A stretch of DNA of 38,526 nucleotides, taken from assembly GCA_027295405.1 (NCBI GenBank), contig JAPUKZ010000420.1, positions 1-38,526 on the forward strand, given 5' to 3'. Origin of the DNA: Gammaproteobacteria bacterium (GTDB taxonomy: Bacteria; Pseudomonadota; Gammaproteobacteria; Pseudomonadales; Halieaceae). Position 1 is the stretch's first letter, and each line of letters starts with the position of its first letter. Positions 1 through 38,526 of the stretch are shown one piece after another. Below the pieces are notes generated by a model. The model saw only the letters and a list, made by a program, of their open reading frames with translations. It ran no database searches and was not told the origin of the DNA. Position numbers and translations under genes: made by a program.

Positions 1-297
1 GGAGTCGGTGTATTTATTCCGCGCCTCCAGGCCAGCTACAAGAAGGACATTGACTACTGCTTCGATCACACCAGCTGCCTCACCGGGCTATGGCTGGAAG
101 ACGAGCAGTTTGACCTGAGTGCCCGGGTGACCTGGATTTCCAATGATGGCAACTGGATAGGCGCGATATATGGAAGCAACCTTACCGAGGAAGACTATCT
201 GGTGGGTGGCACGGCTTTGCTGGAATCCGCCGGTGTAGGTGGCGTGGCCTATAACGCCCCGCGCATGTATGGGGCGGAGCTGCGGTATTCGTTTTAG
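1..297 (+). CDS. TonB-dependent receptor, C-terminal end (partial)
   Basis: This is an open frame from the first base to a TAG at 295-297; the gene begins outside the window. The 98 visible residues alternate polar and aromatic residues in outer-membrane beta-strand style. They end in LRYSF, and a terminal phenylalanine is the usual BAM recognition signal of outer-membrane barrels. A stretch reading WIGAIYGSNLTEEDYLVGG resembles the last strands of TonB-dependent receptors, where a conserved 'xNLTxxxY' segment precedes the final strands. The ligand cannot be judged from this piece. Its stop overlaps by 4 bp the stop of the convergent gene on the other strand, so the two genes share a tail-to-tail junction with no room for a separate terminator. 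Confidence 0.75.
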   Translation, partial: GVGVFIPRLQASYKKDIDYCFDHTSCLTGLWLEDEQFDLSARVTWISNDGNWIGAIYGSNLTEEDYLVGGTALLESAGVGGVAYNAPRMYGAELRYSF

Positions 298-1703
298 AAA
301 AGGGTCCGCCTCGAACTGAACTCGCAGGTAGTGTAGATCGACACCTGCATCTCCGCACTCCAACCCTCCCTGGGCAGCCCCGCCTTGCGTCGCAACTCGC
401 TGACGAACTGCTCCGGGTCGGACAGCTGTTCCCACACCGAAGGCAAGTAGGTAGCGCGGTGATCGCCCTGCTGCAGGATCACGCCATCCACACCCGGCCG
501 CAGGCGCTCAAGTAAATCCTGCCGGGATGTCACCGGCAAACGCCGGGGTTCGCTCAGCACCGAGATATGCAACTCCAGTTCCGCGTACTCCGTCAGTGTT
601 ACCGGTTCAAAACGCGGGTCCTTGAAGGCGGCGGCGGCGGCATTGTGCGCCACATCTTCGACCAGAGCCCGGGAAGAGGCCAGATTGCCGACGCAACCGC
701 GCAGCTTACCGTGTCGGTTCAGGGTCACAAAGCTGGCCATTTGCCGTTGCAGCTCGGGATGATACTGCTCTAGCGGGATCTGTAGTTCGCGCTCGCCCCG
801 CAAGCGCCGTAAAATCGTGTTGCGTGCCAGGTGCAACAATTGTTGGCGCTGGGAAGTGTTCAGCGATGAGGATTCAGCAGCAGATTCATCCGCAACACCC
901 GCTGGCTTCCACACCACCGGTGCTTCGACAACATAAGCGCCGTAACCCACCACCCGTTCCTTGTCACCGGCGGTGTCGCCGGAGTTATTCACGGCCAGGG
1001 TGGAAATATTCAGGTCGCGCTGCCGCAACACCTGCAGCAAGCCGTTCAGCGGTTTGCAGCCGCAGGCCTGTTCGCCGCTGATGTGGGTATGGCGAGCCTC
1101 AATCAGGCGCGAGGTCTCCGCATCCTGTTTTTGAGCCTCCGGGTAGCGCAGGAAGTGACTGAGGTCGGAACTGACCACGATCAGGGTTTCCGGGCCACCC
1201 CAGAGGGTATCCAGAACCCGTGCGACATCCGCAGCCTCAGCCTGTCCAACCACCAGTGGCACCAGGCTGAAGCTTTGGAGACAACGCTGCAGAAAGGGCA
1301 GGTGAACTTCGAGGCTGTGCTCCTTGGCATGGGCCTCATCCAGTACGGCCACCCCGGGTAAACGGTTGATCTCGCGGGTTGCGGCCAGATCCAGTGGCAC
1401 CCGGCCCAGCGGGCTGACGTAAAATTCCGCGCTGCTGGTGGCGATGCCGGAGAAACCGACCCGGTGTGATGGTCCCAGCAGGATGACCCTGGAAATCTGT
1501 TGCGCACCGTTGCCGACCCGGGCATAGGCTTGTGCCGCAATTGGCCCGGAATAGATATAGCCTGCGTGGGGCGCTACCACTGCCTTGGGGCAGGGAGCAT
1601 CAGTCGCGACTTCCTGCAACAAGTTATCCACCACGTGCTTCAGCTGGGCCGCTTTACCGGGATAGAATTGCCCAGCCACCGCGGCTTCTCGTACAGCATC
1701 CAT
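294..1703 (-). CDS. Memo-AMMECR1 fusion (AmmeMemoRadiSam proteins B and A)
   Basis: The product has 469 residues and two domains. Residues 1 to about 265 are a Memo-family domain (system protein B): it opens with the family-style REAAVAGQFYP and keeps histidines in APHAGYIYSG and in DLSHFLRY. Residues about 285-469 are an AMMECR1 domain (protein A) with the signature core KLRGCVGNL, then FKDPRF and a C-terminal block around YTTCEFSS. The two are often separate genes; here they form one chain. The gene diverges from the radical SAM member of the same set, with 60 bp between the start codons. The biochemical role of this three-part system is not established. Memo folds resemble non-haem iron dioxygenases. 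No good Shine-Dalgarno sequence is visible before the ATG. Confidence 0.9.
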   Translation of the reverse strand: MDAVREAAVAGQFYPGKAAQLKHVVDNLLQEVATDAPCPKAVVAPHAGYIYSGPIAAQAYARVGNGAQQISRVILLGPSHRVGFSGIATSSAEFYVSPLGRVPLDLAATREINRLPGVAVLDEAHAKEHSLEVHLPFLQRCLQSFSLVPLVVGQAEAADVARVLDTLWGGPETLIVVSSDLSHFLRYPEAQKQDAETSRLIEARHTHISGEQACGCKPLNGLLQVLRQRDLNISTLAVNNSGDTAGDKERVVGYGAYVVEAPVVWKPAGVADESAAESSSLNTSQRQQLLHLARNTILRRLRGERELQIPLEQYHPELQRQMASFVTLNRHGKLRGCVGNLASSRALVEDVAHNAAAAAFKDPRFEPVTLTEYAELELHISVLSEPRRLPVTSRQDLLERLRPGVDGVILQQGDHRATYLPSVWEQLSDPEQFVSELRRKAGLPREGWSAEMQVSIYTTCEFSSRRTLF

Positions 1704-1725
1704 GGCTTTATTGTGCGCTCACCCG

Positions 1726-1763
1726 CTGGTATTTAAAAGTACCAGACGCGCTATAATAGAGGT
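1726..1763. promoter_or_regulatory. Divergent promoter with palindromic operator candidate
   Basis: Between the two AmmeMemoRadiSam genes lies CTGGTA-N8-TACCAG (1726-1745), followed by a consensus TATAAT at 1752-1757 on the + strand. On the - strand, TATTAT (1758-1753) is an equally good -10 box for the Memo-AMMECR1 gene. The + strand box ends only 6 bp before the ATG at 1764, which predicts a leaderless or nearly leaderless mRNA. The palindrome covers the expected -35/spacer region of the radical SAM promoter, a position suited to a shared repressor. Confidence 0.5.
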
Positions 1764-2846
1764 ATGAACGCATCAGTGGTTCCCACCCGTTTTTGGCATG
1801 TGCTGGACGACGGCCGGGTACAGTGCGACCTCTGCCCCCGGGCCTGCAAGTTGCGCGAAGGGCAGCAGGGCCTGTGCTTTGTACGCGCCTGTGAAGACCA
1901 GCAGATTGTGTTGACCACTTACGGGCGTTCGTCCGGATTTGTGGTCGATCCGATTGAAAAAAAACCGCTCTCGCATTTCCTTCCCGGTACCCCGGTGTTG
2001 TCCTTCGGCACCGCGGGCTGCAACCTGGCCTGCAAATTCTGCCAGAACTGGGATATGAGCAAGTCCCGGGAGATGGATACCCTGGCGCACAGTGCCAGTC
2101 CCGCACGCCTGGCGCAGGCAGCCAGGGAGTTGGGGTGCCGCAGTATCGCCTTTACCTACAATGATCCGGTCATTTTCCACGAGTACGCCATCGACGTGGC
2201 CCAGGCCTGCAGGGAACAGGAAGTGCGCTCGGTGGCAGTGACGGCGGGCTATGTCTGCCCGGAACCGCGGGCGGAATTCTTCGCGGCGATGGACGCCACT
2301 AATATTGACCTCAAGGGTTTTAGCGAATCTTTCTACCACAAGGTTTGTGGCGCCCACTTGCAGGCGGTGCTGGACACTCTTATCTACGTGCATCATGAAA
2401 CTGATGTCTGGATGGAAATCACCACCCTGCTGATACCCGGGAAAAATGACTCGCAAGCCGAGTTGGAAGCCATGTGCCAATGGGTGGTGGAAAACCTGGG
2501 TACTGAGGTGCCGCACCACTTCACCGCCTTTCATCCCGACTGGAAGATGCGCGATATACCCCGCACCCCGGCGCAGACCCTGACCCGCGCCCGGGAGATC
2601 GCCATGGCGGCCGGAATCCGCTATGCCTACACCGGTAACGTGCACGATGCTGGCGGTAATTCCACCTACTGCCACCATTGCGGTCATTTGCTAATCGAAC
2701 GGGACTGGTATGAAATGGGCCGCTGGCAATTGACTGAAGATGGAGCCTGCCCAAACTGTGCAACACCGCTGGCAGGAGTGTTTGAGGCCAACCCCGGCAA
2801 CTGGGGCTCGCAACGGCAACCGGTGCGATTTGTCGACAATAATTAG
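1764..2846 (+). CDS. amrS: AmmeMemoRadiSam system radical SAM enzyme
   Basis: This 360-residue radical SAM protein has its cluster motif C86-x3-C90-x2-C93 in the segment GTAGCNLACKFCQNW. It also has the N-terminal cysteine set typical of this subfamily (C21, C24, C28, C38) and a C-terminal zinc-ribbon-like pair (YCHHCG and CPNC). Length and architecture match the AmmeMemoRadiSam radical SAM family. The four extra N-terminal cysteines could bind a second cluster or zinc. Its partners (Memo and AMMECR1 domains) are encoded divergently as one chain, which supports the assignment. The substrate is unknown. The ATG has AGAGGT directly against it, too close to act as a normal Shine-Dalgarno, and a TATAAT box lies 6 bp upstream. 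Either the mRNA is leaderless or translation starts at the GTG at 1776. Confidence 0.9.
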   Translation: MNASVVPTRFWHVLDDGRVQCDLCPRACKLREGQQGLCFVRACEDQQIVLTTYGRSSGFVVDPIEKKPLSHFLPGTPVLSFGTAGCNLACKFCQNWDMSKSREMDTLAHSASPARLAQAARELGCRSIAFTYNDPVIFHEYAIDVAQACREQEVRSVAVTAGYVCPEPRAEFFAAMDATNIDLKGFSESFYHKVCGAHLQAVLDTLIYVHHETDVWMEITTLLIPGKNDSQAELEAMCQWVVENLGTEVPHHFTAFHPDWKMRDIPRTPAQTLTRAREIAMAAGIRYAYTGNVHDAGGNSTYCHHCGHLLIERDWYEMGRWQLTEDGACPNCATPLAGVFEANPGNWGSQRQPVRFVDNN

Positions 2847-2870
2847 TATTAGCCCGGAATAAGTCAGGTG

Positions 2871-3015
2871 CTACGAATTCTGCAGATCCTCGCGCTGATG
2901 TTCGAGATGCTTTGCGTCCTTGCGGAAGCCCAGGTCAGCAGGACCGGTCGCAGTCGACAAACCCATTGGCCATAGGATGCTCAGCACCAGGGGGTCAAAT
3001 GTGGACAGGCCTCGG
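2871..3015 (-). pseudogene. Coding-like 3' gene remnant, family unknown
   Basis: On the - strand a frame ending in TAG at 2871 reads as convincing protein for about 45 residues (it includes FDPLVLSILWPMGL and ends HQREDLQNS), with G/C-rich third positions like the real genes nearby. Upstream, from about 3015, the reading quality is lost inside the AraC leader. I do not recognise the family. It could be the tail of a lost gene, or a short protein starting at the internal ATG. Confidence 0.3.
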
Positions 3016-3056
3016 AGTTTTAGAGATACTCCCGGTGATTCCGGAGATGTATCACC
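3014..3056 (+). promoter_or_regulatory. Two inverted repeats in the AraC-gene leader, the second framing the ribosome site
   Basis: GGAGT (3014-3018) pairs with ACTCC (3028-3032). Next to it GGTGAT (3034-3039) pairs with ATCACC (3051-3056), ending immediately before the ATG at 3057. The Shine-Dalgarno GGAG (3043-3046) lies in the 11-nt loop of the second repeat. It could be an RNA hairpin modulating translation or a DNA site for autoregulation; sequence alone does not decide. Confidence 0.4.
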
Positions 3057-4073
3057 ATGGATCTCGAGCAAAAAATTGTGCCGCCTGTGTACATCCGCCG
3101 ACTGACGGAAATGTTGCTGGATTGGGGTGTCGACCCTGAGGCCCTGCTGCGGGACAGCGCACTGACCCTGGCGCAGCTGGCGGACCCGTCGCAGTTGCTT
3201 ACCCTGCAGCAGGAGATCACCATTTTTGAACGCGCGGCGGAGCTGAGTCCCCGGCCAGAGTGGGCCCTGCGCGTGGGTCAGCTCACCCGTATGTCGACTC
3301 TCGGCGTGTACGGTTATGCGGCCTTCACCAGTGCCGACCTGGAGCACGCGCTGCACGTGCTGGTGCGGTACTTCAAGCTGGCGGGCATCGCCGTCGGCGT
3401 CGAACTCAGGGAGCACAGCAACGGTGATCTGGAGGTTCGCGTCCTCGACACACTGCACCTGGCCCGGGTACACCGCTCTACCATTGAGGAATACTTCTCC
3501 TCATTTAACTCCGTTTTGCGCGAGGTAACCGGCAAGGTGTTTGTTGCCAAGCAAATGAAGTTTGATTATCCGGCACCACCGTACCGCGAGGTATATACCG
3601 AGGTGTTCGCGTGTCCGGTGCATTTTGATTGCGAGCACAGCGGCTTTGTCATCAGCGATCGGGACCGGGAATTGCGGGTGTCCACCTGGGATCCCGTGAC
3701 ACAGGAGGCCTGCGAGCGGCAATGTGAGCAGATCGTCCAGCGCATGGCAGACGCCCAGGGCTTTGTTGATGAAGTACGCAAAGTCGTGCTGGTCCAGGCC
3801 TGCGATCGGCGCCATGCGGAGGCCATAGCCGAGCGTCTGCACATGAGCACCCGCAACCTGCGCCGCAAGCTGGGACAGGAGGGAACAACCTTCCAAAAGG
3901 TATTGGATGACGTACGTTGTGAACTGGCGAAAAACTACCTGTCCCAAACTCAGATGAGGCTGGAGGATATCTCCCCGCTGGTGGGTTTTTCAGAAACCTC
4001 CAACCTGCGGCGCGCGTTCAAGAAGTGGACCGGACACACGCCAAGCGCATACCGTCAAATGGCGATTAGCTAA
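3057..4073 (+). CDS. AraC-family regulator with arabinose-binding-like N-domain
   Basis: This 338-residue regulator has an N-terminal ligand-sensing domain of the type found in OruR/ArgR-like AraC proteins (about residues 20-210). The C-terminal double helix-turn-helix domain (about 235-335) contains RLHMSTRNLRRKL and the family-typical SPLVGFSETSNLRRAFKKW and HTPSAYR. Length is normal for this class. GGAG lies 10 bp before the ATG. Members often control neighbouring catabolic genes; here the downstream genes are a Rieske-like remnant and an unknown gene, so its original target may be partly lost. The inducer is unknown. The inverted repeats in its leader suggest local control. Confidence 0.9.
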   Translation: MDLEQKIVPPVYIRRLTEMLLDWGVDPEALLRDSALTLAQLADPSQLLTLQQEITIFERAAELSPRPEWALRVGQLTRMSTLGVYGYAAFTSADLEHALHVLVRYFKLAGIAVGVELREHSNGDLEVRVLDTLHLARVHRSTIEEYFSSFNSVLREVTGKVFVAKQMKFDYPAPPYREVYTEVFACPVHFDCEHSGFVISDRDRELRVSTWDPVTQEACERQCEQIVQRMADAQGFVDEVRKVVLVQACDRRHAEAIAERLHMSTRNLRRKLGQEGTTFQKVLDDVRCELAKNYLSQTQMRLEDISPLVGFSETSNLRRAFKKWTGHTPSAYRQMAIS

Positions 4074-4159
4074 CGAAGATAGAGTTCTTTGATCCGCACA
4101 ATCCGGCGCTACTCCCCTGTCCGAATTTACCCCTTAATTGTGCCTTATATGAACTATGA

Positions 4160-4438
4160 GGGCCTTCCGTAAAATTCTATTCTGTCCGGGTACCGTCATT
4201 CACCCTGGCTCCCGATCGCACACGGATGTCGCTGCGACTGCGCGCCTTACCTGGCCAGGATCCGGAGGAATTCCTCAAGGCCTTCCACCAGGTCACGCAA
4301 GTTGAGGACGCCGATGTCGCGGCCCGGGTCCAGGCTGCTGTTAAATCACCGGCTTTCTTTGTCGGACCACTGACGCGGGACTTCGAAGAATCTATCACCC
4401 GGTTTCACGATGCCTATCTGGAGGCTATTTCCACATGA
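4160..4438 (+). pseudogene. 3' remnant resembling the C-terminus of a Rieske ring-hydroxylating oxygenase
   Basis: The frame is open from just after a TGA at 4157-4159 to the TGA at 4436-4438. An ATG at 4226 would give 70 residues, but coding quality already exists upstream of it (FTLAPDRTRMSLRLR). The ending, with SPAFFVGPLTRDFEESITRFHDAYL, resembles the last helix of aromatic-ring-hydroxylating oxygenase alpha subunits, where a conserved 'xFHxWY' helix closes the catalytic domain. Neither the Rieske centre nor the iron ligands are present, so it would be a truncated copy. It overlaps the next gene by 4 bp (ATGA), the mark of a former operon. The family call comes from memory of the pattern; it may instead be a small protein of its own. 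Confidence 0.4.
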
Positions 4439-5040
4439 CTGAAGTTGTGCCGCGTGAACTTGTCGGTGTCTGGCAGCGCGAATCACTGCAGATTAACGCT
4501 GACCCGTGCTTTGAAGACAGCCGCGTAATCTGGCTGCAAACGCCCTCACGCTACGCGGATATCCGCGTCAGCCAGCCCGGTGGGAACGCCCTGCCGGAAG
4601 CCATTGGCGGCCCACTGGAGTGGAATGCCCCGGCGCTCACCTTTCACCATGGCCTCGACTTCAGTGGACGGCATCCGGAGGACATTGGCTTCATATCCTG
4701 GGACGGAGAGACATTGATCGAAGAGGGCAGCGTGGCACTCGATGGAGTTGATGTCGATTACCGGGAACGCTGGATTCGTCGCACCGGTCCGAATCCCCAA
4801 TGCCAATCACTCGAGGCACGCGATAGTCACGATGCTCTGATGGCTATTGCTTTGCGGATAGACGATCACGCAGTGCTGATAGCCAAGCAGAAGAAATTTC
4901 AAGCAAGTTACTTCATGCGGGTCAATTCGCATTGGTGCCTGCAGTGGTGCATCGGTGAGGAGCTTGAGCACCTTTTACCTGTTTTTGGCCCCGCAGAAAC
5001 CTGCACCAGGGATATTTTGAGCTGGCGCGAAGTGGCGTGA
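4435..5040 (+). CDS. Conserved hypothetical protein, possible HRI1/lipocalin-like barrel
   Basis: The product has 201 residues with no signal peptide or membrane segment. It opens with ELVGVWQRESLQ, continues through RVIWLQTPSRYADIRVSQP and has many short beta-like stretches with conserved-looking tryptophans. This pattern recalls the HRI1-like / lipocalin-like ligand-binding barrels, but I cannot confirm it. The start ATG overlaps the stop of the preceding frame (ATGA at 4435-4438), indicating translational coupling in an ancestral operon. It may have survived the loss of a partner oxygenase. Function unknown. Confidence 0.6.
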   Translation: MTEVVPRELVGVWQRESLQINADPCFEDSRVIWLQTPSRYADIRVSQPGGNALPEAIGGPLEWNAPALTFHHGLDFSGRHPEDIGFISWDGETLIEEGSVALDGVDVDYRERWIRRTGPNPQCQSLEARDSHDALMAIALRIDDHAVLIAKQKKFQASYFMRVNSHWCLQWCIGEELEHLLPVFGPAETCTRDILSWREVA

Positions 5041-5092
5041 CGACTCGGGCATACCGGTGAGTGTGGACAAATCCCGGTGACAACACCGATAA

Positions 5093-5533
5093 CAGTGGAT
5101 AAGCCTGGCGACCACACCGTTTAATATTGCGCCACTATTGGTCAGTGCCGTTATCACCGTTATGGGTGCAAATGAGCAACAATCGGGACACCTGATGACT
5201 CTGGAACTGCTGTCCATGTCGGTTGTTGCGATGCTGGCGGCACCGCTGGGACAGCGAGCACGGAAGCCCTGGGTGTTGACGCTCGCGGTGCTATTGCTGG
5301 TGGTGGTGCATTCCATCAGTGCCCTGGCTGACAGCTATGCGCTGTTGCTGGGGCTGCGGATCGTGGCGGGTATCGGAGCCGGAACGCTGTTACTCGCGGT
5401 TAACACCACCATAGCCGCCTCCGGTGATCCCGTGAGATTGTACGGCGCCTGTTCGATGGCTACCGCCACCGTCGGCTTGCTGGTGCTACTGTATGTAGTT
5501 CGGCGCGGTTCAGTCGGCTTGAACTGCGCTTAG
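5093..5533 (+). pseudogene. N-terminal fragment of an MFS transporter
   Basis: The frame opens after a TAA at 5090 and reads like the first four helices of a major facilitator: FNIAPLLVSAVITVMG, a hydrophilic turn, ELLSMSVVAMLAAPLGQRARKPW (a loop 2-3 type motif), LRIVAGIGAGTLL, then a fourth helix. After about 5490 it runs into unrelated sequence and stops at 5533, inside the 3' end of the convergent sprT-like gene. Intact MFS proteins have about 400 residues; about 130 remain. No ATG is present at the expected N-terminus (the first usable start is a TTG at 5138), so both ends look damaged. It is unlikely to be functional. Confidence 0.7.
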
Positions 5534-6031
5534 ATCCCCCTTGCACTTCACACATTGATACTGCCCCTTGCCCCGCAGCACCGTGTAGTGTCGACGCGTG
5601 GACAACTTATGGGTGCGGCAGTCACAACGGTAGGCGAAGCGGCGCTGGCGGTGTTGCGGGATGCCGCTGAGATCGAAATCAGACGTGACGGTGGGATCGG
5701 CGTCAAATTTGTGCATCAGCGCTAGCCATTGCTGCCCGTGTGGACGAATCCGACGCATGCCAAAGACGCAATGAATGATGTAGTGGGCCACTTCATGGGG
5801 TACGGTGCCGCTGAGATTATCGTCAAAGTACTTGGCGAATAACCAGGCGTTGTAGCGAATCCAGCAGGATTTGCCGTGCACCTTGAACATGCCGGCAGAA
5901 CCGCCGGGTAAATCAAAACGCACTTCCACGGCAGCAAACTCGCGCTGGAAGATGGACTCCGCCCGCGCCACGTAGTCGGCTGTCAGGTCAACAACAATCG
6001 CCTGCTCAGCTGCGCCGATCGGCTCAATCAT
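5510..6031 (-). CDS. sprT: SprT-family zinc metalloprotease-like protein
   Basis: The 173 residues include the zinc-metallopeptidase motif HEVAHYIIH (HExxH) and a C-terminal zinc ribbon with cysteines in YRCDCRTHK and YQCVKCKGDL, the standard SprT/SprT-like arrangement. Bacterial SprT is poorly characterised; eukaryotic relatives (SPRTN) degrade DNA-protein crosslinks. I chose the ATG at 6031, one codon inside the longest frame (which begins GTG at 6034), because AGGG lies about 6 bp upstream. The start overlaps the end of arfB by 8 bp, so the two are co-translated. The 3' end overlaps the MFS fragment on the other strand. Confidence 0.9.
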   Translation of the reverse strand: MIEPIGAAEQAIVVDLTADYVARAESIFQREFAAVEVRFDLPGGSAGMFKVHGKSCWIRYNAWLFAKYFDDNLSGTVPHEVAHYIIHCVFGMRRIRPHGQQWLALMHKFDADPTVTSDFDLSGIPQHRQRRFAYRCDCRTHKLSTRRHYTVLRGKGQYQCVKCKGDLSAVQAD

Positions 6032-6446
6032 CACTGACCCTGGAGCGCAGCGACTTGGTCCGGCCGCGGCGGGTTTTGCTGTCCATCCGTTTGCGTTGGG
6101 AGGCGCGGCTGGGTTTGGTGGGCTTGCGTTTTTTACGGGTGACCATGGCTTTGCTGATCAGTTGCTGCAAACGCTGCAGCGCGTCCTCCCGATTTTTGTC
6201 CCGGCTGCGAAATTGTTGCGCTTTGATGATGATCACGCCGTCCTTGTTGATGCGCCTGTCGCGCAAGGCCAGCAGTCGCTGTTTGTAGTCGTCGGGCAGG
6301 GAGGATTTCCTGATAGCGAAGCGCAGGTGGACCGCGCTGGAGACCTTGTTGACGTTCTGGCCGCCGGCGCCCTGGGCCCGAATGCCGTGAAACTCTACCT
6401 CCTGCAGGGGAATAGTGACACGATTTGAGATTACCAGTCCTGACAT
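6024..6446 (-). CDS. arfB: Alternative ribosome-rescue factor ArfB (YaeJ type)
   Basis: These 140 residues form a catalytic release-factor domain with the peptidyl-tRNA-hydrolysing GGQ motif in IRAQGAGGQNVNKVSS. A lysine/arginine-rich C-terminal tail (from VTRKKRKPTKPSRAS to the end) matches the tail that ArfB inserts into the empty mRNA channel of stalled ribosomes. The chosen ATG (6446) matches the family N-terminus; an in-frame ATG at 6458 adds four residues. The start lies inside the last codons of the upstream LysR gene, so expression is probably coupled. sprT follows with an 8-bp overlap. Confidence 0.92.
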   Translation of the reverse strand: MSGLVISNRVTIPLQEVEFHGIRAQGAGGQNVNKVSSAVHLRFAIRKSSLPDDYKQRLLALRDRRINKDGVIIIKAQQFRSRDKNREDALQRLQQLISKAMVTRKKRKPTKPSRASQRKRMDSKTRRGRTKSLRSRVSDD

Positions 6447-7309
6447 AGGGCCAGCCATTGTTGCAATCCGCTGCCGCGGTATTTTTGTCGATGCAGGATG
6501 ATACTGAATCGACGGCTAAAGTCACGGTGGGGGATATTCAAGGGCACCAGCGAACCGCGGGCAAAGGCTTCCTGCATGCAGATGATGGAAAGGCAGCCGA
6601 CGCCCAGCCCGGCTTCGACGGCGCGCTTGATGGCCTCGGTGTGCTGCAGTTCCAGGCTGATGTCGAGATCACTCAACAAGCCGTGCATGGCGCGGTCAAA
6701 GGTCTGGCGGGTGCCGGAACCCTGTTCCCGCACCACCCAGGGCAGGCTCAGAAGCTGTTCATCACTGAGGGCAGAGGAGCTGGCAAGGGGGTGGCCAGGT
6801 GCGGCGAAAGCCACCAGTTTGTCCGCCCGCCAGGGCAGCACTTCAAGGTCCGGGTGCCTCAGTTCGCCTTCGATCAAGCCCGTGTCCAGCTCATAGTTGG
6901 CCACCTGGCGGGCGATGGTTTCGGTGTTGGCAACATTCAGTTCGATCTCGGCCTCCGGGAATTGTTGTTTGAAGGCGGCAATCATGCCCACGGCCAGGTA
7001 GTTGCCAATGCTGAGCGTGGCGCCCAGTTTCAGGTGTCCGGGGGCGCTGCCGTCGGCGATGGTTTGCTCAAACTCTTGCGCCTGTTCCAGCAAAGCCTCG
7101 GCCCGGGGTCGCAAGGACTGGCCCAGTTCGTTAGTGCGCAGCCGCTTTCCCACCCGGTCAAACAGCTGTACTCCAAACTGTTGTTCCAGCTCGCGCAGGG
7201 CCCCACTGGCGGCGGATTGGGACATGGCGAGGCTGTTGGCGGCGCGGGTGACGTTCTGGTAGTGGGCGGTGGCCAGGAACACTTCAAGCTGGCGCAGGGT
7301 GTAGCGCAT
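6431..7309 (-). CDS. LysR-family regulator, FinR-like
   Basis: This 292-residue LysR-type regulator has an N-terminal winged helix (residues 1-60, LRQLEVFLATAHYQNVTRAA onwards, with SQSAASGALRELE as recognition region) and a C-terminal periplasmic-binding-protein-like effector domain. It diverges from fpr, the same arrangement as Pseudomonas finR-fpr, where the LysR protein activates ferredoxin-NADP reductase under redox stress. The AT-rich 210-bp intergenic region is the natural binding site. Identity with FinR rests on position and family; the effector is not visible from sequence. Confidence 0.85.
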   Translation of the reverse strand: MRYTLRQLEVFLATAHYQNVTRAANSLAMSQSAASGALRELEQQFGVQLFDRVGKRLRTNELGQSLRPRAEALLEQAQEFEQTIADGSAPGHLKLGATLSIGNYLAVGMIAAFKQQFPEAEIELNVANTETIARQVANYELDTGLIEGELRHPDLEVLPWRADKLVAFAAPGHPLASSSALSDEQLLSLPWVVREQGSGTRQTFDRAMHGLLSDLDISLELQHTEAIKRAVEAGLGVGCLSIICMQEAFARGSLVPLNIPHRDFSRRFSIILHRQKYRGSGLQQWLALCQDW

Positions 7310-7519
7310 GGTTAGCCCTCCGGAGGCCGGTTATCCACCGGGTACCGCTGTTCTGCCGGAACCCCTTGGAGTGGAGCATTCATATATTGATAAAAACGTT
7401 TTATTATATAGAAATATACTGTTTTACCAATATATTAATTGCACTTATATTGATTTCAACAGCAATCGCCCCCATATCCACACTATTGGCTATGGCACCG
7501 GCAAGGGAGAGATCAACAA
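7310..7519. promoter_or_regulatory. AT-rich divergent promoter region between LysR gene and fpr
   Basis: The stretch 7380-7455 is far more AT-rich than its surroundings. It holds the perfect palindrome AAAACGTTTT (7393-7402), a TTGATA hexamer (7387-7392) and a good -10-like TATACT (7415-7420). The TTGATA-TATACT spacing of 22 bp is too long for an unassisted promoter, which fits a LysR-activated one. It is the probable control region for both genes. Confidence 0.45.
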
Positions 7520-8290
7520 GTGGCTGAATTACTGCGTGAACAGGTGACGGATGTACATCACTGGACGGATACTCTGTTCAGCTTCAAGACTACGCGCGAT
7601 CCGGGTTTTCGTTTCAAGAGTGGCCATTTCACCATGATTGGCCTGGAGCAGGAGGGTCGCCCTCTGCTGCGGGCCTACAGCATGGCCAGTGCCCACTACG
7701 AGGACGAACTGGAGTTCTTCAGCATCAAGGTGGCGGATGGTCCCTTGACCTCCCAACTGCAGAAAATCACGGTGGGTGACGAAGTTCTGGTTAACAGCAA
7801 GGCCACCGGCACGCTGGAAGAGGGCAATTTGCTGCCGGGGAAAAACCTCTACCTGATCGCCACCGGCACCGGCCTGGCACCTTTTCTCAGTATTATCCGT
7901 GACCCGGCAATCTACGAAAATTTTGACAAGGTCATCCTCGTCCACGGTTGCCGCTATGTGGAGGAACTGGCCTACCGGGAAATCATCACCGAGCACCTGC
8001 CCAACAATGAGTACTTCGGCCACCACGTGCGGGAGAAGTTGATCTATTACCCCACGGTAACCCGCGAGAAGTACCAGACCAACGGCCGTATCACCGATCT
8101 TTTAAAAATCGGCAAGCTGGCTTCTGATATCGGCTTACCCCAGGTGACGCCGGAGGATGACCGCTTCATGCTCTGTGGCAGCCCCTCCATGCTCAGGGAT
8201 CTCAGCGTTATGTTACAGGCACGGGGTTTCCGGGAGACCCGCCACGGCGAACTGGGTCACTACGTGGTCGAGCGGGCGTTCGTGGAGTAG
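7520..8290 (+). CDS. fpr: Ferredoxin-NADP reductase
   Basis: This 256-residue bacterial-type ferredoxin/flavodoxin-NADP+ reductase has the FAD-binding RAYSMAS motif, the NADP-binding loop ATGTGLAPFLSIIRD, the pyridine-nucleotide segment LVHGCRYVEELAYRE, the FMLCGSPSML motif and a C-terminus reading YVVERAFVE that stacks near the flavin. It balances NADPH with ferredoxin/flavodoxin for Fe-S cluster and redox-stress functions in the cytosol. The start is a GTG with AGGGAGA about 10 bp upstream. It lies divergent from the FinR-like regulator. Confidence 0.95.
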   Translation: MAELLREQVTDVHHWTDTLFSFKTTRDPGFRFKSGHFTMIGLEQEGRPLLRAYSMASAHYEDELEFFSIKVADGPLTSQLQKITVGDEVLVNSKATGTLEEGNLLPGKNLYLIATGTGLAPFLSIIRDPAIYENFDKVILVHGCRYVEELAYREIITEHLPNNEYFGHHVREKLIYYPTVTREKYQTNGRITDLLKIGKLASDIGLPQVTPEDDRFMLCGSPSMLRDLSVMLQARGFRETRHGELGHYVVERAFVE

Positions 8291-8377
8291 TGCAGGCTCT
8301 ACGCCGCTTGCTCTCGGACACCCACGCAGCACCGGGCAGACGCTATCCAGCCGAAAATAGACTGGCCAACTTCGATC

Positions 8378-8390
8378 GGCTGTGTCGCGA
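8378..8390 (+). repeat. Left terminal inverted repeat of the IS6-family element
   Basis: GGCTGTGTCGCGA, partner of the sequence at 8935-8947; about 65 bp before the transposase start. Confidence 0.75.
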
Positions 8391-8454
8391 AATTGGCGTC
8401 CGCGGCGCGGCAATCTATACTTTCGCGTTCTGAATTATATTTCTTGGACAAATT

Positions 8455-8894
8455 ATGATCAGCTTCAAAGGCCGCCATCACCAGCAAGATATCATATTAC
8501 AATGCGTGCGGTGGTACGTAGCTTATTCGCTGAGCTATCGAGATCTTGAGGAGTTGATGTAGGAGCGAGGCTATGTGGTGGACCATGGTACGATATCAAT
8601 ATCGATAAAAGTGGTGCCAATACGGCCGCTATCAAGCAGTACAATAGCGATAAAAACAAGCGTGTAAAAATCCGCCAGTGCAAATACCTCAATAATATTG
8701 TCGAGCAGGTGGTGCGGCATTCCGATCACCGGTTTATCAAGCGGCTGATTCGACCCATGCCGGGCTTCAAATCATTCTGGTCAGCACGGGCTACTTTAGC
8801 AGGCATCGAACTCTGGCGCATGCTGAAGAAAGGTCAAAGCAAGAGTTCATTACCCGCATGGCAACAGTTTTACGCGTTGGCTCTGACAGGATGA
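8455..8894 (+). pseudogene. IS6-family transposase pseudogene
   Basis: The 5' piece (ATG at 8455) reads FKGRHHQQDIILQCVRWY and LSYRDLEELM, the classic IS6/IS26 N-terminus. It is cut by an in-frame TAG at 8560-8562 and continues to VVDHGTI. From about 8590 another frame carries the IS6 C-terminus: DKSGANTAAI, KYLNNIVEQ, RPMPGFKSFWSARATLAGIE, stopping at 8894. The DDE catalytic middle (roughly 100 residues) is missing. Two lesions, a nonsense codon and a frameshifting deletion, make it inactive. Confidence 0.88.
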
Positions 8895-8934
8895 TTGTGC
8901 CTGACCATTACCGTTAGCTGGAACTGGTAAAGGC

Positions 8935-8947
8935 TCGCGACAGAGCC
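8935..8947 (-). repeat. Right terminal inverted repeat of the IS6-family element
   Basis: TCGCGACAGAGCC, whose reverse complement differs at one base from the left end at 8378-8390. Confidence 0.75.
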
Positions 8948-9041
8948 CTGAAAGTGTCTTGCATACTGGCTATCTTCAGGCTTGGAATACCACTGTGCTA
9001 GGATGTTCAGAGGCTCCCTACATTGCGCTGCGAGCAGAACT

Positions 9042-10646
9042 ATGGCTGAAAAAGTCAAAGGAATGAAGGAAACGGAACTTGCAGCTGTCCGTCAGCATGT
9101 TGAACGCATCCTTAACAGTCAGGCGTTGGTTCAGGCCGAGCGTCTGCGCCGATTCCTGCAATATCTTGTTGACCATGCTATTTCTGAACAAACGGGCAGC
9201 CTGAATCAATTTTCAATCGCCACTGATGTTTTCGATAGAGACGAGTCCTTTGATCCGACTGTCGATGCAATCGTGCGTGTTGAAGCGGGGCGGCTACGCT
9301 CCAAACTGCTGGAATACTACGATGATGAGGGGCGGGAGGATAAAGTTCGGATCTCTTTTCCAAAACGTGGCTACGCGGTACGGTTTCAGTTCCCCGAGAG
9401 TCAGACACATCTTGCCCCAACAGAACTCGAAACACCTGAAGCACATCCGGATATATTACAGCCAACAGAGGTCAGGAATGCCGTGATTGCTGTCCTTCCA
9501 TTCGACAATATGAGCACGGATCCGGAGCAGGAGTATTTCTCTGACGGGATCACCGAAGATTTGATTACCGACCTTTCCCAGTTGCCAGGGCTATCGGTGA
9601 TCGCACGACAATCAACATTTGTCTACAAGGGGTCTGCCACCAACGCGCAGGCTGTCAGTGCCAGGTTGGGAGCTGAATTCATTGTTGAGGGAAGCGTTCG
9701 GAAGATTGGTAACAGAATACGGATTAACGCGCAACTAATACACGGGGCAACAGGCAGGCACATCTGGGCCGAGCGGTTTGACCGCGAAACCAATGATATT
9801 TTCGACCTGCAAGACAGCGTAAATCGCAAGATTGTCGCCGCGCTCAAGCTACAGATATCAACTGCAAACCAGTCGCGGTTACAGCGTAGGGGCACGCGGG
9901 TCATCGAAGCCTATGACTACTTGCTGCGCGGTATGAAGGAAGCGCAGATGCGCACACGAGAAGGGGCTGAGAGAGCCCGATATTGTTTTGAATCGGCACT
10001 TGAACTGGATCCAGGCTATGCAACTGCTTACGGAAGATTGAGTTTGAACACTGTCTACCAATGGATTGGAGGCTGGAACCTGTCGCGGGAGGATACGATA
10101 GAAAAGGGAGTGGAACTCGCGGAGAAAGGCGTTGCACTTGATGGTGAAAACGCATTCGTCAACGCCGCGCTGTGCTGGGCATTGCTGTGGCAGGGACAAC
10201 ACGACGCTGCCATAGAAACAGGGCAGAAAGCGATTATTCTAGACCCCAACGACGTTGCGGCCTTAGAACGCCTCGCCTTTGCCTTGGCCTGGAGTAACCG
10301 GGCCGATGAGGCACTTCAAAATATTGCCAAAGCACAAATGCTGAACCCGCTCCACGGATACTACTTTCCAAGCGGCGTATGCTATTTCATGCAGGCGCAC
10401 TATGCAGCCGCCGTCGAGACATTGCACCACAGCATTGACGCCAATCCTCACTTCCTGCCGGCGTATTTGTACCTGGCCGCCAGTTTGAGTTTACTCGAGC
10501 AGGACATTAGAGCGCGGCCTATTGCCAAGACCATCAAGGAGCTTGACCCAGACTATCGGCCGGCAGACATCCATCGTACGATTTTCAAATATACGAAAGA
10601 TCGAGACAGATTTATCAGCGCACTTACGCGTGTTTTAGAGGCCTGA
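9042..10646 (+). CDS. TolB/FlgO-like domain and TPR protein
   Basis: This protein has 534 residues. Residues about 1-110 match the N-terminal domain common in such regulators (a helical start, then FSIATDVFDRDESFDPTVDA, IVRVEAGRLRSKL and FPKRGYAVRF). Residues about 140-270 form a TolB/FlgO-like domain (IAVLPFDNMSTDPEQEYFSD, LGAEFIVEGSVRK, GRHIWAERFDR). The rest is tetratricopeptide-type helical repeats. Relatives are often fused to adenylate cyclases or DNA-binding domains; no cyclase domain is present, and the N-domain may be a degenerate winged helix. An upstream in-frame TTG at 8982 would add 20 residues. The gene starts 95 bp from the IS6 end and has more A/T-ending codons than its neighbours, which suggests transfer. 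Function unknown, probably signalling or scaffolding. Confidence 0.75.
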   Translation: MAEKVKGMKETELAAVRQHVERILNSQALVQAERLRRFLQYLVDHAISEQTGSLNQFSIATDVFDRDESFDPTVDAIVRVEAGRLRSKLLEYYDDEGREDKVRISFPKRGYAVRFQFPESQTHLAPTELETPEAHPDILQPTEVRNAVIAVLPFDNMSTDPEQEYFSDGITEDLITDLSQLPGLSVIARQSTFVYKGSATNAQAVSARLGAEFIVEGSVRKIGNRIRINAQLIHGATGRHIWAERFDRETNDIFDLQDSVNRKIVAALKLQISTANQSRLQRRGTRVIEAYDYLLRGMKEAQMRTREGAERARYCFESALELDPGYATAYGRLSLNTVYQWIGGWNLSREDTIEKGVELAEKGVALDGENAFVNAALCWALLWQGQHDAAIETGQKAIILDPNDVAALERLAFALAWSNRADEALQNIAKAQMLNPLHGYYFPSGVCYFMQAHYAAAVETLHHSIDANPHFLPAYLYLAASLSLLEQDIRARPIAKTIKELDPDYRPADIHRTIFKYTKDRDRFISALTRVLEA

Positions 10647-10734
10647 CGTGTAACTCCAGTCAGCAGCGGCCCACGGCTCACACTTGCGGCATGGTAGGTG
10701 GCACGTATAAGCCTCCCAGAGTGCCAAAATCGAG

Positions 10735-10965
10735 TTACTCTGAACTGAACGCCTCAAGCGGTTCCAGTGAAAGTTCTCCAGCGAGATGTGAGGCCGTCAT
10801 CTTGATGTAGATTTCCACCTGCCAACTAGCTTCCAAATGGTCCTCAAACGGCCCTTCGATAGTGCCTTCCCGCGTATAAAAAAACCATTTACCGTCATGC
10901 CCGAACACTCGATCAGAACGAAAACGGGTTTGCATCTTAGGATCGTCTGTACGTTTTGTCTCCAT
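10735..10965 (-). CDS. DUF6316-type small protein
   Basis: The product has 76 residues if started at the ATG at 10965, which follows an AAGGTGGAGGT stretch. The core FRSDRVFGHDGKWFFYTREG followed by GPFEDHLEA is the pattern I associate with DUF6316, a small family common in Pseudomonadales. There is no signal peptide or membrane span; the function is unknown. A longer frame begins at 11055 but its extra 30 residues do not look coding. A TATAAT on the - strand (11008-11003) and two CRP-like palindromes lie upstream, so it may be under cAMP-CRP/Vfr-type or FNR-type control. Confidence 0.7.
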   Translation of the reverse strand: METKRTDDPKMQTRFRSDRVFGHDGKWFFYTREGTIEGPFEDHLEASWQVEIYIKMTASHLAGELSLEPLEAFSSE

Positions 10966-11002
10966 ACCTCCACCTTGAAGAGCCTGTAAATTCCTTACGA
11001 TA

Positions 11003-11090
11003 ATTATACCGACCCCCGCGCTTAACACTGAAATGGAAACCGTGACGCAGCTCACATAATGCTGAAATGGAAACCGTGACGGGGATCACA
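11003..11090 (-). promoter_or_regulatory. Promoter of the DUF6316 gene with two CRP-like sites
   Basis: On the - strand, TATAAT occupies 11008-11003. Upstream of it are GTGA-N6-TCAC at 11042-11055 (followed by A) and GTGA-N6-TCAC at 11076-11089 (followed by A). Both match the CRP consensus TGTGA-N6-TCACA except at the first base. The two centres are 34 bp apart, and they lie about 52 and 86 bp upstream of a start predicted from the -10 box. Confidence 0.5.
11028..11081 (+). repeat. 20-bp direct repeat, two copies
   Basis: CTGAAATGGAAACCGTGACG occurs exactly at 11028-11047 and 11062-11081, a 34-bp period. The 3' part of each copy forms the left half of a CRP-like palindrome. The repeat suggests duplication of an operator, or a terminal repeat of an unrecognised element. 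Confidence 0.75.
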
Positions 11091-11226
11091 AATTGGGTGA
11101 ATTAGCGGCGTTGGATGCCAGTTAACCAAAGGGGTGGACTAATTTGGCGATGATTACGTAGTTGGACGAATGTACGAGTTGAGTCGTTTCTGGTTATTCA
11201 GCATACCACCCTCGAAGGGCTGCTCT

Positions 11227-11315
11227 CGGAGTATTATAGATACTCCGTCCCTCTTTCGGCGATACTCGCACCAACTGGCAGGTAGCTGTCAGTGAGAGCG
11301 GGACATGCACCCGCT
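11227..11315 (+). ncRNA. Three consecutive hairpins upstream of an IS110-type transposase: candidate bridge RNA
   Basis: Hairpin 1: CGGAGTAT/ATACTCCG around a 5-nt loop (11227-11247). Hairpin 2: CTGGCAG/CTGTCAG with one G-U pair and a 4-nt loop (11275-11292). Hairpin 3: AGCGGG/CCCGCT around a 7-nt loop (11297-11315). They lie 180-270 bp upstream of the transposase start. In IS110-group elements the non-coding end next to the recombinase gene encodes the bridge RNA that pairs with target and donor DNA. Position and structure fit; the guide loops cannot be assigned without the element ends. Confidence 0.45.
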
Positions 11316-11496
11316 GACTACGAATATCTCGGAGTCAACACGCGATGTTCACTGCTTTACCTTCGAGTCATCGGGTGCGCTTGAGATCACCAACGAACAC
11401 TCAGGGCTTGCCGTAGCACCGGCTCACCTATATTACTTTCGCAGATCTCAAGCAGGCATGTCCCTTACCTACAATCTAGCACAAGGGAGACAAGTC

Positions 11497-11628
11497 ATGG
11501 AGCCTGCTAACACTATTCCATTTTCTGCCTACGTCGGTGTTGACTGGGCGGACAAGAAACATGATGTGTGCATTCAGGACGCGGCTGGGACTGTTTGCGA
11601 GTTCGACATTATCCCGCACCGTGTCTAG
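11497..11628 (+). pseudogene. IS110-family transposase, N-terminal fragment
   Basis: The ATG at 11497 has GGGAG 7 bp upstream. It starts a 43-residue frame reading YVGVDWADKKHDVCIQD, the conserved beginning of the DEDD (RuvC-like) catalytic domain, with the first acidic residue at D16. It ends FDIIPHRV followed by TAG (11626-11628). Full members have about 340-400 residues, so nearly 90 percent of the gene is lost, including the C-terminal serine-containing domain. It cannot transpose on its own. Confidence 0.85.
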
Positions 11629-11873
11629 CGGAGCACCCCTCGCGTTGGCAAAGGCGGCAAGCCTGGCTCACGGTTTTTGGAGAGGCCGTGGATCTCGACT
11701 CGCACGCCTACGCTGACGCATCGCTGGGGCAGCTGCGCTGGATTGATATTCACCACAGTGAAGCCAGCAAGGGCGAGGCGGTAGATATCCTGCGCGCGCT
11801 TCGATCTTTCCTGACGCGTGACGCCTGACGCCTGACCCCGGATTCCCTTGTCGAGATTTTCAGTGCTGCTTGT
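11629..11873 (+). other. Coding-like debris after the IS110 break, unresolved
   Basis: Directly after the truncated transposase another frame (ending TGA at 11826-11828) reads plausibly as protein: AVDLDSHAYADASLGQLRWI, then HHSEASKGEAVDILRALRSF. The SKGEAV segment recalls the 'KGxAl' lysine motif of HAD-type phosphatases, but too little remains to name it. It is probably the 3' tail of a gene joined to the IS110 piece by deletion. Positions 11838-11873 show nothing recognisable. Confidence 0.3.
11810..11837 (+). repeat. Four tandem copies of a 7-bp unit
   Basis: CCTGACG, CGTGACG, CCTGACG and CCTGACC follow one another. The array covers the end of the coding-like debris and is a likely slippage site. 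Confidence 0.75.
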
Positions 11874-12719
11874 CTAGCCACGGGTACTGTAGATGGGAAT
11901 CGGCTCCAACTCCGCGTAGTAGCTCTCCAGTTCCTCAATGCTGATCGGCTGCTGCTCCCGTTTCACATATTCTTCAGTCGGGCCGCGCCACAGGGCTGTC
12001 TTCAACCCGTTAAAAGTCAGGCATTGGCCGTTGAGTTTGGCGGCCGCATCACTGGCGAGCCAGACCAGGCCCTGGGCCACATCTTCCGGTTCACCGAAAC
12101 CCAGCTCGGCGGCGGTTTTTTCTGCCCGGTCGATCAGTGGCTGGGTCATATCGGTACGCGCCACCGGCCACATGGCATTGCTGCGGATGTGGTAGCGCTC
12201 CAGTTCCTTGACCGCGGTGTACATGATCCCCATTAGCCCGGCTTTGGCGGCGGCGTAATTGGTCTGGCCGAAGTTGCCCAGCAGCCCGGAAGCCGAGGTA
12301 ATCTGGATGATGTGGCCGCCCCCCTGTTCGCGCATGGCCACGGCGGCCTGGCGGGTGCAGAGGAAGGGGCCGCGCAGGTTGACGGCGATAACCTCGTCAA
12401 AATCCTCGTCGCTCATTTTCATCAGGGTGCGGTCGCGGACGATGCCGGCGTTGTTGACCATGACGTCGATGCCGCCGAATTTGTCTACGCAGGTATCGAC
12501 CAGGGCGGAGCAAACGTCGCTCTCGGTGACTGAGCCGGGCACGGCGTGTACCGGTGTACCCAGCGCGGTAATTTCGTCGTGCACCCCGGCCAGCGCGGCC
12601 TCGTTGGTGCCATTGATGATCAGGGAAGCGCCCTCGGCGGCGCAGGCCAGCGCGAAATGCCGGCCCAGGCTGCGCGATGACCCGGTTATAACAATCCTTT
12701 TTCCGTCCAGTCTACCCAT
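11874..12719 (-). CDS. SDR-family oxidoreductase
   Basis: This 281-residue classical short-chain dehydrogenase has the cofactor loop TGSSRSLG (12-19), the NNAG motif (89-92) and the catalytic S142/S144, Y155 and K159 (YAAAK). The basic residue in SSR suggests NADP(H) preference. The C-terminus is about 30 residues longer than usual (EEYVKREQQPISIEELESYY and beyond). It sits 12 bp downstream of the GST gene on the same strand, with GGGGAGA as ribosome site, so the two form an operon. The substrate is unknown; a GST partner suggests metabolism of a reactive or xenobiotic carbonyl compound. Confidence 0.9.
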   Translation of the reverse strand: MGRLDGKRIVITGSSRSLGRHFALACAAEGASLIINGTNEAALAGVHDEITALGTPVHAVPGSVTESDVCSALVDTCVDKFGGIDVMVNNAGIVRDRTLMKMSDEDFDEVIAVNLRGPFLCTRQAAVAMREQGGGHIIQITSASGLLGNFGQTNYAAAKAGLMGIMYTAVKELERYHIRSNAMWPVARTDMTQPLIDRAEKTAAELGFGEPEDVAQGLVWLASDAAAKLNGQCLTFNGLKTALWRGPTEEYVKREQQPISIEELESYYAELEPIPIYSTRG

Positions 12720-12731
12720 TGTATTCTCCCC

Positions 12732-13469
12732 TTATTCGATGCCGCCGGTTTCCGGGGCCGGTCGCGCCCGTTGGTTGAATAGCAAGGCCCGGATTCTGAC
12801 TTTGTCCTCATCGGAGATCTGCGAGTAATCCTGGGTCAGGTCGCTGCCCACCGACATGCCCCGTTGCAGCGCCGGGCGCTCACTCAGTTCCTCAAACCAG
12901 CGTTTGAAGTACTTGAATTCCTTGATATCGATACCCTGGCCTTCCCAGTTGACCACCCAGGGATAGCTGGCCATGTCGGCAATCGTGTATTCATCCCCCG
13001 CCAGGTAGCGGCGATCATACAGGCGGTTGTTCATGACCCCGTACATGCGGTGCACCTCGTCGTTGAAGCGGCGCAGGGCATAGCTCTGGTCACCCTGGTC
13101 ATCTCCCAGTCGGGCAAAATGGCCGCGCTCTCCGGTCTTGGGGCCCTGGTTGGCCATCTGCCACATCAGCCACTGATAGACTTCCCACTTCTCCCGCTCA
13201 TTGCGACCGCCAAACTGGCCGGTTTTCTCAGCGATATACATCATGCAGGCACCGGATTCGAACACGGACAGGGGTCCAGCACCCGCAGCGGGATCCTGGT
13301 CGACGATAGCGGGCATACGGTTGTTGGGGCTGATCTTGAGGAAGTCTTCTTCAAACTGGGCGCCGGTGCCGATGCTGCAATAGACGACGTTGTAGTCGAT
13401 GCCACATTCTTCCAACTGAATGGTGACTTTCTTGCCATTGGGGGTGGGCCAGTAGTGAACATCTATCAT
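12732..13469 (-). CDS. Glutathione S-transferase, Ure2p/Nu-class-like
   Basis: This 245-residue GST has a thioredoxin-fold N-domain beginning MIDVHYWPTPNGKKV, where the TPNGKK turn is characteristic of YfcG/YghU/Ure2p-like (Nu class) enzymes. NNRMPAIVDQ and VFESGA supply the cis-proline and the glutathione-binding Glu-Ser pair. The all-helical C-domain carries the YTIADMASYPWV capping motif. Nu-class GSTs have disulfide reductase activity using glutathione. I chose the ATG at 13469 (AGGA upstream) over one ten codons earlier. First gene of the GST-SDR operon, divergent from the methyltransferase. Confidence 0.9.
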   Translation of the reverse strand: MIDVHYWPTPNGKKVTIQLEECGIDYNVVYCSIGTGAQFEEDFLKISPNNRMPAIVDQDPAAGAGPLSVFESGACMMYIAEKTGQFGGRNEREKWEVYQWLMWQMANQGPKTGERGHFARLGDDQGDQSYALRRFNDEVHRMYGVMNNRLYDRRYLAGDEYTIADMASYPWVVNWEGQGIDIKEFKYFKRWFEELSERPALQRGMSVGSDLTQDYSQISDEDKVRIRALLFNQRARPAPETGGIE

Positions 13470-13509
13470 GATCTTGATCCTGTGGTGATTCTCCGGCACT
13501 GATTGTGCC

Positions 13510-13515
13510 TATAAT
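13510..13515 (+). promoter_or_regulatory. -10 box of the methyltransferase gene
   Basis: TATAAT sits inside the palindrome GCCTATAATAGGC, 26 bp before the ATG at 13542. No strong -35 box is visible. The same CTATAATAG core appears at the amrS promoter. Confidence 0.5.
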
Positions 13516-13541
13516 AGGCCTTTGGTCAATGGAAACCGCTC

Positions 13542-14171
13542 ATGGGATTTTACGCTAAGCATATTCTGCCGCACCTGATTAACTGTGCTTGTGGCACCAA
13601 ACCCATCTGCAAACAACGGGAAAAAGTGGTGCCACTGGCCTCGGGAACCGTGCTGGAAATTGGAATTGGCACCGGCCTCAACTTACCTTACTACGATACT
13701 GACAAAGTCGAGCGCTTGATCGGGTTGGACCCCTGTGAGGAATCCTGGAAACTGGCCGGCGAGCGCGCCCGGGCGTTGGGAGTACCGGTGGAGTTTGTGG
13801 GTCTGCCGGGAGAACAGATACCCCTGGATGACGACAGTGTCGATACCGTGCTGGTCACCTTCAGCCTGTGCACGATCCCCGACCCGGTGATGGCGCTGCA
13901 GGGGATGCGGCGTGTGCTAAAACCCTCCGGGCAATTAATTTTCTGTGAACACGGGATTGCGCCAGATGCCTCAGTGCGCAAGTGGCAGAACCGGATCAAC
14001 GGCTTCTGGGGAAGCTTTACCGGGGGCTGCAATATTAATCGCGACATACCCTCGCTGTTGGCGCAGGGTGGGTTTGAGGTTGAGGTGCTGGATGAGATGT
14101 ACTTGCCGGGCATGCCGCGCATCGCGGGTTACAATTTTTGGGGCAACGCCCGCCCGGGCGCTGGGTGCTGA
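13542..14171 (+). CDS. Class I SAM-dependent methyltransferase
   Basis: This 209-residue methyltransferase has motif I VLEIGIGTGLNLPYY, the acidic end of strand 2 in LIGLDPCEES, motif III around DTVLVTFSLCTIPDP, and RVLKPSGQLIFCEHG for motif post-III. The pattern resembles METTL7/UbiE-like small-molecule methyltransferases. The C-terminal region has several cysteines and ends PGAGC. Cys residues CACGTKPIC near the N-terminus are unusual for the fold and might bind metal. The substrate is unknown. It is transcribed divergently from the GST gene. Confidence 0.88.
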   Translation: MGFYAKHILPHLINCACGTKPICKQREKVVPLASGTVLEIGIGTGLNLPYYDTDKVERLIGLDPCEESWKLAGERARALGVPVEFVGLPGEQIPLDDDSVDTVLVTFSLCTIPDPVMALQGMRRVLKPSGQLIFCEHGIAPDASVRKWQNRINGFWGSFTGGCNINRDIPSLLAQGGFEVEVLDEMYLPGMPRIAGYNFWGNARPGAGC

Positions 14172-14255
14172 TACCTGCGTCAACAGTGCATGGGCATGCC
14201 GTCACAACTACGCGCTGCTCTGGTAGAGTGGGCGGGCACTGATTGGGAGACAGGC

Positions 14256-14816
14256 GTGAGAATTGGCGTACTGCTGCTGTTATTGATTGCAGGCAGAGGC
14301 TATGCCGCCGGCGGGGTGGTTGGCGAGCCGGGCAGTTGTATGATCGAAATCGGTTTATACACCGCCCATTTCACCATCTATCAGTCGGATACCAGCGGTG
14401 ATGAAGAGTTTTGTGAAGACTTGCCCGACATCGGCAAGACCCTGTTTGTACTGGATTACCTGCACGGCAGCATGAAAGAGGTAGCGGTGGATTTTCGCAT
14501 TATTCGCGATGTCGACGAGCTGGGTATTTTTGCCCGCTGGGAGAATATCCAGGCGATTGAGGATATCGACGCCCGCACCGTGTTCTACCAGCCATCACTG
14601 GTCTACCCGGAGAACCAGTTACTCGCGGAGCACACGTTTCTGGAACCGGGTTGGTATATAGGCGTTGTGACAGCCCCCCATCCCAGTAAGGACATCACCT
14701 ACAACGCGGTATTTCCCTTTCAAGTGGGGCAGACCAACTACCTGTTCTGGTTGCTGCTGATGTTGGCCCTGGCTGTGGCGGGTTTCTACGTTTATCGGTC
14801 GAGGCGGGGGAGTTAG
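14256..14816 (+). CDS. Membrane-anchored periplasmic protein, first gene of the copper trio
   Basis: This 186-residue protein has a signal peptide (RIGVLLLLLIAGRGYA, cleaved near residue 18), a beta-rich periplasmic part of about 140 residues with two cysteines (GSCMIEIG and EFCEDLP), and a C-terminal transmembrane helix (about 162-180) followed by YRSRRGS. The GTG at 14256 has GGGAG 6 bp upstream and begins exactly at the signal peptide; the longer frame from 14190 does not. It is followed after 1 bp by the multicopper oxidase gene. I do not recognise the family. Its topology, shared with the two downstream copper proteins, suggests an assembly or docking partner at the outer face of the inner membrane. 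Confidence 0.75.
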   Translation: MRIGVLLLLLIAGRGYAAGGVVGEPGSCMIEIGLYTAHFTIYQSDTSGDEEFCEDLPDIGKTLFVLDYLHGSMKEVAVDFRIIRDVDELGIFARWENIQAIEDIDARTVFYQPSLVYPENQLLAEHTFLEPGWYIGVVTAPHPSKDITYNAVFPFQVGQTNYLFWLLLMLALAVAGFYVYRSRRGS

Positions 14817-14817
14817 C

Positions 14818-16482
14818 GTGCTGTCCCGCTATCGCCTGTGGCTTGTATTGCTGGTGCTGGCTGCGCTGGCCTATCCACCGCAATGGTATCCACTACCGCT
14901 GCGCCTGCAGTTAAGCCAGTGGTTCGGTGCCAGCGCCTACCGCGGTTTGCCGGCTGGCCTGGAGTCTGTGCGGGAGCAGGCCGAGGTGTTTTGTCCGCAG
15001 CAGAACGCGGGTTGGCGCGAAGGCCAGCAGATTGAAGGGGTGACCGTATTGCCGGCAGAGACCTGTGTGGCGGACAACCCCTATGCGGTGGCGGCCTTTG
15101 TTCGGGGCACCAATAATGTCAGCCACAATACACTAATGCAGAGCGGGCTCACGGCCGATGCGGTGGTAAAGGGACGCGACCTGGACGGCGATGGTGACCC
15201 GGATGAGATTCATATTCGACTGGAGGTTGCCGAGCTCAATGGCAGTTCCGCTGAATCGAAAACACCGGTTACCCAGTATGCCCTGGCGCCCGGTATCACC
15301 CCCGGACTGTGGGTATTCGCCCCCAAACTCGCGGGGATGGCCACGGAGAATTTTGGATCGAATGTGGCGCGACCCGGATTGCGCTTGCCCTCGCCAGCGC
15401 TGCGGGTGGAGCAGGGCGACCGGGTAACCATTACCTTGGAGAACACCCACTACATGCCCCATACCCTGCACTTGCACGGCGCCGATCACGGCTTTACCAC
15501 GGCCACGGGGCAGGGCAATGACGGTGTACCTTTCACCAGCGAGGTGCCGGTATTACCGGGGCGGGCGCGCTCTTATGAATTGTCACCGCGACACGTCGGG
15601 ACCATGTTCTACCACTGCCATGTGCAGCCCCATGTGCATGTCATGATGGGCTTGCAAGGCTTGTTTATTGTGGAGGAAAACCGGCCTGATAACTGGCTGC
15701 AGACCATGAACCTGGGCGCCGGGCAGGTGCGGGCACCCTCGGTAGCCGTGCGGGAGCAGTACCACCGGGAATACGATTTACACTACCTGGACCTGGACAA
15801 GGAATTGGGTGAGCGCATACAGCAGTACAATGACCCGCGACTGATTACCAAATCCATGCACCGGGATTACGATGTCACCGATTCGACGGTCGATTATTTC
15901 ACTCTGAATGGTCGCTCCTTCCCCTATACCTTTCGCGAGTCCCTGCTGGTGGTGGAAGAGGATGAGCGGATCAAGCTGCGGGTACTGAACGGTGGCGCCA
16001 AGGGAATAGCCCTGCATACCCACGGCCACAAGTTCATCGTAACCGCCCAGGATGGCGCCGACCTGCCCGCAGCGAACCGCGCCCCGCGCGATGTGCTGTG
16101 GTTGGCAACATCGCAGCGGGCAGAACTGGCCCTGCACACGAATAATGATGGTCTGTATGCCTACGGTCCAGGGATCTGGCCTTTCCATGACCACCAATAC
16201 AAGGGTATCACCAACGATGGCATCGGCCCGGGTGGGAATATCAGTGCCATCGTCTACGCCCAGTACCTGGACGAGGAAGGCTGGCCGCAGACCCAGGGGG
16301 TGTCCTGGCAGTCCTATTTCACCGAGGCCTACTACCGCAAGCAAGTTCCCATCTGGGAGAGCTATGCCCCCGGGCTGTTCAGTGACCCTGGTGTGGATTG
16401 GTGGTTGCTGTTACGGCTGGTGGCACTGGCGCTGGCAACAGGCATGTTCGTGGGGCTGGTAGTGACTTCTTCCCGCAGGTGA
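14818..16482 (+). CDS. Membrane-anchored multicopper oxidase
   Basis: This 554-residue protein has an N-terminal hydrophobic signal/anchor (residues 4-20) and a C-terminal transmembrane helix (WWLLLRLVALALATGMFVG). Copper ligands are in HLHG (H218, H220), HCHVQPHVHVMM (H266, C267, H268, H272, H274, with a methionine axial candidate), HTHGHK (H400-H404) and FHDHQ (H457, H459). Residues 121-131 (DLDGDGDPDEI) form an EF-hand-like acidic loop, unusual here. Family members couple substrate oxidation to O2 reduction or act as nitrite reductases; the substrate is unknown. The start is a GTG 1 bp after the preceding stop, so translation is coupled. The cupredoxin encoded next is a likely electron partner. 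Confidence 0.9.
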   Translation: MLSRYRLWLVLLVLAALAYPPQWYPLPLRLQLSQWFGASAYRGLPAGLESVREQAEVFCPQQNAGWREGQQIEGVTVLPAETCVADNPYAVAAFVRGTNNVSHNTLMQSGLTADAVVKGRDLDGDGDPDEIHIRLEVAELNGSSAESKTPVTQYALAPGITPGLWVFAPKLAGMATENFGSNVARPGLRLPSPALRVEQGDRVTITLENTHYMPHTLHLHGADHGFTTATGQGNDGVPFTSEVPVLPGRARSYELSPRHVGTMFYHCHVQPHVHVMMGLQGLFIVEENRPDNWLQTMNLGAGQVRAPSVAVREQYHREYDLHYLDLDKELGERIQQYNDPRLITKSMHRDYDVTDSTVDYFTLNGRSFPYTFRESLLVVEEDERIKLRVLNGGAKGIALHTHGHKFIVTAQDGADLPAANRAPRDVLWLATSQRAELALHTNNDGLYAYGPGIWPFHDHQYKGITNDGIGPGGNISAIVYAQYLDEEGWPQTQGVSWQSYFTEAYYRKQVPIWESYAPGLFSDPGVDWWLLLRLVALALATGMFVGLVVTSSRR

Positions 16483-16487
16483 TTCTG

Positions 16488-17123
16488 GTGCGATCGATAC
16501 TCTTTCTTTGCTTGATACTGTCCACTGCTGTCAGCGCGCAGGACCAGCATCACGGTCACCACGATATGCAAATGGACAGCAGTGGCATGGTCATGAATGC
16601 CAACCGCGATTTGTTGCCCCGGGGCTGTCAGGAGATAAGCCGGGACTACCATTTCAGTATATCCGCTGGCATTCAATTCGCCGCCGGTAGCCCGGGTATG
16701 ATCTTTGGTATGAGTCAGCACGAGTTGAAGGTGGAACCCTGCTCCCGGGTCACTGTGACCTTCACCAATGCCGATGAAGTTCGCCACCAATGGATGGTGC
16801 ACGGACTGCCTAAATACCTGTATCCCACCGGCATGTTTCATATTGAGGCCAATGCCGGTGCCACCCTGACCGGCACATTTATTGTGCCCGGCGATGACCG
16901 CACCTACCTGATTCATTGCGATATGGCCCAGCATATGGAGAAGGGTATGAAGGGTCAGTTGGTGGTGGGTGCGGGCAGCGGCAACCTGTGGAGTGTGAAG
17001 GACATCGGTGATCCCTTTTACCGGGATGCTTACCTGCCCGCTTATGCCTGGTTGTTGCTGGTGCTGGCGGGGCTCGCTGGCCTGGCAGCCACCCTCAAGT
17101 TTTCCCCAATTACTCCGGGTTAG
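16488..17123 (+). CDS. Membrane-anchored cupredoxin
   Basis: This 211-residue protein has a signal peptide (to VSA, residue 17), then a His/Met-rich stretch (HHGHHDMQMDSSGMVM, 21-36) able to bind copper. A cupredoxin domain follows with type-1 ligands C144, H149 and M154 in HCDMAQHMEKGM and an upstream histidine (H100 or H105). A C-terminal helix (YAWLLLVLAGLAGLAA) anchors it. I chose the GTG at 16488 because it begins the signal peptide and has AGGTGA 5 bp upstream, overlapping the previous stop. It most likely carries electrons to or from the multicopper oxidase. The His/Met-rich tail may also act in copper loading. Confidence 0.88.
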   Translation: MRSILFLCLILSTAVSAQDQHHGHHDMQMDSSGMVMNANRDLLPRGCQEISRDYHFSISAGIQFAAGSPGMIFGMSQHELKVEPCSRVTVTFTNADEVRHQWMVHGLPKYLYPTGMFHIEANAGATLTGTFIVPGDDRTYLIHCDMAQHMEKGMKGQLVVGAGSGNLWSVKDIGDPFYRDAYLPAYAWLLLVLAGLAGLAATLKFSPITPG

Positions 17124-17461
17124 AGCGACCCACTCTCGCTGAATTCTTGCTCGATTTTCACCTGCAGTTCCAGCTGGGCAGAGCCCTTGATCTTCCTTGA
17201 TTGTTGCAGGCGCTGGTTACGGCGATTCTTGCGGTAGTAGTTGACCATCTCCTGAAAGACGTTCTGGTGGGCCTCCCCGGCGATCAATTTTTCAATCAGG
17301 TCGATATCGATCCCCATGCGGTAGGCGATGCGGCTGGGCCTGATCTTGTGCACGTAAAACTCGGCGACAATGCGTACCTGTTGCTCCAGCGGGTGAGCGC
17401 AGGGGCGCGAGTAGCCATAGGGCGGCGAGGGCGTGCGGGTGTCCGCTACCGGTTCATCCAT
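17120..17461 (-). CDS. Conserved hypothetical protein with HTH-like segment
   Basis: The product has 113 residues; the ATG at 17461 has GGAG 6 bp upstream. A proline-rich start (RTPSPPYGYSRPCAHP) leads to a helical region with RIAYRMGIDIDLIEKLIAGE, which reads like a helix-turn-helix, and then a strongly basic, glutamine-rich helix (YYRKNRRNQRLQQSRKIK). It might bind nucleic acid. It lies 12 bp downstream of the glyoxalase II-like gene, so they are co-transcribed. Its stop overlaps the convergent cupredoxin stop by 4 bp. Family not recognised. Confidence 0.6.
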   Translation of the reverse strand: MDEPVADTRTPSPPYGYSRPCAHPLEQQVRIVAEFYVHKIRPSRIAYRMGIDIDLIEKLIAGEAHQNVFQEMVNYYRKNRRNQRLQQSRKIKGSAQLELQVKIEQEFSESGSL

Positions 17462-17473
17462 GATCGACTCCAA

Positions 17474-18265
17474 CTACCAATCGTTGCGCAGTTCCCGCAA
17501 TTTCAGGAACACCGTGCGCGGGTCCGGTTTTTCCGGCAGGTCGGGGAAGACCTCCCGCAACCTTGCGATGACTGTCGGGCTGTGTAGACGGAAGAAGGTA
17601 TTGATCTCCTTTTCCAGCGCCAGCGTTGAAACCAGCGCCGAGTTGGGATCCTGGTCCTTGACCTCTTGCAGCAACTGCCTGGCATGCTCGTTGTCGGGTT
17701 CCCGGTCCAGCGTGAATTCCAGGTTATTGGAGAGATAGTCGTGCCCGGGATAAATACGGGTGTGCTCGGGTAATTGGGCCAGTTGGGTGGCAAACGTGTC
17801 GTACAACTCCTCCGGGTGGCCGCCGTTGTGGCAGTTGCCGGCACCGGCATTGAACAAGGTGTCCCCACAAAACAGGGCGGGGACCTCGGTGTGGGAGAGC
17901 AGGCAAACATGACTCATGGTGTGGCCGGGAGTGTCCAGGGCCTCCAGTTCCACGGTCTTGCCAATCTTGATGATATCCCCGGCTTGCAGCCCGCGATCCA
18001 TGCCGGGGATGCTGTCACGGGCGTTGGCGTGGGCCAGTAATCGCGCACCGGTGGCGGCGATAACTGCCTGGTTACCGCCGATATGGTCGAAGTGTTCGTG
18101 GGTGTTGAGTACCTGGGTGATCTGCCAGCCGTGACGGCGGGCAGCGGCCAGGCATTTTTCGTGATCCAGCGGATCAATCGCCATCGCCTCGCCCGTGTCC
18201 GGGCAGGCGATGAGATAATTAAAGTTTCTAAAAGCGTTACCGGTCCAGACCTGCTCTACAATCAT
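17474..18265 (-). CDS. gloB: Glyoxalase II-like metallo-beta-lactamase-fold hydrolase
   Basis: This 263-residue protein has the binuclear metal motif THEHFDHIGG (H56, H58, D60, H61), further ligands in DTPGHTMSHV and CGDTLF, and IYPGHDYLSNNLEFTL, a segment typical of hydroxyacylglutathione hydrolases. The C-terminal helical domain contributes substrate residues and contains the family-like DPRTVFLKLRELRNDW ending. It hydrolyses S-lactoylglutathione to lactate and glutathione, or a related thioester. The ATG at 18265 follows AGGAG; the longer frame from 18355 adds non-homologous sequence. First gene of a two-gene operon. Confidence 0.88.
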   Translation of the reverse strand: MIVEQVWTGNAFRNFNYLIACPDTGEAMAIDPLDHEKCLAAARRHGWQITQVLNTHEHFDHIGGNQAVIAATGARLLAHANARDSIPGMDRGLQAGDIIKIGKTVELEALDTPGHTMSHVCLLSHTEVPALFCGDTLFNAGAGNCHNGGHPEELYDTFATQLAQLPEHTRIYPGHDYLSNNLEFTLDREPDNEHARQLLQEVKDQDPNSALVSTLALEKEINTFFRLHSPTVIARLREVFPDLPEKPDPRTVFLKLRELRNDW

Positions 18266-18329
18266 GCGTGAACTCCTGTTGAAACTAGGAGTGTAGTAAG
18301 CGATTTGGACTTGGTAAACCGCTGGTTCT

Positions 18330-18542
18330 TCAGACCTCGATTTTTCCGATGGCAATCGCCAACAGGATCAGGCCGATACCGCCCGCAGATATCGTCGCCA
18401 TTAATCCCCTCAGGCGATTGGCATAGGAATTAAGCGCCCGGTAATCGAATCGTTGTTGCTCAATGGGCGCGACATAGGCCTCCAGGGTGGGCGACATTTC
18501 TGCACGCCGGGAAAGTAATTCCCCAAGATTTTGCTCGTTCAT
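18330..18542 (-). CDS. Short protein: acyl-CoA-synthetase-like N-terminus joined to a membrane helix
   Basis: The product has 70 residues. The first 45 (NLGELLSRRAEMSPTLEAYV, then RFDYRALNSYANRL) read like the start of an AMP-forming acyl-CoA synthetase, but instead of the adenylation domain there is one hydrophobic helix (ISAGGIGLILLAIAIG) and a stop. The start codon overlaps the stop of the WS/DGAT gene (ATGA at 18539-18542), so it is translationally coupled. It is either a truncated synthetase whose 5' stub acquired an in-frame tail, or a real small membrane partner of the acyltransferase. The preserved start and coupling favour continued translation. Confidence 0.5.
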   Translation of the reverse strand: MNEQNLGELLSRRAEMSPTLEAYVAPIEQQRFDYRALNSYANRLRGLMATISAGGIGLILLAIAIGKIEV

Positions 18543-20008
18543 CGCTTGCTGGCCCTCCGCGTGGTCGATTGAGTGTTGCGTGCCGTGCCCTTTAGTTCTT
18601 CCTGGGCGGTCATTTGATCGGCAATGCCGTTCAAAACAGCCAGTTCCTCACAGAAATAATCGTGCAAGACCCATCCGTCCGGCAACACCTTGCTGTCGGC
18701 AAGTATGCACAGGTTGGCTTTGCCGCAGTAAGACCACAGGGTCATGTTGAGTGACGTACCATCGAATATCTGTCCCGTAGAAAACCAGTTCACGACTTCG
18801 ATTGGGCCCAGATAGAGCGGTTCACGCGGCCCCGGCACGTTGGATACGGCGACATTGCCAGCCAGCCCGAGTTTGCCGCCTTTTCTGCGAATCATCCAGG
18901 CGATAAATCGGGTCAATAGCATGGGTGACAACTGCGCCAGGGCGGTGATGTCAGAGCCGCGCGCGGCTTCAATGTGTTTTTTCATCTCATCGGTACTGGC
19001 ATGACTGGCCGCCAGGCGCTCCAGGGGGTCCTCGAACTCGATATGCAGCCAGGTGAAATCGGTGGACACGAAGTTGCCCTCGCCCTCCATCCCCGGCGGT
19101 CTCTCCCCGGCGACTGGGATGCCGGCAACCAATGGACCCTGTGACGGGTCATAATCCATGTCCTGGAGAAGGCGTCGCAAGGCGCCCGCCGCGCAACACA
19201 GGAACACGTCGTTGAGTGTGGCGCCGTCAATGATCCTGGCCTTGTTGAAATTCGCCAGGGGGATGGACTCGCAGACGAAGGTACGGCCATGACTGAGAAC
19301 ACGATTCAGCGGCGTCGCCGGCATCTGCGCCGGCGAGGGATGTGGGGGCTTGCCGGCATCACGATAGGCCCGGTCAAGCTTCCGCTTCTTCCTCAGTCCT
19401 GACACGGCTATTGGCAATCCGGTCGCGATCAATCCCGGCAGATCACGGATGCCCGCCAACAAGCGTCGCGACCAGGAGGGTACCGGCGGTGGTAGCCATC
19501 GTGGCGGGTCGTGTTCTTCCTCTTCACTGGGCTCCAAATTGAAAAACTGTTGCATGGCATGGGAGGCACCGACCCCGTCGACGTAAGCATGGTGAACCAG
19601 GGTGACCGCTGCGACCTTGCCCCCCTCCAGGCCTTCTACGACCCAGGTGATCCAGAGCGGCCTGCTGCGATCCAGTTGGTAGGCGTAGACGGAGGACATG
19701 AACTCGCACAATGCGCGGTGGTCTCCAGGAGCGGGGCAGGCAACACGGCGCAAGTGGTAGCCCAGGTAGAAATCGGGGTCTTCAACCCACAGGGGATGGC
19801 CCAGACCCAGTGGTGCTGGCATGTAGCGCCAACGGAACAGGGGTATGCGATGAAGCCTGTGTTGCATTCGTTCCTGGTAGCGCTGGAAACACCAGCCTTC
19901 GGGGTGCGCGGCGGGATCCAGAATGGCGATCTTGAAGGTGTGCATGTAGGCACGCGGCGTTTCCATGCCCAGGAACATCGCGTCCACACCACCCATTCGC
20001 TTCATCAT
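18539..20008 (-). CDS. Wax ester synthase / diacylglycerol acyltransferase (WS/DGAT)
   Basis: This 489-residue bifunctional acyltransferase transfers acyl groups from acyl-CoA to fatty alcohols or diacylglycerol at the inner membrane to make storage lipid. It shows the catalytic HHxxxDG motif as HHAYVDG (H139, H140, D144), the PLW motif (117-119) and the C-terminal conserved NVPGP. The N-terminus MGGVDAMFLGMETP is family-typical. Length is normal. It is followed with a 4-bp overlap by the synthetase-like stub, and a PlsC-type acyltransferase diverges upstream. This lipid-storage gene makes sense near a locus that oxidises hydrophobic substrates. Confidence 0.93.
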   Translation of the reverse strand: MMKRMGGVDAMFLGMETPRAYMHTFKIAILDPAAHPEGWCFQRYQERMQHRLHRIPLFRWRYMPAPLGLGHPLWVEDPDFYLGYHLRRVACPAPGDHRALCEFMSSVYAYQLDRSRPLWITWVVEGLEGGKVAAVTLVHHAYVDGVGASHAMQQFFNLEPSEEEEHDPPRWLPPPVPSWSRRLLAGIRDLPGLIATGLPIAVSGLRKKRKLDRAYRDAGKPPHPSPAQMPATPLNRVLSHGRTFVCESIPLANFNKARIIDGATLNDVFLCCAAGALRRLLQDMDYDPSQGPLVAGIPVAGERPPGMEGEGNFVSTDFTWLHIEFEDPLERLAASHASTDEMKKHIEAARGSDITALAQLSPMLLTRFIAWMIRRKGGKLGLAGNVAVSNVPGPREPLYLGPIEVVNWFSTGQIFDGTSLNMTLWSYCGKANLCILADSKVLPDGWVLHDYFCEELAVLNGIADQMTAQEELKGTARNTQSTTRRASKR

Positions 20009-20198
20009 GGCGTTATAAAGTGGTCGCAGGCTGTGGAACAGGCAATGTCAAGTTGGTCATGCTGCCGACCTCTACTTTGTCACTGCACGAAGTATAGTAG
20101 AGCTGGGGAAATCGAATAGCCGCGCCCCTGAAAGGATGATAGACGCTGGCCTTGACGCCAAGTAGAGTACGGCAACATTGCGTTATGGTGTTCGATTT

Positions 20199-20765
20199 AT
20201 GAAAGCATGGATCGCCCGCTGGCTCATTCGCCTGTGGGGTTGGCGGGTTGAGGGGGAGCGACCGGAGAGTCGCCGCTTTGTGCTGATCGCCGCGCCCCAC
20301 ACCTCCAATTGGGACTTGCCCGGTATGTTGTTGTTCGCGGCGGCGTTCGATATCAAGGTTACCTGGATGGCCAAGCACAATCTGTTTTTTCCGCCGCTGG
20401 GTTGGCTACTGCGTGCGCTCGGCGGTGTGCCCATTGTGCGCCACGAGAACCGCGACGTCGTCGCCTCCATGGTGGCGGCCTTCGACGACCGGTCAGATCT
20501 CATTCTGGTCGTACCCACAGAGGGCACCCGCCTCCGGGTCGATTACTGGAAGTCAGGTTTCTACCATATTGCCTGCGGAGCCCGCATCCCCATCGTACCC
20601 TCCTTTCTGGATTACGGTCAGAAACGGGGAGGTTTTGGACCGGCGCTACATCCCAGCGGCAACGTCAGCGCTGATATGCAAACTCTGCGCGAGTTTTATG
20701 CACCCATGAGCGGCAAATACCCGGGCCAGTTCGGCCCGGTAAGATTGCGGGAGGAAGGCGAATAA
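20199..20765 (+). CDS. Small PlsC-type acyltransferase
   Basis: This 188-residue member of the glycerolipid acyltransferase family has the Hx4D catalytic motif as HTSNWD (H34-D39), the GGVPIVRHEN block, and VPTEGTR corresponding to the phosphate-binding PEGTR motif. It is shorter than PlsC (about 240) and resembles the compact '1-acyl-sn-glycerol-3-phosphate acyltransferase' homologues. It probably acylates a lysophospholipid or similar acceptor at the membrane. The ATG at 20199 was preferred to the TTG at 20178. It diverges from WS/DGAT with 190 bp between, which points to shared regulation of lipid genes. Confidence 0.85.
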   Translation: MKAWIARWLIRLWGWRVEGERPESRRFVLIAAPHTSNWDLPGMLLFAAAFDIKVTWMAKHNLFFPPLGWLLRALGGVPIVRHENRDVVASMVAAFDDRSDLILVVPTEGTRLRVDYWKSGFYHIACGARIPIVPSFLDYGQKRGGFGPALHPSGNVSADMQTLREFYAPMSGKYPGQFGPVRLREEGE

Positions 20766-20836
20766 TCTATTTGCAAGCGAGTGGCCGGCCACAAGCGACG
20801 TGTGCGATTTGCTTGATTTTCGGCCTCATACTTTGA

Positions 20837-20992
20837 TCACCGAAACTGGTGGCTATGACGATGCCGCCTCAGGAATTCGATCAGGTAACCCACTGTGTTG
20901 ATCCCGAAAAACCAGATGCAGGTGCCCGCTACAAGAGCAAAATAGGGTTTGCCGGTTTCAATGCTGATGGCGCCAAGCAGGATGTAGGTCAG
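20837..20992 (-). CDS. Candidate small membrane protein downstream of the LuxR regulator
   Basis: In the same frame as the LuxR gene, right after its TGA, lies a protein-like stretch ending at TGA 20837-20839. It has two hydrophobic helices (TYILLGAISIE and PYFALVAGTCIWFFGINTVG) and a basic end (LRRHRHSHQFR). There is no ATG; a CTG at 20992 has AAGG 5 bp upstream, giving 51 residues. It could be a small protein with an unusual start, or the 3' remnant of a lost membrane protein. Third positions look coding. Confidence 0.4.
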   Translation of the reverse strand: MTYILLGAISIETGKPYFALVAGTCIWFFGINTVGYLIEFLRRHRHSHQFR

Positions 20993-21007
20993 GGAGACCT
21001 TGAATGG

Positions 21008-23764
21008 TCAGTAAATGATCGTGAATTTTCTCGCCAGCGCGACCGCTTCAGATCGGTTCCTGGCATTCAGTTTGGTGTAGATATTGTGGAGGTGCCATTT
21101 GACCGTGCCTTCGGTGACAAATAACGTTTCCGCGATCTGTTTATTCGATTTCCCCTCGCTCAGAAGCTGGAGTATTGAAATTTCTTTCGCGGTGATATCG
21201 TCGAGTACAACTCCCTCGGGTAGCGTCGGCTCGCGTCGATCCGCCGTATTTTCCTGAATCAACGTGTCCCCTGCAGGGAGATCGAAGCCCTCGAGAAGCG
21301 TGTCCATGTAGTCGGCATCCAGGTCTTTGCGGTATCCCGGGCCACTGCTTACCAACTGGATCAGCAATTGCCTGACAGCGTCTCCCTCGTCCAGGAATAC
21401 GCGGAGGTAATTCTGCGGTGCCGCACGCTGCAGCGCGTCTCGCAGATCGCGCAGCGCCTCATTCGTCTGACCGATCTTCGCGCGCACCAGAGACCGGACA
21501 ATCAGCAATTCGATCAGACGTCGCCCCAGTCCGAGGTTTCGCGCGCGGTGTATCGCGGTGGACAACAGATCCAAAGCTTCACCCGATGAGTCACCACGGG
21601 CAATCAGCACGCGTGCTTTCAGTAGATCAGCCAGTGGCAGACTGCCGTAGCCCGTGCCCTCCACGCCGCGGGAGAGGTCTTCATATTCGGTCACCAGGTT
21701 TTGTGCCTGTGTCACCTGCTTCAATCGCAGGTGGGCGAGGATCTTTTCTCCGAGCAGAGTGACGGCTAGCCTCGGAAAATCACGTTGTCGCCCCAATGTC
21801 TGGCCCTCGTCAAGGATGGAGAATCCGCCTTCCACATCGTGATTCTGAATTCTCAGTCGGGATTCCGTGGTGTAGGCTGCTATCACACTATCCACGCTGC
21901 CCTGTTCCCTGACGTAGGCCAGGCAGTCCTGTAGTAAATCCCGGGACTTCGACAACTCGTTTTGTTCGTAGTGCATCGCCGCCAGCAGGGCGGAAAGCAT
22001 CTTGCTCGAATGGGAATTGCTGCCCAATTCCTCGTCTATTTTTGCTTTGTAGCGATTGCACTCCTTGATCGCTTCATTGTGTTTGCCCTGTTTCGCCAGG
22101 GAGAGGGTCATGATCAGGACCGCCCAGGCGAGGATGTAAAAAGACTTCGCCGATTCCAGGATGGCGTAGGATTCCGTAATACTTGAGTGGCAGCCCTTGA
22201 AGTCTGATTTGCACTTGCAGGCGAAACCGTGCACCACCTGAACCGGCGCCACTGCAAAGCTCTTGTGGTCGTTCCAGTTCTTCAACCATTGCGATGAGTG
22301 GTGCGCGGATTTCTCGACCCCATCTCTGAGCGCCCATTGAATGCTACGTATCATGCCCGTGGCAAGCGCTATTCGATCCGCCGTCTTCTCACCTGATTCG
22401 TCGACGCCCAGCAACCGGGTACGGAGTTTTTCCAGCTTCTCGAGTTGCTGCTCCGCCGCGTCATACTGGTGCATGAAATTCAGTGACCAGGCGTAAAAAA
22501 TACGGATCTCGGTCCACCTCTGCAGCACCTCCTCGGGCAGTTTTTCCAACCAGGACAACAGCGTTGAGTGCTTGCCTCTTTGTTGTACCAGCTCTTCGAC
22601 GTAACCGGCGATCCACTCAGCCGCCAGGTCGTACTCCTCGGCCAGAAGCGCGTATTGGACTCCCTCATCGATCGTGCCATTACTGAAATGCCAGCTGGCG
22701 GCACGACTGTACAGGGACGCACAATCATATTGTTGTTCATCACGTAAGCGCGCCTGTAAGAAGCCACCAAACAGGTGATGAAATCGAAACCACTTACCGC
22801 GACGGTCCAGGGCAACCAGAAACATGTTTCTGCGCCGGATCTCCTCGAGGTAGGCTCTGCTGTCAGAGCGGTCGGTCATCGCCTCGCAGAGCGCCGGGGT
22901 GAAGCGGTCACACAGGGAGATTTTCTTCATGAATTCAGCCAGATCCTCCGTCAACCCCGCCAACACCGCGGTCGCCAGATAGTCCGTGATCTCCCGTTCT
23001 TCCCCGGCGATGTTGGCGACGAATTCGTCGATGTCTTCGACGGTCTCCAGCGACAGGCTGGCCAGTACCAGCGCTGCTGGCCAGCCCTCGGTGCGTTCGG
23101 TGAGTTGCTGAATCAACTTGTTGTCGGCGCCTATGATTGCCTCGTCTTTCAGTAATTCCCTGCTTTCGTATTCGGTGAACCTCAGATCCTTTATCTCCAG
23201 TAACAACAGCTGGTGTTGCACTTTCAAGCGCGCCGTGGAGAACGGCAAGATCTCCCGACTGCCGATGATGAAGGTAACGTTCGCGGCCAGATGGTTCACC
23301 GACCAATCGAATAGCTCCAGAAGTCGCGGGTTCTTGATGCAATGAAAATCATCGAAAAAGATGAAAATTCTCTCATCGAGTGCATTCAACATGGTCAAAA
23401 AATGTTCCGCAAAGGATTGGGATTCCGGGTCACTGCCTGAATCCAGAAGAGAAATAATGCCGTGTGAAAATCCCTGGACCTGCATCTCGATGCTGTGTGC
23501 CAGATACCGGATGAAGCGCGTTGCGTCGTCTTCATGGGATTCGATACTCAACCAGGTGCAGGCCAATCCCTCATCCTTCAGTTGCTGGTACCAATGACCC
23601 AGCAGCGTGGATTTCCCGTAACCCGCGGGAGCCGTAACCAGTGCGATCTTGTATTGTCCTTGTACCAGGGCGTCGGGTGCCCGCAGCCGTTCCCGTGTGA
23701 TCGACTTGTAGGTATGGGGGGGGACGAGTTTCGTCTCAATGACGAGCTCCTTGGCTGCAACCAT
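21008..23764 (-). CDS. MalT/AlkS-type ATP-dependent LuxR regulator (LAL family)
   Basis: This 918-residue large ATP-binding LuxR regulator has Walker A APAGYGKST (45-53) near the N-terminus, Walker B-like IFIFFDDFH, a long helical repeat sensor region, and a C-terminal LuxR helix-turn-helix (LLSEGKSNKQIAETLFVTEG and TVKWHLHNIYTKLNARNRSE). AlkS, the alkane-responsive activator of alkBFGHJKL in Pseudomonas, and MalT share this plan and length. Its gene diverges from an alk-like operon (porin, hydroxylase fusion, aldehyde and alcohol dehydrogenases), so it is most likely the inducer-binding activator of that operon. The ATG has AGAGGA 11 bp upstream. The inducer is unknown. Confidence 0.92.
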   Translation of the reverse strand: MVAAKELVIETKLVPPHTYKSITRERLRAPDALVQGQYKIALVTAPAGYGKSTLLGHWYQQLKDEGLACTWLSIESHEDDATRFIRYLAHSIEMQVQGFSHGIISLLDSGSDPESQSFAEHFLTMLNALDERIFIFFDDFHCIKNPRLLELFDWSVNHLAANVTFIIGSREILPFSTARLKVQHQLLLLEIKDLRFTEYESRELLKDEAIIGADNKLIQQLTERTEGWPAALVLASLSLETVEDIDEFVANIAGEEREITDYLATAVLAGLTEDLAEFMKKISLCDRFTPALCEAMTDRSDSRAYLEEIRRRNMFLVALDRRGKWFRFHHLFGGFLQARLRDEQQYDCASLYSRAASWHFSNGTIDEGVQYALLAEEYDLAAEWIAGYVEELVQQRGKHSTLLSWLEKLPEEVLQRWTEIRIFYAWSLNFMHQYDAAEQQLEKLEKLRTRLLGVDESGEKTADRIALATGMIRSIQWALRDGVEKSAHHSSQWLKNWNDHKSFAVAPVQVVHGFACKCKSDFKGCHSSITESYAILESAKSFYILAWAVLIMTLSLAKQGKHNEAIKECNRYKAKIDEELGSNSHSSKMLSALLAAMHYEQNELSKSRDLLQDCLAYVREQGSVDSVIAAYTTESRLRIQNHDVEGGFSILDEGQTLGRQRDFPRLAVTLLGEKILAHLRLKQVTQAQNLVTEYEDLSRGVEGTGYGSLPLADLLKARVLIARGDSSGEALDLLSTAIHRARNLGLGRRLIELLIVRSLVRAKIGQTNEALRDLRDALQRAAPQNYLRVFLDEGDAVRQLLIQLVSSGPGYRKDLDADYMDTLLEGFDLPAGDTLIQENTADRREPTLPEGVVLDDITAKEISILQLLSEGKSNKQIAETLFVTEGTVKWHLHNIYTKLNARNRSEAVALARKFTIIY

Positions 23765-24237
23765 TTTCGCTTTTTCCTCTCCCGATCACTAGCGATCAGT
23801 TCAACTTTCTCCACCCTATCCAAAGGTAGGGCGGGCTGTCCATCAGGATAGTCGAGTTCTCACCAGTGCGGCCTCCCGGGCTGTCGTGGAGACTTCTACG
23901 ATAGCCTGACCATTATTTTATTACATTAAAAATCAATAGCTTAGAGTGCATTTGAGCGTGGTGCTGGGTACGCTGGCCGCCGGCATTGCCGGCGCTCGGG
24001 CACTCACAACGCCACCGGGACAGCAGGCTGCAACCCCAAGCACAGACGAGCAACCGTCAGCGGGCTCCCTACCCGACTCGGGTAAATCCCTATCGAACTA
24101 CAGGGTTTTGCCGCTTGCGCACGCCGTACTCTGTTTCCCAATCCCGGCAGCGTCATTTCAAGCAGCGTCGAATGAGGCAGCGTCACCAGATCCGGGTACA
24201 ACAAACCAATGAAACGGCGATAACGAGAGGAATCATC
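23765..24237. promoter_or_regulatory. Divergent control region of the regulator and the alk-like operon
   Basis: This 473-bp region has no convincing gene; frames crossing 23946-24212 lack family-like sequence. It contains CGATCA twice 10 bp apart (23783-23798), CTATCC-N24-GGATAG (23816-23851), a strong inverted repeat at 23879-23906 and an AT-rich block (23911-23938) suitable for -10 boxes. The porin gene would then have a leader of about 300 nt, unusually long. Confidence 0.5.
23879..23906. promoter_or_regulatory. 28-bp inverted repeat, operator candidate
   Basis: GGCTGTCGTGGA-GACT-TCTACGATAGCC: the two 12-bp arms match at 10 positions. It lies 115 bp upstream of the regulator start and just before an AT-rich promoter-like block facing the operon, where a LuxR-type activator would bind. 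Confidence 0.55.
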
Positions 24238-24957
24238 ATGAGTACATTCAAGAAACTGGCAGTCGCAACCGCATTGTCTACGACTGCGGCCATGCCGGCC
24301 TTTGCGTACGAGAAGGGCGACTTCATCGTTCGCAGCGGCTACTCAACCATTGTCCCCAATGAGAAAAGCGAGGCGCTAAACCTGGACGGGATCGGTGACG
24401 TCGGCAATCTGCTGGGCACCACAACCAGCTTGACGACCGACAACAGCAGCCAGCCGACCATGACCATCACCTATATGTTGAGCGACAACTGGGGCGTCGA
24501 GACCCTCATCGCCCCGCCACCCGAGCACAATATCTACGCAGAGGGGCTGGAGCCGCTCGGCATTTCCAAGCTGGGCACCTACAAACATCTGCCGGCGACT
24601 CTGACGCTGCAATATTACATTCCCACCGGGACCCGCTTTCAGCCCTACCTGGGCCTGGGCGTCAACTACACCTATTTCTTTGGCGAGGAGACCGTGGACT
24701 CGCTGGCTTCCAATCTGTACGCCAGCGACACCGAGCTGAGTATCGATTCGGCTTTTGGGTTGGCGGCCCAGGTGGGAATGGACTACCGGATCAACGAGAA
24801 ATGGATGATCAGCGCCTCCGCCATGTACATCGATCTCGAAACCGATGCCGAGTTGAAAATTACCGACACGGCTTTGCTCGGTGGCGACGCGACTTTGAAA
24901 ACTTCAGCCGAGTTGAACCCGATGGTGTACTTCCTGACCGTCGGTTACCGCTTCTAA
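24238..24957 (+). CDS. OmpW/AlkL-family outer-membrane protein
   Basis: This 239-residue protein has a signal peptide (MSTFKKLAVATALSTTAAMP, cleaved after AFA near residue 23), an eight-strand barrel pattern with FIVRSGYSTIVPN at the start, YYIPTGTRFQPYLGLGVNYT in the middle, and a terminal TVGYRF. OmpW relatives include AlkL, which lets alkanes and other hydrophobic molecules cross the outer membrane. First gene of the alk-like operon, 30 bp before the hydroxylase fusion. GAGAGGA precedes the ATG at 24238; the much longer upstream frame is rejected. By context it is the uptake channel for the operon's substrate. Confidence 0.9.
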   Translation: MSTFKKLAVATALSTTAAMPAFAYEKGDFIVRSGYSTIVPNEKSEALNLDGIGDVGNLLGTTTSLTTDNSSQPTMTITYMLSDNWGVETLIAPPPEHNIYAEGLEPLGISKLGTYKHLPATLTLQYYIPTGTRFQPYLGLGVNYTYFFGEETVDSLASNLYASDTELSIDSAFGLAAQVGMDYRINEKWMISASAMYIDLETDAELKITDTALLGGDATLKTSAELNPMVYFLTVGYRF

Positions 24958-24987
24958 TTCTTTTAATCACAACTGGAGGATATAACC

Positions 24988-26847
24988 ATGGCATACGCAT
25001 TCCCAAGCTACGCAAGAGAAGTGTTGGAACAGGTGGTTCGAGAGCCCCGCTTCCGCAAACTCACCACAATCCCGGTATTTGCCTGGCAGGCAATCGGATT
25101 GTTTACCTTCATGTTCACGGGCTACGGACTCAGCACGACTTTCTATTTGCAGGGCCAGATCCATTGGAGCGCCCTGATCGCCATCAATGGCTTCATGGCC
25201 TTTCTGGCGTTTACGATTCTGCATGACTCTACCCACCGGGCTGTATCCGGTAATCGCTTTTTCAATGACCTGTTGGGGACGGTGGCGAATTTCATGTTGG
25301 TGCCCGGCCTCAGCGCCAGGGTGTTTCGCTATCTGCACATGGAGCACCACCGTTATACCGGCGACGAGGTCAAGGACCCGGACGAGTTCATGGTGTCTAC
25401 GAAGGGTCTGGCCGTGCCGTTCTCCCTGGCCTATGTGGAATTATTTTGGGTGTCCTGGTATCTGAAGCGCTGGAGCTCGCGCCCGGTAAAGGAGCGTATT
25501 GAATTCTCCGTGGGCGTCGGCCTGTACACGCTGTGGCATGTGGTTTGGCTGTCGTCGCCCTTGGCGCTGGAGTTCGTACTGATCTGGATGATTCCCCAGC
25601 GTATGGGCCTGATGGCGAACGCCTATTTACTGGCCCGCATTCAGCACCCGGAGGGTGTGATCTGGGAGGAGAACCCGTTCCAGACCACGGTCAAGATCGA
25701 AAGCAACAAACTGCAGAAGTTCCTGATGCTGGGCCAGACGGTTCACTGTCTGCACCACCTGTTGCCGTCGGTACCGTTCTTCCGCTACCACGCGGCCTGG
25801 GACGCCGGCAAACACCTGTTCGACCAGCAGAATGTGCCAGTAGGTAATTTCTTCAACCGGCCCCCGGAGCTTATCTTCCGGGAGGAGCCGACATCGCGCA
25901 GGCTGGACGCCGAAGTCGCCTCGATTCGCGATGTGGCGGAAGACATACGGGAATTCACGCTGATTCCGCGCAATGCCATCACCTTCCCCGCGTTTGCTGC
26001 CGGCGCCCATATTGACGTACATGTTGCCCAGGGGCTGGTCCGCCAGTACTCCCTGTGCAACTCACCCAGCGATCGCAGCCGCTTTGTGATCGCCGTGAAA
26101 AAAGAAGTTGATGGTCGCGGTGGTTCGCGTGCCATGCACGAGAATGTCACGGTGGGACAGGCGATTGAGATCAGCGAGCCGCGCAACAACTTCCCGCTGG
26201 CGGAAGCCGCCACTGACTACGTCCTGGTAGCGGGCGGCATCGGCATCACACCGATCCTGGGCATGGCCCACGAACTCTATGAGCGCGGCGCCAGCTTCGA
26301 GATGCACGTCTGCGCCCGGGACCAGGCCAGCCTGCCCTTTGGCGACAGCCTGTCCGAACTGCCCTTCAGTGACCGCATTAGCGTGTATTTCACCGACACC
26401 GAAGCATTCGTGCCGGAGACGGCGGTGGGAGCCTGGACAGAGGGGCGCGAGCTCTATATGTGCGGGCCGGGTGGCTTCATGGAGTGGGTAGAGACATCCC
26501 TCACCGGTGCCGACTGGCCGGATCAGACGATCTTCTCAGAGACCTTCGTCGCCCGGGAAATTGATATGAGCGAGAACAAGACCTTCGAAGTCGAACTCGC
26601 ACGCTCCGGCAAGATCCTGACCGTCAAGCCCGACCAGTTCCTGCTGGATGTCCTGAACGACAACGGTGCCGGCGTGATCTGCTCCTGCACCCAGGGTATC
26701 TGCGGCTCCTGTATCACCCCGGTCCTGTCAGGAGAGCCGGAGCATCGCGACGCGGTTATGAGTGATGCCGAAAGAGCGGCTAACGACAAGATGTGCGTCT
26801 GTGTCGGACGCGCCAAGAGCGGTGACCGGCTGGTGCTCGATCTCTGA
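24988..26847 (+). CDS. Self-sufficient membrane di-iron oxygenase: desaturase/hydroxylase, flavin reductase and 2Fe-2S ferredoxin in one chain
   Basis: This protein has 619 residues. Residues 1-295 are a fatty-acid-desaturase-fold membrane domain with three histidine boxes, HDSTH (79-83), HMEHH (117-121) and HCLHH (253-257), and hydrophobic helices around 30-75, 95-110 and 175-215. Residues about 305-525 are a ferredoxin-reductase-type module: flavin site RQYSL (352-356), NAD site GGIGITP (416-422), CGPGG (492-496). Residues 530-619 are a plant-type 2Fe-2S domain with C567-x4-C572-x2-C575 and C605. The reductase-ferredoxin half resembles phthalate-dioxygenase/vanillate-demethylase reductases. 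Electrons would pass NADH, flavin, 2Fe-2S, di-iron in one polypeptide. It lacks the AlkB motifs, so it is not classical AlkB. GGAGG precedes the ATG. Dehydrogenases downstream suggest hydroxylation of a methyl or methylene group. Confidence 0.92.
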   Translation: MAYAFPSYAREVLEQVVREPRFRKLTTIPVFAWQAIGLFTFMFTGYGLSTTFYLQGQIHWSALIAINGFMAFLAFTILHDSTHRAVSGNRFFNDLLGTVANFMLVPGLSARVFRYLHMEHHRYTGDEVKDPDEFMVSTKGLAVPFSLAYVELFWVSWYLKRWSSRPVKERIEFSVGVGLYTLWHVVWLSSPLALEFVLIWMIPQRMGLMANAYLLARIQHPEGVIWEENPFQTTVKIESNKLQKFLMLGQTVHCLHHLLPSVPFFRYHAAWDAGKHLFDQQNVPVGNFFNRPPELIFREEPTSRRLDAEVASIRDVAEDIREFTLIPRNAITFPAFAAGAHIDVHVAQGLVRQYSLCNSPSDRSRFVIAVKKEVDGRGGSRAMHENVTVGQAIEISEPRNNFPLAEAATDYVLVAGGIGITPILGMAHELYERGASFEMHVCARDQASLPFGDSLSELPFSDRISVYFTDTEAFVPETAVGAWTEGRELYMCGPGGFMEWVETSLTGADWPDQTIFSETFVAREIDMSENKTFEVELARSGKILTVKPDQFLLDVLNDNGAGVICSCTQGICGSCITPVLSGEPEHRDAVMSDAERAANDKMCVCVGRAKSGDRLVLDL

Positions 26848-26960
26848 ATCCAGAACGAAACCAGGCAATCACTGACTACATGAGCAAGGCGGATGTGACG
26901 GCGCAGCCAGCATTCCGCCGAACTTCTGCACCATCACCAACCACTTACGAGGAAAGTGCA

Positions 26961-28472
26961 ATGACAACGATTTATGACAACTTTATTGATGGCCAGTGGC
27001 AGAAACCTGCCAGCGGCAAATACATGGTCGTCACCAACCCCGCCACGGGCGAAGTGGTGGCCGAGGCGACCGAAGGGGGAGCTGATGACGTTAATGCGGC
27101 GGTCAGCGCCGCCCGGGTTGCCTTCGATAACCCCGAGTGGCGTGACATGCCCATCGCCGAGCGCAGCAAGCTGCTGTACCAGTTGGCGCAACTGATCGGT
27201 GCCAATGCCACCGAACTGGCCGAGCTGGAAGTCAGCAGCTCCGGCGGCACCATCAGCCGCATCATGGGCCTGGACATTCCCCTGGCTATGGACCTGCTGA
27301 TGACTCTGGCAGAAGAGGTCAAGCAATTTCCCTTTGTGGAAACGCTCCCTCCAAAACCGCTGCCGGAGCCCGTCCACACCCAGGTATGGCGGGAAGCGAT
27401 CGGCGTCTGCGGCCTGATCATTCCCTGGAACTTTCCGTTGCTGCTGCTCCTGTTCAAACTGGCGCCGGCGCTGGCCACCGGCAATACAGTGGTGGTGAAG
27501 CCTTCAGAGCTGACCCCCACCTCGACGCTGCGGCTGGCGGAGATATTCTCCAGCATCCTGCCGGCCGGCGTGTTCAACGTGGTCAACGGCATGGGTCCGG
27601 AGGTGGGCGAAGCCATGTCCCTGCACCCGGACATCGACAAGATTTCCTTTACTGGTTCGACCGCGATAGGGCGTCGCGTGCAAAAAAATGCGGCGGAGAC
27701 ACTCAAGCGGGTCACCCTGGAACTGGGCGGCAAGGGGCCTGCCATTGTGCTGCCCGACGCCGATCTGGAGCGGGTCGCCTATGGGTCCCTTTATGGCGTC
27801 TTGCTGAACGCCGGCCAGGCCTGTGAGTCAGGTACCCGTCTGCTGGTGCATGAGTCGATCTACGAACCCCTGATAGAGCGGCTGGTGGCGCTCAGCGCGC
27901 AGGTTCCGCTGGGTAATCCGGCCGACCCCGCCACTGGCATGGGCCCCATGTCCAGCCATACCCACGGCGGCAAGGTACTGGGTTACATCGAGTCGGCCCG
28001 CGAGGTCGGTGCCCGCATTGCCTGTGGCGGCAACCGCGTCAGCGTGCCCGGCTGCGAGGGTGGATTTTTCGTCGAGCCGACCGTGATCGCCGACGTGACC
28101 AACGACATGAAAGTGGCGCGGGAAGAGATATTCGGACCGGTGATCTCAGTCATCAAAGACAAAAGGGTTGATGATGCCTTCGCGTTGGCCCACGACTACG
28201 ACTACGGCCTGTCCGCCGGTGTGTGGAGCGAGGACGTTGCCGGCGCCCAGGACATTGCCCGCAAGCTGCGCGCCGGATCGATCTGGATCAACGACTGGCA
28301 CATGATGCGCGCCGACGCGCCGTTCGGCGGTTACAAGCAAAGCGGTTACGGCCGCGAGATGGGCCGCTACAGCCTGGGTTCCTACCTTGAAACCAAAGCC
28401 GTGACCACGGCCTTCGAGCGCGACTCCGGCAAGAAGGCGATGCACAACCTGGTGCATAAACACATTGCTTAA
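26961..28472 (+). CDS. Aldehyde dehydrogenase
   Basis: This 503-residue NAD(P)+-dependent aldehyde dehydrogenase has PWNFP with N157, VVVKPSE with K180, FTGSTAIGRRV in the cofactor fold, general base E254 in LELGGKGP and nucleophile C288 in GQACESG. Motif spacing is complete, so it should be active. Within the operon it would oxidise the aldehyde made from the hydroxylated product to the acid (the AlkH step). The ATG at 26961 has GAGGAAA upstream; an in-frame ATG at 26880 would add 27 residues lacking family character. Third gene of the alk-like operon. Confidence 0.93.
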   Translation: MTTIYDNFIDGQWQKPASGKYMVVTNPATGEVVAEATEGGADDVNAAVSAARVAFDNPEWRDMPIAERSKLLYQLAQLIGANATELAELEVSSSGGTISRIMGLDIPLAMDLLMTLAEEVKQFPFVETLPPKPLPEPVHTQVWREAIGVCGLIIPWNFPLLLLLFKLAPALATGNTVVVKPSELTPTSTLRLAEIFSSILPAGVFNVVNGMGPEVGEAMSLHPDIDKISFTGSTAIGRRVQKNAAETLKRVTLELGGKGPAIVLPDADLERVAYGSLYGVLLNAGQACESGTRLLVHESIYEPLIERLVALSAQVPLGNPADPATGMGPMSSHTHGGKVLGYIESAREVGARIACGGNRVSVPGCEGGFFVEPTVIADVTNDMKVAREEIFGPVISVIKDKRVDDAFALAHDYDYGLSAGVWSEDVAGAQDIARKLRAGSIWINDWHMMRADAPFGGYKQSGYGREMGRYSLGSYLETKAVTTAFERDSGKKAMHNLVHKHIA

Positions 28473-28500
28473 CAAACACGACACAAGAGAGGCCAAGAAA

Positions 28501-29700
28501 ATGTCAAATACAGGATTAGTTCGATACAACATGCGCACCGTGGTTCAAGCGACACCCGGTGCCATCATCACACTGCCCAGTCTGTTTGAAGGGCTGGGCG
28601 CCAGCCGCGTCGTGCTATTGAGCGACGCGGGCTTGCAGGCCGCCGGTATTGTTGAACAGGTGGCAAACACCTTTCGCAGTAACAGCAGCGGCCTGAACCC
28701 GACACTGGCGGGCGTGTTCACCGAGATTGCCGCCAACTCCGCTTGCGAGACGGTTAATGCGGCCTTGCGATATGCCAGGGAAGTGGGTGCGGATAGCATT
28801 CTCGCTGTTGGCGGCGGCAGCGTACTCGATGCCGCCAAGGGCGTGAAGTACGCCATGCACAACCGCATCAGTGACATCCGGGAAGTGCTGCTGGGCGGCA
28901 TCAAACTCGAGTCCTGGCCCCAGGCCAGGCCCATCCAGATCCCGCATATCGCCGTGCCGACGACGGCGGGAACCGGTGCGGAGGTTTCTGCCGCTGCGGT
29001 ATTCTATAACGAAGATCTCGGCGTGAAGTGCAACCTGGTGGTCCCCTATATCGAGGCCGACATCGCCGTACTCGACGCCAATCTGACCCTGGGGCTACCC
29101 CCCGGCCTGACCGCATCCACGGGCATGGATGCGCTGACCCACGCGCTGGAGGCGCTGGCTTCACCGGCAGCCACGCATTTTACGGACTCCCACGCGACCA
29201 CGGCGGCCCAATTGATTGAATCCAGGCTGCCGCTGGTGATTGAGAACGGGCGCGATGTGCAGGCCCGGCACGATCTGCTGCAGGCGAGCACACTGGCCAT
29301 CGACGCCTTTGTCAATGCGCTGAATGCCATTCCTGTGCACAACTGCGCGCACGCCTTCGGTGCTCTGTACCACATCCCCCACGGCGACGCCAACAGTGTG
29401 CTGCTGCCCATCGTCATGGAAGTGCTGTCCGACTTCTACCTGCCCCATGCAACGCGGCTGGCAGCGGCACTGAATGTGGAGACGCATGGCGTGGACAACG
29501 AGACGCTGCTGGCCAATGTGATTGCGAGCCTGCGCAACTTGCAGGAGAAAACCGGTTGCATGACCACGTTCGCCCGTTTCGAAATCCCGGCCGGCGATCT
29601 GCCCAAGATTGTCATGGCTGTGGCGACGGATCCGGCGGGCATGTTCTATCCGATCCCGCCGGATAAGATTGCACAGATTGTGGAACAGGCCATTGGCTAA
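28501..29700 (+). CDS. Iron-type alcohol dehydrogenase
   Basis: This 399-residue group III (Fe-dependent) alcohol dehydrogenase has the NAD(P) loop GGGSVLDAAKG, then PTTAGTGAEVS and the metal-binding region with GMDALTHALEAL, HNCAHAFGALYHIPHGDANS and its histidines. It interconverts an alcohol and an aldehyde. It ends the operon 28 bp after the aldehyde dehydrogenase. In AlkJ-type systems this step is done by a membrane flavoprotein; here an NAD-linked iron enzyme takes the place. The ATG at 28501 was chosen over 28465 from the family N-terminus. No strong terminator follows; only CCCC-N6-GGGG near 29718 is seen. Confidence 0.93.
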   Translation: MSNTGLVRYNMRTVVQATPGAIITLPSLFEGLGASRVVLLSDAGLQAAGIVEQVANTFRSNSSGLNPTLAGVFTEIAANSACETVNAALRYAREVGADSILAVGGGSVLDAAKGVKYAMHNRISDIREVLLGGIKLESWPQARPIQIPHIAVPTTAGTGAEVSAAAVFYNEDLGVKCNLVVPYIEADIAVLDANLTLGLPPGLTASTGMDALTHALEALASPAATHFTDSHATTAAQLIESRLPLVIENGRDVQARHDLLQASTLAIDAFVNALNAIPVHNCAHAFGALYHIPHGDANSVLLPIVMEVLSDFYLPHATRLAAALNVETHGVDNETLLANVIASLRNLQEKTGCMTTFARFEIPAGDLPKIVMAVATDPAGMFYPIPPDKIAQIVEQAIG

Positions 29701-29807
29701 GCTATCGGAAGCGCTTGCACCCCAGGGATGGGGATGGGCTGATCAGTTGTCTGCCTGAGTCCTTCGGTCGCAGGGTTATGCGCCGGCTGGTAAGGGTTGC
29801 CTGAGCT

Positions 29808-30194
29808 TTAAACTTCTTCCAAAACGGATGCAGGTGCCGACTGTAGCGCCAGGATGAACAGGGTGGCGAAGACCAGGTCGACGGATACCAGCAGCATGAA
29901 CTGCCAACTGATATTACCCAGCAACACCTCCAGCAGGCCCACTGCTACGACGCTGAGTTTGCCCACGATACCCAATTTCACGATCGGGATGTTGGTTTCA
30001 AAATTCCGGGATACCCAGTAGTAGCCAATGCCAAATACGAACACGAGCCCGGCGAACAGGTGCATGGGTAAAGGCTCCCTCGGCAGCGGTGATACCATGA
30101 ACAAGCTGAAAAGCGGCCCTGGTATGGTGGCCAGGGCCAGCGCTATAAGCCAATTGAAGCTGGCAGCAAGGGTAAACAATGTTTTTGTATTCAT
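29808..30194 (-). CDS. Small four-helix membrane protein
   Basis: This 128-residue protein is almost entirely hydrophobic with about four transmembrane helices (TLAASFNWLIALALATIPG, HLFAGLVFVFGIGYYWV, LGIVGKLSVVAVGLLEVLLG and FMLLVSVDLVFATLFILAL). The arrangement resembles small uncharacterised DoxX-like or DUF-type membrane proteins; I cannot name the family. It lies 11 bp downstream of the SDR gene on the same strand, so they form a pair, and it converges with the alcohol dehydrogenase. Function unknown. Confidence 0.75.
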   Translation of the reverse strand: MNTKTLFTLAASFNWLIALALATIPGPLFSLFMVSPLPREPLPMHLFAGLVFVFGIGYYWVSRNFETNIPIVKLGIVGKLSVVAVGLLEVLLGNISWQFMLLVSVDLVFATLFILALQSAPASVLEEV

Positions 30195-30205
30195 AGGCGA
30201 TCCCG

Positions 30206-30982
30206 CTATTGGCAGGTGTATCCACCATCGATAATCAGCTCGGAACCGGTCATGTATTTCGATTCATCTGAAGCCAGGAACAGGCAGCCATTTGCAATAT
30301 CGAGGGGGTCACCCATGGATCCCAGCGGGATCTCAGCGTTGATGCGCTCCAGCATCGCCGTGCCCTCGTCGGGGTGTAGCTGCGCGATACCGTTTTCAAC
30401 CATTGGCGTCAGGATAAAACCCGGGTGCACCGAGTTGACCCGGATATTGTAACCCTCGGCGGCGCAGTGCAGAGCTGCTGACTTGGTGAAGAGGCGAACG
30501 CCACCCTTGCTGGCGTTGTAAGCGGCGGTATTTGGCTCGCCTACAATGCCTTCAATAGAGGAAATATTGATGATGGAGCCGCCAGCACTTTTCATAACTT
30601 TGACAGCCGCACGTGTGCCCATGAACACCGCATCCAGGTTTACCGCCTGGGTCTTGCGCCAGTCGTCCAGTGTGGTTTCCTCAACATTACCGGGGATAAT
30701 GACGCCGGCATTATTGACGATGACATCAAGCTGACCGTGTGCAGCGATGATCTCGCTCATCAGTGTATCCCAGTCGGCCTCATCGGTGACATCCTGGAAT
30801 CGCGCCCTGGCCCTACCGCCCTGGGCGGTAATGGCAGCCGCAGCTTGTTCAGCTTTGCTGGCGTTGATATCCGTGAGCACAACATGGGCGCCTTCTTCGG
30901 CGAAGCGTCTGGCAGTGGCTTCACCCAGGCCGCTGCCGGCACCGGTCACCAGAGTAATCTTTTTATCCAGTCTGCGAGTCAT
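30206..30982 (-). CDS. SDR-family oxidoreductase (glucose/steroid dehydrogenase-like)
   Basis: This 258-residue classical SDR has the NAD(P) loop TGAGSGLG (13-20), D-I-N after strand 2 (suggesting NAD preference), NNAG (90-93), S141/S142, Y155 and K159 (YNASKGG), and the common C-terminus ELIIDGGYTCQ. The family oxidises secondary alcohols, including sugars and hydroxysteroids; the substrate is not evident. The ATG at 30982 fits the family N-terminus. It overlaps the end of the truncated methyltransferase-like frame and is followed by the four-helix membrane protein gene. Confidence 0.9.
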   Translation of the reverse strand: MTRRLDKKITLVTGAGSGLGEATARRFAEEGAHVVLTDINASKAEQAAAAITAQGGRARARFQDVTDEADWDTLMSEIIAAHGQLDVIVNNAGVIIPGNVEETTLDDWRKTQAVNLDAVFMGTRAAVKVMKSAGGSIINISSIEGIVGEPNTAAYNASKGGVRLFTKSAALHCAAEGYNIRVNSVHPGFILTPMVENGIAQLHPDEGTAMLERINAEIPLGSMGDPLDIANGCLFLASDESKYMTGSELIIDGGYTCQ

Positions 30983-31260
30983 AATTCGGTCCTGTCTTTT
31001 TTGTGAATGGGACAATGACAAGCCGCCAGGGGATCAAACGGCCTGAGCTGTTCGCATACGCGTCCCACTCGGGATAGCGGGAAATTGATGCATCTTTAAC
31101 CAGCATCCGCGAGTAGAACATAAGTGTAGCGTACGCTAATATCGCATAGCCGACCCAATGATCGGTTAGCAGGACATAAGTGGCGTATATCATGATCTCC
31201 CCAAGGAAGTTGGGGTTGCGGGTGTAGCGGTACGGACTGCAGGGGATGCCGAACCCTGGA
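30963..31260 (-). pseudogene. C-terminal fragment of an isoprenylcysteine-methyltransferase/DUF1295-like membrane protein
   Basis: The frame ends at 30963 and carries SPYRYTRNPNFLGEIMIYA, a hydrophobic helix, then YPEWDAYANSSGRLIPW. This is the conserved C-terminal pattern of ICMT/PEMT/steroid-reductase-like membrane enzymes (RYTRNPxxxGE and PEWxxY). Upstream of about 31260 the frame turns into low-complexity non-protein sequence antisense to the DUF2784 gene, so the first half is gone. It could not bind substrate normally. Confidence 0.7.
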
Positions 31261-31320
31261 AATGAGGATATTCTGAGCTTGCAGGCAAGAAATTGAACCA
31301 GGTCAGCATGGAGGTGAGCG

Positions 31321-31746
31321 ATGGATTCAAGCACCTGGACTGTCGTGGCCGCGGACGCCATCCTGTTGCTGCATGCGCTGTTTGTGGTGTTTGTAGTACT
31401 CGGCCTGGTTCTGATTCTGGCGGGGTGGTGGCGGGGCTGGCGCTGGGTGCACAATCCCTGGTTCCGGCTGGCACATCTGGTGGCGATTGCTGTCGTGGCC
31501 ATCCAATCCTGGTTCGGTCTTATTTGTCCTTTGACGACCCTGGAGATGTCACTACGGGCACGGGCCGGCGCTGCCGTCTATCCCGGCTCATTCATCGCAC
31601 ACTGGCTTGAGATCATTCTCTACTATCAGGCGCCGGCCTGGATTTTTATCCTGCTGTACACGATTTTTGCCGCGCTGGTTGGTGCCAGCTGGTACCTGGT
31701 GCGGCCGTCGAGTTTTTCCGATTTTCGGGGTGACCACCGCCGCTAG
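31321..31746 (+). CDS. DUF2784 membrane protein
   Basis: This 141-residue protein has four hydrophobic helices and family-typical features: an N-terminal helix with LLLHALFVVFVVLGL, a WRWVHNPWFRLAHL loop, FGLICPLTTLE, and the late YYQAPAWIF helix. DUF2784 has no known function. A strong GGAGGTGAG lies 4-5 bp before the ATG. It replaces the missing parts of two cut genes: on its left the methyltransferase-like gene lost its 5' half, on its right the glycine-zipper gene lost its N-terminus. This suggests insertion or recombination around it. Confidence 0.88.
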   Translation: MDSSTWTVVAADAILLLHALFVVFVVLGLVLILAGWWRGWRWVHNPWFRLAHLVAIAVVAIQSWFGLICPLTTLEMSLRARAGAAVYPGSFIAHWLEIILYYQAPAWIFILLYTIFAALVGASWYLVRPSSFSDFRGDHRR

Positions 31747-31754
31747 TACGCTAA

Positions 31755-31988
31755 AATGTCCGAGCCGGTGGTGCAGTTGCCAATCGCTCGCAAGGTGATC
31801 GCAGCGGTATGCAGTATGTGATTCGCACCGGGGAGGGCAGTGTCATCACCGTGGTCACCGATCAGACCGAGATACGCATCGGCGACTGTGTTGTGGTGGA
31901 GGAAACCAGCAAGGGTGCCAACGTTCGCCGCAGCGACCCGACCATGTGCGAACCTGCGTCCCGGCAGGTTGTCCCCATTCCTCGTTAG
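31755..31988 (+). pseudogene. C-terminal fragment of a glycine-zipper lipoprotein (SlyB/17-kDa-like)
   Basis: The frame opens after a TAA (31752-31754) and at once reads GGAVANRSQGDRSGMQYVIR, then TGEGSVITVVTDQTEIRIGD. This matches the C-terminal part of glycine-zipper outer-membrane lipoproteins, in which a zipper ending 'GxxxGN' is followed by a small beta domain. The signal peptide, lipobox and most of the zipper are missing. An ATG at 31809 could give 59 residues but no export signal. The stop overlaps the slipin stop. Confidence 0.6.
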
Positions 31989-32728
31989 TCCTTACTGGTC
32001 AAACCGTCGAGAATGTCGATGGGCAGTGGGAACACGATGATAGAACTGCGGTCTCCGGCGATCTCGGTCAGGGTTTGCATATAACGCAACTGCAAGGCCT
32101 GTTTCTGGCGGGAGAGAACCCGCGCTGCCTCCAACAGCTTGGCGGATGCCTCCAGCTCGCCCTCGGCGTGGATGATCTTGGCGCGGCGTTCACGTTCCGC
32201 CTCCGCCTGCTTGGCAATGGCACGAACCATGCTTTCATCAATGTCGATGTGCTTGATTTCCACGGTGATGACCTTGATACCCCAGCTTTCCGTCTGTTCG
32301 TCCAGCAGGGCCTGTATGCCCGAATTGAGTTTGTCCCGTTGCGCCAGCATCTCGTCCAGCTCGTGCTGGCCGAGAATTGAACGCAGTGTGGTCTGGGCCA
32401 GCTGGCTGGTGGCCTCGAAGAAATCCTCCACGTTGATGATCGCGTGTTCCGGATTAATGACGCGAAAATAGATTACCGCGCTGACCTTTACCGACACGTT
32501 ATCGCGCGAGATCACGTCCTGGCTGGGTACATCGTAGACCATAATGCGTAGAGTCACCCGCACCATCTGTTGAATGCCCGGCACCACGATAATCAGCCCC
32601 GGCCCTTTGACTTTCTGGAAGCGGCCCAGAAAGAAGATCACCCCGCGCTCATACTCACGCAGTATGCGAAAGGTATAAAAAATCAGTGCGAAGGCAATGA
32701 AAATTACAACACTCCAGACAATATCCAT
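31985..32728 (-). CDS. Slipin (stomatin/prohibitin-like SPFH protein)
   Basis: This 247-residue protein has an N-terminal membrane hairpin ([17 protein letters not shown]), an SPFH domain ([20 protein letters not shown] through VDVPSQ-like and [18 protein letters not shown]), and a long charged coiled-coil region ([20 protein letters not shown]). It is a membrane-microdomain scaffold protein. It starts within the stop of the NfeD gene (TGATG, one shared base), so the two are translationally coupled in the standard slipin/STOPP operon. The NfeD protease cleaves the hydrophobic C-terminal part of stomatins in archaeal models. Confidence 0.93.
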
Positions 32729-34083
32729 CAGTCAATCTCCTTTTTCACATGCAGCAACAGGCCGGATACGTCGGTAACGATGACCCGGCTCCCTTTTTCA
32801 ATTGGTTGGCCGGAGCGGGCCTGCCAGATTTCGGCACCTACCCGCACCATGCCCTCAGTGTTGATCTCGGCCAGCGCTTCACCCCTCAGGCCGAGCATTT
32901 TTTCAATGCCTGTAGTCACCTGTTGGCGTCGCATACGCAGCGCGATGGAAATGGTGACCATGATAAAAGCTGCAGTGACGATCGCGAAAACCAGCAGCAA
33001 AGGCCAGGCTACCTGGAAGGCTTCAACATCAGTATCAAACAGTATGATGCCGCCCATCACGAAAGCGACGATGCCGCCGAAACCGAGTATGCCAAAACTG
33101 GGGGCCATGGCCTCGGCCACCATCAAACCGATTCCGAATACCAGCAGGGCCAATCCAGCGTAGTTAACGGGCAGCAATTGCAGGGCATAGCCGGCCAGCA
33201 ACAGGCAGATCACGCCGATGGTGCCCGGCACCAGTGATCCGGGGTTGTAAAACTCGAGGATGATGCCGTAAAAACCAATCATGCCCAGTATCAACACCAG
33301 GTTGGGATTGGTAATTATGGCCAGAAATTCGGTGCGCCAGTCAGGCGCGGCTTCGTGTATGGGGGCGTCGGCCAACTCTAATACAAACTCGTCGCCGTCC
33401 ATAGCTATTGAGCGGCCTTCCAATAGTTGCAACATCTCGTCCAGGTTCGCGGCGACCAGGTCGATCACGTTTTGTTCCAACGCTTCTTGCGCGGACAGAC
33501 TTTCGGCATCCCGGACTGCGCTTTCAGCCCATTCTGAGTTGCGCCCGCGCAACTCGGCCAGACCGCGGATATAGGCGGCGGCATCGTTGATCATCTTCCG
33601 TTCCATGGCGGTAGAGCCTTTGCCTGCAGACTCCGTCTCCGAATCCTCTTCCGGCGCAGGTTCGGTGACCGGGCTGGGGCCGCCAATACTGACCGGTGTG
33701 GCAGCGCCCAGGTTGGTCGCTGGTGCCATGGCAGCGATATGACTGGCATACAGGATATAAGTGCCAGCGCTGGCGGCTCGGGCGCCCTGGGGACTGACGT
33801 AAGTGGCCACCGGCACCGGGGAGGCGAGGATACCCTGGATAATGTCGCGCATGGCCCCATCCAGGCCGCCGGGGGTGTTCATGCGAATGACGATAAGGGC
33901 GGCATCGGCCTGTGCGGCTTTCTCCATACCGCGCAACAAATAGTCACTGGTGGCGGGACCCACCGCACCATCCAGGTCCAGTACCCAGATCGCACCGGGT
34001 GCGACCGGTGTTGGTGCCTGTGCCAGGGAAGGTATTGCGCCATAGCAGCACAGCAAAACCAGAAGAATTCGGTAGATAGCCAC
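32728..34083 (-). CDS. Long-form NfeD membrane serine protease (stomatin operon partner)
   Basis: This 451-residue protein has a signal peptide (to SLAQA, about residue 22) and a ClpP-like protease domain with nucleophile S105 in [10 protein letters not shown] and general base K163 in [12 protein letters not shown], a Ser-Lys dyad as in archaeal PH1510. Several transmembrane helices follow (about 250-390), then a C-terminal OB-fold NfeD domain ([20 protein letters not shown] to the end). The acidic linker [17 protein letters not shown] between nucleophile and lysine is long. It processes membrane proteins together with the slipin encoded next. Confidence 0.93.
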
Positions 34084-34411
34084 CTTGCCACCTCCTGACT
34101 TAACTATAGCAGTCGGCGGCGTTACTGCCCTGCGTCATCGCCATCATCGTGTTGATGTGCACCACCGTGGTGTGCTGGGCGATGTTACCACTGATCGATG
34201 GGGTAGTGCTCCAGCAGTGGCCGACATCGATCAGGTCGTAAGTAAAGGTTTGCCCCTACGCTGAGTAGGAGGAGAAGTGTTTCCCGCTGATATAACGATA
34301 GTTCCTGTATAGACTGTATCCTCAAATTAGCTGAGTCCAAAAAGCTACCGGAATGATAAGCTTACACAGCTGTCATCTATTCTTGTCGTTTTATGTGAAG
34401 GAACTTCGGCA
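34084..34411. other. Intergenic stretch between nfeD and the SMP-30-like gene
   Basis: Of these 328 bp, the left half carries a coding-like remnant on the - strand (34100-34255). The right half (34256-34411) holds the leader of the SMP-30-like gene, with AAGGAA 10 bp before its ATG. I see no clear promoter box, terminator or RNA gene. Confidence 0.5.
34100..34255 (-). pseudogene. Coding-like 3' remnant, family unknown
   Basis: After a TAG at 34256-34258 a 51-codon frame reads QTFTYDLIDVGHCWSTTPSI, then HTTVVHINTMMAM, ending in TAA at 34100-34102. About three quarters of the third positions are G or C, and histidine and threonine content is high. No start codon lies at its beginning. It looks like the tail of a lost gene, once the neighbour of nfeD. 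I do not recognise the family. Confidence 0.35.
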
Positions 34412-35494
34412 ATGAGAAAGCTACTATTCCTGCTGGGCGCCACAGTACTATTTTCAGCTTGTACTGCGGGTGCGCCACCCATAGAAGGTTGTGAGCCACT
34501 CGGCGATATAAAGCCGGTGTGTAACATGCAGACTCCGGAGGACATCGCGGCCCTTGCCGACGGCAGGCATTTGCTGCTGGCGCACTTTGGTGGCATGACT
34601 GGCGGTACCGGTAGTCTCTCGTTGTTTGATACCCACACGGAAAAGTTGACGCCGCTTTTTCCGCCCGAGTCCGGCACACTGGAAAAACTGGATGCTGACA
34701 CTGTATGGGGTGAAGCCGGTTGTGTAACCCCGCCCGATGCGGGTTTCAGCCCCCACGGTACTCACTTGCATCGCCTCGCCGACGGGCGCTGGCGGTATCT
34801 TGTGGTAAATCACGGTGGCCGCGAGGCGGTTGAGATCTTCGAGCTCAAGCTTGCGGGAGAAAACAGCACTCTGGTCTGGCGTGGGTGTGTACTGGCGGCA
34901 GAAGAAACTTTCATGAATGATGTGGTCGGACTGACCAATGGCGACCTGATTTTCAGTCGCATGTTTCGCACCGGCAGTAGCACCGAGCTTTTGCTAAGCC
35001 TGCTGGGTATCAGCAGCGGTGATCTGTGGCGCTGGAATCGGGACAGCGGGCTGAGGGTGCTGCCCGGCACAGAAGCGGCCCAGCCCAATGGCCTGGAGAT
35101 TTCTGTGGATAATCGCTTTGTATTTGCGAATATGTACATGGAAAAGGAAGTCTGGAAAATCGACGCGGACACGGGCGAAAAACTGGCAGTAGGCAAAGCC
35201 GCCTATGCGGACAACAGTGCCTGGGGTTCTGACGGTCGCCTCTGGATCGCCACGCATAGTGGGGGGTTGGTAGAAATAGCGGCCTGTCTCGAGAGTCAGG
35301 CGAAACCCTGTTCAGCCGCTTTTGAAATTATCGCCATGGATCCTGAAACAATGGCAACTGAAGTGGTATTTGCCCATCGTGGTCCGCCCATGGGCGTGGC
35401 GACGGTCGCAGTACCACAGGGTGATCGTGTCTATATGGGTTCATTTGTTGGAGACCGGATGATCTCGGTGCCGAATTTTGCTGCGGGCGATTGA
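34412..35494 (+). CDS. SMP-30/gluconolactonase-like beta-propeller lipoprotein
   Basis: This 360-residue protein has a lipoprotein-type signal (RKLLFLLGATVLFSAC, Cys at about 18; the -3 residue is Phe, slightly unusual). The body shows repeated propeller blades typical of SMP-30/paraoxonase/strictosidine-synthase-like proteins: PEDIAALADGRHLLLAHFGG, VGLTNGDLIFSR, QPNGLEISVDNRFVFANMYM, WGSDGRLWIATHSGG. Such enzymes are Ca-dependent lactonases or esterases. It would sit on the periplasmic face. AAGGAA precedes the ATG. It lies upstream of the ThDP lyase gene, 140 bp away, and may open the same transcription unit. Confidence 0.8.
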   Translation: MRKLLFLLGATVLFSACTAGAPPIEGCEPLGDIKPVCNMQTPEDIAALADGRHLLLAHFGGMTGGTGSLSLFDTHTEKLTPLFPPESGTLEKLDADTVWGEAGCVTPPDAGFSPHGTHLHRLADGRWRYLVVNHGGREAVEIFELKLAGENSTLVWRGCVLAAEETFMNDVVGLTNGDLIFSRMFRTGSSTELLLSLLGISSGDLWRWNRDSGLRVLPGTEAAQPNGLEISVDNRFVFANMYMEKEVWKIDADTGEKLAVGKAAYADNSAWGSDGRLWIATHSGGLVEIAACLESQAKPCSAAFEIIAMDPETMATEVVFAHRGPPMGVATVAVPQGDRVYMGSFVGDRMISVPNFAAGD

Positions 35495-35634
35495 GCCCGT
35501 TGCCGAAACGAGATTTATTTCGAACCGAACTGAGCGAGCGTCAGCGCCGCCGTTGCACTTTTGGGCGCCCATCTGCTTTCTCTGACATTTGCGACTATCC
35601 TGAAAGTGTCGCTGGAATAAATCAGGAGAACACG

Positions 35635-37272
35635 ATGGTACACGGCGGAATTCTTACCGGAAGAACATTCAAACAAATGGGTGTCGAGTGTATTTTTACG
35701 CTCAGCGGCGGTCATATCATGCCCATCTATGTTGGCTGCGTGGAACAGGGCATCAAGATCATCGATGTTCGTCACGAACAAGCGGCGGCGCACGCGGCTG
35801 ATGCCTGGGCGCGCCTGAACCCCGGCAACGTGGGTGTGGCCGTGGTGACAGCTGGCCCGGGTGTCACCGATGCGGTGACCGGTGTTGCCAATGCCTGGCG
35901 GGCGAATTCCCCGATTCTGGTTATTGGTGGACAGGGCCCGTTTGCCAATTTGCACCGGGGATCGCTACAGGAAATGGACCACGTGGCGCTGATGAAACCC
36001 ATTACCAAGTGGGCCGGGGCCTGTTATGACACGGCACGCATCCCCGAATTCATCGAGATCGCAATACGCCATGCGGTCACCGGCATACCCGGCCCGGTCT
36101 TCCTGGAAATCCCAATGGACGTGCTGATGAAGGAGGTTGTTGAGGACGACGCTCCCATTCCCGAAATTCGCACGACACCGCCGCTAATCGCACCGCAATC
36201 AGCAGAAATTCGCAGGGCACTTGATGTCCTCGACAAGGTTGAACGCCCGCTACTGATGGCGGGCACCAGTATAAAGTGGAGTAGGGCACAACAGGCCTTG
36301 CAAGCGTTTTTGGACAAAACGCGAATTCCCGCGTATGCCAACGGTATGGGCCGCGGCACGATTCCCGCCGGATCATCACTGCTGTTTAATCGCACTCGGC
36401 GCGAGGCCATTAAAAATTGTGATTGCATCATTCTTGCGGGCTGCATTCTCGATTTCCGTATGAACTTCGGCGCCAATATTCCCCAGGATGCAAAAATAAT
36501 TCAGCTGGAGATGGATAATCTGCTGATTGGTCAAAACCGTCATACGGATGTCGCACTGGTCGGTAACCTGGCATGTACTCTCGAGGAAATGCTAAAGCTC
36601 AGCAGCGAGGAAGGCCGGAACATCGACTTCAGCGCGTACAGCGCGGAGTTGCGCGGTAAGGAGGACGCTCTCGCCGAAGCGCTCGCGGCAGAGCAGGTTT
36701 CTGCTGCGGTGCCGATTGAATCGAGTCGTTTCTGCAGGGAGGTGGCGCAATTTGTTGGAAATGACGACGACATGATTGTCATTGGTGACGGCGGAGACAT
36801 CGTCGCGGCTTCGGCCAAGGTTGTTCCCATTCCAAAGAACGGACTATGGATGGACCCGGGGCCCCTGGGTACACTGGGCGTGGGCGCGCCGTTTGCCCTG
36901 GCTGCGCAAACAACCTACCCGGATCGCAAGGTGCTCATCATCTATGGCGATGGCAGCTTCGGCCTGAACGGCATGGAGTTCGATACCGCCGTCCGTTTCA
37001 ATCTGCCGATCGTGGGCATCGTCGGTAACGACGCTGCCTGGGGCCAGATGATGCGACCGCAAGGTGCGATGTATGGTGAACACGTCGCTGTGATGCTGAA
37101 CCATACCCGCTATGACAAGATGGTCGAGGCACTGGGCGGACACGGTGAACGCGTTACCCAGCCCGACCAGATTCAGCCGGCTCTCAACCGGGCCTACGCC
37201 TCTGGCAAACCCGCACTGGTAAATGTCGAGCTAAAACGCGACACTGACTACAAAGGCGGTGGCTATATTTAG
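35635..37272 (+). CDS. ThDP-dependent lyase, HACL2/ILVBL-like 2-hydroxyacyl-CoA lyase
   Basis: This 545-residue protein has the three-domain fold of ThDP decarboxylases. The catalytic glutamate is E48 in VRHEQAAAHAADAWAR. The ThDP/Mg motif begins GDG (438-440) and ends with GNDAAWG about 30 residues later. The segments FTLSGGHIMPI, VVTAGPGVTDAVTGVANAW and RGSLQEMDHVALMKPITKWA resemble the vertebrate ILVBL/HACL2 type more than acetolactate synthase or oxalyl-CoA decarboxylase. HACLs cleave 2-hydroxyacyl-CoA to formyl-CoA and an aldehyde one carbon shorter. The ATG at 35635 has AGGAG 7 bp upstream; an open extension back to 35491 is not family-like. The LLM oxidoreductase gene follows after 11 bp. 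Another carboligase or decarboxylase activity cannot be excluded. Confidence 0.85.
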   Translation: MVHGGILTGRTFKQMGVECIFTLSGGHIMPIYVGCVEQGIKIIDVRHEQAAAHAADAWARLNPGNVGVAVVTAGPGVTDAVTGVANAWRANSPILVIGGQGPFANLHRGSLQEMDHVALMKPITKWAGACYDTARIPEFIEIAIRHAVTGIPGPVFLEIPMDVLMKEVVEDDAPIPEIRTTPPLIAPQSAEIRRALDVLDKVERPLLMAGTSIKWSRAQQALQAFLDKTRIPAYANGMGRGTIPAGSSLLFNRTRREAIKNCDCIILAGCILDFRMNFGANIPQDAKIIQLEMDNLLIGQNRHTDVALVGNLACTLEEMLKLSSEEGRNIDFSAYSAELRGKEDALAEALAAEQVSAAVPIESSRFCREVAQFVGNDDDMIVIGDGGDIVAASAKVVPIPKNGLWMDPGPLGTLGVGAPFALAAQTTYPDRKVLIIYGDGSFGLNGMEFDTAVRFNLPIVGIVGNDAAWGQMMRPQGAMYGEHVAVMLNHTRYDKMVEALGGHGERVTQPDQIQPALNRAYASGKPALVNVELKRDTDYKGGGYI

Positions 37273-37283
37273 GGAGTAAGTCA

Positions 37284-38282
37284 ATGAGCCTCAAATTCAG
37301 TGTCGGTCTGCAGGGCAGCTACCCGGTTCGCGACTATATCACCATGGCGCAGCGTATCGAGTCCTATGGCTTTGATGAGGTCCACGTTTACGATGACCTG
37401 ATGTTCAAGACCACCTGGCCGCTGTTGACGTTGATTGCTGAACACACCAGCAGCATCGCCGTTGGCCCCGGCATCATCACACCGCAAATCGTGCACCCCT
37501 GCTACCACGCCGGCAATCTCGCTGTCCTGGATGAACTCAGCGGAGGCCGCGCCGTCTGTGGCATTGCTCGAGGGGCATTTTGGGAGTTTCTGGGCATCGA
37601 GAAACAACAAAAACCGATCACCATGGTCCGCGAAGCCATCGAGATTATCCGGCGCCTGCTGAGAGGGGAGCACACGCCGTTTAACGGCGAGGTCTTCACC
37701 TGCTCGGAAGAGCTTTTCTTCCGTTTCCAGCCTGTGCGCGATGAAATCCCGATCTTCATCGGCACCTGGGGACCGAAGATGTGCCAACTGGCCGGCGAAG
37801 TCGCAGCGGGTGTAAAGTCGGATGGCTTGTGGAATCCGGACTACGTAAAAATCATTCGCGATAACGTGGCAATCGGCGCCCGGCGCGCTGGCCGCAGTTC
37901 TGACGAGGTGGAAATCATCGCCGGACCGCTGAGCTCAATCTCCTCGGACCGGGAACAGGCGCGGGAAACCGCTCGCCGCGTACTTGCAGTCTATCTCCCC
38001 TACCTGCACCCGATGACCGAAGTCGCGGGAATACCTGCTGCGGAAATCAACGCGGTGAGGGAGGCGGCGGCAGCCGGAAATTTCGAGCGTGGCGCGCAGC
38101 ACGTCTCAGACCTTGCCGTCGAAAAATGCTCGGTTACCGGAACCCCCGAGGACGTCATCCAGCAGATTGAGGTGATGGCGGCGGCCGGCGTCACGCATGT
38201 CGCGTTTGGCCACTGTCTTGGGCCCGACTTCAACGCGGCGCTGGACCTCCTGGGCAGGGAAGTACTGCCTCATTTCAAATGA
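37284..38282 (+). CDS. LLM-class flavin-dependent oxidoreductase (luciferase-like)
   Basis: This 332-residue TIM-barrel luciferase-like protein has a family-typical N-terminus (FSVGLQGSYPVRDYITMAQR), VYDDLMFKTTWPLLTLIAEH, GPGIITPQIVHPCYHAGNLA, LDELSGGRAVCGIARGAF, and IPIFIGTWGPKMCQLAGE. The pattern is closer to F420-dependent, methylene-H4MPT-reductase-like members than to SsuD-type FMNH2 monooxygenases, but cofactor use cannot be decided here. It starts 11 bp after the ThDP lyase gene with AGGGAG upstream, so the two are co-translated and probably act on the same pathway. Confidence 0.88.
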   Translation: MSLKFSVGLQGSYPVRDYITMAQRIESYGFDEVHVYDDLMFKTTWPLLTLIAEHTSSIAVGPGIITPQIVHPCYHAGNLAVLDELSGGRAVCGIARGAFWEFLGIEKQQKPITMVREAIEIIRRLLRGEHTPFNGEVFTCSEELFFRFQPVRDEIPIFIGTWGPKMCQLAGEVAAGVKSDGLWNPDYVKIIRDNVAIGARRAGRSSDEVEIIAGPLSSISSDREQARETARRVLAVYLPYLHPMTEVAGIPAAEINAVREAAAAGNFERGAQHVSDLAVEKCSVTGTPEDVIQQIEVMAAAGVTHVAFGHCLGPDFNAALDLLGREVLPHFK

Positions 38283-38394
38283 ATGCCAACCAGGAGAACG
38301 AACCCGAGCTGACACATAGGCCTTTATCCCTTCCAGTGCAGGGCCGGAGTATTCTGATTCGCGGCTGCATCAATGCCCGGCGGCTCGTCACCAG

Positions 38395-38517
38395 GCGCTA
38401 TCTCGATCTACGATCTCCCGTGCTGGATTTACCGGCGATCTCGGTTACGAACTGTGGACTGATCCGGTTAATGCCCTGCCCATGAGGTTTCGAGGTACGA
38501 ACTCGTGGTCTCTATGA
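38395..38517 (+). pseudogene. Remnant of a GcvT-like aminomethyltransferase
   Basis: One frame reads ALSRSTISRAGFTGDLGYEL, then WTDPVNALPM, ending at TGA 38515-38517. 'ISRxGFTGDLGYELW' is a signature of folate-dependent aminomethyltransferase-family proteins (GcvT, DmdA and relatives). The upstream 110 bp read as non-homologous sequence and the downstream part ends after about ten unrelated residues, so only a short core survives. The remnant lies immediately after the LLM gene and may mark a former operon member. Confidence 0.5.
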
Positions 38518-38526
38518 TGTGCGCAG

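Follow-up and report, generated by a model that had tools for sequence, protein, structure and literature searches.

The window analyzed in this work, the whole stretch of 38,526 nucleotides from a gammaproteobacterium of the Halieaceae, carries on its plus strand, at 24988-26847, a single open reading frame of 619 amino acids (P0001) that starts with ATG, has GGAGG just 5' of this codon and contains no internal stop. The predicted protein joins a membrane di-iron domain (residues 59-285; 25162-25842), through a linker of about residues 286-307 (25843-25908) in which no start codon occurs, to flavin and NADH domains of the phthalate dioxygenase reductase (PDR) type (25909-26562) and to a C-terminal plant-type [2Fe-2S] ferredoxin domain (26584-26844). 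A gene for an OmpW-family outer-membrane beta-barrel protein (24238-24957) ends 30 bp upstream of this fusion, an aldehyde dehydrogenase gene (ALDH; 26880-28472, whose true start may be an internal ATG) follows 32 bp downstream, and an iron-containing alcohol dehydrogenase gene (Fe-ADH; 28501-29700, in a frame open from 28465) comes last. The three neighbors were assigned by domain matches; all four genes lie on the plus strand with gaps of around 30 bp and presumably constitute an operon. Divergently transcribed (21008-23764, minus strand), domain matches and a plasmid-borne relative identify an ATP-dependent regulator of the LuxR/MalT type, in the AlkS-like class, which we presume regulates the operon. 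Elsewhere in the window, at 18539-20008 and on the strand opposite to the fusion, lies a wax ester synthase/DGAT gene, which suggests storage-lipid metabolism.

AlkL is an OmpW-family protein, and an AlkL-like role may be proposed for the beta-barrel encoded here. The top-scoring relative of the regulator on annotated plasmids, at about 28% identity, belongs to Methylibium petroleiphilum PM1, where it is found beside an 'alkane 1-monooxygenase' and rubredoxins. By position and product, we equated these PM1 neighbors with Mpe_B0606, an AlkB-type enzyme, and Mpe_B0601, which a published table lists as the MTBE monooxygenase and an ATP-dependent regulator, respectively (PMC4517660). AlkS, in turn, is an alkane-responsive activator of the LuxR/MalT family (PMC3664771). 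By analogy, the layout of the operon resembles the logic of the alk system. A sigma-70 promoter scan revealed no site, and activator-dependent promoters need not match such a search; just upstream of ompW, two GGCAGCGTCA direct repeats 30 bp apart (24146-24185) may be a LuxR/MalT operator candidate or may occur there by chance.

Comparison with Pfam gave a FA_desaturase match at residues 59-285 (E 3.5e-30; 106 bits against a cut-off of 29.7), which, together with the three histidine boxes HDSTH (79-83; HX3H), HMEHH (117-121; HX2HH) and HCLHH (253-257; HX2HH), places the membrane half in the FADS superfamily; a further histidine is H220. Long helices are predicted at residues 33-54, 60-82, 167-188 and 193-217, the one at 33-54 preceding the Pfam match. 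In the C-terminal half, FAD_binding_6 (308-402; E 5e-6) and Fer2 (537-608; E 3e-10) scored above their curated cut-offs. NAD_binding_1 remained below threshold (E 0.003), and the NADH domain was nevertheless accepted because residues 308-619, which include this region, match nearly all of 2PIA, a phthalate dioxygenase reductase (E 3e-62; identity about 39%), and because matches to the reductase half of the CYP116B P450s 6KBH and 6LAA span it as well. The order of the modules, that is FADS, short linker, flavin, NADH and [2Fe-2S], is that of a complete PDR module with its ferredoxin at the C-terminus. The flavin motif RQYS (352-355), the NAD motifs GGIG (416-419) and CGP (492-494), the ferredoxin ligands C567-x4-C572-x2-C575 ... 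C605 and the histidine boxes are intact, and nearly all of them are invariant among full-length homologues; nine histidines, including H220, are invariant in 20 of 20 aligned sequences. From homology to 2PIA, the bound flavin is probably FMN. These results agree with the sequence-only reading, which had described a one-chain route from NADH to the di-iron site with a C-terminal ferredoxin and intact motifs, and had compared it with the self-sufficient P450s, whose reductase half proved to be the same type of module.

About 20 homologues elsewhere share the fusion architecture end to end, mostly in MAGs and across four phyla, with phylum labels that were taken from MAG titles and may include binning errors. 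Full-length homologues, at 35-57% identity, were found in Haliea, Zhongshania, Rhodospirillales, Zavarzinia, Nevskiales, Algiphilus, Aquabacterium, Myxococcales, Lewinella and others, and whole genomes from the genus to which genome G112 belongs contain further fusions; one single-contig genome, G678, holds two copies (L089 and L090) with different neighbors. Three loci (L019, L027 and L028) are broken by contig ends within the reductase, and the fusion from a member of the Mycobacteriaceae (L038) is either damaged or mis-started at its N-terminus. In the search of genome contigs, a single-protein query gave no matches and it was an alignment of the FADS half that recovered the homologues. The family is uncommon, being present in 4 of 392 sampled genomes of the order and, at a stricter cut-off, in 2 of 369 of the class; no relatives were found in viral contigs and phage records, and the plasmids searched held separate FADS or PDR relatives only, without the full fusion. 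Other one-chain arrangements with a PDR module were also encountered, namely a pyridoxamine-phosphate-oxidase-like domain fused to it in the source genome (L002, contig C51) and a PepSY_TM membrane protein fused to it on an Azoarcus plasmid (L079, 1813-4002), likewise an electron-transfer fusion.

When a maximum-likelihood tree was built for the membrane half, all 20 members of the clade fell into one group (support 100/100), with stand-alone relatives, at most about 32% identical, outside it; in the tree of the reductase half, 18 fusion reductases are again one group (98/99). Since the fusion members group together in separate trees of both halves, the simplest reading would be that the fusion arose once and was then inherited and transferred in one piece. 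In the close pair L021/L022, synonymous versus nonsynonymous differences numbered 96 versus 31 and 109 versus 65 in the two halves. Reduced forms are also present: in L024 (6423-7631; a Pseudomonadales MAG) the FADS domain is joined directly to a ferredoxin, with flavin and NAD domains absent from the 12.4-kb contig, and in L025 (9992-10957) the FADS domain stands alone, followed at a short distance, near the contig end, by an ATG and open sequence. These two loci, each from one single MAG contig, are sisters in the membrane-half tree, which suggests that the reductase may have been lost within the clade. In a more distant FADS protein (L050, 8120-9985), the C-terminal extension, about 340 amino acids long, is a different and unrecognised one.

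The gene context of the homologues is not conserved, although the neighbors described below are again of a catabolic kind. OmpW is encoded directly upstream of the L019 fusion, accompanied by an AraC gene assigned by similarity to the one near L018, and ALDH lies downstream of L026, while many other homologues have no ADH, ALDH or OmpW neighbors. DUF1302, DUF1329 and TonB receptor genes occur near L030, DUF1329 and MMPL genes near the Zavarzinia fusion (L033/L092), and two acyl-CoA dehydrogenases, TetR, a TonB receptor and a P450 near the L089 copy of G678. Given these differences in context, the substrate may differ among members of the family.

We hypothesize, and consider on balance probable, that the fusion protein of the window is a self-sufficient membrane di-iron monooxygenase that hydroxylates a hydrophobic, most likely alkane-like substrate. 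NADH would reduce the flavin of the PDR module at the C-terminus, from which electrons would pass to the tethered [2Fe-2S] domain; this domain would feed them singly to the di-iron site that histidines of the membrane half ligate, where O2 would be activated and the substrate, most likely an alkane-like chain or an alkyl group, hydroxylated. OmpW would admit the substrate across the outer membrane, the Fe-ADH and ALDH would oxidize the product to the carboxylic acid and regenerate NADH, and the divergent LuxR/MalT protein, the presumed regulator, would turn the operon on. The predicted electron relay is well supported, since it follows from chemistry established for enzymes of the PDR and FADS types. 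The sequence-only reading had left the choice between hydroxylation and desaturation open; hydroxylation is favored by the operon context, in which an ADH and an ALDH downstream would fit a primary alcohol as product, and by the nearest named families, the hydroxylases CrtR and GntB. As to the substrate, a hydrophobic compound destined for catabolism is moderately supported by the gene context, and n-alkane would be a guess. Several points count against the hypothesis as a whole: the genome already has a true AlkB and does not require a second alkane hydroxylase, the Fe-ADH and ALDH families are broad, OmpW is not alkane-specific, the regulator shares no more than about 28% identity with its PM1 counterpart and neighbors vary among homologues.

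That the protein is an artifact of a chimeric assembly, or is made as two proteins from one transcript through an internal start, has practically no probability left. It is true that the source genome is an incomplete assembly of 527 contigs and that in the closely related L024 and L025 the reductase is partly or wholly missing, but the same fusion recurs elsewhere at some 20 loci, among them one in the named strain Zavarzinia marina and others in whole genomes assembled as single contigs, and this recurrence refutes a chimera. Internal translation starts, which the sequence-only reading had itself named as evidence that would count against a single protein, were looked for in the linker region (residues 285-320), where one start-like codon alone occurs, a GTG at residue 316 that lacks a Shine-Dalgarno match; no credible start was found there. 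Very improbable, too, is a divergent AlkB with fused partners, a member of the ferredoxin/ferredoxin-reductase AlkB family, which shares with our protein the principle of all partners in one chain and would suit the alk-like operon. The source genome carries a true AlkB (L067; E 4e-143 to 8SBB), and BLAST of the fusion membrane half gave no match to it or to XylM of pWW0. The fusion clade lies apart from both in the membrane-half tree, in which XylM groups with AlkB on long branches. Moreover, the AlkB motifs HELGHK, EHNRGHH and NYIEHYG are absent from the fusion, box 2 being HX2HH against HX3HH in AlkB and NYxEHYG missing, and the redox partners are C-terminal rather than N-terminal. The structure models were confident (pLDDT 88 for the full length and 94.9 for the AlphaFold2 model of the membrane half). 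Foldseek matched the membrane half to stearoyl-CoA desaturases with probability 0.97-0.99 as the best characterised fold match, preceded in rank by two chains of Chlamydomonas FtsHi motor complexes, and the AlkB structures 8F6T and 8SBB were absent among the 50 listed matches; sequence searches of the PDB with FADS profiles returned nothing related. With no BLAST similarity, no motifs and no AlkB structure among the listed fold matches, AlkB membership was rejected, as the sequence-only reading had anticipated when it called the protein not AlkB-like and proposed a phylogeny of this half against AlkB and XylM. The canonical AlkB gene of the source genome (L067/L093, contig C396) adjoins an AraC-type regulator.

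The same relay could instead serve a cyclic or terpenoid substrate (a carotenoid, monoterpene, steroid side chain or alkyl aromatic) that is hydroxylated or epoxidised, which we regard as possible, at clearly lower probability than an alkane-like one. The closest named family by profile is indeed the carotenoid hydroxylase CrtR, and the Zavarzinia and Algiphilus fusions near DUF1329, MMPL and DUF1302 genes, as well as the G678 copy whose neighborhood includes two acyl-CoA dehydrogenases together with a P450 and a TonB receptor, would fit such substrates; however, the CrtR score (82 bits; GntB, 49 bits against a cut-off of 380) is far under the cut-off of at least 475 for that family (NF045688), so that the protein is not a CrtR beta-carotene hydroxylase, no carotenoid or terpene genes were recognised adjoining the fusion in the window, and an ADH with an ALDH would best suit a terminal, primary alcohol. 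CrtR-type enzymes use plant-type ferredoxin and AlkB normally uses rubredoxin, and because of these usual donors the fused plant-type ferredoxin fits a CrtR-type enzyme rather than AlkB. Less likely still is a membrane desaturase of fatty-acyl chains or acyl lipids that carries its own electron donor and serves lipid modification: the FADS fold, the HX3H/HX2HH/HX2HH boxes, the fold match to stearoyl-CoA desaturase and the wax ester synthase gene at 18539-20008 agree with it, but a setting among OmpW, ALDH and ADH genes is typical of catabolism and not of lipid synthesis, the genome offers another protein, L068, as a candidate delta-9-type desaturase, and the nearest named families are hydroxylases.

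In principle, there is precedent for the fusion of a full set of redox partners to a membrane di-iron enzyme, a point absent from the sequence-only reading. A review presents ferr_ferrR_AlkB (Williams et al.), an AlkB with N-terminal ferredoxin and ferredoxin reductase, and reports it to be active when expressed (PMC8918992), and a 2026 paper reported that Pseudomonas putida has an oxidoreductase fused to AlkB, here too with the redox part at the N-terminal end (PMC12903215). Like ferr_ferrR_AlkB, the protein studied here is a membrane di-iron oxygenase with every redox partner in one polypeptide; it differs in that its partners are C-terminal and of the PDR type and its catalytic domain is a non-AlkB FADS domain, which excludes it from that three-domain family. 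The CYP116B P450s (6KBH, 6LAA) likewise end in this PDR module, with its parts in the same order, but their catalytic half is a heme P450, and 2PIA, whose entire module matches residues 308-619, is a stand-alone reductase that serves a Rieske oxygenase. The beta-carotene hydroxylase CrtR and the L-arginine hydroxylase GntB, although the nearest named FADS families, score far below their cut-offs, and no reductase is fused in these family models. AlkB-rubredoxin fusions (8F6T) and cytochrome b5-fused desaturases also combine a membrane di-iron enzyme with its immediate donor, but the fused part is a single carrier, rubredoxin or cytochrome b5. A C-terminal PDR-FADS fusion was not found described in the open-access literature, nor was a well-characterised orthologue of the same architecture, which the sequence-only reading had named as refuting evidence; domain databases may nevertheless already list architectures of this kind.

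The fusion family thus appears to be small, conserved and undescribed. We consider it more likely than not that it comprises self-sufficient non-AlkB membrane di-iron hydroxylases, derived from one fusion of a CrtR-like FADS domain with a PDR module, present in several phyla, starting the oxidation of alkane-like or terpenoid compounds and including reduced FADS-ferredoxin and FADS-only forms. A statement in a 2022 review, citing work from 2001, holds that ferredoxin-fused desaturases were not found (PMC8918992); at the level of sequence, in contrast, the family described here is a ferredoxin-fused desaturase-type protein. Assays of membrane desaturases and hydroxylases are difficult, since these enzymes depend on separate electron partners that in many cases are not known, and a 619-amino-acid enzyme predicted to need NADH and O2 only would be a simple test system for electron delivery to the FADS di-iron site, as well as a candidate biocatalyst. 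Surveys of hydrocarbon oxidation keyed on AlkB would overlook this family.
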